64,000 nucleotides of DNA from Salinigranum marinum (GTDB lineage Archaea; Halobacteriota; Halobacteria; Halobacteriales; Haloferacaceae): positions 1 to 64,000 of the forward strand of contig NZ_CP100462.1 of NCBI RefSeq assembly GCF_024228675.1. Reading direction: 5' to 3'. Of this stretch, positions 1-64,000 are shown piece after piece. Both the position numbers and the translations under genes were made by a program. The number at the start of each line of letters is the position of its first letter. Position 1 is the stretch's first letter. The notes beneath the pieces were generated by a model. That model ran no database searches, was not told where the DNA came from, and saw only the letters and a program-made list of their open reading frames with translations.

Positions 1-73
1 TCAGCCCGTCAAATGCCCAAATTCAGTATTTTCAGGGTTGAGCGAACCGCAACTGAGTGTCTGACGTAGATTT

Positions 74-89
74 ATGACTCAGTGATTCA
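74..89. repeat. Left copy of 16-bp inverted repeat bracketing the ParA cassette
   Basis: The sequence ATGACTCAGTGATTCA is two TGANTCA heptads (75-81 and 83-89) separated by one base. Its exact reverse complement occurs at 1465-1480, just beyond the partner gene of parA. A looser related element, TGATCGATTCA, follows at 91-101 and runs into the parA start codon. The position directly before the start suggests an autoregulatory operator, and the mirrored placement suggests a parS/centromere-like site. Both roles are inferred. Confidence 0.6.
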
Positions 90-100
90 ATGATCGATTC

Positions 101-1012
101 ATGGCAAGGTCACCTCATGGATGGGGCGTCACATCATCGACTGGCATCCCCACGGTCGCCTTCGGGAATCAGAAAGGCGGGACTGGAAAGACAACGGCGA
201 CGATCAACAGTGCCGCGGCGCTGGCCACTCGGGGCCACGATGTGCTTGCGATCGACATCGACCCACAAGCCGACATGACGAAGGGGCTCGGATTGGGCCC
301 GGGCGACGACAACGACCCGTCAAGCCCGAAGAACGACCTCCCAAACACACTTGTCACCGATGACGCGAACCTCCTCGACGTTCTCGTCGACAACCCGCGC
401 ACGCACGACACCAGACTTTCAGAGATCGTGATTGAAGCCGACGAGTACGATCACCTGCGTTTCGACCTGATTCCCAGTCACAAGGACATGGGCCTCGCGC
501 GGGATTGGATGGACGATGCGAAAGCACGTCTCTCGCTGAAACTCGCGCTCGAGGAGATGGTCGACGATGGATACGACTACGATTTCGTCTTGATCGACTG
601 CCCTCCGGACCTCTCTGTCCTGACGGACGCGGCGTTCATCGCAGCTCAGAACGTCTTCCTGGCTGCGCAGACCCAGGCAACTTCACGAGATGCGCTTGAC
701 GATCTGTGGGATCAGCTGGAGTCCATCGAGGACAACCAGCAGATCGAGATCGCGATCGTCGGGCTGCTGGCAAACATGTACCGGGACGACGGTCAGTCTC
801 AAAAGTTCCTCAACGTCTTCAACGAGTCCTTCGCGTCGATGGCTCCGATTTTCAAGCTCCCGATGCGGGTGGCAATTCAGCGCGCGTGGGATAACGGAAG
901 GGACGTTTTCGAGTGGGGGGATCCGAACGACCAACAGGTAGAGCGCGACCTCTTCCTGGAAGTTGCAGAGACGATGGAACGGGCGTTTGACGAAGCGCAG
1001 GTGGAGGTGTAA
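101..1012 (+). CDS. parA: ParA/Soj-family partitioning ATPase
   Basis: This is a deviant Walker-type ATPase of the ParA/MinD class. Such proteins use ATP-dependent dimerisation on DNA to segregate plasmids or chromosomes. The 303-residue protein has the deviant Walker A motif KGGTGKTT at residues 25-32, the A' segment IDIDPQAD at about 51-58 and Walker B VLIDCPPD at about 163-170. No N-terminal HTH is seen, so it resembles the short plasmid-type ParAs. A second gene starts two bases after its stop, which suggests a two-gene operon. The upstream TGANTCA repeats abut the start codon, as expected for an autoregulated partition operon. No replication initiator (Orc1/Cdc6 or RepH type) lies in the window, so whether the replicon is a plasmid, megaplasmid or integrated element cannot be decided here. 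Confidence 0.9.
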   Translation: MARSPHGWGVTSSTGIPTVAFGNQKGGTGKTTATINSAAALATRGHDVLAIDIDPQADMTKGLGLGPGDDNDPSSPKNDLPNTLVTDDANLLDVLVDNPRTHDTRLSEIVIEADEYDHLRFDLIPSHKDMGLARDWMDDAKARLSLKLALEEMVDDGYDYDFVLIDCPPDLSVLTDAAFIAAQNVFLAAQTQATSRDALDDLWDQLESIEDNQQIEIAIVGLLANMYRDDGQSQKFLNVFNESFASMAPIFKLPMRVAIQRAWDNGRDVFEWGDPNDQQVERDLFLEVAETMERAFDEAQVEV

Positions 1013-1014
1013 GG

Positions 1015-1467
1015 ATGCCCCGAGGAATGGATGAGCGGTTCGATGATCCTTCAGACGAAGGGGAAGGCGAGGACGGTAGCACCGAGGGGGAGACCACGGA
1101 GATGGCGGCAGAATCTAAAGTGGAAGGTCGCGATGCTGGGGCGACCATTGATGAACAGTCGAGTCAGCAGCGGACCAAATCTACGAAGTCCACCAGATCG
1201 TCTACGAGTGAAGCCGAAGAGTCAGACGACGAACCGCTGAACATCCGTGAGGACTGGGATTCAGCCACGATATACGTGGAACCGGAACAGAGCGAGGACA
1301 TCGAGATCACGTTTACTCGTCTGAAAAAGCAGTTGAAACGGGAGGACGTCACACTGGAGAAGAACAAACACTTCTACCGCGGTATCTTCGAGGTGGCGTT
1401 CAGCGAGTACCGCGAGGAGACAAAGGAGAAAATCCGGGAACTCGCAGAACAAGACGCAGATCAGTGA
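1015..1467 (+). CDS. Acidic partner protein of ParA (unidentified family)
   Basis: This 150-residue protein starts two bases after the parA stop. Its first 80 residues are low-complexity and acidic, rich in Glu, Ser and Thr, and look disordered. The last 75 residues are more structured, with charged helical segments such as FTRLKKQLKRE and FYRGIFEVAFSEYREET. No ParB nuclease-like domain or clear HTH is visible. A small protein encoded directly after parA is often the centromere-binding partner, and the inverted TGANTCA repeat overlaps its stop codon. A centromere-binding or partition-accessory role is therefore inferred from position only. Confidence 0.6.
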   Translation: MPRGMDERFDDPSDEGEGEDGSTEGETTEMAAESKVEGRDAGATIDEQSSQQRTKSTKSTRSSTSEAEESDDEPLNIREDWDSATIYVEPEQSEDIEITFTRLKKQLKREDVTLEKNKHFYRGIFEVAFSEYREETKEKIRELAEQDADQ

Positions 1468-1480
1468 ATCACTGAGTCAT
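1465..1480. repeat. Right copy of 16-bp inverted repeat bracketing the ParA cassette
   Basis: TGAATCACTGAGTCAT is the exact reverse complement of 74-89 and again holds two TGANTCA heptads one base apart (1465-1471 and 1473-1479). It begins on the TGA stop codon of the parA partner gene. A further partial copy, CGAATCAGG, lies a few bases downstream. Confidence 0.6.
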
Positions 1481-1745
1481 AGAATCTCGAATCAGGCGTT
1501 CCTCGAAACGGACGGTTTTCGCCAGGACGGGTATTTACACCTCGTATACACTACGTAGTTTTCACAATTTGTGAAAGTTGTGCACACTGTGAACGTTGTT
1601 CGAGGCGTGGATGATCGGACAACCACACTGGGTAACGTGTTTGCACAGCTTACAACGTTGGGACACTCTACAGTTTGTAAAATTTCTCGGATTTGCAAGC
1701 ACTGTCGCAGGCGTGAACACTCCAGAAAGCGCAGCCCGTGACCGT
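1481..1745. other. Repeat-rich, AT-leaning intergenic region; possible origin or centromere
   Basis: This gene-free stretch lies between the partition cassette and the recombinase. It contains the palindrome TTTCACAATTTGTGAAA at 1560-1576 (8-bp arms around one T). Many short related words follow between about 1560 and 1720, such as GTTGTGCACACTGTGAAC, AACGTTG (twice), TTTGCACAG, CAGTTTGTAAA and TTTGCAAGCACTG. It is visibly more AT-rich than the flanking genes. Clustered short repeats beside parA are typical of replication or partition loci. No initiator gene is present, so an origin role is speculative. Confidence 0.35.
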
Positions 1746-2900
1746 TCACTCGGTGTCGGTTCCCTCCCGCGTGCCGTAGAGGAGTTCATCGACGGTTTCG
1801 GAGAGCTGACCCGCCCGCGCGTCCTGATACGACTCGTGCGTCGTCTCGATCGAGGCGTGGCGGAGCACAGACTGGGCTGCCTCGGCGGAGACCTCCCAGT
1901 AGAGCTTGTGGCCTAGGGCTCGCCGTCCGCCGTGCGGCTTCAGATACTCGCCGTCGACGTCGACGCCGGCGGCGTCGGAGAGCGCTTTCATCCGCCGTCG
2001 AGCCCCCTCGGTGGTCAGCGCCGGCGGGGCGATCCCGTGTTCGCGGAGCACCGCATCGACGAAATCGGCGGCGTCGAGGGTCCGTTCGACCCGTTCGGCA
2101 TCCCACCCTCGCCGTCCGAGAACCGTCCGGACGCGGCGGTACTTCGTCGACGCGTCCATCGTAGGCACGACCGGCCAGTCGGCCGGTGCGTCGAGGAGTC
2201 GACGGTACCGCGAGAGCTTCTCGGCGGTCGTCTTCGGGAGCTGGACGGGCTGTCGGCTCCGATTCTTCCCGAGAACGGTCATCGTGCCGCGTTCGAGGTC
2301 GACGTCGCGCCAGGTGATCCCACTCCGGCGGTCGTCTCCGCTGACGGCGAACAGTTCGGCCCCACGGGCGGCGGTGTCGGCGAGCAGATAGGCGACGACG
2401 CGATCGCGAAACGCCCGTTCGACGCCCTCGTCGTTGGCCAGCGCCCGCTTTGCGTCCCGGTCGACGTGGTCTAGAAGCCGTCGCCGGGCCGCGTCCGGCC
2501 AGAACTGCCGGTCGGGCTCCACCGTGTCCTCCGGGAGCTCTTCGGCGACGCGCGCGGAGTCCATCGGGTTCGACGCGAGCCGGTCGTCGCGAACGCACCA
2601 CGTGAAAAACGCACGGACGACGTCGTGGTACGTCCGTGCGCTGGCCGCCGAGAACCGGTCGTCGGGGTCGCGAACGCGGACACGCAAGCACTGCTGCACC
2701 CACCGGCGGCAGTCGGTCGTCGTGACGCTCGTCACGTCCGACACGCCCCGGTGTTCGGTGAGCCACTCCTCAAAGCCCTCCAAGACGTGTGCAGCGTTCT
2801 GTCGGTAGCGGTCCGAGTCGAGGCTCTCGAGTCTGGCGTCGATTGCGACCCGGAGCGCGTCCGCGTGCGGCTCGGAACCCGGGTCTGGCGGCTGGGACAT
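1746..2900 (-). CDS. Tyrosine recombinase / phage-type integrase
   Basis: This is a site-specific recombinase of the XerC/D-integrase class. The N-terminal 120 residues form a SAM-like core-binding domain and the rest is the catalytic domain. Counting from the ATG at 2900, catalytic residues are Arg179 (TAARGAEL), His323 and Arg326 (KPHGGRRA), His348 (RHASIETT) and Tyr358 (HESYQDA). The last residues resemble other haloarchaeal integrases. A GTG at 2930 would add ten residues, but ATG 2900 is preferred because TTAAAT at 2931-2936 then sits as a TATA box for a leaderless transcript. The gene could mediate integration or excision of the element carrying parA; no att duplication was found in the window. 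Confidence 0.85.
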   Translation of the reverse strand: MSQPPDPGSEPHADALRVAIDARLESLDSDRYRQNAAHVLEGFEEWLTEHRGVSDVTSVTTTDCRRWVQQCLRVRVRDPDDRFSAASARTYHDVVRAFFTWCVRDDRLASNPMDSARVAEELPEDTVEPDRQFWPDAARRRLLDHVDRDAKRALANDEGVERAFRDRVVAYLLADTAARGAELFAVSGDDRRSGITWRDVDLERGTMTVLGKNRSRQPVQLPKTTAEKLSRYRRLLDAPADWPVVPTMDASTKYRRVRTVLGRRGWDAERVERTLDAADFVDAVLREHGIAPPALTTEGARRRMKALSDAAGVDVDGEYLKPHGGRRALGHKLYWEVSAEAAQSVLRHASIETTHESYQDARAGQLSETVDELLYGTREGTDTE

Positions 2901-2930
2901 CGGTCGCTTCGGTCGACGGCGGTGACCCAC

Positions 2931-2936
2931 TTAAAT
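2931..2936 (-). promoter_or_regulatory. Probable TATA element of the recombinase gene
   Basis: TTAAAT lies 31-36 bases before the ATG at 2900 when read on the minus strand. It directly abuts the 12-bp inverted repeat at 2938-2967, so a protein bound there would block TBP/TFB. It also supports choosing 2900 over 2930 as the start. Confidence 0.45.
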
Positions 2937-2937
2937 T

Positions 2938-2967
2938 TGGTTTGTCTTACGCGACTAAGACAAACCA
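2938..2967. promoter_or_regulatory. Perfect 12-bp inverted repeat in the recombinase promoter
   Basis: TGGTTTGTCTTA at 2938-2949 and its exact reverse complement TAAGACAAACCA at 2956-2967 are separated by CGCGAC. The repeat lies upstream of the minus-strand recombinase and covers the expected BRE/TATA area. It could be an operator for autoregulation or a recombinase-binding (attachment core-type) site; the two cannot be told apart here. Confidence 0.5.
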
Positions 2968-3041
2968 ACGTCGAGAGACCGGATTTGCCGGTGTGAGATC
3001 GCCTACCGGTCGACATGTGAGGAATAACGATTTTATATACT

Positions 3042-3055
3042 GTATAGCGCTATAC
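3042..3055. repeat. 14-bp perfect palindrome GTATAGCGCTATAC
   Basis: The palindrome sits in an AT-rich patch (TTTTATATACT before it, GTATT after it) with outer ATAC/GTAT arms that nearly extend the symmetry. It resembles a dimeric repressor operator overlapping a TATA-rich promoter, but no open reading frame recognisable as a gene starts just after it. Its function is unknown. Confidence 0.35.
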
Positions 3056-3545
3056 GTATTCCGGGGACGATCCTCCCACCCCACGGTTCCGGCGTTCGAC
3101 CGTAGTGCGTGCCTTCTTCGACGCCGAGTCCGACAGAGTATCCTCCTCATACGGACCTCCGAACCGCCGTTGGAAACACGACGCAAAAGAACTCTCCGGT
3201 GACTGGAACGCGACCCCGCCAGACGTCGTCTACATCACAGCGATCTCGCGAGAACGGGAGCCCGCATCAGCTCGGTCTCGCTTCCGAGGTCGTGACGAGA
3301 CCGTGCCCGTTCCATCTTCTCACCTCGATCGGTGGCGAGTCGGCACGAGAGAGGGTTAAATTAGCGCCTCGACGATCACGGATCTTGATCGTTCGAACTC
3401 GAAGACGACAACGAGACCATTACAAACATACGCTCGTAATTTCTTCGGGAGAGAGGCGTCGGGGCAGGGGGCGCGTTCGGCGGTCTCGCTCCCTTGTTCC
3501 TCGTACGCACGAGGAGAACGCTGACCGACAGCAGCAGTGACACCA
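3056..3545. other. Gene-poor interval, no recognisable coding sequence
   Basis: About 490 bases between the recombinase promoter and the CitE-like gene hold only short, mutually conflicting reading frames with no familiar motif. A weak inverted repeat CGATCA/TGATCG lies around 3374-3392. I see no RNA gene. It may be remnant sequence from the insertion boundary of the accessory region. Confidence 0.4.
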
Positions 3546-3554
3546 TTTATTAAA
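3546..3554 (+). promoter_or_regulatory. TATA box of the CitE-like gene
   Basis: TTTATTAAA is centred about 25 bases before the ATG at 3575, the spacing expected of a haloarchaeal leaderless transcript. It supports that start codon. Confidence 0.5.
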
Positions 3555-3574
3555 ACGCCCACACGATACCGAGT

Positions 3575-4471
3575 ATGACAAACGAAATCGTGTTACGTCG
3601 GTCGTTGCTCGGTATCCCGGGGAACGAACACCAACTCGTCGCCGACGCCATCGGCAGCGATCCTGATCACGTGTTCTTCGACCTCGAAGACTCGTTGGCA
3701 CCGAGTGAGAAAATACCGGCACGAGCGCGGCTCGTCGAAACCGTCACCGGCCACGACTGGAGGGAAGTGAACCTCAGTTACCGCATCAATGGCACTGCGA
3801 CCAAATGGTGGTATGGAGATATCCTCGAGGTGATCTCCGAGGTCGGACACGAGATCGAGTCGATCATCGTCCCGAAAGTGAGGGATCCGGGCGACGTACG
3901 AACGGTCGACACTCTCGTGAGGAGCGTCGAGATGAACGCCGATCTCGAACCCGGTTCGATCGGTATCAGCGCTCAGATCGAGACCGCACGCGCGATGAAC
4001 AGCGTGGCCGAGATCGCACACGCCACCGACCGACTCGACGCCGTCATCTTCGGGCCGGCGGATTACGCCGCGTCCATCGGTGCCGCACGGGGGGCTGTGG
4101 ATTACCCGGGGCACTATTGGCACTACCCTCTCTCACGGATCTCTCACGCCGCCGCGAGCGCGGGCCTTCACGCGATCAGTGGTCCATACACCCCTCCAGA
4201 CGATTCACAGGGGTTCTACCGAGCCTGTCGGTTCGAGCGTGCACTCGGATACGACGGGAAAGTCGTCATCCACCCGGAACAAGTCGAAACCGCGAACGAG
4301 ACGTTCGCGCCGGGTGCGGACGAAATCAGTCGTGCTCGGCGAATCGTCGACGAGTACGACGACGCAACATCCAATGCGGTCGCCGCGATCGACGGGAAGG
4401 TCATCGACCGGGAGATGTACTTGATGGCCAAGCGGATCCTCTCGAAGGCCGAAAAGGCGGGCCTGAACTAG
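3575..4471 (+). CDS. HpcH/HpaI aldolase - citrate lyase beta (CitE)-like lyase
   Basis: This 298-residue protein belongs to the CitE/malyl-CoA lyase superfamily, TIM-barrel enzymes that cleave or form C-C bonds of 3-hydroxyacyl-CoA thioesters such as malyl-CoA, with Mg2+. Family landmarks are RRSLLGIPGN (residues 8-17), DLED (36-39), the substrate loop YRINGT with Arg70, Lys101 of VPK, metal ligands Glu136 (QIETARA) and Asp163 (FGPADYAASIG), and the C-terminal GKVVIHPEQ. No citrate lyase alpha or gamma subunit is nearby, so true citrate lyase activity is unlikely. A malyl-CoA or 2-methylmalyl-CoA-type lyase is more plausible. An IclR regulator follows in the same direction. Confidence 0.82.
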   Translation: MTNEIVLRRSLLGIPGNEHQLVADAIGSDPDHVFFDLEDSLAPSEKIPARARLVETVTGHDWREVNLSYRINGTATKWWYGDILEVISEVGHEIESIIVPKVRDPGDVRTVDTLVRSVEMNADLEPGSIGISAQIETARAMNSVAEIAHATDRLDAVIFGPADYAASIGAARGAVDYPGHYWHYPLSRISHAAASAGLHAISGPYTPPDDSQGFYRACRFERALGYDGKVVIHPEQVETANETFAPGADEISRARRIVDEYDDATSNAVAAIDGKVIDREMYLMAKRILSKAEKAGLN

Positions 4472-4549
4472 CCGGTCGTCTCGGCGCGTCCGTTCCACTC
4501 TCGCAAACGATTTGGATCCTGATCACGGACACACACTGTACTCCCACAC

Positions 4550-4564
4550 TGTTGTTGAACAACA
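4550..4564. promoter_or_regulatory. Palindrome TGTTGTTGAACAACA upstream of the IclR gene
   Basis: There are perfect 7-bp arms around a central G. A second, weaker dyad GAAC-GT-GTTC lies about 100 bases closer to the regulator gene (around 4664-4673). The interval between the CitE-like gene and the IclR gene has no other coding content. It is a candidate operator for the adjacent IclR-type regulator, inferred from position and symmetry only. Confidence 0.35.
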
Positions 4565-4726
4565 CACACACAAATCCGGAGGAAAATCGTCGTCCAGAAC
4601 ATCTATGGCCGCATCGGGGACCAACGCTCCGGAATCGTCCACAGAACTGCGTTCTATTCTCTAGAACGTGTTCAATACTGCCGATTCAGCCACGTACTTG
4701 TTTCCGCAGCCTTGTGGAATGATAAC

Positions 4727-5485
4727 GTGGAATACAAAGCGAACCGGCGGGTCGAAGCGAGCGCACGGACGTTTGCGATAGTAGAACACTTGAGTACGGT
4801 CGATTCTGTGGGAGTGTCGACACTCGCGAGCGAACTCGAGATGAGCAAAGGGATCATGCACAACCACCTGAGCACACTCCGAGAACTCGGCTACGTGACC
4901 AAGGTCGGCGACGAGTATCAGCTGTCGCCGAAGTTTCTTGCCGTTGGATTACGGGCCCGTTCGCGGTCGAAGCTGTACCATCTCGCGGACGGACTCCTCA
5001 ACGAGTTTGCGGAACGACACGAGGTCGGCACGGTGTTACTCCAAGCAGCGGGAAACGAGTGCTGTGTCGTGGCTGCCAATGGGGTGAGTTCGACGGTTGG
5101 CGTCACGGTCGGAACGTCCCTCTCGCTCACGGACTCACTCTTGGGTCTGGTAATCCTGGTAGAACGCGCTGCGGACGAGACGACGCCCATCGAAACGGCG
5201 TACGACCTCGACGAGATCAGGATGTCGCTGGACGAATCTCGGTACGCTGTCGGGTCGGTTTCCACGGACACGGCCCTCGAGTGTATCGCTCTCCCCATCA
5301 CGGACGACACCGACGAGTGTCGAGGAAGTGTCGGCATCCTGCTCCCGAGCGGCCACCACCAACAGCGACTCGAACAGCTCCTCGAAGGGGCGACCTCACT
5401 ACAGGAACGAATCGAAACGCGGTTCAGCTCCGGGTGGACGACCGAACGATCGTTTGCGACCGAGAAACACTCGTGGGCGGAGTGA
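4727..5485 (+). CDS. IclR-family transcriptional regulator
   Basis: This regulator of about 252 residues has an N-terminal winged HTH (ASARTFAIVEHLSTVDSVGVSTLASELEMSKGIMHNH, in two blocks) followed by an IclR effector domain starting near ADGLLNEFAERHEVGTVLL. IclR proteins sense small catabolic ligands and control neighbouring degradation operons. The in-frame TTG at 4712 would extend it by five residues. GTG at 4727 (MEYKANRRVEA...) is preferred because it begins right before the conserved HTH. It lies between the CitE-like lyase and the transporter/gamma-glutamyltransferase pair, so it is the likely local regulator of this catabolic island. Confidence 0.88.
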   Translation: MEYKANRRVEASARTFAIVEHLSTVDSVGVSTLASELEMSKGIMHNHLSTLRELGYVTKVGDEYQLSPKFLAVGLRARSRSKLYHLADGLLNEFAERHEVGTVLLQAAGNECCVVAANGVSSTVGVTVGTSLSLTDSLLGLVILVERAADETTPIETAYDLDEIRMSLDESRYAVGSVSTDTALECIALPITDDTDECRGSVGILLPSGHHQQRLEQLLEGATSLQERIETRFSSGWTTERSFATEKHSWAE

Positions 5486-5683
5486 TCCGCCCTCGGCTCA
5501 TCGTCGACACATCGCTGACTCGACGAACGGCTGTCGACACGCCGTGTTCGGCACCCGAGCAGGCCCGTGCCGACCGCTGTCTCCTGCGGACGAGAATCCC
5601 TGCGCTCGTGCGCTGATCCGGTGTCCTCGTTCGATCACAAGCGTATCCGACTTCGCCGTCGATCCGGTCTCTCACCGGGCGCC

Positions 5684-6955
5684 TCAGTCACCCGGCTCGG
5701 GATCGACGACCGACCCCTCAGCGGTCGGCCGAGCAGGTGCGTGGAGCGCGAGCGCACCGACGCCGGCGGCGATCGCCAGCCCTCCTCCGGTCAGGAAGGC
5801 AACCGACCAGCTCGTCTGGCTCACCACCCACCCGGCGACCGCACCCCCGAAGACGCCGCCCCACATCTTGCCGGAGTACAACAGCGCGTAGTTCGCGGAC
5901 GAGTGGGTGCTGCCATAGTACTCACCCACGACGCTCGGGAACAGCGTGTACTGAGGGCTCCAGAAGAACGTCGTCACCACGACGGACCCGAGAAAGCCGA
6001 GCGCCGACCCGCGCTGGGCGAAGTACACGACCGCCACGAGACCGAGCCCACAGAGCGTGAACGACGCGGCCATCGCCTGCTCACGGTCGACACGATCCGA
6101 GAGGTCGCCGAGAAGTAGTCGCCCGATGCCGCCGGCCACGGGGAGAACCGTCGCAGAAGCCGTCGCCGTCACGGCCGTGAGCCCGAGTGCGTCGGCGAAG
6201 GAGACGACCTTCGCCGTGAGCATCAGCCCGGCCCCGCTGACAGCGACAAACATCCCGTACATCAACCAGAACTGCCACGTCCGGAGCACCTCACGCCACG
6301 TGTACTGGCGACCGGTCACCGTGACCTCACTCTCGTCGTCGGTCTCCCAGCCGTCCGGTGGGTCTCGGAGGAGGAGCGCGCCCAGAAAGATCCCGAGACC
6401 GATGACTACGCCGAGGGTACGGAGAACCGTCGGGTACGACGTCGCGGTCGCGTTGGCCCGGACGAAGGGGACGACGAGAGCGCTCCCGGCGGCGAACGCC
6501 ATCGTCCCGATGCCGGTCGTCATCCCTCGCCGATCCGGGAACCACTTGAGGGCGGTGTTGACAGCGACCGTGTAGACGATCCCGACACCGACAGCGCCAA
6601 GCGAGTAGAGGAGGTATATCTGCCAGACCGTCGTGGCGTACGACAACCCGATGTAGCCGCCACCGGCGAGAACGGCGGCGAGGAGTGACAGCGTCCGCGG
6701 ACCGTGCCGGTCACGCCACCAGCCAACGGGAAACTGTGACCCGGCCTGGAAGACGACGAAGAGCGTGAACACCGCTCCGAGTGTGGGCAATGGGATACCG
6801 AACCGGGCCGCGAGTGGCCCCTCGATCGACGACCAGACGTACTGGTAGGGACTAACCAGCGCCATACTCGCCGCGGCGGCGACGAGGAGCCACCACCGGG
6901 AGAAGCCGAGATGGTCACGAGCGCGAGCGGCGTAGTCGATCTCTCCCTCACTCAT
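5684..6955 (-). CDS. MFS transporter, OFA (oxalate/formate antiporter-like) family
   Basis: This is a 423-residue integral membrane protein with about twelve hydrophobic segments. Early landmarks fit the OFA subgroup of the major facilitator superfamily: SPYQYVWSSIEGPLAARFG in the first loop, then GWWRDRHGPR as the conserved loop 2-3 motif. OFA members exchange or take up organic anions such as oxalate, formate or monocarboxylates. The substrate here is unknown. It is divergent from the gamma-glutamyltransferase gene across a 400-base intergenic region holding palindromes, and convergent with the IclR gene. Confidence 0.85.
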   Translation of the reverse strand: MSEGEIDYAARARDHLGFSRWWLLVAAAASMALVSPYQYVWSSIEGPLAARFGIPLPTLGAVFTLFVVFQAGSQFPVGWWRDRHGPRTLSLLAAVLAGGGYIGLSYATTVWQIYLLYSLGAVGVGIVYTVAVNTALKWFPDRRGMTTGIGTMAFAAGSALVVPFVRANATATSYPTVLRTLGVVIGLGIFLGALLLRDPPDGWETDDESEVTVTGRQYTWREVLRTWQFWLMYGMFVAVSGAGLMLTAKVVSFADALGLTAVTATASATVLPVAGGIGRLLLGDLSDRVDREQAMAASFTLCGLGLVAVVYFAQRGSALGFLGSVVVTTFFWSPQYTLFPSVVGEYYGSTHSSANYALLYSGKMWGGVFGGAVAGWVVSQTSWSVAFLTGGGLAIAAGVGALALHAPARPTAEGSVVDPEPGD

Positions 6956-7163
6956 CGGTGTGTGGTGGGGCCGAACTAGTGCGATCGTGACCGATCGGGA
7001 GTCGGCTGTCTCGTCGGTGTTCCGGGGAGGAGCGGCCCGGGAGGTTCGAGTCGTCTGTGAGAGCCGCGACGTCTAACGTGTCGCTCATCGCTTCGGTCCG
7101 ACAGGGTGAATCGAGTAAATACCCCCGTATTAACACCTCAAATGAACATAAATCATCCTCAGA

Positions 7164-7231
7164 CATGGGTATCCCTTTCACTCGAGGAGTTAATACGACT
7201 CGTCGACGAGTGACGGGTGACAGTACCCATG
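7164..7231. promoter_or_regulatory. Nested dyads in the divergent MFS/GGT promoter region
   Basis: CATGGGTA (7164-7171) pairs with TACCCATG (7224-7231). Inside lie CACTCG/CGAGTG arms and, at 7198-7211, the perfect 14-bp palindrome ACTCGTCGACGAGT. The surrounding interval 6956-7353 has no gene. In-frame sequence upstream of the GGT start is not conserved-looking. These dyads are candidate operator sites for control of both divergent genes. Confidence 0.4.
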
Positions 7232-7353
7232 ATCGCCTCATCGTCACGGTGGAGAGCGGATCAGTCGGCCGGTCGTCCCGATACAGCTCCCGACGAACGG
7301 ACGGAGCAGCAGCGAGTCGAAACAGTGCACCGTCAGTCGGGTTGGGCGGACCG

Positions 7354-8988
7354 ATGAATCCGGACGGACCAGTGACTGGCCGTCCGCCGACTCGGGCGCC
7401 TCACGGGATGGTGTCGTCCCCGCACACACTCGCGAGTGCGGCAGGGCTCGACGTACTGCAGCGGGGTGGCAGCGCGGTCGACGCCGCGATCGCCACGAAC
7501 GCGGTGTTGTGTGTCGCCTACCCGCACATGGCGGGGCTCGGTGGGGATGGGTTCTGGCTGGTACACGACGGTCGGGGCGCACGGGCAGTCAACGCGAGTG
7601 GCCCTGCCGCAGCAGAGGCGACGCCCGAGTACTACGCCGACCGAGGATACGACGCGATTCCGGAGCGGGGGGCAGAGGCCGCGCTGACGGTTCCGGGTGC
7701 CGTCGATGGCTGGCGGGCCGTCCACGAGGCGTACGGGCGACTAGAGTGGGGCGACCTGTTCCAGGCGGCGATCCGCTACGCCCGGGACGGTGTGCCCGTC
7801 GCTCGCTCACTCGCAGACTGGCTCGTCACCGATCGCGACCTCCTGCGTGGCACGTCGGGGGGCGAGACGTTCCTTCGTGACGGTGCCGCTCCCGAACAGG
7901 GGAGCCACCTCGTCCAGCGTGAACTCGCCGCGACGTTCGAGCGGTTGGCGAACGACGGTCCGCGGGACGGGTTCTACGAGGGAACGGTCGCCGAGGAGTT
8001 CTGTGCAAGCCTCGATGGATCGCCGCTGCGGGCGTCGGACTTCGCGGCTTATCGTGCCGAGTGGGTCGATCCAGTGACGACGACGTACCGGGGGAAGACC
8101 GTCCACGAACTGCCACCGAACACACAGGGGTTCAGTGCGCTCTCCGTTCTGAACCTGCTCGAGGGATTCGACCCGACAGCCTGGGGAGACGGGAGCGCCG
8201 ACTACTACCACCACCTCACCGAGTGTGTGAAACTCGCGTTCGCCGACCGAGACGCGTGGCTGACCGACCCCGACTTCTTCGATATCCCCGTCGGAAGACT
8301 CATCGACAAAGAGTACGCCGCGGAACGGCGTGCGCGGATCGACGCGGAGCGTGTGCTTCCTTCCTCCGTCGATCCGGGCATCGAACCTCCGACCGGCGCG
8401 GCCAGTCGTTCCCCGGGTGGCGACACGGTTTATTTCACCGCCGTCGACGACGACGGACTGGTGGTTTCGGCTATCCAGTCGATCTACTTCGACTTCGGGA
8501 GCGGCGTCGTCGCCGGGGATACTGGCATCGTCCCGCAGAACAGAGGGGCGTTCTTCTCGCTCGACGACACCCATCCGAACGTCTTGGAGCCGGGCAAACG
8601 GAGCTTCCACACCCTCATTCCGGCACTCGTGACCGTCGACGGAACGCCGCGTCTCGCGTTCGGTACGATGGGTGGAGAGGGACAGCCTCAGACCCAGGCG
8701 GCCCTTCTCACCCGCCTGATCGACTTCGAGTACGACGTCCAACAGGCACTCGAGGCACCGCGATGGCTGTACGGCCGAACATGGGGCGCTGACACCCGCG
8801 CGTTGTCACTCGAGGGACGTGTCTCGGATCGCGTGGCGAGCGAGCTCGAACGGCGAGGGCATCCCGTTCGGATTCACTCCGACTGGGACGATACGATGGG
8901 CCACGCCGCAGCGATTCGTGTACACGAGAACGGACTGCTCGAAGGCGGGGCGGACCCGCGAGGCGACGGGGCGGCACTCGGTTACTGA
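7354..8988 (+). CDS. ggt: Gamma-glutamyltransferase family protein (Ntn hydrolase)
   Basis: The 544-residue product is a GGT-type N-terminal-nucleophile hydrolase. These are made as proenzymes that cleave themselves before a Thr and then hydrolyse or transfer gamma-glutamyl groups. The N-terminus begins with the family opening HGMVSSPHTLASAAGLDVLQRGGSAVDAAIA (two blocks) and GLGGDGFWL. The predicted nucleophile is Thr358 in GGDTVYFTAVDDDG, and the late GTMGGEGQPQTQ motif follows. ATG 7354 is chosen because upstream in-frame sequence has no family similarity. No signal peptide is evident, so a cytoplasmic role is likely. It could act on gamma-glutamyl amides or peptides together with the amidase and peptidase-like genes downstream, and family members also include cephalosporin acylase-like enzymes. 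Confidence 0.88.
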   Translation: MNPDGPVTGRPPTRAPHGMVSSPHTLASAAGLDVLQRGGSAVDAAIATNAVLCVAYPHMAGLGGDGFWLVHDGRGARAVNASGPAAAEATPEYYADRGYDAIPERGAEAALTVPGAVDGWRAVHEAYGRLEWGDLFQAAIRYARDGVPVARSLADWLVTDRDLLRGTSGGETFLRDGAAPEQGSHLVQRELAATFERLANDGPRDGFYEGTVAEEFCASLDGSPLRASDFAAYRAEWVDPVTTTYRGKTVHELPPNTQGFSALSVLNLLEGFDPTAWGDGSADYYHHLTECVKLAFADRDAWLTDPDFFDIPVGRLIDKEYAAERRARIDAERVLPSSVDPGIEPPTGAASRSPGGDTVYFTAVDDDGLVVSAIQSIYFDFGSGVVAGDTGIVPQNRGAFFSLDDTHPNVLEPGKRSFHTLIPALVTVDGTPRLAFGTMGGEGQPQTQAALLTRLIDFEYDVQQALEAPRWLYGRTWGADTRALSLEGRVSDRVASELERRGHPVRIHSDWDDTMGHAAAIRVHENGLLEGGADPRGDGAALGY

Positions 8989-9214
8989 CCACTCCACGAC
9001 TCGATCTCTCACCCGCGTGTAAGCAGTCGGCTCCTGGCCACGGGGTGGGTTGTCCTTGGAGAACCGGGACTGGAGTCACGCTCGCTAGCGATCCGTTTCC
9101 GACCGCAATCTCTGTCCATACGCCCCTGATACTACCATCGTTTCCGCTCCCGAGAGATTCCGCCATTCCTGCTCGGCTGTGGCACCCACACCGGTTGTGA
9201 TCCTTCTACTCGGA

Positions 9215-10750
9215 TTATGACCTCGGAACCGGACGTGTGGCTTCGACTGCGCTCCCGAGCTGGAACAGCGTCCGCTCATCGAAACGGGAGCCGACGAGCA
9301 TAAGACCGACTGGAAGCCGGTCTACCGTCCCACAGGGGACAGTGAGTGCTGGATGCCCGGTATGGTTGAACGGGGCCGTGTTTGCACCGGGTGTCAGGGA
9401 CCGTTTCACCCGAGTGACTCGATCGCTGTTTTCGTCGTACTCGAACGGGAGCATTGGCGTCGTCGGCATCGCGAGCGCATCACACTCGTCTAACAGTTGT
9501 GTGTACTGGCGCTCCGCCTCCAGAATGAGATTTTTTGCCTTCGCGTACAACTCCAGTCCATACTCGTCGGCGATGTAGTCGGCACACAGCGCTCTGGATT
9601 TCATCGTCGGGGGGAGACGATCGGGGTCAGAGCGCGTAACTCTCCGGAAGTGCCTGATAAAATCGGTCCAGTACCACCCAGTCTGATTCGTTCCGAAGCC
9701 GTCCTCGTCGACCGTCCCGCTCCCACCCTGAACGACGATCAGAGGACATATCGAGAGGCTCAGTCGATGTGGATCGACGGAGACGGTCCGCACCTCGACT
9801 CCACGTTGTTTGAGATTGTCTATCGCCTTTCGGACTTCGGCGTCGATTCGGGGGTCGGACACCTCTCGGTCGAATCCCTCGTCGAGGACACCGACAGTCA
9901 GGCCATCGACCGTGGTCGAGACAGCGTCGGTGTACTCGTCCGGTTCGACATGCACGGACTGACGGCCGTCCAGTGAGTGACTCTCCCCGTCTGGCCCCGC
10001 GACGGCTTCCAGCGTCCGGGCGGCCTCCTTGACCGACCGTGTGAGCGGGCCAACGGTATCGGTCGTCCGTTCTACTGGCACCACCCCAGTGTACGGAACG
10101 AGGCCTCGTGTCGGTTTCAGTCCCACTACGCCACACCACGAGGCGGGCGTCCGAATCGACCCCCCCTGGTCACCGCCGATGGCGATATCGCAGTCCCCCA
10201 CAGCGACCGACGCAGCGCCTCCACTCGAAGACCCACCGGCGAGGTATTCCTCCCCGTGGGGGTTCAGCACCGGCCCGAAGTCGCTGGTGTCGCCGGACGA
10301 AGAATCCGAGAAGTTGTCCATGTTGTTCTTGCCGACGATGGTAGCCCCCGAATCGAGGAGACGACCGACCACCGTCGCATCGATCCGCGGGACGTAGCCG
10401 CGCATGAGGTCCGACCCCAGAGTCATCTCGTAGCCCGCGACGGCGATGCTGTCTTTTATTCCGATTGTTTTTCCGGATAACGGGCCGCTCGCCGCTCCCT
10501 CGAGTTCGAACCGGAGAATCCACGCGTTGTGCGGGTCTTCGGTAGCGTCGGGCCGGTATCCAGGTTTGCGGTCCGTGTGTTCGGTCTCGTGGACCGCAAA
10601 TCTCGGTTCGTCGGCATCGACCAGTTCGTCTAGTCCGTCAACGAAAGACGTAACAAGCTCGGAGAAGTCGTCCGCCTCCGCGTCATCGAGTCTGAATCCG
10701 CGCCGAGACGCGTAGTCCCTCAGTTGCTTCCGCGAAGGTAGTCGAACCAT
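9215..10750 (-). CDS. Amidase signature-family amidase
   Basis: This 511-residue hydrolase of the amidase signature family uses a Ser-cisSer-Lys triad to cleave amides. Lys99 lies in KTIGIKDS, the cis-Ser in AGGSSSGG (Ser174/175) and the nucleophile is Ser198 in DQGGSIRTPA. The family's GLKPTRGLVP follows. The N-terminal 80 residues are a helical extension. It lacks GatA context (no gatB, gatC or gatD), so it is more likely catabolic than a tRNA amidotransferase subunit. It is convergent with the GGT gene and in the same direction as the M24 gene upstream. Confidence 0.88.
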   Translation of the reverse strand: MVRLPSRKQLRDYASRRGFRLDDAEADDFSELVTSFVDGLDELVDADEPRFAVHETEHTDRKPGYRPDATEDPHNAWILRFELEGAASGPLSGKTIGIKDSIAVAGYEMTLGSDLMRGYVPRIDATVVGRLLDSGATIVGKNNMDNFSDSSSGDTSDFGPVLNPHGEEYLAGGSSSGGAASVAVGDCDIAIGGDQGGSIRTPASWCGVVGLKPTRGLVPYTGVVPVERTTDTVGPLTRSVKEAARTLEAVAGPDGESHSLDGRQSVHVEPDEYTDAVSTTVDGLTVGVLDEGFDREVSDPRIDAEVRKAIDNLKQRGVEVRTVSVDPHRLSLSICPLIVVQGGSGTVDEDGFGTNQTGWYWTDFIRHFRRVTRSDPDRLPPTMKSRALCADYIADEYGLELYAKAKNLILEAERQYTQLLDECDALAMPTTPMLPFEYDENSDRVTRVKRSLTPGANTAPFNHTGHPALTVPCGTVDRLPVGLMLVGSRFDERTLFQLGSAVEATRPVPRS

Positions 10751-10889
10751 CGGTGGGTCTCTTATTTCACCCCGTATCCCAGTTCGACGATCCGTTCCCT
10801 GTGCTTTCCAACGGACGCATCGTCACTTCGATGTGAATGGCCGTTTAGACCGTGCTTAACGGGCCCGCGGAGCCGCCGTTTCCTCTGGC

Positions 10890-12047
10890 TCATTGTCCCA
10901 TGACGAACAGCTCACTCGTGTCGAATTCGTCGGAGAGCAGTTCGGCCCCGTCCTCGGTGACGAGTACTTGATCCTGAACGTGCCAGAACCCATCGACAAT
11001 GGGTTCGAGACAGACGACCATCCCCGGCCGCAGCTCCGTCTCCTCGCCGGGGTGGAAGATCGGCTCCTCTTGATGCCACCAGATGCCAGTACTGTGGCCG
11101 GCAAGCGATGCTGCACCGGCATAGCCGCGCTTTCTCAACTGCTCTTTCAGAAATTCGTACACCTCTTGTGCCTCGACACCAGGCCTGATTTTCTCGTCAA
11201 GTATCGTTCGGTGGATGTCGCGCACGTCCTCGTAATACTCGACCTGTTCGTCCGTGGGCGATCCCATCACGGCCATCCGGGACAGGTTCGCCGCGTATCC
11301 TCGGTAATACGATACGTAGTCCGTTCGGACGACATTACCGTTCTCTACTGGTACAGGTCCTTCACCACCGTACGTGATGTCCGCGTTGTCGGACTGCATC
11401 ATACCGTGGCCCCACTCGGCACCCCGTTCAATCATGAATTCGAGCATTTGGGCGTGCAGTTCTTCCTCGGTGACGCCCGGTTCCGCGTCGCCGAAGACTT
11501 CGATGTGTGCCTTGTCCTGTATCTCGACGGACTTTCGCAGCAGTTCTATTTCGCGGTCCGTTTTGATGTTCCGAACCCGATTAAGTGTGGCCGTGCAGTC
11601 GACTAGCTCCCCGGACGAAAGCCCCTCGGACAACTCCGCCCACTGATCTACGTTCAGTTCCTGTCGCTCGATCCCGATTCGTCCGTCACCGAGCCCGAGT
11701 TCTTCGAGCCGATCGATACAGATAGCCCAAGGTGACTCGGTGTATTCAGTATATGTCCGAATGTCGTCGATCCAACTCGACTGCGCCGCGAGTTTGTGGC
11801 TAAAGCCGTTGACCACGAGCGTCGGCGCCCCCTCTAGCGGCCAGACAACCAATGCGGGCCGGGGACTCCACACGAAGTCCTGATGCCGACCGAGCGTCCC
11901 GGGGAATCGCATCCCGGACAAATACATGGCATTCCGACCGGAGCGTGCGATCACCGCGTCGACACCAGCTGCGCTGAGCCGCTGAGAGAGCTCCTCTTCA
12001 TTATACCACGGCTTCTGCCTTACCAACCATTCAACATCAGTGGTCAT
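10890..12047 (-). CDS. M24 'pita-bread' family protein, creatinase-like, metal ligands altered
   Basis: This 385-residue protein has a creatinase-type N-terminal domain and a C-terminal M24 catalytic fold. M24B Xaa-Pro peptidases use five metal ligands. Aligned by hand to the consensus, Asp243 (RTDYV), His318 (GHSTG) and Glu348 (CLEP) are kept. The second Asp is Asn254 (YAANLSR instead of YxxDxTR) and the last Glu is Gln358 (HVQDQVLVTEDG instead of RIEDTVLVT). With two of five ligands lost, a dinuclear metallopeptidase is unlikely. Metal-independent creatinase or a related C-N hydrolase is a better model. It lies between an amidase and a peptide importer, which fits amide or guanidino compound breakdown. 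Confidence 0.75.
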   Translation of the reverse strand: MTTDVEWLVRQKPWYNEEELSQRLSAAGVDAVIARSGRNAMYLSGMRFPGTLGRHQDFVWSPRPALVVWPLEGAPTLVVNGFSHKLAAQSSWIDDIRTYTEYTESPWAICIDRLEELGLGDGRIGIERQELNVDQWAELSEGLSSGELVDCTATLNRVRNIKTDREIELLRKSVEIQDKAHIEVFGDAEPGVTEEELHAQMLEFMIERGAEWGHGMMQSDNADITYGGEGPVPVENGNVVRTDYVSYYRGYAANLSRMAVMGSPTDEQVEYYEDVRDIHRTILDEKIRPGVEAQEVYEFLKEQLRKRGYAGAASLAGHSTGIWWHQEEPIFHPGEETELRPGMVVCLEPIVDGFWHVQDQVLVTEDGAELLSDEFDTSELFVMGQ

Positions 12048-12480
12048 ACCACAAGGATATAATCCAGGTATTTGAATCTTATGAATGGCTCATATTTCCT
12101 GAGAGAAAGATCGGATTCACAAAACCATTTACTTTCAAAATTTATCTATTCCACCTTTATTGCGAAACACCGAAGAAATGAGATCCGGAGGCGTAGCCTG
12201 AGACGGCTGCTCAGCGGAGGATCCATCGCCGAGCTAGGAGATTCCGGCCTCTTTCTCCTGCCGGGACGACGCAACGGCCCGAGTCATCGGTCAGGTCGCC
12301 GGTTCGTGCTGACGCCGGTAGCTACGGAAGCGAGTTCATGACTAAAATTCCGCCCAGCTACTCATCTATCTGCGAAAAGAATGGAATATTTTGTGGCGGA
12401 TATGTATGAGTACATGGACTATAATGCGATATTAATATACGATCGCAGGCTTTATACATCAGCATACGAATTTCCTTTCC
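12048..12480. other. Intergenic region upstream of the peptide ABC operon
   Basis: This gene-free interval separates the divergent M24 gene and the transporter operon. One short plus-strand frame (12072-12341) has no recognisable similarity. The last 100 bases are AT-rich and include the promoter of the binding-protein gene. Confidence 0.4.
12451..12459 (+). promoter_or_regulatory. TATA box of the peptide ABC transporter operon
   Basis: TTTATACAT is centred about 26 bases before the ATG at 12481, matching a leaderless haloarchaeal transcript. Confidence 0.55.
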
Positions 12481-14130
12481 ATGCCACCCGGTGACAATAG
12501 CACAGATGGGATCACTCGTCGACTATATCTGGCCTCTTTGGGGATCGGTGGGGCCACAGCCATTGCGGGGTGTTCCGGAATATCGGGCGAGGAACAAGCA
12601 AGCGGCAACGAGACGGAGGGTGACGAAACTGAGACGAGCCAACAGTTGAGCGGTCATCTCAGATTCGGCCTTTACGCTCCACCGCTGGGAATCAATCCGA
12701 TCACCGGGAGCATTATTGAGGGCTATGTCGTCCAAAAGTGGATGTACTCCACTCTGACAATGCGTGATAGCAACCTGAATGTTCACTCCGACCTGGCTAC
12801 CGATTGGGAAGCTTCGGACGATTCGACCCAGTGGACGTTCATGCTCCGCGATGACGCACGGTTCAATTACAATGGGAATCGGGTCCTCGCTGAGGACGTC
12901 AAGGCCACTTTCGATACCGTCTACGACGAAGACGTAGGGAGTCCCGGCAATGGAGCACTGGGACCCATAGAGAGCGTCGAGGTGGTAAACGACCACGCAG
13001 TCCAGATCAACCTCGAATCGTCGTACGGAAACATGCCAATCAAGATGGCCAAGCCCTGGGCGATGATCGCGCCGAAAGAGATTCTGGATTCGGATGGTCC
13101 ACAGGCTCTCGACAATACAGATTACGGGAGCGGCCCGTTCAACCTCAAAAACTACATACCCGAAGACGAGATTGTCGTGACGGCGAACGAGGACTACTAT
13201 CTGACCGACGAGAACGGCGATGCGTTGCCCGGTGTCCAGCAAGTCACGGGACAGGTGATCGAGGATCCGACCACCCGGATTAACAACATGCGAAACGGGA
13301 GTTCGGACATCATCACAGGAGTCCCACCTGAAAACTGGTCCCAGCTAGAAAACATGAGCGAGGTGCGTACGAATACGGTCCCGGGCGGCACGTTCTACTC
13401 CATCGCGATGCGGGTGACCGACGAACCGTTCACAGACAATAGAGTCAGGCAGGCGTTCAAATACGCGGTCGACAAAGAGGAAATACTGGCAACGGCACAG
13501 CAGGGACTTGGCGTTCTCGGACAGGACCACCAGCTAGCACCGTTTTATAATGTGGCTCCTGATCTACCACAAAAATACGGTCCCGGAGCGCAACCCGAGC
13601 GGGCGAGGGAGTTGCTCGCCGAAGCCGGGTACGGCGATGGGCTGACGTTGGATTTCCCACTCATCGTCTCGCCCACCTCTCCTCAGATGGAGAAGACGGC
13701 CGTTCTGGCTCAGGAACATCTCAGTGAGGTCGGTGTAGAGTTCGAAATCCGACGAGTGAGTTGGGATCAGATGTGGTCGGGAATCTTCGGAAACAATCCG
13801 TTTTCGATCATGTCGTGGTTCTGCCGACCCGAACCCGACTTCCTGATGAACCAACACAATACTCCCGGTGCTCCTTGGGCCGGCGAAACCATGTTCCATC
13901 CGGACGAGTTCGTCGAGACGCTTCGTGCGGCACAGTCCGCTCTCGACCCCGAAACAAAAAAAGCGCGATACAGGGAGTGCGCCGAGATAATGCAGGATCG
14001 CGGCGGATATATTGTTCCCTTCTTCGCCTCTCGGCTGCACGCCGCACAGAACTACGTCAAGAACTTCCAACCTGACCCCTTGGCACTCCGGGAGCGAGTA
14101 GAACCCGTTCGTCTCAGCAACGATGTGTAG
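12481..14130 (+). CDS. Dipeptide/oligopeptide ABC transporter, substrate-binding lipoprotein
   Basis: This 549-residue protein belongs to the SBP_bac_5 (DppA/OppA) family, which captures peptides or related solutes outside the cell. The N-terminus has a twin-arginine signal (TRRLYLASLGIGGATA) ending in a lipobox IAGC. A Tat-exported, lipid-anchored protein is therefore predicted, as is usual in haloarchaea. An acidic linker (residues about 40-58) precedes the binding fold. It is the first gene of a four-gene operon with permease genes directly downstream. Substrate cannot be read from the sequence; neighbouring hydrolases suggest peptides, amides or similar nitrogenous compounds. Confidence 0.92.
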   Translation: MPPGDNSTDGITRRLYLASLGIGGATAIAGCSGISGEEQASGNETEGDETETSQQLSGHLRFGLYAPPLGINPITGSIIEGYVVQKWMYSTLTMRDSNLNVHSDLATDWEASDDSTQWTFMLRDDARFNYNGNRVLAEDVKATFDTVYDEDVGSPGNGALGPIESVEVVNDHAVQINLESSYGNMPIKMAKPWAMIAPKEILDSDGPQALDNTDYGSGPFNLKNYIPEDEIVVTANEDYYLTDENGDALPGVQQVTGQVIEDPTTRINNMRNGSSDIITGVPPENWSQLENMSEVRTNTVPGGTFYSIAMRVTDEPFTDNRVRQAFKYAVDKEEILATAQQGLGVLGQDHQLAPFYNVAPDLPQKYGPGAQPERARELLAEAGYGDGLTLDFPLIVSPTSPQMEKTAVLAQEHLSEVGVEFEIRRVSWDQMWSGIFGNNPFSIMSWFCRPEPDFLMNQHNTPGAPWAGETMFHPDEFVETLRAAQSALDPETKKARYRECAEIMQDRGGYIVPFFASRLHAAQNYVKNFQPDPLALRERVEPVRLSNDV

Positions 14131-14141
14131 AATTCTTTCTC

Positions 14142-15104
14142 ATGACCCGGTTCTATACGTACCTACTGAAACGAGTGGTGTATTCCGCTATCACGCTGGT
14201 TGCGATCTCGATGACGGTCTTTTTGATCACCCAGGTGCTTCCAGGTAACGCCGCTACGTCGCTCCTCGGACGGTATGCGACGGAGGGATCGGTCACAGCG
14301 ATCGAACAACAGTTGGGCCTCAACCAGCCGATATACGTGCAGTATCTGGACTGGTTCACCGGCATATTAACCGGTGATTGGGGACGGAGCTTCCGTTACT
14401 CGGAGCCAGTCTCCGAACTCGTCCTTCCACGGTTCGTCCGATCGATGCAGCTGGCACTGCTGACGCTGGTGCTCGTAGTGATCTTTGGCATCGGTCTCGG
14501 AGTCATCGCGGCGATCAAACGGGAGAGTCTCGCCGGGATGCTCGTGAGCACCGGCACGTACGCCGCGATCAGTTTGCCCGAATACGTGGTTGCAACGTTC
14601 CTGGTTCTGCTGTTTGCCGGTCCAGTGTTCAATGTTCTTCCGAACACCGGCTACGTCCCGCTTCACGAAGGCGTCGTTCCGTGGCTCCAGCATCTCATCC
14701 TTCCAGCATTATCGATGACGTTCCTTCTGATGGGATACGCGATGCGGCAGACGCGCTCGGAAATGATCGAGGTGCTTCAGTCCGAGTATATCAGAACTGC
14801 TCGACTGAAGGGATTGAGCGAATACCGGGTCATCATCTCGCACGCGCTTCGCAACGGTCTATTACCGACGATAACTGTCATCGCGTTCAATTTCGGCTAC
14901 ATGCTGGGCGGCATCGTCGTCGTCGAACAGGTATTCGTCTTCCCCGGGCTAGGGAGGATAATCATCGCATCGATCCAGAATCGGGACCTCCCGATGATAC
15001 AAATAACGATACTTCTGGTCGCTGCAGTGTACCTGTTCGCGAATCTGATCGCAGACCTGCTGTACACGAAACTCGATCCCCGTATCGAATACGGCGGTGA
15101 CTAA
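14142..15104 (+). CDS. dppB: Peptide ABC transporter permease DppB-type
   Basis: This 320-residue inner-membrane subunit has about six hydrophobic segments. The N-terminus FYTYLLKRVVYSAITLVAIS is typical of DppB/OppB. The cytoplasmic EAA-like loop (YIRTARLKGLSEYRVIISHALRN, in two blocks) contacts the ATPases. It starts 11 bases after the binding-protein gene and ends two bases before the DppC-type gene. With that gene it forms the transmembrane channel of the importer. Confidence 0.93.
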   Translation: MTRFYTYLLKRVVYSAITLVAISMTVFLITQVLPGNAATSLLGRYATEGSVTAIEQQLGLNQPIYVQYLDWFTGILTGDWGRSFRYSEPVSELVLPRFVRSMQLALLTLVLVVIFGIGLGVIAAIKRESLAGMLVSTGTYAAISLPEYVVATFLVLLFAGPVFNVLPNTGYVPLHEGVVPWLQHLILPALSMTFLLMGYAMRQTRSEMIEVLQSEYIRTARLKGLSEYRVIISHALRNGLLPTITVIAFNFGYMLGGIVVVEQVFVFPGLGRIIIASIQNRDLPMIQITILLVAAVYLFANLIADLLYTKLDPRIEYGGD

Positions 15105-15106
15105 CC

Positions 15107-16024
15107 ATGTCGACTACTGACACTACAGACACGACACGGAGCAGTGGGAGGAACGCCAACGAAGAACTCGAACCCCCGACGCGAGCGGCCACGTTCGCTC
15201 GGGGGGCACGGAAGGTTGCACACAACAAAAGCGCCCTCGTCGGCCTCGGTATACTCGTCCCGATCATCATGCTCTCCCTGTTTGGCCCGTTTCTCCCCCT
15301 CGCCTCGGCGTACGAGACGAATGCGCAGGAGGCGTTCGCACCTCCCAGCGCTGAGCATCCGTTCGGAACCGACACGTACGGGCGTGACCTCCTCTCCAGA
15401 GTCATAAACGGCGGACGAACTAGCCTTCTCATCGGCGTTACTCCGGTCCTTCTCGGACTGCTGTTCGCCGTTCCAATTGGACTCGTCGCCGGATATTACG
15501 GCGGAAACGTCGACGAATCCCTCATGCGGTTCATGGACCTGTTGTTGAGTTTCCCGTCGCTCCTGCTGGCACTGTTGATTATCGTTGCGCTCGGGAGCAG
15601 CATGTGGAACGCGATTATCGCCATTACACTGGTATTCATTCCACGCATCGCTCGGGTAGTTCGAGGAAGTGTCCTCTCGGTCAAAACGGAGGAGTTCATC
15701 GAAGCGGCGGAGGCCCGTGGGGAGTCGGATATCTATATCATGAAAAACGAGATCCTGCCGAATATCACCACGCCAATCCTGGTGGAAGCGACAATTCGCG
15801 TCGGGTTTGCAATCCTGATCGGGACGGCGATTTCGTTCCTCGGACTCGGAACGCAGCCCCCGAACCCCGACTGGGGATTCATGATTGAGGAGGGCCGGAC
15901 GGTGATGTACCAGTCTCCCTGGTATCTCCTGTGGCCGAGCGTCTTCCTAGGGCTCACCGTCGTCGGTCTAAACATCCTCGGCGATGGTATCAGGGACGCA
16001 CTCGATCCAAAGGAGGGTACGTAG
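15107..16024 (+). CDS. dppC: Peptide ABC transporter permease DppC-type
   Basis: This 305-residue second permease subunit has the DppC/OppC hallmark segment HPFGTDTYGRDLLSRVINGG after the first membrane span, an EAA-like loop (EAAEARGESDIYIMKNEILPN, in two blocks) and the C-terminal GLNILGDGIRDALDPK. The first 35 residues are a Thr-rich cytoplasmic extension. The stop codon is separated from the next start by one base, so translation is probably coupled. Confidence 0.93.
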   Translation: MSTTDTTDTTRSSGRNANEELEPPTRAATFARGARKVAHNKSALVGLGILVPIIMLSLFGPFLPLASAYETNAQEAFAPPSAEHPFGTDTYGRDLLSRVINGGRTSLLIGVTPVLLGLLFAVPIGLVAGYYGGNVDESLMRFMDLLLSFPSLLLALLIIVALGSSMWNAIIAITLVFIPRIARVVRGSVLSVKTEEFIEAAEARGESDIYIMKNEILPNITTPILVEATIRVGFAILIGTAISFLGLGTQPPNPDWGFMIEEGRTVMYQSPWYLLWPSVFLGLTVVGLNILGDGIRDALDPKEGT

Positions 16025-16025
16025 C

Positions 16026-18113
16026 GTGAACTCAATGACCCCGCCGAACCATGTCGAGACGATGGACCCTGTCCTGAGCGTGGACTCTCTCGACGTCTCC
16101 TACGAGACTGCCGAGGGATCGGTACAGGCCCTCCGGAATATCAGCTTCGATATGCGTCCGGGGGAGATCTTGGGCGTAGCTGGTGAGAGCGGCAGCGGAA
16201 AGAGCACGCTCGGCCTCGCCATTCTTCAGTATCTCGGTGAGAACGGGAGCGTAACTGGGGGAGACATCACGTTCAACGGCGATTCGTTACTCGATCTATC
16301 AATGGACGAACTGCGGTCGTTACGCGGGAACCGGATCGCTCATATCCCGCAGGACCCGAAAAAATCGCTCAACCCGAGTATTCGGGTTGGGAAGCAGATC
16401 GCCGAGGCTATCGACTTACATCAAGACGTCGACGATGCAGCGGCACGTGCCGTCGATATACTTGAAACAGTCAACATTACCGAACCGGCGTATAACGCGA
16501 AACGCTATCCCCACGAGCTATCCGGAGGGATGCAGCAGCGCGTACTGATCGCTATGGCGTTGTCGTGCAATCCGGATCTCCTCGTCCTCGATGAACCCAC
16601 AACAGGTCTTGACGTGACGACGCAGGCGAAGATTCTCGACCTCATCAACGACCTCAGAGACGAACTGAGTACGAGTATGCTGCTCATTACGCACGACTTG
16701 GGGGTGATTGCGGAAACGGCGGATCGTGTGAGCATCATCTACGCGGGCGAACTCATGGAACTGGGAAGCGTCGAAGCGGTGTTTTCGAATCCGACCCACC
16801 CTTACACCCAGGGTCTCCTTGCAAGCCTCCCCGAGATCGAGAACACCAAATCGCTGGAGTCGATCCCCGGCCAGATTCCGAGTCTAACGGAGATTCCCAC
16901 TGGATGCATCTTTGCGGACCGGTGTGAGTTTGCGGAAGACGAGTGCCGTACTGCCGAGGTAGCAGCGGAGTCGGTTCCCCACAGCCCTGGACATATCACC
17001 CGGTGCCGCCGCTGGGAGGCCGCCGCTGAGGAACCGATCAGGGCGGAAGTCGACGAGCGATCTTGGAATGAACCCGGGGACGAGATCATCGAGACCGAGG
17101 ATTTGAAACGCTACTACGGCGAGGAGTCCGTCCTCGATCGACTACTGAGTATGAATGCGGAACCGCCCGTTCAGGCAGTCAATGGAGTGAATCTGGCCAT
17201 TCGAGAGTCGGAAGCCGTCGGCTTGGTAGGGGAGAGTGGCTGCGGAAAGAGCACGTTCGGACGTACGCTTTTGGGTCTCCTTGATCCGACGGACGGAACA
17301 GTGTCGTACAAGGGAGACGATCTGACGGAGATGACCGACGCGGAACTGAAGGAATTCCGGTCGGAATGTCAAATCGTCTTCCAGAACCCAGAATCGACTT
17401 TGAATCCGAAAAAAACGGTCTACCGTGCTATCGAACGTCCACTCGAGTTGTTGACCGATTTGAGTGAAAGACGGAGACGACGGCGTGTCGAGGAACTACT
17501 CAATGAGGTCGGACTCGGCCCCGAATACGCGTCTCGGTATCCGCACGAACTGTCGGGTGGAGAGATTCAACGCGTGGCCATCGCCCGGGCATTCGCGCCC
17601 GAGCCGTCGTTCGTCGTCCTTGATGAACCGGTCTCGGCTCTCGACGTCAGCATCCAAGCGAGCATCATGAGTATGCTCAAGCGGTTACGTCGAGAGTATG
17701 ATACCTCGTATCTGTTCATCAGCCACGACCTGAGTGTCGTGAAGCACGTTTGTGACCGAATCGCTGTGATGTACTTAGGTAAGATTGCCGAGGTCGGGCC
17801 GAGCGAGGAGGTCTTTAAGCCGCCGTATCATCCATACACCCGTGCGCTTCTCTCGAGCGTCCCGTCCCCGAACCCGGGTCAGCAGTTCGAACGGGTGCGA
17901 CTCGAAGGTGAAGTCCCTAGCGCTCGGGACCAACCGAGTGGCTGTCCGTTCCACTCTCGCTGCCCCCAGAAAATCGGCGACGTGTGCGAACGCGACGTTC
18001 CCGAACCCGACCCCGTCGCGGCGGACGACGGAACGTCACACTACATTTCGTGTCATCTCGACGAAAACGGCATGAACCGGCCGCTTGATCGAACGGCCGT
18101 AGAAGACGAATGA
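16026..18113 (+). CDS. Fused DppD-DppF peptide ABC transporter ATPase
   Basis: This protein of about 695 residues carries two complete ABC ATPase domains in one chain, equivalent to separate DppD and DppF subunits. The first has GESGSGKST, LSGGMQQRV and LLVLDEPTTGLD. The second has [18 protein letters not shown] and [12 protein letters not shown]. Each half ends in the Cys-rich oligopeptide-transporter tail (FADRCEFAEDECRT; FHSRCPQKIGDVCE). GTG 16026 sits one base after the dppC stop; ATG 16035 is an alternative. The fusion gives fixed one-to-one stoichiometry and completes the importer encoded by the preceding three genes. Confidence 0.92.
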   Translation: MNSMTPPNHVETMDPVLSVDSLDVSYETAEGSVQALRNISFDMRPGEILGVAGESGSGKSTLGLAILQYLGENGSVTGGDITFNGDSLLDLSMDELRSLRGNRIAHIPQDPKKSLNPSIRVGKQIAEAIDLHQDVDDAAARAVDILETVNITEPAYNAKRYPHELSGGMQQRVLIAMALSCNPDLLVLDEPTTGLDVTTQAKILDLINDLRDELSTSMLLITHDLGVIAETADRVSIIYAGELMELGSVEAVFSNPTHPYTQGLLASLPEIENTKSLESIPGQIPSLTEIPTGCIFADRCEFAEDECRTAEVAAESVPHSPGHITRCRRWEAAAEEPIRAEVDERSWNEPGDEIIETEDLKRYYGEESVLDRLLSMNAEPPVQAVNGVNLAIRESEAVGLVGESGCGKSTFGRTLLGLLDPTDGTVSYKGDDLTEMTDAELKEFRSECQIVFQNPESTLNPKKTVYRAIERPLELLTDLSERRRRRRVEELLNEVGLGPEYASRYPHELSGGEIQRVAIARAFAPEPSFVVLDEPVSALDVSIQASIMSMLKRLRREYDTSYLFISHDLSVVKHVCDRIAVMYLGKIAEVGPSEEVFKPPYHPYTRALLSSVPSPNPGQQFERVRLEGEVPSARDQPSGCPFHSRCPQKIGDVCERDVPEPDPVAADDGTSHYISCHLDENGMNRPLDRTAVEDE

Positions 18114-18515
18114 CGGCGCGAGAGCTATCTCCGGACAACCGCGCTTGCCTGTCCAGTGGTCGATTCCCCTCGTTCCCTGCCACTTGGAGGCGTCTTCGAA
18201 CACCTTCTCCAAGAGAAGTCTCGCTACCGTGAACCATTTACACATGTCGAACCACGCGACAGGGGAGACCGGCGACACACCGATCACCGGGACGGTCGTC
18301 GAGCAGATGGCTAAGAAGGTCGACCCAGAACTGTCAGCCATCACGAACGTCCTGCTCGCGCTCGACGTGGAGTTGTTGGGGTGCCACGCGACATTCTAGC
18401 GGACCGCGACGAGTGAGCAGCTCTGGTCGACGAATTCGGCTTCGACGAGGCGATAGCTTCCTTCACCCAGTCGAGGTTCAGTCGATCACATTGCATTAGA
18501 GCAAGCGTCTGCTTG
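18114..18515. other. Interval between the peptide transporter and the IS graveyard
   Basis: A 51-codon frame from ATG 18244 to 18399 (MSNHATGETGDTPITGTVVE...ELSAITNVLLALDVELLG) looks more protein-like than its surroundings but matches nothing I recognise. It has no clear promoter and may be the N-terminal stump of a gene cut by transposition. The rest is non-coding. Confidence 0.3.
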
Positions 18516-19372
18516 GACAGGATATACAGACCAGCCAAGCAGACAACGAACTCAAGCAAGGGCACCTGCTTAATTTTGTGGTCAACGCTCTCGATGATGA
18601 ACTACCGCTCAACTTCGACGAGGACCTCGATCAATCACATCTGCAAGACGACGAACGACTCACCACACGCCAATACCGTCCAAGGCCACCTTACCGACCA
18701 GTTCGATCTTGACACCGTCGAACAAATCGGCAACACGCTTCTCCAACGAGACACTCTCGACACGCTTCCGGATCGACCGGTGGGGGTCGTCGCCGACCTC
18801 CACCTCGATCCCTACTACGGCGACGAAGACGAAGCAGAGGGCCTGTACTTCTCCGAAGCAAAGGCCAGGACGACTGCGTTTCATGCATACGCGACGCTAC
18901 ACGCATGCGGAACACACGCTACACACTGGCGGTCCGCCGGCTGGAAGCCGGCGAGAGCACCAGCGACGTCCTCGCGGAGTTCCTGAACCTGCTCAACGGC
19001 CTCGACCTGCGCGTCAAGGCCGTCTACCTCGATCGTGGCTTCTACAACAGCGATTGCCTCGGACTGCTGTACGACCACAACTACGCGTACGCCATGCCGA
19101 TAGTCAGTGGGGTGAGACGATTCAAGACGAACTCAGCAGCGGCTGGAGTCGAATGATCGAGCACGAACTCGCCGGGGTGGTGACGTTCCCTGTCTTCATC
19201 GACTGCACCTACGAACGAGGCCGGTACGACGAGCACGGGGTGGCGCGTCACGGCTACGCCGTCGACGCGCCATTCATCACCACACCACGGGAGGCGCGAT
19301 ACCACTACGCCAAACGATTCGGTATCGATGCCATCTACCGATTAGCCAATCAGAGTTGGAGAATCCCTGGGA
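18516..19372 (+). pseudogene. Frameshifted, truncated ISH3-family transposase
   Basis: Across three frames the translation follows ISH3-type transposases. It starts TSQADNELKQGHLLNFVVNA near 18528, then VVADLHLDPYYGDEDEAEGL, LAVRRLEAGESTSDVLAEFL, AVYLDRGFYNSD, then CTYERGRYDEHGVARHGYA and RYHYAKRFGIDAIYRL. Frame changes are needed near 18625-18680, near 18895 and near 19105. A few codons are missing before VTFPVFIDC. The reading ends abruptly at 19372, where the family normally continues through a hydrophobic C-terminal region. There is no usable start codon. The copy is dead and abuts an IS630-type remnant. Confidence 0.8.
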
Positions 19373-19379
19373 GCATCTG

Positions 19380-19555
19380 AGCGGAGAGCGCGAGACCGAA
19401 ACTGTCGGAGACAGTTCGGTCTCGTGCGTGCGCGATGATGAGTGGTACTTTCTATCGAAACTCCCTGAATTGAACGCCGTCGAAGGGTGTTGGGACCAGC
19501 CTCAAGAGCGGTTCAAGTACCGCCTTATTCCAGATCTCTCAACGTTGAAAGACTA
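19380..19555 (+). pseudogene. IS630-family transposase remnant, 5' segment of a split gene
   Basis: The frame read from about 19444 gives FLSKLPELNAVEGCWDQPQE and then RFKYRLIPDLSTLKD, the C-terminal catalytic region of IS630-type transposases (PELNxVExxW holds the catalytic Glu). The reading breaks at 19555 exactly where an ISH1-like left end begins. It resumes after that insertion at 21421 with YIPRGLSAITEPDIW. The N-terminal two thirds of the transposase are absent, so it was already a fragment or was truncated by the junction with the ISH3 remnant. Confidence 0.8.
19548..19555. repeat. 8-bp target-site duplication of the outer ISH1-like element (left)
   Basis: AAAGACTA precedes the left terminal repeat at 19556 and recurs at 21413-21420 directly after the right terminal repeat. 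Removing 19556-21420 restores an open IS630-type reading frame (LSTLKD-YIPRGL). An 8-bp duplication is characteristic of the ISH1 subgroup of IS5. Confidence 0.85.
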
Positions 19556-19674
19556 GGCTCTGTAGTTTCGCTAGACGGAGATGCCGCGACTGCGTAATTG
19601 CCGTAGAAGGCGAAGAAACAGAATGTTTTGATATTAGAATTCCGTTTCCTCACCCGTGTTACAGTCGCTGATAT

Positions 19675-19682
19675 AAATTAGT
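19675..19682. repeat. 8-bp target-site duplication of the inner ISH1-like element (left)
   Basis: AAATTAGT lies just left of the inner element (19683) and again at 20609-20616 just right of it. This shows that the inner copy landed inside the outer copy, shortly upstream of the outer transposase gene. Confidence 0.85.
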
Positions 19683-20608
19683 GGCTCTGTAGTTTCGCTA
19701 GACGGAGACGCCACGACTGCGTTATTGCCGTAGAAAGCGAAGAGACAGATCGGTGTGACATCCGAAATCCGTCTCTTCACTCGTGTTACAGTCGCTAAGT
19801 CTAAATCTGTTGTTACAAGCCCTGACGAACCCGCCGACCCCGAAGGGGGTCGCGGGTTCGCTGAGTGGGCGATGCTCACGCTGCATGCACTCCGGATTGA
19901 GCTGGGCAAATCCTACCGCGTCGCGGTGGATTTGCTCAGCGAAATGCCCGGCGTATTAGGCGAAATCGGTCTCACGCGGCTTCCTCACTACACTGTCCTC
20001 CGCACGTGGTTTGCGCGGATCCCAACGAAGACATGGCGTGCGTTCCTCGACGCGTCGGTCGAGGAACGCACTGGTCACGCCGCCATCGATTCGACTGGCT
20101 TCGACCGCGACCAACCGAGCCGCCACTACGCCAACCGCACTAACTACCGCGTCCGGGCACTGAAAGTCACTGCTCTCGTGGATGTTGAAACGCTGTACAT
20201 CACCGACATCCACTCGACTACCTCGAAGAAACACGATGCGAAGATCGGCCCGCAGGTCGCCCGGCGGAACGCCGGCGACCTGCGAAGTCTTGCCGCCGAC
20301 CGAGGGTACGACGCGAAAGCCTTCCGCGACGAACTCCGCGAAAACGGCATCAGACCGCTGATCAAACACAGAATCATGAATCCACTCGATCACGCTCATA
20401 ACGCCCGCATGGACGGTGATCGGTATCACCAGCGCTCCATGTCAGAAACCGTCTTCTCGTCAATCAAGCGCACGCTCGGCGCTGCCGTGCGTGCGCGTAG
20501 CTGGTGGCTGGAGTTCCGTGAGATGCTGCTGAAAGCGACCGTCTACAACCTCCGGCGGAGCGTGAGATATCCGTGAAATCAACCGCAGTGTGCCGAAACT
20601 ACAGAGCC
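19683..20608 (+). mobile_element. Inner ISH1-like (IS5 family) insertion sequence, apparently intact, 926 bp
   Basis: This element is bounded by perfect 15-bp terminal inverted repeats, GGCTCTGTAGTTTCG at 19683-19697 and CGAAACTACAGAGCC at 20594-20608. AAATTAGT target duplications flank it. It carries one uninterrupted transposase gene spanning nearly its whole length. Length, GGC ends and 8-bp duplications fit the ISH1 subgroup of IS5. With intact ends and gene it may still be mobile. Confidence 0.9.
19755..20576 (+). CDS. IS5-family (ISH1 group) transposase
   Basis: This 273-residue DDE transposase has no frameshift. Likely catalytic residues are the Asp in HAAIDSTGFD, the Asp in AADRGYDAKAF and the Glu in SMSETVFSSIKR, which is the usual DDE layout with the YREK-like tail around the Glu. 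The start is GTG 19755 (MTSEIRLFTRV). It fills the inner insertion sequence, with the stop 32 bases before the right end. It is about 88% identical by eye to the decayed outer copy over their shared region, so the two are recent relatives. Confidence 0.9.
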   Translation: MTSEIRLFTRVTVAKSKSVVTSPDEPADPEGGRGFAEWAMLTLHALRIELGKSYRVAVDLLSEMPGVLGEIGLTRLPHYTVLRTWFARIPTKTWRAFLDASVEERTGHAAIDSTGFDRDQPSRHYANRTNYRVRALKVTALVDVETLYITDIHSTTSKKHDAKIGPQVARRNAGDLRSLAADRGYDAKAFRDELRENGIRPLIKHRIMNPLDHAHNARMDGDRYHQRSMSETVFSSIKRTLGAAVRARSWWLEFREMLLKATVYNLRRSVRYP

Positions 20609-20616
20609 AAATTAGT

Positions 20617-21380
20617 TATCACTAACCCAGACGAACCGGCCGACCCCGAAGGGGTGGCGGATTCGCCGAGTGGGCGATGCTCACGCTGCACGCCCTCCGT
20701 ATCGAGCTGGGCAAATCCTACCGCGTCGCGGTGGATTTGCTCAGCGAAATGCCCGGTATCCTCGAAGAAACCGCCCTCACGCGGTTGCCACACTACACCG
20801 TCCTCCGCACGTGGCTTGCCCGGATTCCCATCAAGACGTGGCGTGCGTTTCTCGGCGCGTCCGCCGAGAAACGCACCGGCAACGCTGCAATTGATTCGAC
20901 GGGCTTCGACCGCAATCAGCCCAGCCGCCACTACGACAACCGCACCCACTACCGCGTCCGGGCGCTGAAACTCACTGCTCTGGTGGATGTCGAGACGCGG
21001 TACATCACCGACATCTACTCGACCACTTCGAAGAAACACGATGCGAAAATCGGCCCGCAGGTCGCCCGACGGAACGCCGGCGACCTGCGAAGCCTCGCCG
21101 ACGACCGAGTCTACGACGCGAAAGCCTCCCGCGACCAACTCCGCGAACACGGTATCAGACCGCTGATCAAACACAGGATCATGAATCCGCTCGATCACGC
21201 TCATAACGCCCACACAGACGTGATCGGTACCGCCAGCGCTCCATGTCAGAAACCGTCTTCTCGTCAATCAAGCGCACGCTCGGCGCTGCCGTGCGTGCGC
21301 GGAGTTGGTGGCTGGAGTTCCGTGGGATGCTGCTGAAAGCCACCGTCTACAATCTCCGGCGGAGCGTGAGATATCCGTGA
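20617..21380 (+). pseudogene. Frameshifted IS5-family (ISH1 group) transposase of the outer element
   Basis: Most of it reads in one frame from MLTLHALRIELGKSYRVAVD (20677) to DHAHNAHTD (about 21220). Relative to the intact copy, one base is missing near 20656 (GAAGGGGTGGC versus GAAGGGGGTCGC). This separates the N-terminus from the body. Another base is missing near 21219, which shifts the SETVFSSIKR catalytic block out of frame. DRGYD has also become DRVYD. The copy is inactive. Confidence 0.85.
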
Positions 21381-21412
21381 AATCAACCGCAGTGTACTAA
21401 AACTACAGAGCC

Positions 21413-21493
21413 AAAGACTACATTCCACGAGGGCTGAGCGCGATCACCGAACCAGACATCTGGCCGTATCTTACCGGTAATGGTTCGTACTAA
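21413..21493 (+). pseudogene. IS630-family transposase remnant, 3' segment of the split gene
   Basis: After the duplicated AAAGACTA (21413-21420), the frame continues YIPRGLSAITEPDIWPYLTG to a TAA at 21491. It joins exactly to the segment ending at 19555 once the insertion and one target copy are removed. This is the C-terminal end of an IS630-type transposase. Confidence 0.8.
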
Positions 21494-21565
21494 TCATTAT
21501 CAATCGTTTTTCGGTAGCTCGCTTCTCACGAGGGGTCACAGCGACGGGCGGTTCGCGCCGTGGAA

Positions 21566-22810
21566 CTACTCCGCCGACGTACCGAACAGTTCCTGCACCG
21601 CTTCGAGGTGGGGAGGTATTCGGTGGGCGTCGGCAGTCGCCTGCTTCGCGCTCGCGGTGTCTTTGAGCCCGAACCCGGTCGAGGTGACGACGACGGTCTC
21701 GTCGGAGTCGATGACACCCTCGGCGAGCGCCGTCTCGACGCCCGCGACCGGCGTCGCGCCCGCTGGTTCGGAATAGATTCCTTCGGTGCTGCCGAGGAGT
21801 TTCTCGGCTTCGAGGATCTCGTCGTCGCTGACGAGGAGGCTCGCCCCGCCGCTTTCCTCCAGCGCGCGGCAGGCCTTGAGCGTGTTCCGCGGCCGGCCGA
21901 CCGCAATGCTATCGGCGATCGTGTCCGCGAGGTCGTCCGTGTCGTCGTGCTTGTGGAACGCGTCGTGGATCGCCGACGCTCCTTCGGCCTGCACGCCGAG
22001 CATCTTGGGCGTGTCCTCGACGTGCCCGAGTTCGTAGAACTCGCGGAATCCCTTCCACGCGCCGGCGATGGTGCAGCCGTCACCCATTGAGAAGACCACC
22101 CAGTCGGGAACCTCCCCGCGGACGACGGATTGCTCGGCGAGTTCGTGACCCACGGTCCGTTTCCCCTCGACCTGGAAGGGGTTGATGGCCGCGTTACGGT
22201 TGTACCAGCCATACTCCTCGGTCACCTCCACACTCAGATCGTAGGCTTCGTCGTAGGTGCCGTCAACGGCGAGGACGTCGGCCCCGTACACCAGCGGTTG
22301 GGCGAGCTTCCCTTCGGGAGCGTCACCCGGGACGAAAATCCGGCAGTCTAGGCCGCCGCGGGCGGCGTAGCCCGAGAGCGACGCGGCGGCGTTCCCCGTC
22401 GAGGCGCAGGTGATGATGTCTCGCCCGGCGTGCTTGGCCTTCGTGACCGCGATGGAACTGGCCCGGTCTTTGAAACAGCCGGTCGGATTCCGCCCGTCGT
22501 CCTTGACGAGCGTCTCGACGCCGAGCGCCTCCGAGAGGTTCGGCGCGTCGAACAGGTCCGTCCCACCCTCGTTGAGTGTCACCGGTTCGGCGTCGTCGTC
22601 GACCGGGAGGAACGCCGCGTACTTCCACTGGCTTCGAATGTCGCCGTCGAGGTCGGCGTCGAAGTTCTCAGCGATGACGTCGTAGTCGTACTTCACTTCG
22701 AGGATACCCGCGACGCCTTCGTGCTCGGGACAGGTGTAGATCACCTGCTCGGGGTCGTACTCGGCACCACAGATGGTACACTCCAGGGTCGTGACGTGGT
22801 CCATGACCAT
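21566..22810 (-). CDS. thrC: Threonine synthase
   Basis: This 414-residue PLP enzyme converts O-phosphohomoserine to threonine. An N-terminal zinc-ribbon-like segment has CTICGAEY at 11-18 and CPEHEG at 27-32. The PLP lysine is Lys114 in TGCFKDRASS. ITCASTGNAAASLSGYAARG is the phosphate/substrate loop, and STEGIYSEPAG and VVTSTGFGLKD close the fold. ATG 22804 is an alternative start two codons in. A TTTTAAA box at about 22832-22838 fits a leaderless start. It is probably housekeeping and marks the edge of the transposon-rich region. Confidence 0.93.
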   Translation of the reverse strand: MVMDHVTTLECTICGAEYDPEQVIYTCPEHEGVAGILEVKYDYDVIAENFDADLDGDIRSQWKYAAFLPVDDDAEPVTLNEGGTDLFDAPNLSEALGVETLVKDDGRNPTGCFKDRASSIAVTKAKHAGRDIITCASTGNAAASLSGYAARGGLDCRIFVPGDAPEGKLAQPLVYGADVLAVDGTYDEAYDLSVEVTEEYGWYNRNAAINPFQVEGKRTVGHELAEQSVVRGEVPDWVVFSMGDGCTIAGAWKGFREFYELGHVEDTPKMLGVQAEGASAIHDAFHKHDDTDDLADTIADSIAVGRPRNTLKACRALEESGGASLLVSDDEILEAEKLLGSTEGIYSEPAGATPVAGVETALAEGVIDSDETVVVTSTGFGLKDTASAKQATADAHRIPPHLEAVQELFGTSAE

Positions 22811-22970
22811 AGTCTCAGTTACAACCGATCGTGTTTAAAACCAGTCGCACCCCGGCAGTGTCCCCGAGGTCGCCGTCGTGAACCGCTTCGGTCGGTGGGG
22901 ACACAGAACGTCGGATCGCCACTCCGAGTCGCTTGCCGCCGTCAACCGTGTCGGCGACGAGTCGCCCACT

Positions 22971-23290
22971 TCACTCCCGCTGCGTCGGGAGCAGTTCCCC
23001 GTATAGGTCCCGGTCAGCCATCTTCTCGAACGCCTCCGCGTACTCCTCGAGCGGGTACATCGCCTGAACGATCGGCTCGACTCTCCCGTCCCAGACGTAC
23101 TGCATGATCTCTTCGATGTCCCGCTGGCTGTTCTGCGTACTACCGATAACTTCGAGTTGCCGGACGAACACGTGCCGAATCTCCGTATCCGGGTTCGGTC
23201 CGGCCGTCGCCCCTGAGATGATGATTCGGCCGCCGTTCCGGAGCGATCGCATCCTATTCATCGACGACTCGGCGACTCTCTTCCACGAGG
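22971..23290 (-). pseudogene. C-terminal fragment of a zinc-type alcohol dehydrogenase/quinone oxidoreductase
   Basis: On the minus strand about 105 codons read as an MDR-family C-terminus: SLRNGGRIIISGATAG, then HVFVRQLEVIGSTQNSQRDI and YPLEEYAEAFEKMADRDLYG before the stop. The catalytic domain and the Rossmann glycine motif are missing. Upstream in the same frame (beyond about 23290) the translation becomes antisense to an ABC ATPase. The gene was truncated by a rearrangement and is not functional. Confidence 0.75.
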
Positions 23291-23375
23291 CAGATGTTGA
23301 AATCGAACGTCCGCGCTCATTCCGCAACGGGAATCTCCTCGAACTCGAGTCAGAGCTCATGGAGCGGTTCTTTGA
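23255..23375 (+). other. Rearrangement junction with a possible third gene fragment
   Basis: Between the dehydrogenase stump and the DppD stump, one plus-strand frame reads DVEIERPRSFRNGNLLELES and then [11 protein letters not shown]. It resembles the C-terminal tail of a taurine/sulfonate/nitrate-type ABC ATPase (acidic beta strand, RPR, then a helix). That assignment is tentative. The frame has no start and is not continuous with either neighbour. Confidence 0.3.
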
Positions 23376-24050
23376 CACCGTCGGGACACCGGAACCGACA
23401 GGGAGTCTCCATCCTGGCAACGAGCCGTCGAACTGTTGGAGACCGTCGGGATCCCCGACCCCGACGAACGGGCCACCGAGTATCCACACCAGCTCAGCGG
23501 AGGCCAGCGCCAACGGGTAATGATCGCCCAGGCGCTGGCTGGCGATCCGTCGCTCATCATCGCGGACGAGCCGACGACGGCGCTCGACGTCACGGTCGAG
23601 GCCGGTATCCTCGACGAACTGCGGAGCCTCTGTGACGACCTCGGCGTCGCAATCCTGCTCATCACGCACGACCTCGGCGTCGTCTCCGAGACCTGCGACC
23701 GTGTAACCGTGATGTACTCGGGATCGGTTATGGAACGCGGGCCGACGGACCGGATCTTCGAAGCTGCCACGCACCCGTACACGAAGGCACTCCTCCGGAG
23801 CATCCCCGAATACGCACAGCCCGGATCGGAACTGGAGACCGTTCCGGGATCGGCACCCGATCCGCGGAACCGCCCCGAGGGGTGCCCCTTCCGTGACAGG
23901 TGTCCGGAGGCGTTCGATGCATGCACCGATCCACTCCCAGAGTACACGGTAGACGAAACTCACACGACGTACTGCCACGCGTACGCGCCCGACGACGACC
24001 AGCCCTCGGCGACGGACGGTTCGACTCCCGGACTGGGGGTGTCCGAATGA
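23376..24050 (+). pseudogene. Peptide ABC ATPase DppD-type, N-terminal half missing
   Basis: The surviving 224 codons start in mid-domain ([13 protein letters not shown]) and hold the signature LSGGQRQRV, Walker [14 protein letters not shown]-loop LLITHDLG and the Cys-rich tail [14 protein letters not shown]. Walker A is absent and a TGA at 23373 closes the frame upstream, so the protein could not bind ATP normally. Its stop overlaps the start of the intact DppF-type gene (ATGA), showing it was once part of a normal dppD-dppF operon that lost its 5' part. Confidence 0.82.
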
Positions 24051-25174
24051 CGGACGTTCGGCCGACGGTGAACGGCCACCACGAACGGACGGACTCCGAC
24101 GACGACCGGCCGAGCGAACTGCTGAAGACGGTCGACGTGAAGAAACACTTCCCGGTCGAAGACGGGTTGTTCGGCCGACTCTTCGGCGACCAGCAGTACG
24201 CGAAGGCCGTCGACGGGGTCGACCTGACCGTCCACAAGGGAGAGACCGTCGGTATCGTCGGTGAGTCCGGCTGTGGGAAGAGTACGCTCGGCCGCACGCT
24301 GACGCGGCTCTACGAGCCCACCGACGGGAGTATCCTGTTCGACTACACCAACATCGAGACGTACTCCGGTCGACGATTGAAACCGATCCGTCGGCGGATG
24401 CAGTACGTCTTTCAGGACCCACTCTCGGCGCTCAACCCGCGCAAGACGGTCGGCGAGAGCGTCGCCAAGCCGCTCGCGGTGCACGACATCGCCACCGGCG
24501 AAGAGAAGTGGGAGCGCGTCGCCGACCTGTTCGAGGAAGTCGGTCTGATGGAGTCGCATCTGGACGCGTATCCACACGAACTGTCCGGCGGGCAGCGTCA
24601 ACGCGTCGGCCTCTGTCGGGCACTCGTGACGGAACCGGACCTCATCGTCTTCGACGAACCCGTCTCGGCACTCGACGTGACGCTGCAAGCGCAGATACTC
24701 AACCTGATCAACCGGTTACAGACGCGGTACGATCTCTCCTACGTCTTCATCTCGCACGACCTCAACGTCGTGCGACACGTCTGTGACCGGATCGCGGTCA
24801 TGTACGCCGGCGAGATCGTCGAACGGGGACGGACCGAAGACATCTTCGAGAACCCGAAGCACCCGTACACGAGGGTCCTCTTGCGGGCGATCCCCAGTGT
24901 CGATGAAGGCGAACACCGCGGCCGCGAGTCACTCGAAGGCTCCCCACCGAGCGTCACGGATCCACCGAGCGGCTGTCGCTTCCACCCTCGGTGTCCGGAG
25001 TTCATAAACGGCCAGTGCGTCTCACAGCAACCGTTCCTCCAGTCGGTCGATGGCGACGACGGTCACGAGACTGCCTGCCACTGGGCGGAGCGCACCACCG
25101 CCGAGCGGGAGACGCACACGACACCACGCCCGTCGGAACGGCGTGTCATCGAACGGGAAGCAGACCCCGGTTGA
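24047..25174 (+). CDS. dppF: Peptide ABC transporter ATPase DppF-type
   Basis: This intact ATPase of about 375 residues has [31 protein letters not shown], Walker [13 protein letters not shown], the H-loop FISHDLNVV and the terminal Cys cluster [16 protein letters not shown] 24047 overlaps the stop of the truncated DppD gene. With its DppD partner broken and no permeases beside it, this transporter can work only if it pairs with subunits encoded elsewhere. It may be on its way to loss. Confidence 0.85.
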
Positions 25175-25357
25175 CGACGTAGTCGCCCGACGCCGGTGTT
25201 CGAAGGCGAATCGACGACCGGATCCGCCGGATCCGCCTGGACCCGAAGACCCGCCCGACGACCGTGCAACCCGGTTCGTCGACCGTATCAACTGACGACC
25301 GACGACGACCCGTCGAACCGGGGACTTTCGCGGTTCGATGTACACCCGACCATCCCA

Positions 25358-26284
25358 ATGAAACACGTTAGCAAAACCGAAGCAGAGCACGCACACCTCA
25401 CGATCAGTCCCGATCGTCCGCCGATCGAAACGGTCGAGCCGGGAGAGACGTTCGCGGTCGAGACGTACGACTACGTCGGGGACGTTCTCGACGAGGAGAC
25501 CCCGATGGAAGCGGTCTGGGGCACTGACGAACTGGCCGACAACATCAACCCGGTCACCGGTCCGATCGAGGTAGAAGATGCTTCACCGGGCGACACGTTG
25601 GCGATCGAGATCGTCGACATCGAACTGCCGGACCGGGGAGTGATCAACGTCTTCCCGGGGTTCGGTGGCCTCGAAGGTGCGGTGTTCAACCTCTCCGAGC
25701 CCAGCGACCCCCACACGACCTTCTGTGACATCGACGACGGAACCGTAACGTATCCGCTCGAGGACGGCACGGAGATCGAGTTCCCCACCCATCCGCAGGT
25801 CGGAACGATCGGCACCGCCGAGAAACACGAATCGATCTATTCGGTGAAACCACACGCTCACGGGGGGAACATGGACTGCAAGGACGTCACAGTCGGGAAC
25901 ACGCTCTACCTCCCCGTCGACGTCGACGGTGGCTACCTGTACCTCGGCGACTGCCACGCGGCGCAAGGCGATGGAGAGATCTGTGGCATCAGTGTGGAGG
26001 TCCCGGCTGTCGTCACGCTCCGCGTGGAGGTGATCGAGGACTACGAGATCTCGTGGCCGCGCATCGAGTCGGAAGACGAGCTCATGACCGTCGCTGCGGC
26101 CCGACCCGCCGAGGACGCGGCGAAACTCGCGTACAAGGAGCTCATCGGCTGGCTGGTCACGGAGTACGACTTCACCGAGACAGACGCGTATCAACTGTGC
26201 AGTGCCGTCGGTCGTGCACGGCTCGCCCAACTGGTCAATCCTCAGTACACCGTCGCCGCGAAGTTCCCGAAAGAACTGCTCTAG
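25358..26284 (+). CDS. fmdA: Acetamidase/formamidase family protein
   Basis: This 308-residue protein belongs to the FmdA/AmdA family, metal-dependent hydrolases that release ammonia from formamide or acetamide. Recognisable stretches are NPVTGPIEVEDASPGDTLAI, VFPGFGGLEGA, the metal-site region KPHAHGGNMDCKDV, and YLYLGDCHAAQGDGEICG. ATG 25358 is used because the upstream frame is compositionally unlike the protein. The gene follows the peptide ATPase remnants in the same direction, consistent with an old amide or peptide utilisation operon. Confidence 0.9.
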   Translation: MKHVSKTEAEHAHLTISPDRPPIETVEPGETFAVETYDYVGDVLDEETPMEAVWGTDELADNINPVTGPIEVEDASPGDTLAIEIVDIELPDRGVINVFPGFGGLEGAVFNLSEPSDPHTTFCDIDDGTVTYPLEDGTEIEFPTHPQVGTIGTAEKHESIYSVKPHAHGGNMDCKDVTVGNTLYLPVDVDGGYLYLGDCHAAQGDGEICGISVEVPAVVTLRVEVIEDYEISWPRIESEDELMTVAAARPAEDAAKLAYKELIGWLVTEYDFTETDAYQLCSAVGRARLAQLVNPQYTVAAKFPKELL

Positions 26285-27319
26285 CGCCTCGACTTCGAAT
26301 CGTCGAACGGCGCCAGCCTCTCTCGACAAAAAGCACGGCCGAACGACGTCATCGAAGGACTCCGAGGAAGCACCCCGTACGACGAGTATGGGCGAGCTAC
26401 ACCCGTACTCTTCGATCGAACTGCCGAGCTGACGGTTCAGTCGGTCGATTTCGCCACCGAACTCTCACTCGGTGACGGTGAGAACGCTGCACTCGCCCCG
26501 ACAACCAAGAGCGGCCGCCTCAGCGGATACACCGAGTGGATCGCGTCGGTGTTCGCGGCGCGAAACCGGACACCCGAGTCCAAGACTCACAGGACTGTCC
26601 AGTTTCACTCTGCTTATCTATCGATCTTGAATACAAAACAACGTTCCGAAAGGTTGGTGGCAAATGCGGCCGAACAGAGATTCGCGGCCGGGGACGGAAC
26701 GCTGATATACAGCACGACAGCGGCCCCGACTCGAAACAGATCTCGATCAACGAGATCGTAATTCGTGCCAGTTGAAAATCACTATGTCCGCCCACGACAA
26801 TCGACCTGTGACGAATCGATTGCCTCGTTCTCTGCCGTTTCAGGCACATTGGCGCACTTCACGCTGTTGTCTCTTCGCGGGACTCACGAGAAACAGCAGC
26901 TGCCGGACGTCACGTTTCTCGTCGTTGCTGCTCACCATCTCGGGAGCGAACTCGACGGACTCGGCTTCCGATTTCGTGTGTGCCGCCATAGATATCGGAC
27001 TCGAACCGAACCTATATTTTAGTAGGTAAAAAACCGAACGTATTTGTTTACAGATACGTTCTCGAACGCACGATCGCTGACTGCGGTGCCGTGGTGGTTG
27101 AACCTCTTCGCCGTCTGGTAGAACCGGTGCCGAATCGATACGACCGGGGATATCGCCCGCGACTCCACCACCAGACCGATGGTGGACCGGATGACAAAAG
27201 CCGAACGCTCGTTGGTCACGAACAGTCCGTGAGTCGGCTCTGCGACCCCGAACCCATCGTCGACTCGGCGTCGCAGCCTCCACGTCGCAGCCGACTGTCG
27301 GTCCGGTCGACGAGGTCGA
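26285..27319. other. Gene-poor 1-kb interval
   Basis: This stretch has only short frames with no recognisable family, for example 26402-26761 on plus and 26840-27283 on minus. The middle (26600-26770) and the end (27000-27060) are AT-rich. The minus frame reading RFYQTAKRFNHHGTAVSDRA near 27060-27130 could be decayed coding sequence. I see no tRNA, CRISPR or clear transposon end. It marks the boundary between the amide-utilisation remnants and the NikR group. Confidence 0.35.
27036..27061. repeat. Inverted repeat GAACGTAT/ATACGTTC
   Basis: Perfect 8-bp arms (27036-27043 and 27054-27061) flank ten AT-rich bases in an otherwise gene-free region. It could be a hairpin, an operator or the end of a decayed element. 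There is no decisive context. Confidence 0.25.
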
Positions 27320-27748
27320 TCAGCCCATCCCGGCCAGCGGGCCGAAGTCGTCGACCGGCAGCACGGAGTAGTCGACGGTGAGGGTGTCCTTGGTGGCTCG
27401 CACTTTCCCAACGAAGGTCGAGATCTCCTCGAGCGAGCCCTCGAGGACGAACAGTTCCATACAGTGGTGCCCCCCGACGTGGCTGTGGAAGTTCGAGGCG
27501 ACGATGTCCTCGTGTTCGTGGCGGAGATGCATCATCCGCTCTTCGACGCTCGTCGTCTCGTAGTCGAACACGACGGTGACGACGCCCATCAGATCGCGGC
27601 CTTCGAGTTTCTTGTCCTCGAACTCGCCCAGCAGGTTGCGACTCGCCTCCCGCATGACCTCGCTCCGGCCCGTGTAGCCGTGGTCATCCGCGAACTGATC
27701 GATCCGGTCGAGCAACTCCTCCGGCAGCGAGACGCTGACGACGGTCAT
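27320..27748 (-). CDS. nikR: NikR-type nickel-responsive transcriptional regulator
   Basis: This 142-residue protein has an N-terminal ribbon-helix-helix ([20 protein letters not shown]) and a C-terminal ACT-like metal domain. The high-affinity nickel ligands of NikR are all present at one-residue offset from the E. coli numbering: His77, His88, His90 and Cys96 ([22 protein letters not shown]). NikR-Ni2+ binds DNA and represses nickel uptake genes. No nickel permease gene is in the window, so targets lie elsewhere or include the nearby racemase-domain gene. It ends in the same direction as the cupin/SDR pair upstream. Confidence 0.92.
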
Positions 27749-27828
27749 ATATTAACCCAACCGGCATAAAATGTTAAATATTGTTACTCGCCACTGCTCA
27801 CGACCCGGGCCGGCCGCCGCGGTGGCGT

Positions 27829-28173
27829 TCACTCCCGGTCGGTCCAGAAATCGAACGACCGGCCGGGGGCGAACACGTCGAGACCGACGGCCCGTTCGAC
27901 GCCGGTGTTCTCCACACGGTGTGGTTCGTCCGCTTCGAGCAACACGGAGTCGTACCGTTCGAGCGTCACCCGGTCGTCCTCGGTCTCGACGGTGAGTTCG
28001 CCGCCGAGACAGAGACACACCTGCTCGTTCTCGTGGGCGTGCATCGGCGAACTGTGTCCCGGCGGTTTCTCGAACCACTCGAACGAGAACCGATCGCTCC
28101 CCGCCAGCGAGACGCGCCGCCACCCCTCGTCGGGTTCGTACGACGCCGCTTCTTCGAACTCGACCGGTCTCAC
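27829..28173 (-). CDS. Small cupin-domain protein
   Basis: This 114-residue single-domain cupin has motif 1 as PGHSSPMHAHENEQVCLCLGG (His45, His47, Glu50; in blocks) and motif 2 around PHRVENTG, so a metal-binding beta barrel is likely. Such small cupins are isomerases, dioxygenase-like enzymes or ligand sensors. Substrate is unknown. Its start overlaps the stop of the SDR gene upstream (28170-28173), indicating co-translation with it. Confidence 0.8.
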   Translation of the reverse strand: MRPVEFEEAASYEPDEGWRRVSLAGSDRFSFEWFEKPPGHSSPMHAHENEQVCLCLGGELTVETEDDRVTLERYDSVLLEADEPHRVENTGVERAVGLDVFAPGRSFDFWTDRE

Positions 28174-28955
28174 AGGTTCGACCCCGTGCTCCCACCGTCG
28201 ATGGGGATCGCGGTACCGTTGATGTAGCCCGAGCGGGGTGACGAGAGGAACGCGACGGTGTCGCCGAGTTCCATCGGATCGCCGACGCGGCCGAGCGGGT
28301 TCGTCCCCCAGTCGTCGAGGCCCGCCTCGTAGGAGTCGTACTCGCCGCGCTCGACCGCTTGATCGACGAGTTCCCGGATGCGAGCCGTCTCGTGGGCCCC
28401 CGGCAGGACGGCGTTGGCGCGCACGTCAGGGGCGAACTCCGTCGAGAGCGTCTTCTCGAGGCCGATGACGCCCATGCGCACCGCGTTCGAGAGCACGAGA
28501 CTGTCGAGCGCCTCCTTGACGCTCCGGGAGGTGATCGTGACGATCGTCCCCCCGCCGTCTCGCAGGTGGGGTTCGGCCGCACGGGCGAGCCGTACCACGC
28601 TCATGACGAGGAGGTCGTACGCGTCGTACCAGTCGTCGTCCGTGGTGTCGAGGAACGCGCCGGACGGCGGCCCTCCAGCGCTCGTCACGAGGTGGTCGAT
28701 CCCGCCGAACGCCTCCACGGCCCTGTCGACGAGCGCCGTGACGTCGTCGGGCTCCGTGATGTCTCCGGGCTGGGCGACGACCTCGCCGGTCGCGACCGCT
28801 GCGATCTCTTCTCGTGTCTCCTCCAGCGCCGTCTCATCCCGCCCGTTGATCACGACGTTCACTCCCTCGCGGGCGAGCGCCGTCGCCGACGCCTTGCCGA
28901 GACCGCTCGACGAGGCCGTCACGAGCGCGGCGTTGCCCCCGATCTGTAGGTCCAT
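28170..28955 (-). CDS. Short-chain dehydrogenase/reductase, variant active site
   Basis: This 261-residue Rossmann-fold oxidoreductase has the cofactor motif TASSSGLGKASA (residues 13-24) and SAGG at 92-95. Catalytic Ser143 is present (ITSRSV). The usual YxxxK is replaced by Ser156/Arg160 in LVLSNAVRMGV. This LSNAVR pattern is a known divergent SDR subgroup often annotated as 3-oxoacyl-ACP reductase. ATG 28955 is used; the frame extends upstream without similarity. It forms a two-gene operon with the cupin. Confidence 0.85.
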   Translation of the reverse strand: MDLQIGGNAALVTASSSGLGKASATALAREGVNVVINGRDETALEETREEIAAVATGEVVAQPGDITEPDDVTALVDRAVEAFGGIDHLVTSAGGPPSGAFLDTTDDDWYDAYDLLVMSVVRLARAAEPHLRDGGGTIVTITSRSVKEALDSLVLSNAVRMGVIGLEKTLSTEFAPDVRANAVLPGAHETARIRELVDQAVERGEYDSYEAGLDDWGTNPLGRVGDPMELGDTVAFLSSPRSGYINGTAIPIDGGSTGSNL

Positions 28956-29117
28956 GTGGGTAGCATCCGGCGACGGCCGTGAAAAAGTATCCGTCGCGGT
29001 AACCCGACGCTCGGCCGTCGGGTCGCGATCGAAGCGACCCGGCCACCGGTCGAAGCGAGCCGTCACGGCCGCAGAGCGAACGGCGTCGCCGCCCGCCGTT
29101 ACCCGTCATCACGCCCG

Positions 29118-30431
29118 TTAGTCGTCGCCGTCCGACCGTGGCGCGAACGAGGCGGTGCCGTCCTCGAAGGTGAGGCTAGCCTTCCCCTGGACGGTTGCCC
29201 CCGCGGGGAGGTCGTCGACGACCGCCGTCGAGACGTACAGGTCGCCGAGATCCTGGGTGTTCTCGATCCAGACGGCCCGGACGGCGTCGGGGTCGGGGCC
29301 GCCGAGGGCGGCCAGGGCGATCCGGAGCGCACACTCGTCGTCCGGGGCGACCACCGGGAGCTTCGCCTTCGCGAGCGAGCCGCTTGTCAGCGCGTTTGCG
29401 TACGTTTTCCGGACGTCGAGCTGGTCGACGGCGGCCCGACGGGTCACATCGGCGAGTCCGATCCCGTTGCCGTTGCCCTTCGTCCGCTCCGAGAGGCCGC
29501 GTGCGTAGATCAGTTTGATCCGTGGGGTCTCGGGGTCGTCGGCGTTGAGCACGCGGTACCGGCCGATCACGTTGGTGTCCATCCCCGCTCCGGAGATCTC
29601 CTTGCCGAGTTCGTCGACGACGAGCAGGTCGACGTCCTCGACGGGGAGCGTCGCCATCTCCTCGCGCGCCCGGACGAGCAAATCGGGCTCCCGGTCGAGG
29701 ATCGCTCCCGCGGGGACGCCTTCGACGTGGGCCGTCTCCTCGTGGAAGTTCTCGACGACCGCGATCCCGCCGAGGAGCGGAGCGGTGTCGTGGATAACGC
29801 CGAACGCGGCTTCGAGTGTCGGGACGTACCCCTCCGTGATCGCCGCCGCGTGGAAGGCCTTGGCCCCGCGCTGTTTGCCGAGCCCCGCGACCAGCATCTT
29901 GCAGAGGCCGCTCTCGATCCGCCCGCTGAAGTTCGTGTGCGGTTTGACCCGGTTCACCACCAAAACGGCGTCCGCGTCGAGCGCCGCGGTCGAGACGTGG
30001 ACGGGAAGCGTCGCGTCGCCGACGGCGACGTCCCCCACGCGTTTGGTCTGCATCCGGGCGTCGATCGGCGCGCCGACGCGACGTTCGGTGATCCCGAGTG
30101 CCGCGAGCACCTCCCGCTGGCCCTCCGCTGTCGCGCCCCCGTAGCTTCCCATCGCGGGGACGACGACCGGCTCGACGCCACGGTCGGCCAGCCCCGACAC
30201 GATGGCCGCCACGAGGTCGTCGAGGGCGTCGATCCCGCGGGAACCGACCCCGACGGCGACCGTCGCGCCGGGGGCGAGCGCGTCGAGCGCCAGTCGATCG
30301 AGCTCCGCGCGCGCCGTCGAAGCGGGGTCTGTAACGCGCTCCGTCTGCGGGTCGTACCGGACGCGAACGAACCGGGGCAGCGGCTGTGGGCCGAGGAGAC
30401 GTTCGGTCTCGGCGTGACTCGGGAACTCCAT
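29118..30431 (-). CDS. Lactate racemase (LarA)-like domain protein
   Basis: This 437-residue protein is of the DUF2088/LarA_N type. LarA proteins carry a nickel-pincer nucleotide and racemise or epimerise 2-hydroxy acids. Family-like segments are VGVGSRGI, VPAMGSYGG, VNRVKPHTNFSGRIESGLCK and LGKQRGAKAFHAA, with a second domain containing VVDELGKEISGAGMDTNVIG. It lies in the same direction as SDR-cupin-NikR. No larB, larC or larE cofactor gene is present in the window. The hydroxy-acid substrate and nickel use are inferred from family. Confidence 0.78.
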   Translation of the reverse strand: MEFPSHAETERLLGPQPLPRFVRVRYDPQTERVTDPASTARAELDRLALDALAPGATVAVGVGSRGIDALDDLVAAIVSGLADRGVEPVVVPAMGSYGGATAEGQREVLAALGITERRVGAPIDARMQTKRVGDVAVGDATLPVHVSTAALDADAVLVVNRVKPHTNFSGRIESGLCKMLVAGLGKQRGAKAFHAAAITEGYVPTLEAAFGVIHDTAPLLGGIAVVENFHEETAHVEGVPAGAILDREPDLLVRAREEMATLPVEDVDLLVVDELGKEISGAGMDTNVIGRYRVLNADDPETPRIKLIYARGLSERTKGNGNGIGLADVTRRAAVDQLDVRKTYANALTSGSLAKAKLPVVAPDDECALRIALAALGGPDPDAVRAVWIENTQDLGDLYVSTAVVDDLPAGATVQGKASLTFEDGTASFAPRSDGDD

Positions 30432-30485
30432 TCTTCCCGTGGGCGATGGGGATACGACGGCAAATAGCCGTCCCCGCCGCTACAG

Positions 30486-30986
30486 TTAGTCGTCGTCGTC
30501 GGGGCTTTCGCCCCACACCGTCTCGTACACGATCGCACGCCCGGAGGAGCCGTCGTCCGTGTCTTCGATCGGCCAGTCGTCGTCCATGCCGGTGTCGACC
30601 GAGCCCGAGTTACCCGTCCACATCCCTGGGTTCGCCCAGGTCATCAGGGTTATCGCGGCGAAAAACAGCATCAGGAGGAAATGCTGCATGGTCTCGGTAC
30701 GCGGGTAGACGGCGAGGCTCACGACTGACTCGACGAGCACGAACGACCCGACAAGCGCCCCGAACGTGCCGATGTCGAGTCGCCCCCTCCGGTACAGCAC
30801 CGGGATCGCGGCGAGAAACAGCGCCCATACGACGTACCCCGTGACCAGGAGATCCGTGAGTAGCATCCAGACGATCCCCACGACGGCCAAAAGGAGCCAC
30901 AGTCCCGCGGCGGCGACGATGAGCTTCTTCACGACGGCAACGAGCCGTTTGATTGTGTCGACGGTGAGATACTCCGTCCACGACAT
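30486..30986 (-). CDS. Small integral membrane protein, unknown function
   Basis: This 166-residue protein has about four hydrophobic segments (residues about 20-45, 50-65, 72-92 and 100-118) and an acidic C-terminal tail ending SPDDDD. ATG 30986 (MSWTEYLTVDTIKR) follows a poly-AT patch and is favoured over the upstream GTG. I do not recognise the family. Confidence 0.65.
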   Translation of the reverse strand: MSWTEYLTVDTIKRLVAVVKKLIVAAAGLWLLLAVVGIVWMLLTDLLVTGYVVWALFLAAIPVLYRRGRLDIGTFGALVGSFVLVESVVSLAVYPRTETMQHFLLMLFFAAITLMTWANPGMWTGNSGSVDTGMDDDWPIEDTDDGSSGRAIVYETVWGESPDDDD

Positions 30987-31205
30987 GTGGCCACACAGAA
31001 CACGTTCCGGCACTAAAATTTTAGGAACGACGACATATCTTCTCGGTGGTGACGGGACGAACAGTCGCTCGTCGGCGCGACCCAGCGGGCGGCATGGGGG
31101 CCAGCGGGAGCCACGGCGTCGAACCCACGCAGGGGCCCGGTCGGGTCGGCGCGTGCCCCACTGTTCGAGTGGCTCCGGATACCGACGCTCCGGTGTGGGG
31201 TCGGC

Positions 31206-31778
31206 TCACTCGCGCCACGACTCGACCTCGGCTTCGATGGTCGCCAGCCCGCAGTCGATCCCGTCCCAGTCGCGCATCGGGACGTGCCGACAGACGACGC
31301 CGTACAGCAACAGGTGGAGCCGTTCGGCGCTCGCGGCGGCATCGATGCCGGCGAAGGTGCCGTCGTCGATACCGCGCTGGATCGTCCGTTCGAGTTCGGA
31401 CTGGAGCCGGTCGTCGAGCTCCGCGAACGAGTCGTGGTAGCGGTCGTGGTACGGGGTCTGGGTCCGGATCTCCTCGAGCGCCTGCTGGAAGGGGAGGCTG
31501 TCCGGGTCGTCCCGCTGTGGGACGATCAGCGCCACGAGTTCGGTGAGCCGTTCGGCCGGGTCGTCGGTCTCGATCGCGGCCAGTTCCTGCTCGAACCCGT
31601 CGAGGAGGAAGTCGAGAAAGCCCGCGAGCAGGTCCTCCTTGTCGTCGTAGTGGTAGTAGATGAGCGACTGGCTCCCCTCGAACTCGGCGGCGATGCGCCT
31701 GATCGACAGCTCCGAGTAGCCGCCGTCGATCAGGACGCGGTACGCCGCCTCCATGATCTCCTGGTCAGTCGACGACAC
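31206..31778 (-). CDS. TetR/AcrR-family transcriptional regulator
   Basis: This 190-residue repressor has an N-terminal TetR HTH (IMEAAYRVLIDGGYSELSIRRIAAEFEGSQSLIYYHYDDKEDLL, in blocks). The ligand-binding domain is helical. It lies downstream of, and in the same direction as, the MMPL exporter and its CARDB partner, so it is a likely regulator of that cluster. The dyad GAACGACCGTTC before the CARDB gene is a candidate binding site. Confidence 0.9.
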   Translation of the reverse strand: MSSTDQEIMEAAYRVLIDGGYSELSIRRIAAEFEGSQSLIYYHYDDKEDLLAGFLDFLLDGFEQELAAIETDDPAERLTELVALIVPQRDDPDSLPFQQALEEIRTQTPYHDRYHDSFAELDDRLQSELERTIQRGIDDGTFAGIDAAASAERLHLLLYGVVCRHVPMRDWDGIDCGLATIEAEVESWRE

Positions 31779-32080
31779 TGTCGGGCCTCCGTCCGGTCGG
31801 TGGATTGGTTGTGGGTTTCGGCATGAGTCGGTGCGTGGTATCCGGCCGTGTCGGCGTGGACGCTCGGTGCGGTCGGTCGTCGAACCGGGACTCGATCCGG
31901 TTGCGCTGTCTCGTACCCCTTCGAGAGCCGACCGCGCGAGTCGAGCGGGGCGAGTCGGGTGCGTGGGGCGTCCGCGTGCGGGGGAGGGCCGGGTCAGCGG
32001 GGACCGTCGATGGGAGGGCCGACGGCGTCGGTGGGGTGGGGGCGGCCGATGGGGTGGGCGCGGAGTGCGTCATGGGGGAC
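31779..32080. other. Spacer between TetR and MMPL genes
   Basis: This stretch is about 300 bases, very GC-rich, with simple-sequence frames such as Pro/Thr-rich minus-strand and Gly/Arg-rich plus-strand translations. No gene, repeat or RNA is supported. Confidence 0.4.
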
Positions 32081-34588
32081 TCAGGCGTTGGAGGGGGTCG
32101 CGTCAGCGGGACGGTTCGGCTCGGCGGTCGACGCGCCGCCGCGGCCGGTGAGCTGCGCCCACACGACGAGCGTCGAGGGCAGCACGACGATCGATGCCAG
32201 GAACGAGTAGAGGATGCTCAGCCCGGTGAGCAGGCCGAACTGTCCGAGGACCGGCGTGATCGCGAGGACGAGGACGCCGATGCCCGTGACGGTCGTGAGC
32301 ATGCTCCCGGTGAGCGCGCCGCCGGTACCGCGGACCGTGGCGTCGAGCGCCTCGTACACGTCGCCGTCGTCGTCGAACTCCTCGGCGAAGCGGTGGACGA
32401 CGTGTGCGGAGTAGTCGATCCCCAGCCCGATCGCGATCGAGAGGATCGTCCCCGTCAGCGCGTTGAGCGGGACGTCGGCGTACCGCATCGTCGCCGCGAT
32501 GGCCGCGACGGTGACGGCGATGGGGACGACGTTGGCGACGCCGAGCAGCGGCCGACCCTCGATCAGCCAGTAGATACCGACGAGAAAGGCCGCGCTGCCG
32601 GCGAGTGCGAGCGCGAGGCTGACGAGCGCGGACTCGGTGATCACGTCCGAGACGGCCTTGAAGACGATGATGCCGCCCGTGGCCGTCGCCTCGAACCGCG
32701 ATCGGTCGGCGACGTCGCGGGTGTCGGCGGTGATCTCCGCCTGTTCGGCGTCGGCTTTCACGGCGTACTGGACCCGCGCGCTCCGGTAGTCGTCGGTGAT
32801 GTAGTTGAGCGCCCGATCGCGGGCGGGCGACGCGAGCAACGCGTCGTACACGTCCTCGAGGTTGTCGTCGGGGATGCCGTTCCGGTTCGCGTCGTTTCTC
32901 CGAACCAGGGCGGCGAACGACTCGTCGCGCGCCGCGCGCTCGCGGATGACGGTGACGATGCTCGTCGAGTCCGCGCGACCGTCACGGGTGACGAAGCTCT
33001 CCGGGGGCTCCTCGCCCATGCGTGCCAACTGCTCCAGCGAGTCGTCCTGGCGCAACGGCCCCTCGACGTACACCGTCACCTGGTCGTCCTCGCCGCTCTC
33101 GAACGTCTCTTCGAGGTAGTTGATCGTCGCGGGCGTGTCGTACTGGCTCGGCGCGAACGGCTCGGGGAGCGACTGGAGCCACTCGGGGTTGTCCTCCGGG
33201 GGGAGGAAGTCCTCCTGGGTGAACCGGGAGTCGACGCCCGTCCCGTAGTACGCCAATCCGGTCGTGCTCACGAGGATCACGACGAGGAACAGCCGCGGGG
33301 CGACGCGGCTGATCTTCACGCCGACCGGGAGCACCCTCCCGAGCACCGACTCCTCGCTCCCGAGGGGTTGGCTCCCGAACTGCGGGAACCGCGTCCGCGA
33401 CCGCCACTGGTCGGCGTACACCTTCGCCGCGGGCAGGAAGATCCCGAAGATGAAGAAGGTGAAGATGATGCCGACGCCGGCGACGAGGCCGAAGTCCTGG
33501 ATCGGCGGGAGGGCGCTCGTCAGGTTCGCGCTGAAGCCGATGACCGTCGTCCCGGTGACGATGAAGAAGGCCACCAGGAGCTGGTCCGTCGCGGTCCGCA
33601 TCGAGGGGACGATCTCTCTCCCCTGGACGCGCTCCTCGCGGTAGCGGTTGACGGCGTGGATGCCGAAGTCGATCCCGACCGCGAGCAGGAGCGGCGGCAC
33701 CGCGATGAGCATCTGGGTGAACGCGATCCCCGCCAGCCCCATGAAGCCGAACGTCCAGAGGATCGCCATCGCGAGCGACACCACGCCCACGATGAGGTCG
33801 AGCGGGTCACGGTAGGCGTAGACGAGGAAGACGAAGATGAGCGTCACGGCCGCGGGCACGACGATCAACAGCGAGTCGCCGATGACGTTGCCGAACTCCG
33901 CGGAGACGAGCCCGCTCCCGAAGACGCGGATGTCGCCGCCGACGGTCGCGACGATCTCCTCGGCCTGCAGTTGGATCTCCTGCGCCGGGCTGTCACCGCC
34001 CGTGCCCGCGCCGCCGTCGCCGGCGCTCGGGAGCGAGTGCGTGACGGTGCCGATCGTCGCGGACGCCGTCACCGACTCGCGGTTGTAGTCCTCGCTGAGC
34101 AGCCCCGCGAGTCCGGGGCGCTCGGCCAGTACGGCCCGGGTGTGTTCGCGGACCGTCGAGGGGGGCGTCCGTTCGAGCGCGTCGATCTGTGCGTCCAGCG
34201 TGGTCGCCGTCGGGTCGATGTCGCGGGCGACCGCCCGCGCGACGCTCGCCGTCTCGAGGACGCGCTGGTCGGGGTTCTCCTCGAGGCGGTGTTGGGCCTC
34301 CAGCATCCGCAGCATGCTCGGCTTCGCGAGCACGTTGCTGTTCGACTGAATGAGCTGTGTCGAGGCCGTCCCGTCGGCGAAGCTCTCGGTCTCGAACCGC
34401 TCGTTGATGTCGTCGGCCGCCTCCTGGGCGGGGATGTCCTCGGTGAACTGATCGGTGCCGGAGTCGGTCGCCGTCATCGCCAGCCCCGACGACATGACGA
34501 CCGTCACGACGAGGAACGCCAGGATGACCGTCCTCGAACGGGTGACGATCCAGTCGTCGACGCGGTCGATGAGGTGTTGGTACTCCAT
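32081..34588 (-). CDS. MMPL/RND-superfamily exporter
   Basis: This 835-residue transporter is built as two repeats. Each has an N-terminal membrane helix, a large extracellular domain and a bundle of five or more helices. Repeat one contains VPPLLLAVGIDFGIHAVNRY and repeat two contains SIAIGLGIDYSAHVVHRF, the paired GxxxDY/F proton-relay motifs of MMPL and SSD proteins. Such proteins export lipids, hopanoid- or isoprenoid-like compounds or drugs. It starts ten bases after the CARDB protein gene ends, so the two are very likely co-transcribed. Confidence 0.88.
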   Translation of the reverse strand: MEYQHLIDRVDDWIVTRSRTVILAFLVVTVVMSSGLAMTATDSGTDQFTEDIPAQEAADDINERFETESFADGTASTQLIQSNSNVLAKPSMLRMLEAQHRLEENPDQRVLETASVARAVARDIDPTATTLDAQIDALERTPPSTVREHTRAVLAERPGLAGLLSEDYNRESVTASATIGTVTHSLPSAGDGGAGTGGDSPAQEIQLQAEEIVATVGGDIRVFGSGLVSAEFGNVIGDSLLIVVPAAVTLIFVFLVYAYRDPLDLIVGVVSLAMAILWTFGFMGLAGIAFTQMLIAVPPLLLAVGIDFGIHAVNRYREERVQGREIVPSMRTATDQLLVAFFIVTGTTVIGFSANLTSALPPIQDFGLVAGVGIIFTFFIFGIFLPAAKVYADQWRSRTRFPQFGSQPLGSEESVLGRVLPVGVKISRVAPRLFLVVILVSTTGLAYYGTGVDSRFTQEDFLPPEDNPEWLQSLPEPFAPSQYDTPATINYLEETFESGEDDQVTVYVEGPLRQDDSLEQLARMGEEPPESFVTRDGRADSTSIVTVIRERAARDESFAALVRRNDANRNGIPDDNLEDVYDALLASPARDRALNYITDDYRSARVQYAVKADAEQAEITADTRDVADRSRFEATATGGIIVFKAVSDVITESALVSLALALAGSAAFLVGIYWLIEGRPLLGVANVVPIAVTVAAIAATMRYADVPLNALTGTILSIAIGLGIDYSAHVVHRFAEEFDDDGDVYEALDATVRGTGGALTGSMLTTVTGIGVLVLAITPVLGQFGLLTGLSILYSFLASIVVLPSTLVVWAQLTGRGGASTAEPNRPADATPSNA

Positions 34589-34597
34589 GCCAGTGAC

Positions 34598-36217
34598 TCA
34601 GTCCTGCTGGCGTCGCCAGACGACGGCCCCTAAGCCGACGACGACGACGACGCCGACGATCGCCGGAATCGGGAGCCCACCGCCACCGCCTTCGGGTTCG
34701 ACGACGTCGACGGCGACCTTGTACGTCTTCGAGAGCTCCGTGTCGCCGTCGGGCGTGGTGTACTGGACGTCGACCGAGACCGGGTACTGTTTGGTGAGCG
34801 CGTCGCCGCCCGCACTCGCCGCGACCTGGATCTCGGTCGATTCGCCGGGGGCGAGCGCGGGGACGAACGCCTCGTCGTCACTGCTGCCGAGGGGGTCGTT
34901 GAAGTACGTCTTCACGCTGACCTCGCTCAGCGGCTCGGCCCCGTTGTTGGTGAGTCGGAGCGTGACCGTGTCCGAGCCTCCGCGTTCGAGCGTCGACTCG
35001 ACCGGTTCGACGGTGAAGCGGTCCCGTCTGGTCTCCACCGCGACCGCCCGACGGAGCGTGGTGCTGGTGCGGTCGTCACCCGCCTCGTTCTGGTAGTTGA
35101 CGTCGAAGCTGAACTGCTGGCGACCCGCCGACGCCGCGTCGCTGACGTCGACCTCGAATGAGAACGACTGACTGTCGCCGGCCGCCAGGCTCGACAGGGC
35201 GTACTCGGTCTCGGTGAAGTCGAGGTTCTGCGACCCGCCGGAGACGACGAGGACCGGCTCGTACACCGTCGCGGGACCGTCGTTCGTGACCGTCCCGGAG
35301 ATCGTCCCCTCCTGGCCGACCCTGAGCGTCGAATCGAGGTCCGACAGCGAGAAGGACTGCTCGTCGCGCGGCGTGACGCCGGTGACCATCTCCGGGGCGG
35401 TCTGCCGCACGCCGTCGGTGTCGGTGTAGTCGACCGTGGCGGTCAGGGAGTACTCGCGCTGGATGGCGTCCTCCGTCGCCGACAGCGCGTACGTCACCTG
35501 CTTCGTCTCCCCGGGCTGCCAGCTCCCGACGAACGAGTCCGCGCTGTTGGACTCGGTGCCGAACGAGAGTTCGTCGCTCGACGAGGCGACCGAGACGCGG
35601 GCGTCTCGCGCTGGTTCTGTCCCGACGTTCCGGACGGTCATCGTGGCCTCACCGCGGTCACCGATCTGCGTCGTCGACTGGGTGTCGACTACCTCGAACC
35701 GCGGCGCGTCGACGACGCGGATCGTGATGGTCTGGTCCCCGCTGAACGTCGACTCGGAGAACTCCGGCTCGCCGCTTCCGAGCGTGACGATGCGCGTGTA
35801 ACTGTAGCTGACCTCGACGGGGACCTCGTAGGCACCCGGCGGCGTCCCCTCGGGGACCGTCAGCGAGATCTGGACCGGGCCGGCCGTCCCCGTCGGGACG
35901 TTCCCGACGGGGATCGCCTCGGTCTGGACGTCGATGGGGCTGTCGCGGGCGTTGAGTTCGACTACCGTCCCGCGTGCCGTGGTCACTCGGTCGACCCAGA
36001 CGGTGCTTCCGTCCTGGATCAGTTCGCCGTCGTTCGAGAGGTAGACGTCGAGCGTCGTCTCCTCGCCCGGCGTGACCTGGTTGTTCGGGACGTAGACGTC
36101 GACGTTCGGCTTGCCGATCACCTGCTCCTGTGACTGTGCGACGACGAGCGGCGCACCGACCGACGCGAGCACGACTGCGAGACAGAGCCCGATCAGCGGA
36201 GTCGGTTTCGATTTCAT
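34598..36217 (-). CDS. CARDB-type (COG1361-like) surface protein partner of the MMPL exporter
   Basis: This 539-residue secreted protein has a Sec-type signal (KPTPLIGLCLAVVLASVGAP), then about four Ig-like CARDB/NEW3-type beta domains marked by repeated phrases such as NDGxx, ERGGSDTVTLRLTNNGAEPL and PGExT/PGESTEI. One C-terminal membrane helix (LPIPAIVGVVVVVGLGAVV) ends in RRQQD. It thus presents beta domains outside and anchors at the C-terminus. Tight coupling to the MMPL gene suggests an accessory role in substrate hand-off, comparable in position to a periplasmic adaptor. That role is inferred. Confidence 0.85.
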   Translation of the reverse strand: MKSKPTPLIGLCLAVVLASVGAPLVVAQSQEQVIGKPNVDVYVPNNQVTPGEETTLDVYLSNDGELIQDGSTVWVDRVTTARGTVVELNARDSPIDVQTEAIPVGNVPTGTAGPVQISLTVPEGTPPGAYEVPVEVSYSYTRIVTLGSGEPEFSESTFSGDQTITIRVVDAPRFEVVDTQSTTQIGDRGEATMTVRNVGTEPARDARVSVASSSDELSFGTESNSADSFVGSWQPGETKQVTYALSATEDAIQREYSLTATVDYTDTDGVRQTAPEMVTGVTPRDEQSFSLSDLDSTLRVGQEGTISGTVTNDGPATVYEPVLVVSGGSQNLDFTETEYALSSLAAGDSQSFSFEVDVSDAASAGRQQFSFDVNYQNEAGDDRTSTTLRRAVAVETRRDRFTVEPVESTLERGGSDTVTLRLTNNGAEPLSEVSVKTYFNDPLGSSDDEAFVPALAPGESTEIQVAASAGGDALTKQYPVSVDVQYTTPDGDTELSKTYKVAVDVVEPEGGGGGLPIPAIVGVVVVVGLGAVVWRRQQD

Positions 36218-36236
36218 ATATGAATCCCAATCATTT

Positions 36237-36248
36237 GAACGACCGTTC
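36237..36248. promoter_or_regulatory. Dyad GAACGACCGTTC upstream of the CARDB-MMPL operon
   Basis: Five-base arms around AC lie 20-31 bases before the start at 36217. The position overlaps where core promoter elements of a leaderless transcript would sit. The TetR gene ends this cluster, so this is a reasonable candidate operator. Confidence 0.35.
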
Positions 36249-36363
36249 GATTAGTCAGTCGAATCGGGGATGGTTAAACGGAGTGAAACCGCAGTAAACG
36301 GTCACTCAGTTCATTCGGGAAGCGCCGGCGCCTGGGGATCTCGGCGGCGACCGCCCGCGCCGA

Positions 36364-36894
36364 TCACTCGGGCGTGTCGGAGACGACGCGCCCGTGAACG
36401 TCGATCTCGCCGTTTCGGATGCGCGTGCTACTGATCCGGGTGCCGTCCTCGGCGATGACGAACGGTGGGGTGTGTACTTCCAGCGGCCGGCGTCCCTGTT
36501 CGATGCGGTGCCGGTTGAGTTCGTGCGCGCGACGCTGGGCCTTCGCCTCGGGCGAGACGACGAGCGCGTCGACGTCCTCCCGGGTCGCCGCGGGTCCCTG
36601 CGTGTCGGTCAGTTCGATGATCTCGTAGCTGGCGGTGTACGCCCCACCGATCCGGTCGAGTTCGTCGTCGAGGGCCGCCCGCCGTTCGTCGAACGAACCG
36701 AGCAATTCGGCGTGGGCCGGGTCGCTCCGCGTCCGCTTCGCGAGCGTCGTCGAGGTGAGGCCGACGACGACGTGTCCCGCAGCCGGGCCGTCGTGACTGG
36801 CGGTCTGGAACGCCTCGTGCAGGAGGGCACGGTGGCCGTTGTGGAGGGGGGTGAACGTCCCGCCGAGGATCGCCGTTCGTTCGGTGTCCGTCAC
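36364..36894 (-). CDS. coaD: Phosphopantetheine adenylyltransferase, archaeal type
   Basis: This 176-residue nucleotidyltransferase of CoA synthesis transfers AMP from ATP to 4'-phosphopantetheine. The nucleotide motif GGTFTPLHNGHRALL (residues 11-25) holds the HxGH-equivalent site, and ISSTRIRNGE is the conserved second motif. The fold and length fit archaeal PPAT. It is divergent from the YjdF-like gene and not obviously linked in function to its neighbours. Confidence 0.9.
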   Translation of the reverse strand: MTDTERTAILGGTFTPLHNGHRALLHEAFQTASHDGPAAGHVVVGLTSTTLAKRTRSDPAHAELLGSFDERRAALDDELDRIGGAYTASYEIIELTDTQGPAATREDVDALVVSPEAKAQRRAHELNRHRIEQGRRPLEVHTPPFVIAEDGTRISSTRIRNGEIDVHGRVVSDTPE

Positions 36895-37081
36895 ACCCGC
36901 GCTTCGGCCCCGGCCCCCGTATAACTACAGGCTCCCGGCGTCCGACCGGCGGCTCGACGCCCGCTGTCCGACGCAGGGTCGCCGCCCCGGTACGACCGTC
37001 TCCGGCCGGGGTCGAACGCGGTCCAACGCACGACACGAACGTTTTTCGCCGCCCGTGCCGACTGTCAGAGGTGGATCACTC

Positions 37082-37657
37082 GTGACCGAAGAGAGTCAGA
37101 CTCCGCTCACGGACGCGGCCGAACGGGGGATCCGTGTCGCGCTCGTCGCCGTAGCGGTCGTGGGGGTTCGACGGCGGGATCCGAGTGCCGTGGCCAACGC
37201 CGCCGTCGCGCTCGCGGGCACCTTCCTCCCGGACGCCGTCGAACGACGGTACGCCGTCACGTTCCGGCCCTGGCAACGGCTCTACACCGAGTCGGCCATG
37301 CTCACCCACGCCGTCGGGATGCTCGGTCCGTACGACGACGTCTGGTGGTGGGACCACCTCACCCACACCCACTCGGCGACGCTCCTCGGCGGGGTCGTCC
37401 ACGCGGTCGCCCGCCGCCGCGACCGCGACCCGCTACCGCACGTCCTCGCCGGGGTGGCCGGCGGCGGCGCGCTCTGGGAACTCGCCGAGTACGCGACACA
37501 CGGGCTCTCGCGTCGGATCGGGTTCGACCCCGTCCTCGTCTCGTACGGACGGACCGACACCCTCCTCGACCTCCTGTTCAACCTCGTCGGTGCGTTGCTC
37601 GTGGTCGCGTTCGCCGACCGCCTGGTCGGGAACCTCGTCCGCCGCGACGGCGACTGA
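37082..37657 (+). CDS. YjdF/DUF2238-like membrane protein
   Basis: This protein of about 191 residues has several hydrophobic segments and conserved polar positions DDVWWWDHLTHTHSATLLGG and LWELAEYATH, followed by DTLLDLLFNLVGALL. The His/Asp/Glu-bearing helices are typical of the YjdF-type family. Function is unknown. GTG 37082 is chosen because the upstream frame is compositionally different. It is divergent from coaD. Confidence 0.6.
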   Translation: MTEESQTPLTDAAERGIRVALVAVAVVGVRRRDPSAVANAAVALAGTFLPDAVERRYAVTFRPWQRLYTESAMLTHAVGMLGPYDDVWWWDHLTHTHSATLLGGVVHAVARRRDRDPLPHVLAGVAGGGALWELAEYATHGLSRRIGFDPVLVSYGRTDTLLDLLFNLVGALLVVAFADRLVGNLVRRDGD

Positions 37658-37844
37658 CGCCGGACCGTGTCGGAAATCTCCCGGGCCGCGCGCTCGTTCC
37701 CCGTCTGCCACTCGTCGTAGCGCATAAACCGCCTGCCCGTGACCGAGGTGACAACCGGCACCATGTTCCGTCCGACGCCAGCGGCCGTCGACCGCACGAG
37801 CCACCACCGCGCGGAGAGCCGCACCGCAACTCGAGGGGCTAGGG

Positions 37845-40568
37845 ATGAGTGAGTCCGCCCGACGACACGAGGAGGCGTCGACCGAGTGGCACGGCCTCTC
37901 ACGGACGGACCTGTACGACGAACTGGCGATGGGCGAGTCGGGCCTCACGGCGGAGGAGGCGGCTCGGCGGCTCGAGGAGTACGGTCCGAACGAGATCCGC
38001 GACGAGAGCTCCGTCTCCCCGCTTTCGATCTTCGTCGCGCAGTTCCAGGACGTCCTCATCTACCTGCTGATCTTCGCCGCCGCGCTCTCGCTCGCCGTGG
38101 GGTTGCTCCCGGGCCAGGAGCCGAACTACGTCGACGCGGGCCTGATCCTCCTCATCCTCTTCGGCAACGGCGTCTTCGGCTTCGTCCAGGACTACCGGGC
38201 GGAGAAGTCGATGCAGCGACTGCGCGAACTCTCGACCCCCGACGCGACCGTCGTGCGCGACGGCGAGAAGATGACTGTCGCCGCCCGCGAGGTCGTCCCG
38301 GGAGATCTCGTCGTCATCGAACAGGGCGACGCGATGCCGGCCGACGCCCGCCTCGTCGAGGCGACCAACTTGGAGACGATGGAGGCACCGCTGACGGGCG
38401 AGAGCGCCTCGGTCCCCAAGACGACCGAGCCGCTCGCCCCCGAGACCCCGCTCGCGGAGCGGTCGAACATGGTGTACATGAACACGAACGCCGTGCGGGG
38501 GCGCGGACGGGCGGTCGTCGTCGAGACGGGGATGGACACGGAGGTTGGGGGGATCGCGACGCAGATACAGGCGGCCGAGCGGGACGAGACCCCGTTCCAG
38601 CACGAGGTCGACGAACTCGGGCGTCGCATCGGCTACGGGATCGTCGGGCTGATCGGACTGATCGTCGCCGTCCAGTTCGCGTTCACCCAGGCTGGGGCGA
38701 TCTCGGTCCTCCTGACGGCGATCACGCTCGCGGTCGCCGCGGTCCCCGAGGGGCTCCCGGCCGTCGTGACGCTGACGCTCGCGCTCGGCTCACAGCGGAT
38801 GGTCGACCGCAACGCCCTCGTTCGGCGGCTCCCGGTCGTCGAGAGCCTCGGCTCCGTCGACGTCATCCTCACGGACAAGACGGGGACGCTCACCGAGAGC
38901 CAGATGACCGTCACCCGACTCTGGGTCGGCGACGAGACGTACGACGTGACCGGCTCCGGTCTCGATCCCGACGGGGAGTTCCGGCGCGACGGCGAGACAG
39001 TCGCGCCCGAGCAACTCGACCCCGTCCTCCGCTGTGGCGCGCTGTGTAACAACGCCGAGCCGGCACCCGACGCCGAGGACCGCGAGTACTTCGGCGACCC
39101 GACGGAGGTCGCACTCGTCGTCTCGGCCGCGAAAGCCGGGATCGACGGCTCCGGGGAGCGGGTCACCGAGATCCCCTTCTCGTCGGACCGCCAGCGGATG
39201 ACGGTCGTCGTGCGCGAGGACGACGGACACACCGCCTACACCAAAGGCGCGCCCGAAGTGATCCTCGACCGGTGTGAATCGGTTCTCGTCGACGGCGAGG
39301 TCAGGGAGTTGACCGACGACCGTCGGGCGGCGATCCGCGAGACGATCGAGTCGTTCGCGGGCGACGCCCTCCGCGTGCTGGGGTTCGCCCGCAAGCAGGG
39401 GGTCGACCCCGACGCCGACGAGGAGCGCCTAGAGACGGGGCTCACCTTCCTCGGACTCCAGGGGATGATCGACCCGCCGCGGTCCGAAGTCGGGGGGGCG
39501 GTCGCCGACTGTCGGCGCGCCGGCATCCGGGTCGTGATGGTGACGGGCGACAACCTCGAAACCGCGAAGGCGATCGGGGCGGAGATCGGCTTCGACCCCG
39601 CGGGCGCGATGACCGGGAGCGAGATCGCCGCCTGCTCCGACGCCGAACTCCGCGAGGCCGTCGAGGACGTCGAGGTGTTCGCCCGGGCGACGCCGGAGCA
39701 CAAGGTCCGCGTGCTGGAGGCGCTCCAGGCGAACGGTCACACTGTCGCGATGACCGGTGACGGCGTCAACGACGCTCCGGGGGTTCGGAACGCCGACGTC
39801 GGCATCGCGATGGGGATGCGCGGCACCGACGTCACGAAGGAGGCCTCCGACATGGTGCTCCGCGACGACAACTTCGCCACCATCCGTGACGCCGTCGCCG
39901 AGGGGCGGGGCATCTTCGACAACATCCGGAAGTTCGTCAACCTGCTCCTGTCGGCGAACGCCGGCGAGGTGCTCACGGTGTTCGTCGGGGTGTTGATCGG
40001 GAGCGCGCTGTTCCCGCGGCTCTTCGCGGCGCAGTCGGAGGCGCTGATCCTCACGCCCGTCATGCTGCTGTGGATCAACCTCGTCACCGACGGACTGCCC
40101 GCGCTGGCGCTCGGCGTCGACCCGAAGGCCGACGACGTCCTCGACCGCGAGCCGCGCGACAACGGCGAGAGCGTCATCGACCGGCGGGTCGCGCTCTCTG
40201 TCGTCACCATCGGGGTCACCGTCACCGTCGCCGGGTTGGCGCTCTTTTTCGAGTCGCTCCGTACGTTCGAGTCGCTCGTCCGGGCGCAGACGCTCCTGTT
40301 TACGTTCTTCGTCGTCGCGGAGATGGGCATCATCCAGGTCATCCGGCGGCGGTTCGGCGCGTCGCTCCTCTCGAACCCCTGGCTGATCGCCGCCGTCGCC
40401 GCCTCGTTGCTCCTGCAGTTGGTCGTCCTCTACACGCCGCTGGCTGGCCTCTTCGGCGTCTTCCCCCTCGAAGTCGCAGACTGGGAGCGCATCGGCCTCG
40501 CCGTCGCGGTCGTCCTCGCGGTCAACGCGCTCCTCTCGCGAGTGTACGACCGCCTGCACGCCGACTAA
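37845..40568 (+). CDS. SERCA-like Ca2+-translocating P-type ATPase
   Basis: This 907-residue P2A-type ATPase pumps cations using an aspartyl-phosphate intermediate. The actuator motif is LTGES (183-187) and the phosphorylated Asp is Asp344 in DKTGTLT. The nucleotide domain holds KGAPE, and the hinge has MVTGDN and TGDGVNDAP. Metal-site residues resemble SERCA: PEGLP in M4 (301-305), SANAGEV in M5 and NLVTDGLPAL in M6. Both Ca2+ sites therefore look present. It could also transport Mn2+. It is a single-gene unit. Confidence 0.9.
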   Translation: MSESARRHEEASTEWHGLSRTDLYDELAMGESGLTAEEAARRLEEYGPNEIRDESSVSPLSIFVAQFQDVLIYLLIFAAALSLAVGLLPGQEPNYVDAGLILLILFGNGVFGFVQDYRAEKSMQRLRELSTPDATVVRDGEKMTVAAREVVPGDLVVIEQGDAMPADARLVEATNLETMEAPLTGESASVPKTTEPLAPETPLAERSNMVYMNTNAVRGRGRAVVVETGMDTEVGGIATQIQAAERDETPFQHEVDELGRRIGYGIVGLIGLIVAVQFAFTQAGAISVLLTAITLAVAAVPEGLPAVVTLTLALGSQRMVDRNALVRRLPVVESLGSVDVILTDKTGTLTESQMTVTRLWVGDETYDVTGSGLDPDGEFRRDGETVAPEQLDPVLRCGALCNNAEPAPDAEDREYFGDPTEVALVVSAAKAGIDGSGERVTEIPFSSDRQRMTVVVREDDGHTAYTKGAPEVILDRCESVLVDGEVRELTDDRRAAIRETIESFAGDALRVLGFARKQGVDPDADEERLETGLTFLGLQGMIDPPRSEVGGAVADCRRAGIRVVMVTGDNLETAKAIGAEIGFDPAGAMTGSEIAACSDAELREAVEDVEVFARATPEHKVRVLEALQANGHTVAMTGDGVNDAPGVRNADVGIAMGMRGTDVTKEASDMVLRDDNFATIRDAVAEGRGIFDNIRKFVNLLLSANAGEVLTVFVGVLIGSALFPRLFAAQSEALILTPVMLLWINLVTDGLPALALGVDPKADDVLDREPRDNGESVIDRRVALSVVTIGVTVTVAGLALFFESLRTFESLVRAQTLLFTFFVVAEMGIIQVIRRRFGASLLSNPWLIAAVAASLLLQLVVLYTPLAGLFGVFPLEVADWERIGLAVAVVLAVNALLSRVYDRLHAD

Positions 40569-40761
40569 CTGCCCACGTCGTTGACCGGCGTCGATACCGG
40601 TGGTCAAGAACCCGGGCGACGAGACGCCGACGCGACTGCGCCCGGCCGATCGGTGTTGCGGAGAGGTCCGTCTGACGGCGAGCCGAAGCACCGGGATGGA
40701 GAGTATCAGATATGATCGCAGCGAGGAAAGCGATTTACCGGCGGTTCGATACGGTGGCCAT

Positions 40762-41532
40762 ATGACGCGACCTGGCGGCGATCGGACCGATCCGGGGGTC
40801 GCCGTCGCTCTCGGTGTCGGCCTCGTCGTTCTCGCAGCGAGCGGAGCGTTCTTTCTTCTCGGTCCCAGCCTTGCCCACCCAGCCGCCGAAATCGGTGTCG
40901 GCGGCGTCACCGCTGACGCGTTCGACGGCATGGCCGAGACGACGGACACCCATGCAACCCGAATCAGCCTCGAAACCAGAGACGATCGAACGTTCCACTA
41001 CCTGGCGTCGACCCATGGGAACGGGACGACGGTTCGGCGGTACCGGCCGCCGTCCGGTGCCGAGACCGACGACTTGGTCGTGGCGGAGTCGGTGACCCTT
41101 GACGGAACGACCTACCGGAGACTGACATACCGGACCGCGAGCGAGGTCCCGGCGGCGGCCAGCCGACCGAACGCCACCGTCGATGGGAACACCGTTTACG
41201 CCGTCGGGACCACGGCCGATCGGGGAGCGTTCGTTCCGCTGGTCGCCGACCGGGTCACCGGGGGCTTGGTGTACGCTGAGGTGGGAACGGTCACGCGCGA
41301 CGGCGAGCGACTCGTCCGGTACGACGTGATCGGCGAGCGGGGTGGACTCCCGCCGCTGTTCGAGTCGACGGCGACCGGGTTTCTACTCGTGAATCCGGAC
41401 ACGAACGTGGTCCGGTACGCTCGCGTGACCGCTCCCGATCAGGACGACCGCGTCACGGTCACGGTTCGAGCGAGCGGCGAACCTGCTCCGGTACCGGGCT
41501 GGGTCGATCGGGTCCGTTTCGAGGGGGTCTGA
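40762..41532 (+). CDS. Membrane-anchored extracellular protein, unknown function
   Basis: This 256-residue protein has one N-terminal membrane helix (VAVALGVGLVVLAASGAFFLL) and a beta-rich exterior domain. The segments RISLETRDDRTFHYLAST and DGTTYRRLTYRT, followed by VRYDVIGERGG and GFLLVNPDTNVVRYARV, suggest an outer-membrane-lipoprotein-like sorting or sensor fold, but no family is recognised. ATG 40762 precedes the helix directly. It is convergent with the large VWA/dockerin gene. Confidence 0.6.
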   Translation: MTRPGGDRTDPGVAVALGVGLVVLAASGAFFLLGPSLAHPAAEIGVGGVTADAFDGMAETTDTHATRISLETRDDRTFHYLASTHGNGTTVRRYRPPSGAETDDLVVAESVTLDGTTYRRLTYRTASEVPAAASRPNATVDGNTVYAVGTTADRGAFVPLVADRVTGGLVYAEVGTVTRDGERLVRYDVIGERGGLPPLFESTATGFLLVNPDTNVVRYARVTAPDQDDRVTVTVRASGEPAPVPGWVDRVRFEGV

Positions 41533-41550
41533 CCCGCCCGCGCCGGCCAG

Positions 41551-44500
41551 TCAGTTCTCCCTGATCACTCCCGAACCGCGGAACTGGCCGTACACCCTAC
41601 TCCCGTCCGATACCCCCCCGAGGAAGCTGTCTTCGCTGACCTTGTCGAACACCAGCGTGTTCCCCCGTGCCTTCCTGATCTCCGTGTCGCCGTCGAATTT
41701 GGCGTTCTCGATACGAGTCCGGATCTGTCCCGCCGCCTCGTCCAGCGCCTCGTAAATCAGTTCCTTCGTGGTACTCCTGAAGTTCACGTTCAGCGTGAGG
41801 CCGTAGTACTGACTGTAGACGAACTGCGCTGCCAACACTCCGTTCTTGAGGTTCTGCACCGCGGTGTTTACGACCTGGTTGACCTGGTTGACCCCGAAGT
41901 TGCGGACGCCGTAGGGGGTCGACTCGACTACGAACCGCTCCTGTCCGCCGCTCGTCCCCCGGGCGAACGGGCTATCGCCGTCTATCGTGGTGACGAACTG
42001 CAACTGTCCGAGCCGCGTGACGGAGTACTCGGCGAGGTCGCCGTCGAGTTCGATCACGAGATCGGCTTTCGCCGTGTCGTTCCCGGGGTCGAACTCGACC
42101 GTCGAGCCCCCACGGATGGTGGCTCCGTTCTGTGGGTTCGTGAGCTCGATCGAGCCGCCGTCGATGGGATCGGCGGCCGGTCCGGCGATCCGCTTCTGTA
42201 CGACCGCCTTCACCAGCACATACGACTTCCCGTCGCGCAGTTGGTTGTCGTCGAGTTCGCCACTAAGCCAACTCGGTGGGACGTTGCTGCTACCGAACCC
42301 CAACACCGGAATCCCTCGACTAATGTCGCCGTCCTTCGTGTACGCGCCCGCGAGAACGGCGGTCTGAGTATCGGAGCCGAACTGCTGGTTACCGTTCTCG
42401 TCCGTCCTGGTCATTACCTCCAGCGAGACGAACAGCCGCTCGGCGACGAAGGGGTTCGACCCGTTCGCCAGTTCCTGCTTGTCCCCGAGCCCCGCGTCGT
42501 CGGTGTTCGCCTTCGTCGGGTCGGACGTCGCCACGGCGATCCACGCGCCCTGCTTGGCGTCTTCGGGCACGAACCGTTCGGCCGCCGCGGTGACCGCGTC
42601 GTTCCGGTCAAGCAGGGTGACCTCTTGGCTGTCGTTCAGCCCGTCGTCGTCGGTGTCGGTCGCGTTCGGGTCACTGTAGACGACATCGCCCATGTCCGGA
42701 CCGGCGGGGATGTAGATCCCGTTGCGCTCGGCCACGTCGTACAGCCCGTCACCGACGCCTTCATCATTGTCCTGGTACTTGACCTGGTCCCCGATGTCGC
42801 CGAAGGCGTCGCCGAGATCCGTCGAGTCGGTGACCGTGATGAACTCACCACCGGTCTCCAGTGCGATCCTCCGGAGCAGATCCTCGTCCGCGCTATCCCC
42901 GACGGCGACGGTGTTGATCGTGACACCCTCGTCGGCGGCCTGCCGGGCCTGACCCATCGCGCCGCCGGAGCCCCGCCCGTCGGAGAGCAGGACCATCACC
43001 TGGTCGTGCGAGGAAACGCCGTTCGTGTTGTGTTGTCTGCGGGCCTCCCTGAGTCCGGAGCCGATTTCTGTCCCGCCGCTCGCCCTGAGGCCGGCGATGC
43101 TCGACCGGACCGCGTCAAAGTCGTTCGTGAGCGGCTGTTTCGTGTCGGCCGCGAAGTCAAACCCGATCACCGACGCCTGATCGCCCGGCCCGAGCGCGTC
43201 GACGAACTCCCGTGAGGCGCGCCTGGCGTCGGCGATCTTGTCTCCGGACATGCTCCCGCTCGTGTCGATTACCAGCGTCGCGTCGACCGGGTTTACGTCC
43301 CCTCCACCGCGCGGCCGGGTGGGTTTCGTCACGCTGATGCGGTCAATGAACTCGTTCCCGTTCGCCAGCGTCAGGTACGAGAAGTCGTCCACCTCGGCGG
43401 TTGCGGTGCCGTTCGCCACGGTCGTGTTGATCACGTGCCAGCGCCCGTCGTCGTCCGGCGACCACTTCAACAGCGTGAGGTTCCCCGGGTCGTCGCCGTC
43501 GAGATCGTCCGGGACGTCGAAGCGCACAGTCCCGCCGTCGATCGGCGTCCGGTTCTTGACGTGGATGACCGGTGACTTGCGGAACTCGTCGTCGTCGGTC
43601 TGCGAGACACGGTCGACCTCGACGCCGCTGGCGATGGTGTACGGACCGGTGATGTCAACCGTCGCGGTGGTGTTCGGCACTGGCATTGTCACGTCGTACG
43701 TCGCTTGATCGTCCGAGACCCCGTCACCGTCGGTGTCCCGCGACAGCGGGTCGCTCCCGAGGGCGACCTCGTCGCCGTCAGGCACCCCGTCACTATCAGT
43801 GTCCTCGTCGGTCGGGTCCGTCCCGTGGGTGTTCACCTCGGGGCCGTCGCGGAGACCGTCGTCGTCGGTGTCGGTCGTGCCGATTTCGGTCCCCCTCGCG
43901 CGCTCGTCACCCGTCGAGAGCCCGTCGCCGTCGAGGTCGTCGGCCGCGTCGGCTGTCCCGTCACCGTCCGTATCGGCGACCGTCGGATCGATCCCCGGGT
44001 ACCTGCTCTCGAACGCGTCCGGGAGTCCGTCACCGTCCGTATCGTTCGCGAACGGGTCGGTGTCCAGCAGTCGCTCCCGGTAGTTGATCAGCCCGTCGCC
44101 GTCGGGGTCCTCGCGCCCGTCGATGAGCCCGTCGTCGCCGGTGATCGCGGTGTTCACCGTCGAGTTGCTGTCCACGTCGGCCGGGTCGGTCCCGGTGACG
44201 TTTCGCTCGTAGGCGTCGGGCAAGCCGTCGCCGTCGCGGTCCTCGCTCGGGATCTGCAGCACCGCCCGGAAGAGCCGCTGGACGTCGCCCACGTCGACCC
44301 GGGAGTCGTCGGTGTAATCATACGCCGCCGTGTTGTTCTGCACTGCCGTTCGGTTCAGGTTGGCGAGAAGTGCCTGCGTGTCCGCGACGCTCAATTGCCC
44401 GTCGCCGTTGACGTCCTGGTACCGCCCGTCACCGTCGAGATCCGTCGGGGGGGACCCCGGGATGACCGGCGGGAGCCCCGTCGCGTTCGTGTCGTTCGTC

Positions 44501-44994
44501 GTGACGTTCGTCGGCGTGGGCGTCGGTGTGGTCGTGTCGGTGGTGGTTGCCTCTCCGGTCGCGTTCGCGTCGTTCGTCGGCGTGGGCGTCGGTGTGGTCG
44601 TGCCGGTGGTAGTTGCCTCCTCTGTCGCGTTCGAATCAGTCTCCGGCGTGACTGTCGGGGTGGACGACGGCGTGACTGTCGGCGTGGGCGTCGGGGTGGA
44701 CGACGGCGTCGCTGTCGGCGTGGGCGTCGGGGTGGACGACGGCGTCGCTGTCGGCGTGGGCGTCGGGGTGGACGACGGCGTCGCTGTCGGCGTGGGCATC
44801 GTGGTTTGCGTCGGTGTCGGTGCTGGCGTCGATGTCGGAGTCGAAGCCGCCGACTCCGTCTGTGCGGCGAGCCCCGACGGTGCCGACCCCGTCTCGGCTC
44901 CGATCACGCCGCCAGAGACGACTGCTCCCGCAGGGATAGAGAGGGTCAGAAGCAATGCGACGAGGGCCGCGGTGAACTGCGTTGTTCGTGGCAT
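41551..44994 (-). CDS. Large secreted protein with dockerin, Ca2+-binding repeats and VWA domain
   Basis: From ATG 44994 the product has 1147 residues. The order is: signal peptide (1-24); Thr/Pro-rich linker (50-165) built from a 12-residue repeat; a type I dockerin at about 184-248 with two EF-hand-like loops (DVNGDGQLSVADTQALLANL and DYTDDSRVDVGDVQRLFRAV); a run of thrombospondin-3-like DxDxDG repeats (250-430); a beta domain; and a VWA domain from about 570 with MIDAS DTSGSMS at 577-583. Further DxDG repeats and a C-terminal region follow. No C-terminal anchor is seen, so dockerin binding to a cohesin could tether it. It is divergent from a cohesin-bearing gene. Confidence 0.85.
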   Translation of the reverse strand: MPRTTQFTAALVALLLTLSIPAGAVVSGGVIGAETGSAPSGLAAQTESAASTPTSTPAPTPTQTTMPTPTATPSSTPTPTPTATPSSTPTPTPTATPSSTPTPTPTVTPSSTPTVTPETDSNATEEATTTGTTTPTPTPTNDANATGEATTTDTTTPTPTPTNVTTNDTNATGLPPVIPGSPPTDLDGDGRYQDVNGDGQLSVADTQALLANLNRTAVQNNTAAYDYTDDSRVDVGDVQRLFRAVLQIPSEDRDGDGLPDAYERNVTGTDPADVDSNSTVNTAITGDDGLIDGREDPDGDGLINYRERLLDTDPFANDTDGDGLPDAFESRYPGIDPTVADTDGDGTADAADDLDGDGLSTGDERARGTEIGTTDTDDDGLRDGPEVNTHGTDPTDEDTDSDGVPDGDEVALGSDPLSRDTDGDGVSDDQATYDVTMPVPNTTATVDITGPYTIASGVEVDRVSQTDDDEFRKSPVIHVKNRTPIDGGTVRFDVPDDLDGDDPGNLTLLKWSPDDDGRWHVINTTVANGTATAEVDDFSYLTLANGNEFIDRISVTKPTRPRGGGDVNPVDATLVIDTSGSMSGDKIADARRASREFVDALGPGDQASVIGFDFAADTKQPLTNDFDAVRSSIAGLRASGGTEIGSGLREARRQHNTNGVSSHDQVMVLLSDGRGSGGAMGQARQAADEGVTINTVAVGDSADEDLLRRIALETGGEFITVTDSTDLGDAFGDIGDQVKYQDNDEGVGDGLYDVAERNGIYIPAGPDMGDVVYSDPNATDTDDDGLNDSQEVTLLDRNDAVTAAAERFVPEDAKQGAWIAVATSDPTKANTDDAGLGDKQELANGSNPFVAERLFVSLEVMTRTDENGNQQFGSDTQTAVLAGAYTKDGDISRGIPVLGFGSSNVPPSWLSGELDDNQLRDGKSYVLVKAVVQKRIAGPAADPIDGGSIELTNPQNGATIRGGSTVEFDPGNDTAKADLVIELDGDLAEYSVTRLGQLQFVTTIDGDSPFARGTSGGQERFVVESTPYGVRNFGVNQVNQVVNTAVQNLKNGVLAAQFVYSQYYGLTLNVNFRSTTKELIYEALDEAAGQIRTRIENAKFDGDTEIRKARGNTLVFDKVSEDSFLGGVSDGSRVYGQFRGSGVIREN
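44661..44804. repeat. Four 36-bp tandem repeats in the Thr/Pro linker
   Basis: Units start at 44661, 44697, 44733 and 44769 (exact 36-bp period; the last is slightly diverged). They encode TATPSSTPTPTP-type linker repeats in the dockerin/VWA protein on the minus strand. Copy number is likely to vary by slippage. The linker would be an O-glycosylated, extended spacer. Confidence 0.8.
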
Positions 44995-45096
44995 ATGTGG
45001 CCGAGTCAGAGCGCCACCGTGTCGGCGGTCGGTCGTGTCCGAGTCCAACATTCGGCAGAACAAAAATTTAACCATCTCTGTACAAAGTTGGCCTCA

Positions 45097-46419
45097 ATGA
45101 AACGGATCGGTTCAGTACATCTCGGATTACGACACGCCGTCGTCGGAATCGTCCTCGCGATTGCGCTCACCACGGGGTTGATCGGTATCGCCACCGCGGC
45201 GGGGTCGATAGACGTGTCGCTCGTCCCCGAGACGCGCTCGCTCGACGTCGGCGACGCGACGACGGTCGATGTCATGGTCGAATCCGCGAGCGGCGGAGTT
45301 GGCTCGTACGACCTCCAGGTAGTCGTCGGCGATTCAGCCGTGGCGACCGTCACCGCCGCGACTGCGGCCGGCGGCCCGTCGTACGAGAACACGGCGGTCT
45401 TCGATGGAGGAAAGCGGGCGGACATCGTCGCCACCGGGGCGGACACGGCCGACACGGGCACGGTGACGGTCGCGTCGGTCACCGTCGAGGCGACCGGTTC
45501 CGGGTCAACGCCGCTCTCGCTCCGCGTCACCGACGTGAGCGACGAGGACGGCGTGTCGTACACCGTCTCCGACACGCCCGGCGCGACGGTCTCCGTGAGC
45601 GGGACGCCGACGCCGACAACAACGGCAACAGCGGAGCCGACCGACGACTCCAGCGACGGCGACGCCGCTGACGACGGCGGCGACGGTCCCGCAGAGTCGT
45701 TCGACTACTCCGTGATCGTCGACGACGGCGTGACGAGGCTCGAACTGTCGGACGCGGCGGCGAACAGGCGGTACGACATCGACCTCGGGAACTCGATCAG
45801 CGCTGGCGAGTCGACCGTCACTGCCGCCGAGTTCTTCTTCGACCGGAGCGTGACAGCGGCCACCGTCCGGTTCGACGCAAGCGAGACGCCACCCGAAAGC
45901 GTGACCGGGCTCGACACCGCGATCGTGTACGTCGCCGTCGAGGCCGACGGGGTCGCCGCCGAGGACATCAACGAGGTTGAAGTCGGCTTCACGGTCTCGC
46001 AGTCGACGCTCGACAATCGGGGGCTTGCCCCCGACGAGATCCGGTTGTACCGGTACGACGGTGGCGCCTGGATTCCACACGAGACGACACACGACGGCGA
46101 GACCGAGTTCACCGCGGAGGACGTCCCCACCTTCGGCGTGTACGCCATTGGACCGAGCGGGTCGACGGCGGTGACGGCTACATCATCGGCGACGGCGACA
46201 CCGCCGACCGACTCCTCCACCGCGAGCCCAATAGCTTCCACGACGCCGACGGAGACAGAGACGACTCCCGCGACGGCCGCCGAGACGCCGTTGTCGACAC
46301 GAACACCGGCCGCCGGGACGCGGACCACGAGCACGACCTTCCCTGGATTCACGCCGATCGCCGGTCTGGTCGCGCTGGCCACGGCAGCGGTCGTCGCCGC
46401 CCGCACTTCCCGTCGCTGA
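45097..46419 (+). CDS. Cohesin-domain surface protein with PGF-CTERM anchor
   Basis: This 440-residue secreted protein has a signal peptide (AVVGIVLAIALTTGLIGIAT), then a cohesin-like beta domain at about 38-170 (VSLVPETRSLDVGDATTVDV, then YDLQVVVGDSA). A Thr/Asp linker and a PGF-pre-PGF-type domain (about 210-370, ending TFGVYAIGPSG) follow. A Thr-rich stalk leads to a PGF-CTERM tail: FPGF at 415-418, hydrophobic helix and RR end. PGF-CTERM proteins are processed by archaeosortase A and lipid-linked. ATG 45097 is preceded by an AT-rich promoter shared with the divergent dockerin gene 102 bases away. Confidence 0.87.
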   Translation: MKRIGSVHLGLRHAVVGIVLAIALTTGLIGIATAAGSIDVSLVPETRSLDVGDATTVDVMVESASGGVGSYDLQVVVGDSAVATVTAATAAGGPSYENTAVFDGGKRADIVATGADTADTGTVTVASVTVEATGSGSTPLSLRVTDVSDEDGVSYTVSDTPGATVSVSGTPTPTTTATAEPTDDSSDGDAADDGGDGPAESFDYSVIVDDGVTRLELSDAAANRRYDIDLGNSISAGESTVTAAEFFFDRSVTAATVRFDASETPPESVTGLDTAIVYVAVEADGVAAEDINEVEVGFTVSQSTLDNRGLAPDEIRLYRYDGGAWIPHETTHDGETEFTAEDVPTFGVYAIGPSGSTAVTATSSATATPPTDSSTASPIASTTPTETETTPATAAETPLSTRTPAAGTRTTSTTFPGFTPIAGLVALATAAVVAARTSRR

Positions 46420-46484
46420 CGGATTCCCCGGCGACCCCACGACAACCACCATTACTATCTGCTCGTACCGCTCTCCGGCGTGGC

Positions 46485-47327
46485 TCACCGCTCGGGGAAC
46501 GCCTCGGAGCCTTCGGCTGCGGTCGATGCGGGCTGTGAATCCGAGCCGCCCCCGAGCCGCCCCGACACGACCAGGTAGTCGCGGGCGAAGACGACGAGCG
46601 ACGGCGTGACGACGACGGCCGCGGCGGGAGAGATCACGCTTGCGGGGATCACGGGAACGAGCGCCGCCGTGATGAACGCCATCTGTACGCCCGCGAGCGG
46701 GCGGCGCACGCGGCTCGGCGGCAGGTCGTAGACGGCGAGCCCGCGGGTCCGACGCCAGCCCCGCCCGGCTTTGAACAGGTAGCGGGCCGCGGAGATGGAG
46801 AGGTACCACACCGGGAGCCGCCCCCAGGCGACGCCGACGAGGGGGGCGACGAGAAAGCCCACCGTGTCGAACGCCATGTCGAGCTTCTCGCCGAGCTCCG
46901 ACCGCCGACCGACCGACCGCGCGAGCGCGCCGTCGGCCCAGTCGAGGACCACGCCGCTCCCGTACCACACGACGGGAAGCCACCGCCAGGCGCTGCCGAC
47001 CGGTGGGACGACGAGGAGAAAGCCCGCGACGCCGGCGTACAGCCAGCCGCGGCCGAGCGTCACGCCGTTTGCGACCCCGAGCGTCGGCGCGGGCGCGGGC
47101 GAGCCGTCGGCGTCCGGCGAGCGGTTGCGTTCGAGCACGCGCGCGAGGAACCACAGCTGGTATCCGAGGACGGGCGCGGCCGCCGCGAGCCACAGCCCGC
47201 CCGTCCGCGCGTCGAACGCCCGGGTCACGGCGAGCGCCACGACGCCAGCCGCGCCCGCGAAGACGCAGGCGGTGAGCCACCAGCGTCGCCAGAGCGGGGC
47301 CGGGAGCGTCCCTCGTGTCGCGTTCAT
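46485..47327 (-). CDS. CDP-alcohol phosphatidyltransferase family protein
   Basis: This 280-residue membrane enzyme has a perfect CDP-alcohol phosphotransferase signature. Asp132, Gly133, Ala136, Arg137, Gly146, Asp150 and Asp154 (within WADGALARSVG...LGEKLDMAFDT) match DGx2ARx8Gx3Dx3D. Such enzymes join a CDP-linked lipid or nucleotide to an alcohol such as glycerol phosphate, serine or inositol phosphate. About six hydrophobic segments are visible. It overlaps by four bases the gene encoding a Gfo/Idh-AKR fusion, so they are co-transcribed. Polar-lipid or compatible-solute headgroup synthesis is possible. Confidence 0.85.
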   Translation of the reverse strand: MNATRGTLPAPLWRRWWLTACVFAGAAGVVALAVTRAFDARTGGLWLAAAAPVLGYQLWFLARVLERNRSPDADGSPAPAPTLGVANGVTLGRGWLYAGVAGFLLVVPPVGSAWRWLPVVWYGSGVVLDWADGALARSVGRRSELGEKLDMAFDTVGFLVAPLVGVAWGRLPVWYLSISAARYLFKAGRGWRRTRGLAVYDLPPSRVRRPLAGVQMAFITAALVPVIPASVISPAAAVVVTPSLVVFARDYLVVSGRLGGGSDSQPASTAAEGSEAFPER

Positions 47328-49285
47328 CGCTCGAAGTCGGGGTCAGCGAGGGCGTCCAGTCGCCCGAGGTGAGCCTCCGAAAGCCGCAGTCGCGCGGCCG
47401 CGAGGTTCGACACGACGTGCTCCGGGTCCGTACTCGACGGGATGGGGACGACCCCGCGCTGGACGTTCCACGCGAGGACCGCCTCGGCGGGTGTCGCCCC
47501 GGTCGCCTCGGCGACCCATTCCACGGCCGGCTCTTCGAGCAAGCCGGGGGCGGACAGCGGCGAGTGCGCGACGACGCGGATCCCCCGCGCGTGACACCAC
47601 GAGACGAGCGCCCGTCGGGGACGGAACGGGTGCCGCTCGACCTGGACGAGCGCCGGGGGGACCCGCGCGGCGTCGACCAGCCGCGCGAGCTGGGGGAGCG
47701 TCACGTTGCAGATCCCGAGCGTCCGGGTCAACCCACGGTCGTGGAGCCGTTCGAGCCGTCGCCAGGTGTCGACCAGGTCGTGGTTCGCGCGCTCGGGGGC
47801 GCCGTCGGCGTCGGTCGGAAACGTCAGCCGCTCCTGTTCGGCGACGGGGCGCGACGCGAGCGCACGCAGGGGTCCCTGGTGGGCCCACGCCTCCGGCCAG
47901 TGGAGCGCGTAGCAGTCGAACGCGTCGATCCCGAGTTCGGAAAGCGAGCCCTCGCAGGCGGTCGCGAGGTGGTCGGGGCCGTGGTTCGTGTTCCACGGCT
48001 TGCCGACGACGAACAGCGACTCCCGGTCCGGCGACCTCGGTGCGGCGAGGAGGTCGCCGATCCGGGACTCGTTGCCGTACAGTTCCGCGGAGTCCAACAG
48101 GCGGTAGCCGGCGTCGAGCGCCGTCGCGATCGAATCGATCCGGTCGACGTAGTCGCCGTCGCGGTAGCGCGAGCAGCCGAAGCCGACGGGCGGGAGCCGC
48201 AGCGCCGAACGGATCGGTGAGTCGGCGGGCGGGCGGACGGTCGGGTCTCTTCGTTTCGGTTCGGGCACACCGTCGCCCTCGACCGGAACCGACTCGCCGC
48301 GTTCGGCCGCGGCCTCGATCGCCGCACAGACGGCGACGACGTGGGCGGACCGGCGGGCACCGCCGCGAGGAGCCTCGCCCCGCTCGACGGCCCGTGCGAG
48401 CCGTTCCGGGCCAGCGAGATGTCGGGTCGTCGCCCGCGGCTGCGGATGCGGTGCGACGGTCGGTTGACGGTCGCCCCCGCGGACCGTGACGGCGTCGCGG
48501 TCTGCGGCCAGTGCGCCCGCGTCGTCGAGATAGAGGGTGCCGTCGTCGCCGTGCAGTTCGAGGCCGTAGAACTCCCGGCTCCGGTGGTCGACGTAGAAGC
48601 TCGCTCGGAGCGAGACGACCGGGCCGGCGGCGAACTCGATCGTGGCCTCGACGTGCGGCGGTCGTCCCGGTCGTTTTTCACCGGAGGGCCAGGCGTCGAC
48701 GGCGTCAGCACGACGCACCCGGTCGACGGGGCCGAACCACGCGACGAGGAGCGACAGCGGGTAGACCGCGCCGTCGTACAGCGGCCCCACAGCGAGGAAC
48801 GAGTCGGGGCGGTCGTGCCACTCGGTCACGCGGCCGACGTGGGCGGTCGCGTACGCGAGGCGGACGCGGCCGAGCCGGCCATCGGCCACGAGGCGTCGGG
48901 CGTGTCGCTGGGCGTCGCACCGGTGAGTGATGGGCGCACAACCGAGCGCGAGCGCACGCTCCCGGGCGGCGGCGACCAGTTCGGCGGCGGCCGCCGGATC
49001 GAGCGCCAGCGGTTTCTCCGAGAAGACGTGCCGCCCGGCGTCGAGACATCGTTCGGTCACCGGCGCGTGCGCCGCGTGGCTGGTGAGGTTGACGACGAGC
49101 GGGGCGGGTTCGGCCGCGAGAAGCGCCGAGAGATCGGTGTACGCCGCGGCGTCGTGGTCGCGAGCGAGGGTCCGCGCCCGGTCGCCGTCGCGGTCACAGA
49201 CGGCCGTCAGCCGGAGCGACGACTCAGCCAGCCCGGCCGCGTACTTCTCGGCGACGGCGCCCGCTCCGACGAATGCACAGTCCAC
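47324..49285 (-). CDS. Fused Gfo/Idh/MocA dehydrogenase - aldo/keto reductase
   Basis: This 653-residue chain contains two NAD(P)-dependent oxidoreductases. Residues 1-345 are a Gfo/Idh/MocA sugar-type dehydrogenase (FVGAGAVAEKY Rossmann motif; EKP at 90-92). Residues about 362-653 are an aldo/keto reductase with the full tetrad Asp398, Tyr403 (DSAELYG), Lys429 (VVGKPWN) and His462 (ALHWPEAW). The linker (335-360) is Pro/Arg/Asp-rich. Both active sites look complete, so it could carry out a paired oxidation-reduction (epimerisation-like) on a sugar or inositol. It is co-transcribed with the CDP-alcohol transferase. Confidence 0.88.
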   Translation of the reverse strand: MDCAFVGAGAVAEKYAAGLAESSLRLTAVCDRDGDRARTLARDHDAAAYTDLSALLAAEPAPLVVNLTSHAAHAPVTERCLDAGRHVFSEKPLALDPAAAAELVAAARERALALGCAPITHRCDAQRHARRLVADGRLGRVRLAYATAHVGRVTEWHDRPDSFLAVGPLYDGAVYPLSLLVAWFGPVDRVRRADAVDAWPSGEKRPGRPPHVEATIEFAAGPVVSLRASFYVDHRSREFYGLELHGDDGTLYLDDAGALAADRDAVTVRGGDRQPTVAPHPQPRATTRHLAGPERLARAVERGEAPRGGARRSAHVVAVCAAIEAAAERGESVPVEGDGVPEPKRRDPTVRPPADSPIRSALRLPPVGFGCSRYRDGDYVDRIDSIATALDAGYRLLDSAELYGNESRIGDLLAAPRSPDRESLFVVGKPWNTNHGPDHLATACEGSLSELGIDAFDCYALHWPEAWAHQGPLRALASRPVAEQERLTFPTDADGAPERANHDLVDTWRRLERLHDRGLTRTLGICNVTLPQLARLVDAARVPPALVQVERHPFRPRRALVSWCHARGIRVVAHSPLSAPGLLEEPAVEWVAEATGATPAEAVLAWNVQRGVVPIPSSTDPEHVVSNLAAARLRLSEAHLGRLDALADPDFER

Positions 49286-49352
49286 GGTGATGGGTCGGTT
49301 GTGGGCGTCAAATAGCCCGGTGGTCGTCGTCGAGCGTGTTCACCGACCGCGG

Positions 49353-49496
49353 TCAGCACGAGACGGTCAGGACGCCGCCGCACTGCTCACACTCGAACAT
49401 CGCCGTCAGGCCCATCTGGCCGAGGTACGAGCGACGGTCGTGGACGCACTCACCGTCGCCGCCGATGCGGTACTGCGGGTCGTTGTCGAGGCGCAT
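49353..49496 (-). CDS. 47-residue zinc-ribbon-like protein
   Basis: This tiny protein reads MRLDNDPQYRIGGDGECVHD then LTAMFECEQCGGVLTVSC. ECEQCG supplies a CxxC knuckle, with further Cys at 17 and 47. Small CxxCG zinc proteins are common in haloarchaea. It is divergent from the Bat-like regulator gene 96 bases away. It is a plausible gene, but the short length limits confidence. Confidence 0.5.
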   Translation of the reverse strand: MRLDNDPQYRIGGDGECVHDRRSYLGQMGLTAMFECEQCGGVLTVSC

Positions 49497-49592
49497 CACA
49501 GTACTCCGTACGCCGATCGGGAGGGTAACCACACCCCCTACTATGGCAGGGCCCCCGGCGAACGGTAATGTACCGACGGGCGTAGCGGTCGC

Positions 49593-50315
49593 ATGAGTGA
49601 CACGGACTCCGAGCGGGAGTCGGCGCTCCTGCTCACGCTGTCTCTCTGGCACCCGGGTTGCTGGGTGCTGAACGTGAGCGAGCGGATCGACGTCGGTCTC
49701 TTGGGCTACGGTATCTACCCCCGCGCGGACGGCCGGGCGACGACCCGCTACACGCACTACGGCGACGATCGGGCGACGGTCGAGGAGGCGCTCACGACGA
49801 TCCGTGGCCACCCCGCCGTCGAGGCAGTCATGCCGATGGTCGACGGCTACTGTCGGACAGACACGGCCAGACCCGGGAACGCGACACGCGAGCTCCTGGT
49901 CGAACACGACGCGACGACGCAGATCAGCGACGCGTTCACCTCGCGCGGCTTCACCTACGCAGCCCCCTGTGACACCTCGGGGGGTCGCGAACGGTGGCGG
50001 CTGTACGTCACCGCCGACCGCGACGCGGTGAGGTCGCGACTCGACGAGATCCGAACCGCGGAGGACGCCGAGATCGTCGTCGAGTCGATCTCGCCCGTGA
50101 GCCGGGCGCGTCGGACGGATCCGCTCCCGATCGATCGGTTGTCACACCGACAGCGCGAAGTGTTTCAGCTGAGCCGGAGGCGTGGCTACTACCGGCACCC
50201 GGCGACGGCCACGGCGGCGGAGCTTGCGGCCGAACTCGGGATCACCACGTCGACGTTTCACGAACACCTCCACAAGGCCGAAGAGAAGCTGTTGGACCGG
50301 TCCCGGGAGGCGTAG
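49593..50315 (+). CDS. Bacterio-opsin-activator (Bat)-type HTH regulator
   Basis: This 240-residue protein has a C-terminal HTH_10 domain (PIDRLSHRQREVFQLSRRRG, then ATAAELAAELGITTSTFHEH), typical of haloarchaeal Bat-like regulators, after a divergent alpha/beta sensor region of about 170 residues. No PAS or GAF domain is recognisable. Targets are unknown; divergent position from the small zinc protein suggests a possible local target. Confidence 0.85.
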   Translation: MSDTDSERESALLLTLSLWHPGCWVLNVSERIDVGLLGYGIYPRADGRATTRYTHYGDDRATVEEALTTIRGHPAVEAVMPMVDGYCRTDTARPGNATRELLVEHDATTQISDAFTSRGFTYAAPCDTSGGRERWRLYVTADRDAVRSRLDEIRTAEDAEIVVESISPVSRARRTDPLPIDRLSHRQREVFQLSRRRGYYRHPATATAAELAAELGITTSTFHEHLHKAEEKLLDRSREA

Positions 50316-50417
50316 CCTCGACCCGACGGGGAACTACGCCCGCGTGCAGTCTGCGGTGGCCGTTGGAGCGCGACAGACTGCCACAGAGTAAAGTCCGTGC
50401 GGCCCTACTGTAGAGGT

Positions 50418-50810
50418 ATGGCACAAGCGAGCGCGACGCGCGACGAGGGGCCCTCGTTGGCACTCGGATCGCTGGGGACGCTCCACTGGGTCGGCATCGT
50501 CTTGGCGGCGATCACGGGCGTGATACACCTCGTTCTCGGTGTCAGCTTCCTGCCGTCGCCGTTCGGCGTCGCGTTCGTCGTCGCCGGTGTCGGGTTCGGG
50601 CTGGGCATCGCCGCGATCCTCCTCGACTACCGCCGCCGGCTCTTCTACGTCCTCGGTGCTCTGTTCACGCTCGGGCAGGTGGTCCTGTGGTACCAGGTGA
50701 ACGCCGCGGACATCGCCGCCGGCGACGTCGGCACCATCGACATCGTCGACAAGGTCGCCCAGGTGCTGTTGGTCGCCGTGCTCGTCGTCCTCTACCGACG
50801 AGAGAGCTGA
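50418..50810 (+). CDS. Small four-helix membrane protein
   Basis: This 130-residue protein has about four hydrophobic segments (GTLHWVGIVLAAITGVIHLV; FGVAFVVAGVGFGLGIAAIL; LFYVLGALFTLGQVVLWYQV; VAQVLLVAVLVVLY). Small haloarchaeal membrane proteins of this shape are common and uncharacterised. ATG 50418 is preferred to the frame start at 50397. No function is assigned. Confidence 0.7.
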   Translation: MAQASATRDEGPSLALGSLGTLHWVGIVLAAITGVIHLVLGVSFLPSPFGVAFVVAGVGFGLGIAAILLDYRRRLFYVLGALFTLGQVVLWYQVNAADIAAGDVGTIDIVDKVAQVLLVAVLVVLYRRES

Positions 50811-50888
50811 GGCGACCGGCCACGCTCCCGCCCCCGACGGGCGATCCGAGTAGCGTCGTTCATAATCCCCCGGTCCCGACATCCGCCC

Positions 50889-51701
50889 GTGTCTGGTACG
50901 TCCTCCCCTCTCCCCGGGCTGGAACTCGTGACCGAATCGCCGGCCGACGCCGCGTCGACCCCACCCGTTCTGTTCGTCCACGGCGCGTACGTCGGGGCCT
51001 GGTGCTGGGCTGAACACTTCCTGCCGGCCCTCGCCGACCGCGGCTACGCTGCCCACGCGGTGAGCCTCCGGGGGCACGGGGGCAGCGACGGGAGCCTCGC
51101 GAGCGCCGGGATCGACGACTTCGTCGCGGACGTCCGCACGGCCGTCGAGCGACTCGACCGCCCGCCCGTGCTGGTCGGACACTCGATGGGCGGTGTCGTG
51201 GTTCAGCGGTACCTCCAGCGGTACGACGCGCCGGCCGCGGCGCTCCTGGCCGCGATCCCGCCGCAGGGAATGGCCGGCTTGACGGTCGAGTTCGCCCTCC
51301 GCGACCCGACGACGTGGATACAGTTCGGCCTCCTCCAGACGGTCGGGCCCGGGCCGACGTCGCCGCGCGTGATGCGTCGTGCGCTGTTCTCGGCGGATCT
51401 CCCCGACGCCCGCGTCGAGGCCTACGCGCGACGGGTCCAGCAGGAGTCCCCACGCGCGCTCGCCGAACTGACGGGGCCGGCGGTCACCGGTCGCGTTCCG
51501 AGCGACCTCCCGACGCTGGTTCTCGGGGCCGACGCGGACGCGATCGTTCCGTCGTGGGCGGTCGAGGCGACCGCACGGGCGTTCGACACGGACGCGACGT
51601 TCGTCCCGGACGTCGCACACGCGATGATGCTCGACACGGGCTGGGAGCGGGTGGCGTCGACGCTCGCCGAGTGGCTCGACGGGATCGACCCCGCGTCGTA
51701 G
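50889..51701 (+). CDS. Alpha/beta hydrolase
   Basis: This 270-residue protein has the oxyanion segment LFVHGAYVGAWCW and the nucleophile elbow VGHSMGGVV with the Ser. An acid is likely Asp in GADADAIVP, and the His lies in VPDVAHAMMLD. The order and spacing fit a serine esterase/lipase-like or lactonase-like enzyme. It begins with GTG 50889. Substrate is unknown and neighbours give no clue. Confidence 0.88.
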   Translation: MSGTSSPLPGLELVTESPADAASTPPVLFVHGAYVGAWCWAEHFLPALADRGYAAHAVSLRGHGGSDGSLASAGIDDFVADVRTAVERLDRPPVLVGHSMGGVVVQRYLQRYDAPAAALLAAIPPQGMAGLTVEFALRDPTTWIQFGLLQTVGPGPTSPRVMRRALFSADLPDARVEAYARRVQQESPRALAELTGPAVTGRVPSDLPTLVLGADADAIVPSWAVEATARAFDTDATFVPDVAHAMMLDTGWERVASTLAEWLDGIDPAS

Positions 51702-52182
51702 CCCGGTCGACCGTGGCCCCCCGATCCCCTCAACCGGTGCTTGTGGCCGGCACTAACAGGCCATTTACCTGTCAGCGAACCACTTTAACACCCGATTAGA
51801 TAAGTCCGTCCGGGCGGTGTGTCAGGGTGGGAGGGCAGACGATTTCCCCCTTCTGACTCTCCCGAGTTCGGGACTGGTCGATGCGGTCGAACGGAAGCCG
51901 TCACCCGGTCGGTGGCTGCCGCTTGGTGACGCGTCCGTCGCGGCCTGCGGTCCCGCCAGGTCGCGGATCGGCTGCCCCATCGCCCGGCGGAGCGTCCCGG
52001 CATTCCCTTTCCCCTTTCGGCTTTCCCCTCTCCCTTCGTGGCGGTCTCTTCACGGATTCGCTCCCGTTCTCGGCGGTGGACGAGCCTTCGTCCGACGGCA
52101 GGGCCGCCGTGCTGCCGGGGGTTCGATCCGGTCGCCGTCACGTGGGGTTCATATCGGTGGCCCTCGCAGTGGCGCTCGATCG
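51702..52182. other. Gene-free interval with a pyrimidine-rich tract
   Basis: About 480 bases lie between the hydrolase and the SprT-like gene. The plus-strand frame running into the SprT gene shows no similarity before ATG 52183. A C/T-rich tract of about 40 bases at 52002-52040 (repeats of CTTTCCCC) is the only distinct feature. TTTAAC near 51784 may be a promoter. Confidence 0.4.
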
Positions 52183-52755
52183 ATGACCGAGCCGGCCTCC
52201 ACGACGGCTCCCCCAGCGACCCGGGGAGAGTTGCTCGACCGCGCCGCGTCGTACGCCGAGCGTGTCCCGCTCGACGTCGACCACGCCGCCATCGAGTGGG
52301 AGCTCTCGGAGCGGGCGAAGCGACGCGCGGGCGCCTGTCTCTTCGACCCGGAGACGGGGCGGTGTACGGTCCGGCTGACGTGGGCGGCCTACCGCGCGTA
52401 CGGCTGGCCGACGTTCACGGGCGTCGTCCGCCACGAACTGATCCACGCGTGGGAGTACCAGCGGTTCGGCGCGTCGGACCACGGCGACCGGTTCCGGCGG
52501 GTCGCACGCGAGGTCGACGCGCCCATCCGGTGTCCGACCTTCGCGGCCCCACGGCTCCGACTCGGATGCACTCGCGAGGGGTGTTCGTGGACGCCCACCC
52601 GGCACCGCGCGTCGGCGACCGTCACGTACCCCGAGCGTCGGCGGTGTGGGTCGTGTGGCTCCCGGTACGTCGTCGAACACGTCGACACGGGCGAGACGTG
52701 GACGACCCACCAAGGGTACGAGCGGGCACGGGCACGGATCGGCGGCGAGTGGTGA
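52183..52755 (+). CDS. SprT-like zinc metalloprotease-fold protein
   Basis: This 190-residue protein has the HExxH-type motif RHELIHAWEY (His84, Glu85, His88) and a C-terminal zinc ribbon (LGCTREGCSW and RRCGSCGSRY). The arrangement matches SprT/Spartan-like domains, some of which act on DNA-protein crosslinks. A role in that process is an inference from the family. It is a single gene, with a convergent small zinc protein downstream. Confidence 0.85.
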   Translation: MTEPASTTAPPATRGELLDRAASYAERVPLDVDHAAIEWELSERAKRRAGACLFDPETGRCTVRLTWAAYRAYGWPTFTGVVRHELIHAWEYQRFGASDHGDRFRRVAREVDAPIRCPTFAAPRLRLGCTREGCSWTPTRHRASATVTYPERRRCGSCGSRYVVEHVDTGETWTTHQGYERARARIGGEW

Positions 52756-52791
52756 GCGGAGAACGGTTCGCGTCCGGGTCGGTCGGGACGT

Positions 52792-52998
52792 CTAGTCGGT
52801 CAGTCCCAGGTCCTCGGCAGCGAGGTCGGCGATCCGGTCGACGATGTCGGCGTCGACGTGGGCGACGTCCGCGCCGTCGTGGCGGTTCTGGTTGTGCGTG
52901 GCGACCGCCTCGGCCAGGTCCGACAGGGCGACACGGCTCGTCGTCTCGCACTCGGGACAGATGACCGGGACCGTCGGCGCGTCGGCGTCGTCGCTCAT
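52792..52998 (-). CDS. Small zinc-ribbon-like protein, 68 residues
   Basis: Residues 14-17 are CPEC (PVICPECETTSRVALSDLAE), followed by an acidic helical tail. Only one CxxC pair is present, with His residues at about 35-47 that could add ligands. Its function is unknown. Composition and a clear ATG support a real gene. Confidence 0.6.
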   Translation of the reverse strand: MSDDADAPTVPVICPECETTSRVALSDLAEAVATHNQNRHDGADVAHVDADIVDRIADLAAEDLGLTD

Positions 52999-53239
52999 GG
53001 CTATCGACTCTCCGACGGCGACCGTGAAAACGCGATTGGTTCCGCTCTGTCACTGGTCGGTCACACCGTGGCGAGCGTGGTCGCCGTCGAACGAAGTACT
53101 GACCGTGTATTCTGTGGTCGCCCAATCACCAGTTGATCTTCATATCGAACGAGGCTCACCTCTTGCGTCGCACCTCCTCGACTGCGAGTCCCTGAAACCC
53201 CTACACTTAACACGGGTGGGGTGTAACTAATTTTGACAT

Positions 53240-53518
53240 ATGTTTAATCTAACCGGATTTCAGCGGGACCTCCTGTACGCGATCTCCTCGCAGTCGAAGC
53301 CGTCGGGTCAGGAGATCAAGGAGGTCCTGGAGCGGGACGTCGAAGAAGTCAGACACGGCCGCCTCTACCCGAACCTCGACACGCTCGTCGACCAGGAGTA
53401 CGTCGAGAAGGGGCAACTCGACCGACGCACGAACTACTACGAGATCACCGAGAAGGGCGAAAAGCTGCTCCGCGAGCGTCGCGAGTGGGAGAACGACCGC
53501 GTCGAGTTCTTCTCGTAA
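53240..53518 (+). CDS. PadR-like winged-helix regulator
   Basis: This 92-residue single-domain protein is similar to PadR-type winged helices: TGFQRDLLYAISSQSKPSGQ, then RLYPNLDTLVDQEYVEKGQL and the wing TNYYEITEKGEKLL. It has no C-terminal dimerisation coil beyond residue 90. PadR repressors act on nearby stress or exporter genes. The next gene downstream is PPK2, 209 bases away, preceded by a palindrome. A link is possible but unproven. Confidence 0.85.
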   Translation: MFNLTGFQRDLLYAISSQSKPSGQEIKEVLERDVEEVRHGRLYPNLDTLVDQEYVEKGQLDRRTNYYEITEKGEKLLRERREWENDRVEFFS

Positions 53519-53708
53519 CCGACAGGCAGGGTGAGTCGCCTCCGACGACCACCGCTCGCGCGGCCAGCCACCCGAGCGGTTCACTCGTCTGAGTCCCCCC
53601 GATCAGGCCCCCGTAGCCTCTCCGCTCTTCTTTCGTCGCTCCTGCCGTCGGTAGCTGCCAGTCTCCTCCCCGGTCGGCCGAGGAGCAGTTAATAATCTCC
53701 CTCACGTA

Positions 53709-53723
53709 CTATGTTGAACATAG
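53709..53723. promoter_or_regulatory. Palindrome CTATGTTGAACATAG before ppk2
   Basis: There are perfect 7-bp arms around G, ending five bases before ATG 53728. TTAATAAT upstream (about 53689-53696) could be the TATA box. If the transcript starts at the ATG, the palindrome lies between TATA and start, a classical repressor site. The inner TGTTGAACA is shared with the palindrome upstream of the IclR gene; that may be chance. Confidence 0.45.
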
Positions 53724-53727
53724 ACAC

Positions 53728-54558
53728 ATGGATCCATCCGACGTTCGGTACAAAAAGAGTGGGAAAATCAAGAAGAAAGACTACAAGCGCGAACTCGACC
53801 GCCTCCAAGAAGAACTGGTGAAGCTCCAGCGCTGGATCCAGGAGAAGGACCTGAAAGTCTGTGTCATCTTCGAGGGGCGCGACGCCGCAGGGAAAGGTGG
53901 CGTCATCAAACGGATCATGCGCCGGCTCAACCCACGGGTCGTCCGGGTCGAGGCGCTGGGCAAGCCCACCGAACGCGAGCAGGGACAGTGGTACTTCCAG
54001 CGGTACGCCGAGCGGCTTCCCACGGAGGGGGAGATGGTGCTGTTCGACCGCAGTTGGTACAACCGCGCGGGCGTCGAGCAGGTGATGGGGTTTTGTACCG
54101 ACGAGGAGTACGAGGAGTTCCTCCGCACCTGCCCGGAGTTCGAGCGGATGCTCGTTCGTTCGGGGATGATCCTCATCAAGTACTGGTTCTCGATCAGCGA
54201 CGAGGAACAGGAGCGGCGCTTCCGCAAGCGGAACCAGGACAAGAAAAAGCGGTGGAAGCTCAGCCCGATGGACCTCGAAGCCCGCGCCCGGTGGGCGGAG
54301 TACTCGCGGGCGAAAGACGAGATGTTCGCACACACGGACATCGAGGAGGCGCCGTGGTACGTCGTCCAAGCCGACGTGAAGAAACACGCCCGGCTCAACT
54401 GCATCACGCACCTGCTCGACCAGATCCCGTACGAGGATCTGACGCCCGACCCCATCGAGCTCCCCCCGCGCGAGGAGCGCGGGGAGTACGAGCGCCCGCC
54501 GATCGAAGACCAGACGTGGATCCCGGCCGTCTACGGCTCGAACCCCGTCGACGACTGA
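53728..54558 (+). CDS. ppk2: Polyphosphate kinase 2 family protein
   Basis: This 276-residue P-loop enzyme transfers phosphate between polyphosphate and nucleotides. Walker A is EGRDAAGKGGV (49-59), Walker B is VLFDRSWYNRAGVE, and the lid region KRNQDKKKRWKLSPMD is Lys/Arg-rich. Length and single-domain layout fit class I PPK2 enzymes. The N-terminus is Lys-rich. A role in polyphosphate or NTP homeostasis is inferred from family. Confidence 0.93.
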   Translation: MDPSDVRYKKSGKIKKKDYKRELDRLQEELVKLQRWIQEKDLKVCVIFEGRDAAGKGGVIKRIMRRLNPRVVRVEALGKPTEREQGQWYFQRYAERLPTEGEMVLFDRSWYNRAGVEQVMGFCTDEEYEEFLRTCPEFERMLVRSGMILIKYWFSISDEEQERRFRKRNQDKKKRWKLSPMDLEARARWAEYSRAKDEMFAHTDIEEAPWYVVQADVKKHARLNCITHLLDQIPYEDLTPDPIELPPREERGEYERPPIEDQTWIPAVYGSNPVDD

Positions 54559-54583
54559 GCGTCGATGGGGCCGATCGCGACGC

Positions 54584-55603
54584 TCACCACGCGCGCGTGA
54601 ACTCCAGTTTGAACACCGCCCCGTGGGGCTCGTTCGACTCGACCCACACGTCACCGCCGTACGTCTTCATCACCTGATCGACGAAGAAGAGGCTGAACCC
54701 GTTGCCGTGGTGGACCTGATCGATCTCCTCGCGGCCGAAGATCATCTCGTGGCGGCTCTCGAAGACGCCGGGACCGTTGTCGGCGACGCTGACGACGACC
54801 CGTTCCTCCTGGACGTCGAACGACACCTCGACGACGGGCTCCGACGAGGTGTTGTGCTCGACCGCGTTCTCGAGCACCTCCCAGAGAACCCGGCGGACGG
54901 TGTCGTTGGCGACGACGTGTGCCGGCTCGCACGCGTCGGCGTACTCGAAGCGGGCGTCGAACTCCCGCTCCGCGCGCTCGATGACCGGCCGGAGGGTCTC
55001 GCCGAGGGGGAGGGTGCTGACGACCGCCCGCTCCTGGGCGTTGAGCAGGTGTTCGAGGTCGCGAGCGGTGTCGGCGCTGTCGATGACGCCACCCAGGCGC
55101 TTTCGGATCTTCGAGACGGACTCTTGGGCGGTCTCGTCGTCCACCTGCGCGGCGAGCTGTTCGACGTGTCCCACGACGACGTTGATGTCGTTGCGGATGT
55201 TGTGGCGGAGGACCCGGTTGAGGATGCGGAGCGCGCGCGTGTGCCGACGCCGTTCGGTCAGATCGGTGAAGACGCCCGCGAGCATCTCCGTCTCCCCGCC
55301 GACCTCGATGGGGACTGCCGACCCCATGCCGTAGAAGACTCGGTTGTCGGCCGTCAGCAGTTCGCACTCGCCGGCCCACTGCTCGTCGCACATGATCTGT
55401 TCGGCGACGTCCTCGAGGATCGTGTCGTCGACGAGGATCTCCGTCACCGGGGTCCCGATGAGGGTCTCGCGGCTCTCGTAACGGAGGAAGTCGGCGGCTG
55501 CGGCGTTGGCGTCGCGGATTCGAAATTCGAAGTCAATCACCAGTGCCGGGTTCTCGATGGAGTAAAACACCGCCTCGTAGATTTCGGGTGCGAGATCAGA
55601 CAT
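54584..55603 (-). CDS. PAS-domain sensor histidine kinase
   Basis: This 339-residue soluble kinase has an N-terminal PAS domain (about 8-118, ending VFTDLTERRR), a haloarchaeal H-box ILNRVLRHNIRNDINVVVGH with phosphoacceptor His134, and an HATPase_c domain (N box LWEVLENAVEHN, G1 box VADNGPGV, G2 box GNGFSLFFVDQVM). There is no membrane segment or response regulator next to it, so it is probably a cytoplasmic sensor with an unlinked partner. It is convergent with ppk2. Confidence 0.9.
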   Translation of the reverse strand: MSDLAPEIYEAVFYSIENPALVIDFEFRIRDANAAAADFLRYESRETLIGTPVTEILVDDTILEDVAEQIMCDEQWAGECELLTADNRVFYGMGSAVPIEVGGETEMLAGVFTDLTERRRHTRALRILNRVLRHNIRNDINVVVGHVEQLAAQVDDETAQESVSKIRKRLGGVIDSADTARDLEHLLNAQERAVVSTLPLGETLRPVIERAEREFDARFEYADACEPAHVVANDTVRRVLWEVLENAVEHNTSSEPVVEVSFDVQEERVVVSVADNGPGVFESRHEMIFGREEIDQVHHGNGFSLFFVDQVMKTYGGDVWVESNEPHGAVFKLEFTRAW

Positions 55604-55738
55604 AGGGACGGATCTGCCGGCTGATTCGCCCGTCGCACCGTTAATGTTGCGGGAGTAAAATCAAAACCGATACTCGACGGCGAGCCGGCGGCGGTCGACT
55701 GGCGTGGTCCGCCGCCGGTCAGCCGTCCACCGGAGCCC

Positions 55739-56710
55739 TCACTTGAGCCCGCGCGCTTTCACGTCGACTTCGAGGAGGTGGCGCATCCCGTCGACGAACG
55801 CGTGGAGGTCGACGGTGTCGACGTCGTACTCCGTGGAGACGAGCTTGCTGTAGGTCTCGTTCCACGTCAGCAGGTGCTCGCGTTCGATCCCCGCGTCCTT
55901 GATCCGGCTGGCGAGACGCTCGTTCGGGACATCGACGTCGCGGATCTCCGCCTCGGAGACGACCCCGCGCTCGATGGCCTCGATGACGACGCGCGAGGTG
56001 TAGTCGCACTCGTCGAGTTCGCGCTCCCAGGTGGTGATCCAGTTCCCGATGCGGGCCAGACGCTGGGCGTCCCACGTCACGTCGCGGAGCGTCGCCAGGT
56101 CCGCGCGGTCGAAGCCGGGCGAGAACGCGAGGTCGATGTCGACGTAGATGAACAACAGCATGTTGTGGGTGTCGTACAGCTCCGCCCCACGGGGACTCGC
56201 TAGCTGTGGCCCGTCGTTCACTAGCCGGTTGTAGTCCATCGTGTTGAGCGACTGTCGGAGGTCGAACTCGAACAGTTCGCGGAAATCCGCCCGACGGGGA
56301 GCCTGGTCGAGGTACGCCTCGGTGAGCGCCCACGACTCTTCGAGGAGTCCCAGGGCGTCGGCGTCGACCCCGGGCGCGTCCGCGTCACACTGGGTCGACA
56401 CGAACGGGATCTTCCGTCCCTGCTCGAACGTCTCCTTGTCGCGGTGTCGCTCCGAGAGGTCGTCGAGGACGGTCATGAACAGCGAGAAGCAGAACTTCGT
56501 CTTCCGCGCCGTCTCGGCGTGCTCGTCGGCGACCGAGGAGAGCCGAAATCCCGGGAACACGTAGTAGAGCCACTGCCAGAGCAGTTCGTCGCGGTCCTCG
56601 GTCACCGCGGCGTAGTGGTCGATCAGCGGATCGAGCTCCGCCGGGAGTTCGGTTCGTGTCATGTCGCGGACGATGCGGGGAAGCTGTCGGGTCGTGGTTG
56701 TCGTCGCCAT
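55739..56710 (-). CDS. Candidate class I terpene synthase-like protein
   Basis: This 323-residue all-helical-looking protein carries the two Mg2+-binding motifs of class I terpene cyclases at correct spacing. The Asp-rich motif is D83-D84-L-S-E87 (FMTVLDDLSERHRDK). The NSE triad is N223-x3-T227-x3-E231 (IGNWITTWERELDE), 140 residues later, as in bacterial sesquiterpene synthases. Arg174 lies 49 residues before N223, near where the diphosphate-sensing Arg is expected. Length fits a single alpha-domain cyclase. Family membership is inferred from motifs only. It is divergent from a small wHTH gene across a very AT-rich region. No prenyltransferase is adjacent. Confidence 0.55.
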   Translation of the reverse strand: MATTTTTRQLPRIVRDMTRTELPAELDPLIDHYAAVTEDRDELLWQWLYYVFPGFRLSSVADEHAETARKTKFCFSLFMTVLDDLSERHRDKETFEQGRKIPFVSTQCDADAPGVDADALGLLEESWALTEAYLDQAPRRADFRELFEFDLRQSLNTMDYNRLVNDGPQLASPRGAELYDTHNMLLFIYVDIDLAFSPGFDRADLATLRDVTWDAQRLARIGNWITTWERELDECDYTSRVVIEAIERGVVSEAEIRDVDVPNERLASRIKDAGIEREHLLTWNETYSKLVSTEYDVDTVDLHAFVDGMRHLLEVDVKARGLK

Positions 56711-56719
56711 ACGTCGAAA

Positions 56720-56825
56720 TTCAACACATTCTGGGAGAGCATAAAATTATTCATTCGATAACTGTTTAATTTAATATAAAATATATAAGTAAAAAAGTTA
56801 TACAAGAAAAGATGTAAGATAGCGA
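56720..56825. promoter_or_regulatory. Very AT-rich promoter island
   Basis: From about 56742 to 56820 the sequence is roughly 80-85% A+T (for example TTTAATTTAATATAAAATAT), in strong contrast to flanking genes of about 65-70% GC. A second AT patch is at 56942-56985 (AATGATAATAATTTAC...AATTATATATGG). It lies upstream of the terpene synthase-like gene and, across about 300 bases, of the divergent wHTH gene. Several TATA boxes are possible. Confidence 0.5.
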
Positions 56826-56848
56826 AACCGGTAGAACGGACGCCTCTC

Positions 56849-56877
56849 CGGGGACGTTCACGCGCTGGACGTCCCCG
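56849..56877. other. GC-rich hairpin within the AT-rich island
   Basis: CGGGGACGT (56849-56857) pairs with ACGTCCCCG (56869-56877) around an 11-base loop: a perfect 9-bp stem lying between two AT-rich blocks. It could be an operator, a transcription terminator or part of a small RNA. No coding frame is supported there. Confidence 0.4.
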
Positions 56878-57006
56878 AAGGCCCGGTTCACGGGGGGTTG
56901 CTGCGGATCGCGCGCGGTTCGCCTCTCCCTGACCGATGAACGATAATGATAATAATTTACTACGGAACGAGTTAATTATATATGGCTGGCAGTCGACGTG
57001 TCTCCC

Positions 57007-57243
57007 ATGACGCAACTCGCCGCCCCCACGACGCAGTCGACGACCGTCGACCCGCTCCCGTCCGCCATCGACTCCGCCAGCGCGAAGCTGGTCTACCTCT
57101 ATCTCGACACCGTCGGTCCGACGACGATCACGGAGCTATCGGCAGCGCTCGACATGCGGATGCTCGGCCTCTACAGCGTCCTCGACACTCTCGCGAGCGA
57201 CGGACTCGTCGACTCCGAGGGCGAGACGTACTTCCTGGCCTGA
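57007..57243 (+). CDS. Small winged-helix protein
   Basis: This 78-residue protein has a central wHTH (LVYLYLDTVGPTTITELSAA then RMLGLYSVLDTLASDGLVD) preceded by a Thr/Pro-rich leader. The shape matches haloarchaeal TrmB/MarR-like small HTH proteins. ATG 57007 is preferred over GTG 56998. It is divergent from the terpene synthase-like gene and may regulate it. Confidence 0.75.
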   Translation: MTQLAAPTTQSTTVDPLPSAIDSASAKLVYLYLDTVGPTTITELSAALDMRMLGLYSVLDTLASDGLVDSEGETYFLA

Positions 57244-57353
57244 GTCGGTCTCCTCGTCCCGTTCGTCCCCCGGTCTCCGTCCGTGTTTTTCCCCGTGCGT
57301 CCGGCGACGGATGTCCCAGCGTCGACGCTGCGACGGAGAGGCGCCAAGACCGG

Positions 57354-57578
57354 TCAGCGCAACAGCAGCGCGATTCCGACGAGGTAGCCGACCCCCACCG
57401 CCAGGAACGTGTACTCCGCCGCCTCGAACAGGGCGACGGACGTCGCCGACGCGACGACGACGGGGGTCACGACGGCGACGACGAGCAACAGCGGGAAGAA
57501 CACGCCCCAGCCGAGACTCCGGAGGCGAGGGTGCTGGTTCGGGACGCTGGGGGGCTCGGAGCCGGCGTCGTCGTCCAT
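57354..57578 (-). CDS. Small two-helix membrane protein
   Basis: This 74-residue protein has an acidic N-terminus (MDDDAGSEPP) and two hydrophobic helices (VFFPLLLVVAVVTPVVVASA and YTFLAVGVGYLVGIALLL). The family is unrecognised. Length, charge distribution and ATG support a real gene. Confidence 0.6.
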   Translation of the reverse strand: MDDDAGSEPPSVPNQHPRLRSLGWGVFFPLLLVVAVVTPVVVASATSVALFEAAEYTFLAVGVGYLVGIALLLR

Positions 57579-57810
57579 CTCACGCCTCCCGGACGGGGGA
57601 GACAACGCTGTTCGCGGTGCTGTACCGACCCACGCGACGGCAGCACGTGGGACTCTCGGGGGGAGTGGCGGGGACCATCGCCGGGCGAACACACACGGTG
57701 AGCGCTGATAATCGTGACGGTCCCGCGACAATTGTCGCGGTGGATCGCGCGACGGGCGAGCCCGCACGGAGAACAGACGGTATAAGAGGCTGTGGGGACT
57801 GCGCCGAACC

Positions 57811-58698
57811 ATGCAGGTCGGCTCCCGTCAGTGCGTGCTCAACCCCCAGAGCGGGACGGCCGACCACGCCGACTACGTCCGTCGGCTGATGGGTGCGCGC
57901 GGCTTCGCGGTCGACGAGACCGAGAGCAAGGCCCACGCGATCGAACTCGGTCGCGAGGCCGGTCGGGACGGCGTCTCGACGCTCGCCGTCTGCGGCGGCG
58001 ACGGCACTGTCAACGACGTCCTCAGAGGTGTGTACGAGGTCGGTGCCGTCGAGGAGATCACCCTCGCCGTCGTCCCGACCGGCACGGCGAACCTCCTCGC
58101 GGGGACGGTCGGGATCCGCGGCGTCGACCACGGCATCGAGGTGGCCGACACCGGCTCCGTGCGGGGCGTCGACCTCGGCGTCGCGGCCGACCACCCGTTC
58201 GTCGTCTCGGCGATCGCGGGGCTCCCGGCCGACGCCAGCACCGCGACTTCCGACGCGCTGAAAGAGCGGTTCGGCACGCTCGCGTTTCTCCTGTCGGGCG
58301 CACGCGAGACGCTGGCGTTCGACGGCCTCGACATCCACGTCTCGACCGACGGCGAGACGGTCTTCGACGGGTCAGCGCTGTCGGTGCTCGTCGGCAACGC
58401 CCGGAAGTTCGTCGAGGAGGGCGGGCAGGCCGCCATGGAGGACGGCCGCTTCGACGTCGCCGTCGTCGAGGAGATGCCGCCGCCGACCGCCGTCGCCGAA
58501 GCGGTCGCCCACCGGCTGCTCGCCAGGGGGACCGAGGGCGTCACGCACCTCCGCGCGGGATCGGTGACGATCGAGAGCGCGGAGCCGATCACGTTCAGCC
58601 TCGACGGCGAACTGAAACGACACGACCGCCTCTCGCTGTGCGTCCGCCCGGGGGCGCTCGACCTCCGCGTCGGCAAGGGATACGAGCCGACCCCGTAG
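57811..58698 (+). CDS. Diacylglycerol/lipid kinase family protein
   Basis: This 295-residue protein has the DAGK catalytic motif CGGDGTVNDV (61-70) and PTGTANLLAGT, followed by a C-terminal beta domain (SVTIESAEPITFSLDGE). It is similar to YegS/DgkB-type lipid kinases, which use ATP to phosphorylate membrane lipids. In haloarchaea the substrate may be an isoprenoid diol or archaeol-type lipid. It opens after a promoter region that ends the divergent small membrane gene. Confidence 0.88.
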   Translation: MQVGSRQCVLNPQSGTADHADYVRRLMGARGFAVDETESKAHAIELGREAGRDGVSTLAVCGGDGTVNDVLRGVYEVGAVEEITLAVVPTGTANLLAGTVGIRGVDHGIEVADTGSVRGVDLGVAADHPFVVSAIAGLPADASTATSDALKERFGTLAFLLSGARETLAFDGLDIHVSTDGETVFDGSALSVLVGNARKFVEEGGQAAMEDGRFDVAVVEEMPPPTAVAEAVAHRLLARGTEGVTHLRAGSVTIESAEPITFSLDGELKRHDRLSLCVRPGALDLRVGKGYEPTP

Positions 58699-58729
58699 CG
58701 ACCGCGCGGACACACGCACACGGGGACTA

Positions 58730-58790
58730 CCGAGTTCACTCTCCCGTGGCTCCCGGCTCCACGCGGCTCCCGAGTTCACTCTCCCGTGGC
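58730..58790. repeat. Direct repeat of 21 bp between the lipid kinase and MFS genes
   Basis: Two identical 21-bp copies containing GAGTTCACTCTCCCGTGGC start at 58730 and 58770, 40 bases apart. They lie in the spacer before the MFS gene. Probably a small duplication; function unknown. Confidence 0.5.
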
Positions 58791-58925
58791 CCGACTTCAC
58801 GGCCCCGGCTCCCATGCGCCACGTGGCCGTCGTCCGGCGACCCCACTGACTCGATCCATCCGTGTCTGGCGGCAAAGGAGTCCGACAGCGGGCCGATTAT
58901 CAGCCGGAGCGGCGAACCGGAAGCA

Positions 58926-60149
58926 GTGACAGAGAGCGCCGAGCGCGCGTCAGTGACGGCGGCGTCGACCGACCGCGGGGCCCGCGACCGATGGCTCCTC
59001 GTCGCCGGGGCGAGCCTCGTCTCCGTCGCCCTCGGCGCGTACGAGATCTCGCCGGCCAGCGTGACGCCGCTCATCCGCGAGTCGACGGGTGTGGGCCCGG
59101 CGGGCGCGGGACTGGTGGTGAGCGCCATGTTCGGGACGGCGGTGGTCGCGAGCCTGCCGGTCGGGGCGGTGCTCGACCGGGTGGACTCCCGGCGCGCGGT
59201 GGCGGTCGCCGTCGCCTCGCTGTTCGTCGCCGGCGCGTGGGGCTGGTTCGCCGGCGAACGCGGCGACTACGGCTCGCTGTTGGCTTCGCGGGTGCTCGGC
59301 GGGATCGGCTACGTCGTCGTCTGGAACGCCGCGATCGACATGGTGAGCGAGGCCGTCGCCCCGGAGCGACGAGCGACCGCCGTCGGTGTCTTCACCGCCA
59401 GCGGCCCCGTCGGCTTCGCGCTGGGCCAGAGCACCGCCCCGTTGATCGCCGCGCGCTTCGGCTGGCCGGCCATCTTCGTCGCGTTCAACGGGCTCTCGCT
59501 CGTCGGACTGGCGCTGTTCTGGCCGACCAGCCGGGGACTCGGCGCGGTCGGCGGCGAGGACCCGCCAACGCTGGCTGAACTCGGCGGTGTCCTCCGCCTG
59601 CGAGCCGTCTGGCTCGTCGGCAGTCTCGGGTTTCTCGGCTACTCGATCTACCTGTTCGTCAACAGCTGGGCTCCCTCGTACCTCGTCGAGACGCAGGGGC
59701 TCTCGCTCGGCGTCAGTGGCCTGCTCGTCGCGGTGTTCCCCGCGATCGGGATCCTCTCACGGGTCAGCAGCGGCCTGGTCTCCGACCGGCTGTTCGACGG
59801 CCGGCGCCGCCCGGTCGTCGTCGCCTCGTTCGTCGTCGCGACCCCGCTGGTGGCGAGTTTCGCCGTGGTCGAGTCGGTGGCGCTGCTCGTCGCCGTGCTG
59901 CTCGTCGCTGGGTTCGCGATCCAGCTGACCCTGGGGCTGTCGTTCGCGTACGCCCGCGAACTCGTCGCGTCGCGGGTCGGCGCGACGGCGGTGGCGTTCC
60001 AGACGAGCGTCGGTCTCGCGGGGGCGTTCGTCGCCCCGATCGCGGGCGGCGCGCTCATCGAGACGTGGGGGTACGTGGCGGCGTTCGCCGCCGCGAGCGT
60101 GCTCGCCGGCCTCGGCGTCGTACTCGCGTGGCGCGCGCCCGAGCCGTGA
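58926..60149 (+). CDS. MFS transporter (CynX/NarK-like)
   Basis: This is a 407-residue membrane protein with about twelve hydrophobic segments. Opening landmarks are YEISPASVTPLIRESTGVG, then GAVLDRVDSRRAV (loop 2-3 motif) and RVLGGIGYVVVWNAA. GTG 58926 is used; the frame continues upstream but without a plausible N-terminus. Substrate is unknown. It is followed by the CARDB/MacAB-like operon in the same direction after a 125-base gap. Confidence 0.87.
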   Translation: MTESAERASVTAASTDRGARDRWLLVAGASLVSVALGAYEISPASVTPLIRESTGVGPAGAGLVVSAMFGTAVVASLPVGAVLDRVDSRRAVAVAVASLFVAGAWGWFAGERGDYGSLLASRVLGGIGYVVVWNAAIDMVSEAVAPERRATAVGVFTASGPVGFALGQSTAPLIAARFGWPAIFVAFNGLSLVGLALFWPTSRGLGAVGGEDPPTLAELGGVLRLRAVWLVGSLGFLGYSIYLFVNSWAPSYLVETQGLSLGVSGLLVAVFPAIGILSRVSSGLVSDRLFDGRRRPVVVASFVVATPLVASFAVVESVALLVAVLLVAGFAIQLTLGLSFAYARELVASRVGATAVAFQTSVGLAGAFVAPIAGGALIETWGYVAAFAAASVLAGLGVVLAWRAPEP

Positions 60150-60274
60150 CGGGAGCGCGGACACCGACGCCGGCCCACCGGCCGCTGCGCTCGCGAGGTG
60201 CGTATCGTCGCCGACTCGACGCCCCCTCGGCCCCGACAGTCTTTTGCTCGGTCCACCGCTAGCCCGGTCATCAG

Positions 60275-61804
60275 ATGTCCTCCAGGACCGTCGTCGCGTT
60301 CGCCCTCGTGGTTCTCGTCGGGTCGACCCTGGCCGGAACGGCCGCGGCCGTCCCCGACGCACGGCTCACCGTCTCCGACGTCACCGTCACGCCGGGGACG
60401 CCCGTCACCGACGCGCCCGTCACGGTCTCGGTGACAGTGTCGAACGGCGGCGGCAGTCCCCAGGCGGTCGCCGTCGACGAGGTCCAGCTCGTCGAGGGCG
60501 ACGACGTGATCGCCCGGAGCCTCGAACCTGGCTCGCTCTCCGCGGGCGGAACGCTCACCGTCCCGCTGACGACGAGCTTTTCGGAGCCCGGCGAGCGCTC
60601 GCTCTCCGTCCACGTCCGCGGCCGCGACGAGGACGGCGACACCGTCGACGTCCGCCGGCCACTGTCAGTCGCGGTCGAGGCGGCCCCGCCGCTGGTCGAA
60701 CTCGACACGACCGAACTGGTCGCCGGGAGCGAGACCCAGACGCCGGTCGTGGTGTCGAACCCCACGACTGAGCCGGTGCGAAACGTCGTCGTCTCGCTGT
60801 CGACCGACAACGGCGAAGCGGTCGTCGACCGCCGGACGGTCGCCTCGCTCGCGGCGGGTGCCGAACAGCAGCTCAACTTCAGCGTTCGCGCCGCGACCCC
60901 CGGTGCGGCGACGCTCGCCGTCGAGGTCGGCTACACCACCGGGAGCGGCACCCGCGCGACCGAGACATACGACCACCCCGTCACGGTCGAGGAGCTGGTG
61001 GACGACGTGGGCGTGCGGGTCGCAACCGCACCCACGAGTGAGGAGTCCCAACAGCCGGCAGCCGGCCAGCTCGGCGTGTTGCTCGGGGGCAACACGGGCG
61101 GGGCGACCCAGCAGACCGACGACGACGAGGAGTCCTCGAGCGTGGCGGTGACGGTGACGAACTTCGGGAACGCGCCGATCACCGACGTGGTGGCGACCCC
61201 GCACGTTGGCGAGACGACGCTCGCCCGCGTCGGCGTCCCCGGCCCGCTCGCCCCCGGCGAGGAGCAGCGCGTGACCGTCCCCCTCGACCGCGCGCCCGGC
61301 GGCGACCTCGTCGTCGACGTCTCCTACGACGTCGGCTCGGGCACGTCGAACGCCACCGGCCGGTTCGACTTCCGCCCGCAGGCGGGCGCGGTCCGGATCA
61401 CCGGCGTCGACATCGGGGTCGACGACAACGGCACCGTCCAGGTGTCGGGCAACGCCGGCAACGTCGGCCGCGGGAGCGTCACCGGGCTGGTCGTCGCGGT
61501 GGGCGACGCGCCGGACGTCGAGCCCGCGTACCCACAGCGCGACTACTTCGTCGGCACCGTCGAGGGGAGCGAGTTCGCCCCCTTCGAGCTCACGGCGAAC
61601 GTGGGCCCCAACGCCTCGTCGATCCCCGTCGTGGTGACGTACGCCGTCGACGGCGACATCCGGGAAGAAACGGTGTCGCTCCCGCTGTCCGACGAAATCA
61701 CCGGTGAGCAACGGTCCGACCGGAGCCTGCCGCTGTCGGTGTGGCTCGGGGTCGTCGGCGTCGCGATGGCGGCGGCGGCGGCCGTGGTGATCCGAACCCG
61801 ATGA
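60275..61804 (+). CDS. CARDB-type surface protein heading a MacAB-like operon
   Basis: This 509-residue exported protein has a signal peptide (VVAFALVVLVGSTLAGTAAA), three to four CARDB/Ig-like beta domains (phrases such as VVVSNPTTEPVRN, TVTNFGNAPITDVV and NVGRGSVTGLVV) and a C-terminal membrane helix (SVWLGVVGVAMAAAAAVVI) ending RTR. It overlaps the ABC ATPase gene start by four bases (61801-61804). The architecture parallels the CARDB protein upstream of the MMPL exporter, suggesting an exporter-accessory function. Confidence 0.85.
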   Translation: MSSRTVVAFALVVLVGSTLAGTAAAVPDARLTVSDVTVTPGTPVTDAPVTVSVTVSNGGGSPQAVAVDEVQLVEGDDVIARSLEPGSLSAGGTLTVPLTTSFSEPGERSLSVHVRGRDEDGDTVDVRRPLSVAVEAAPPLVELDTTELVAGSETQTPVVVSNPTTEPVRNVVVSLSTDNGEAVVDRRTVASLAAGAEQQLNFSVRAATPGAATLAVEVGYTTGSGTRATETYDHPVTVEELVDDVGVRVATAPTSEESQQPAAGQLGVLLGGNTGGATQQTDDDEESSSVAVTVTNFGNAPITDVVATPHVGETTLARVGVPGPLAPGEEQRVTVPLDRAPGGDLVVDVSYDVGSGTSNATGRFDFRPQAGAVRITGVDIGVDDNGTVQVSGNAGNVGRGSVTGLVVAVGDAPDVEPAYPQRDYFVGTVEGSEFAPFELTANVGPNASSIPVVVTYAVDGDIREETVSLPLSDEITGEQRSDRSLPLSVWLGVVGVAMAAAAAVVIRTR

Positions 61805-62655
61805 CCCGCTCGCCCCCGCTCGACCTCGCGGGCGTCACCAAGCGGTACGACAGCGGAAGCGAGACCATCGAGGCGCTGTCGGACGTGGACCTCGCCGTCG
61901 CCGCCGGGGAGTTCCTCGCCGTGGTCGGTCCCTCGGGCTCGGGGAAGTCGACGATGCTGAACGTGCTCGGCCTGCTCGACGCGCCCACCGAGGGCGTCGT
62001 CCGCCTGCACGGCCGGGACGTCACGACGCTGTCGGACCGCGAACTCACGGACGCCCGCCGGACGGCCATCGGCTTCGTCTTCCAGGACTTCCACCTCGTG
62101 CCGACGCTCACGGCCGCGGAGAACGTCGAACTCCCGACGCTGTTCGCCCACGATCCCGAGGGGATGGCCCGCGCACGCGACCTGCTCCGGCGGGTGGGAC
62201 TCGGCGACCGCCTCGACCACCGACCCAAAGAGCTGAGCGGCGGCCAGCAACAGCGCGTCGCCATCGCCCGCGCGCTCGTCAACGAGCCCGCGGTCGTCCT
62301 CGCGGACGAACCCACCGGCAACCTCGACCGGGAGACGGGTCGCGCCGTCCTCGAAGAGCTCCGGGAGATCTGCGACGAGGGCGTCGCCGTCGTCGGCGTG
62401 ACGCACGACCCGCTCGTCACCGAGTACGCCGACCGGGTCGTCGAACTCGTCGACGGCCACCTCCGGGTGGTCGGCGAGGACGACGACTCCGTCGCCGGCA
62501 CCGACGCCACGAACCTGGCGGGGGTCGTCGACCACGGGGGGATCGACACCGATGGGGGCGATGACCCACGCGATCCCACGCCCGAGCCGGGCGACGGACG
62601 CCGCGAGGGGACTGACGCCGCGGACGACCGCGTCCAGCGGGGAGACGAACCGTGA
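61801..62655 (+). CDS. MacB/LolD-type ABC transporter ATPase
   Basis: This 284-residue ATPase has Walker A GPSGSGKST, FQDFHLVPTLTA, signature LSGGQQQRV and Walker B VVLADEPTGNLD. The ADEPTGNLD form marks the LolD/MacB/FtsE group, whose ATPases drive mechanotransmission-type permeases that export lipoproteins, peptides or drugs. The last 60 residues are an acidic extension absent from most relatives. It overlaps both neighbouring genes by four bases. Confidence 0.92.
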   Translation: MTRSPPLDLAGVTKRYDSGSETIEALSDVDLAVAAGEFLAVVGPSGSGKSTMLNVLGLLDAPTEGVVRLHGRDVTTLSDRELTDARRTAIGFVFQDFHLVPTLTAAENVELPTLFAHDPEGMARARDLLRRVGLGDRLDHRPKELSGGQQQRVAIARALVNEPAVVLADEPTGNLDRETGRAVLEELREICDEGVAVVGVTHDPLVTEYADRVVELVDGHLRVVGEDDDSVAGTDATNLAGVVDHGGIDTDGGDDPRDPTPEPGDGRREGTDAADDRVQRGDEP

Positions 62656-63803
62656 GCCGACTCGCGGCGTTCGAGCGGCGCGTCCCGGCCGTCCTGCTGG
62701 CGCGACGGAACCTCGCACGGACCCGTCTCCGGTCGGGGCTCGCGGCGCTCGGCATCCTCATCGGCGTCTTCGCCGTCGCCACCCTGGGGATCTTCGGGAC
62801 CGTCCTCGAACTGTCGGCGACGAACGAACTCGGCGGTATCGGCAACCAGGTGATCGTGAGCCCCAACGCCGACTCCGGGCTCGAGACGCTCACCTCGCGC
62901 GACGTGCAGGCGGTCGAGCGCGTCGCGGAGGGCCGCGGGGAGGTGGTGCCGCTGAAGACCGACGGGACGGTCGTCCGGAGCGGCGGCGACAGCACGTTCG
63001 CCCAGCTGTACGGCCTCGGCCGGCCGCGGGCGCTGTTCGAGGCCGAGTCGGGAACCCTCCCCGAGACCCACCGCCAGGGGGCCATCGTCGGCCGCGAGGT
63101 CGCCGCGCGGCTCGACCTCCAGGTGGGGTCGGTGCTCGAGATTGAGTCCAACCGCTACCGGGTGATCGCCGTCCTCGCCGAGTCCGACAGCATCTCGCCG
63201 ATCCGTCCGGACAACGCCGTGGTGCTCCCCCCCGAAGTGTTCGTCCAGCCGTCGTTCGATCAGGTGGTCGTCCAGGCCGACTCGGGCGCTGACGCCCAGG
63301 CGATCGCGGCGGGGGTCGACGAGCGGCTGAACGCCCGCGAACGGCGCGTGTCGGTGTTCGAGCTGGGGAGCGTCCTCGAACGGATCAACGAGTTCTTCGC
63401 CCTGCTCAACGGCTTCCTGATCGGCCTCGCGGCCGTCTCGCTCGTCGTCGCCGGCGTGAGTATCTTCAACGTGATGTTGATGAGCGTGAACGAGCGCCGC
63501 GCGGAGATCGGCGTGCTCCGCGCCGTCGGTGTCCACCGCCGCGAGGTGCTCTCGATGCTCGTCGTCGAGGCCGGCCTCCTCGGCGTCGTCGGCGGCTTCC
63601 TCGGCGTCGTGTTGAGCGCGCTCGTCACCCTCGGGCTCTGGGCGTTCGTCGACCAGATCGCCCTCGACGTGATCCTCGTCCCGCGCAACGGCCTCACGCT
63701 CCTCGGTGCGTTCGCCTTCGGTGTCGTCGTGAGCCTGCTCTCGGGGGCGTACCCCGCGTGGAAGGCGGCGTCGGAACGGCCCGTCGACGCCCTCCGCTCG
63801 TGA
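62652..63803 (+). CDS. MacB/FtsX-type ABC permease
   Basis: This 383-residue permease has an N-terminal transmembrane helix (GLAALGILIGVFAVATLGIF), a large extracellular domain of about 220 residues (MacB_PCD-like), and three C-terminal helices with SVNERRAEIGVLRAVGVHRR and PAWKAASERPVDALRS. It forms the membrane part of the transporter encoded with the ATPase and CARDB genes, and likely exports or senses envelope material. Confidence 0.92.
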   Translation: MSRLAAFERRVPAVLLARRNLARTRLRSGLAALGILIGVFAVATLGIFGTVLELSATNELGGIGNQVIVSPNADSGLETLTSRDVQAVERVAEGRGEVVPLKTDGTVVRSGGDSTFAQLYGLGRPRALFEAESGTLPETHRQGAIVGREVAARLDLQVGSVLEIESNRYRVIAVLAESDSISPIRPDNAVVLPPEVFVQPSFDQVVVQADSGADAQAIAAGVDERLNARERRVSVFELGSVLERINEFFALLNGFLIGLAAVSLVVAGVSIFNVMLMSVNERRAEIGVLRAVGVHRREVLSMLVVEAGLLGVVGGFLGVVLSALVTLGLWAFVDQIALDVILVPRNGLTLLGAFAFGVVVSLLSGAYPAWKAASERPVDALRS

Positions 63804-63824
63804 GCCAGCGGGGGGTCGCCGGCC

Positions 63825-64000
63825 TCAGCTCCCGTCGCGCTCGGTCCCTGAGTCGTCGTTTTCGACGTCGACGCCGGTGAACTCGAACCGGGCTCCGCCA
63901 CCATCGCCGTCGCGGAGAGAGACGTTCCAGCCGTGGGCCTCGGCGACCTGTGCGACGATCGAGAGGCCGAAGCCGGTCCCGTCCTCGGCGGTCGAGTAGC
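63825..64000 (-). CDS. Histidine kinase, C-terminal end (partial, runs off window)
   Basis: Only the last 58 codons are inside the window. They read [20 protein letters not shown] and then [17 protein letters not shown], which is the G2 box and end of an HATPase_c domain. The acidic tail ends GTERDGS. The N-terminal part lies to the right of the window. It is convergent with the MacAB-like operon. Confidence 0.8.

Follow-up and report, generated by a model that had tools for sequence, protein, structure and literature searches.

Terpene synthases have been described in bacteria, fungi, plants, amoebae and certain animals. In KkdCS, a bacterial class I enzyme of the Pfam family PF19086, the two characteristic motifs read 83-DDAYCD and 223-NDIASYYKE (PMC10509563). 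The non-canonical IB to IF synthases (BalTS, AsR6, PeuTPS) have the class I fold, by which, and not by sequence, they were recognised, and the canonical DDxxD and NSE motifs are missing from them; no archaea are named in the main text of the work on these enzymes (PMC11234867). In haloarchaea, 'terpene' clusters have been predicted in Halomicroarcula genomes, without enzymology (PMC8600319), and no biochemically characterised archaeal class I terpene synthase was found in the literature searched, which was mostly open-access; an earlier description is possible. Regulation of isoprenoid genes in Halobacterium involves Bat, a PAS-GAF-HTH protein that activates bop under illumination and when oxygen is low; the phytoene synthase gene crtB1 is located near bop, and the two promoters share an upstream activator sequence (PMC3184054). 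Bat, bop and crtB1 therefore provide a precedent for sensor control of an isoprenoid gene.

The window (the whole 64,000-nucleotide stretch of Salinigranum marinum DNA that was analysed) contains a candidate class I terpene synthase gene at 55739–56710 on the minus strand. It is an ORF of 323 codons for amino acids with an ATG start (ORF calls and start sites are heuristic), and its product carries DDLSE at residues 83–87 and NWITTWERE at residues 223–231. As the original prediction had claimed, Asp83, Asp84, Leu85, Ser86 and Glu87 and the triad Asn223/Thr227/Glu231 are both present in the ORF and the alignment, with a spacing of exactly 140 residues, and both motifs occupy the same positions as those of characterised actinobacterial enzymes such as KkdCS (PMC10509563). 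The motif pair alone is weak evidence, because a comparable pair at a spacing of 130–150 residues occurs in about 1% of shuffles of the 323-residue protein; conservation among relatives and the predicted fold indicate that it is real. Asp84, Asn223, Trp224, Trp228, Arg230 and Glu231 are invariant in an alignment of 88 haloarchaeal homologues. Asp83 is found in 84 of these 88 proteins and is replaced by Asn in the other 4, and position 87 is Glu or Asp in all of them. The Asn and Glu of the second motif are likewise present in 88/88, as is Thr or Ser between them, Thr227 itself being near-invariant. The family signature of the second motif in these relatives is NWxx(T/S)WxRE, in which Trp224 follows Asn223 in all 88 proteins, where canonical enzymes have Asp (ND-xx-S-xxx-E).

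The AlphaFold model of the window protein, built with 80 family sequences, has an all-helical class I terpene synthase fold (alpha domain) with a pLDDT of 94.7 and a pTM of 0.92. All 19 PDB matches obtained with Foldseek at E ≤ 0.001 are class I terpene synthases with a probability of 1.00, and farnesyl diphosphate synthases appear further down the ranking. VIA-align gives Z scores of 20–21 over about 265–275 residues with the taxadiene, abietadiene, isoprene, (E)-biformene and epi-isozizaene synthases, which exceeds the tool's stated background for helical models, about 14. By contrast, the window protein has no match among the Pfam and NCBIfam terpene synthase models or the PDB sequences, a search of the PDB with the family profile found nothing, and a PF19086 search of the synthase's own genome missed the gene. 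PF19086 does match 61 of 80 relatives at E ≤ 1, the best at 2.6e-8; the matched region covers both motifs, and a few of these relatives score above the curated (gathering) cut-off of 23.7 bits. Since the searches with the window protein, with the family profile and in its own genome were empty, detection relied on the relatives and on the fold. The original prediction of a class I terpene synthase is thus supported by a predicted terpene synthase fold together with motifs that are kept in close and distant homologues, the lack of either having been named beforehand as a possible refutation. The structural comparison that it had proposed agreed, with terpene synthases at the head of both PDB comparisons and epi-isozizaene synthase among the VIA-align matches, and the proposed Pfam search was negative for the window protein itself and positive for the 61 relatives.

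The window synthase and the bacterial class I enzymes of PF19086 (KkdCS and the hydropyrene, T-muurolol and epi-isozizaene synthases) have in common the alpha-domain fold, a similar length, the motifs DDxx(D/E) and N-xxx-(S/T)-xxx-E, an Arg or Lys before the Glu and the 140-residue spacing. The window synthase differs from them in that it is archaeal, has no Pfam match, is only about 10% identical in structural alignments, and has NW in place of ND and an invariant Trp228. Plant alpha domains (taxadiene, abietadiene and isoprene synthases) give the highest structural Z, about 21, whereas the window synthase has neither a beta nor a gamma domain and is 7–10% identical to the plant enzymes. It resembles the IB to IF synthases in its class I fold and in having been found by fold, but the archaeal family has both of the canonical motifs that those enzymes lack (PMC11234867).

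Two further departures from bacterial class I enzymes concern residues outside the motifs. The pyrophosphate-sensor Arg of the effector triad is expected about 46 residues before the NSE Asn (Asn223 minus 46), and no conserved Arg or Lys is present among family members at query positions 168–186, as judged by sequence offset alone. The ends of the structural alignments suggest Arg320, which is followed by Gly, as the counterpart of the RY-pair Arg; about 59% of members have Arg or Lys at this position, and no intact RY pair is evident. A bacterial homologue without the pyrophosphate sensor is still weakly active (PMC10509563). Because of these departures, the claim is held at a terpene synthase of a distinct family, the activity of which we infer.

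A gene for a 339-residue PAS-HisKA-HATPase histidine kinase (54584–55603, minus strand) is located 135 bp downstream of the synthase gene on the same strand. Its product matches the Pfam models HATPase_c (1.2e-18) and PAS_9 (6.8e-8), and HisKA weakly (0.0073). Homologues of this kinase adjoin the synthase gene in 11 other loci, always within 183 bp and in co-directional, convergent or divergent arrangements, and the phospho-acceptor H box, the N box and the G box are retained in most of these synthase-adjacent homologues. A six-member clade of the synthase tree, which includes the window protein, has a PAS histidine kinase neighbour throughout; locus L112 carries the label FilR1 in the tree output, yet also has this kinase 73 bp from the synthase. 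The downstream PAS histidine kinase, and not the divergent winged-helix (wHTH) gene on the other side (see below), is therefore the conserved partner of the window synthase clade. A Bat-type PAS-GAF-BAT-HTH_10 regulator is absent beside the window synthase. The arrangement is similar to that of Halobacterium Bat with bop, brp and crtB1 (PMC3184054) in that a sensor-regulator gene is found beside isoprenoid-pathway genes, whereas the Halobacterium isoprenoid neighbour is a phytoene synthase that serves retinal, and the partner in the window is a histidine kinase without an HTH.

Among 135 distinct synthase genes, which form 47 clusters at 60% identity and include many loci from related genera, 76 genes and 24 clusters have a sensor or regulator gene (kinase, Bat or FilR1) within 1.5 kb. 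Bat neighbours occur in 46/135 loci, and no sensor neighbour was detected for 59 genes (about 44%). Within 600 bp of the synthase, kinase-like genes reach a density of 0.273 per kb, compared with 0.003–0.013 per kb beyond 3 kb; the corresponding values are 0.161 and at most 0.008 for Bat-type genes, and 0.074 and 0 for FilR1-type genes, with kinase and Bat counts overlapping because both contain PAS domains. The type of neighbour tracks the synthase tree, with 18 changes compared with 52 in shuffles. In methanogens, each of the five Methanosarcina-type loci examined encodes a PAS-HisKA_2-HATPase kinase directly upstream of a distant homologue of the synthase (L200:8139-9683, L201:7224-8705, L205:8309-9826, L202:4135-5601, L204:4801-6288); Pfam was run on three of these kinases, and the other two were judged by their similar N-terminal sequence. 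Many haloarchaea also have small HalOD1-domain genes near the synthase and a Bat regulator (for example, L138:5236-5535 and L159:2634-2963), and HalOD1-like small genes lie within 1.5 kb of the synthase in 25/135 loci.

The upstream side of the synthase gene had been regarded in the original prediction as a tightly regulated layout, consisting of a divergent wHTH gene across an AT-rich, hairpin-bearing region. The AT-rich promoter region (56711–56836, minus strand) has a TATA-like block, GAATGAATAATTTTATGC, and an upstream block, TAACTTTTTTAC, and its GC content is 25% at 56717–56836, compared with 45% across the whole synthase–wHTH intergenic region and about 65% in the surroundings. The orthologous genes of Salinigranum salinum (L111) and genome G350 (L088) have both blocks upstream as well, and the AT-rich stretch at the synthase start, kept at all three Salinigranum loci, appears to be an ordinary but conserved archaeal promoter. 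Among the inverted repeats of the intergenic region, one at 56846–56880 (no strand assigned) has 15-nt arms (56846–56860 and 56866–56880) that are 87% complementary. The resulting hairpin is not stronger than those of shuffled sequence (fold z-score of -0.7) and is absent from the loci of two Salinigranum relatives; a conserved switch was rejected on these grounds, and the hairpin is probably not functional. The small divergent winged-helix protein, encoded at 57007–57243 on the plus strand, has 78 residues from its ATG (81 from an upstream GTG at 56998) and gives a weak TrmB-like wHTH signal (E = 9.6e-4, below the curated cut-off). Its gene has about 6 paralogues in the window genome and is found beside the synthase elsewhere only in S. 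salinum, not at the third Salinigranum locus; a role as dedicated regulator or main partner was accordingly rejected, and the gene is a lineage-specific neighbour rather than a conserved partner. The divergent layout is present as described, but the hairpin did not hold up, and the idea of tight regulation through it and the wHTH gene is not sustained, as both are barely conserved and conservation points instead to the downstream kinase, which the original prediction had not mentioned.

No prenyl synthase, P450, methyltransferase or other tailoring gene recurs beside the synthase among the neighbour clusters that were annotated, and a conserved biosynthetic cluster was rejected for this reason. 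A short-chain dehydrogenase gene is located divergently beside three relatives (L089, L090, L091) and not in the window. In one methanogen genus, an FAD-dependent oxidoreductase is encoded two genes from the synthase homologue (L193:8349-9446, L194:8141-9214); it resembles the geranylgeranyl reductase group, an assignment that is a guess beyond FAD binding. A diacylglycerol-kinase-like protein, recognised from its sequence only, is encoded at 57811–58698 (plus strand) of the window, and this gene accompanies the synthase at each of the three Salinigranum loci, which is probably plain synteny. A gene for Polyphosphate kinase 2 (PPK2; 53728–54558, plus strand) is convergent with the PAS kinase gene and is also kept in Salinigranum loci.

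The atypical residues and the company of signalling genes permit other explanations. The protein might have the class I fold and yet be a different prenyl-diphosphate enzyme, such as a prenyl transferase or a phosphate-releasing lyase that yields a simple acyclic alcohol, as this fold is common to all trans-isoprenoid enzymes, farnesyl diphosphate synthases do appear lower in the Foldseek ranking, and neither the canonical sensor Arg nor the RY pair is evident. We regard this as unlikely, given that the second DDxxD of the FARM and SARM pair of trans-prenyl diphosphate synthases is absent, that N-xxx-(T/S)-xxx-E stands in its place in 88/88 relatives and differs equally from the DxxxD of squalene/phytoene synthases, and that both the structural rankings and the Pfam signal point to terpene synthases. 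It is very improbable that the family consists of non-catalytic, synthase-like regulators or binding proteins, such as a prenyl diphosphate sensor that works with the neighbouring kinase: the metal-binding positions are kept in the 88 haloarchaeal members and in methanogens, which would not be expected after loss of catalysis, even if the frequent association with signalling genes, the absence of recurring tailoring genes and the atypical sensor and RY positions are in keeping with such a role.

A real synthase whose proximity to sensors is incidental has a small but appreciable chance of being the correct reading. Haloarchaea have dozens of kinases and Bat regulators and rearrange freely, the window genome alone gives about 30 matches to kinases and 18 to the Bat domain, members of the same kinase subfamily are found away from the synthase too, and 59 of the 135 synthase genes have no such neighbour. 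Against this, sensor density drops about 20-fold or more from the first 600 bp to beyond 3 kb, adjacency to the kinase is kept in three relative orientations, and synthase and sensor genes are paired again at Methanosarcina-type and Methanohalobium loci.

A functional archaeal class I terpene synthase with a single alpha domain, belonging to a distinct family and tied to a dedicated sensor, is in our judgement the probable explanation, in which we infer catalysis, substrate, product and the direction of the sensor–synthase relation. Mg2+ would be held by Asp83/Asp84/Glu87 and Asn223/Thr227/Glu231, with Arg230 adjoining, and a prenyl diphosphate would thereby be bound and ionised; the helical pocket would then steer the cation toward a cyclic or rearranged terpene. 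Haloarchaea make geranylgeranyl diphosphate (GGPP) and farnesyl diphosphate (FPP) for lipids and carotenoids, so GGPP or FPP is likely to be the substrate. Expression of the synthase or use of its product is probably coupled to a dedicated PAS-domain sensor, which would be the adjacent histidine kinase in the window and a Bat-type (PAS-GAF-HTH_10) or FilR1-type regulator in relatives. It is a doubtful further step to a terpenoid signalling module, in which a diffusible terpene made by the synthase would be perceived by the co-encoded PAS sensor (kinase, Bat or FilR1), and it is just as doubtful that such a module would be the archaeal counterpart of synthase–receptor communication; that sensor and synthase genes adjoin in haloarchaea whatever their relative orientation, and do so again in Methanosarcina-type genomes, is compatible with this idea.

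Terpene cyclases had been called rare or poorly described in archaea in the original prediction; rarity does not apply to this family. Matches are present in 123 of 391 Halobacteria genomes, or about 119 (about 30%) after removal of four that are short or weak (G113, G172, G262, G305), and a profile search of the phylum extends the family to methanogens: it is found in two genomes of one genus, in a second taxonomic family and, as weaker but near full-length matches, in large genomes of the same taxonomic family as Methanohalobium. The second motif and the DD pair are kept in Methanosarcina-type proteins, and the model of one of them (L200; pLDDT of 91.4) matches terpene synthases at Z scores of 22–24. 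In five haloarchaeal plasmid records, the synthase gene is labelled 'hypothetical protein', no other annotation of the family was encountered, and these plasmid-borne members are simply unannotated. A family of this extent would open archaeal terpene chemistry in tractable hosts, and its recurring sensor neighbours offer a concrete way to ask under which conditions, and for what purpose, archaea would produce terpenes. Relatives of the synthase are also encoded on two short contigs (L186, L188) that come from metagenomes and bear bacterial labels; the labels may be wrong, and the contigs represent either archaeal DNA that was mis-binned or rare members from bacteria.
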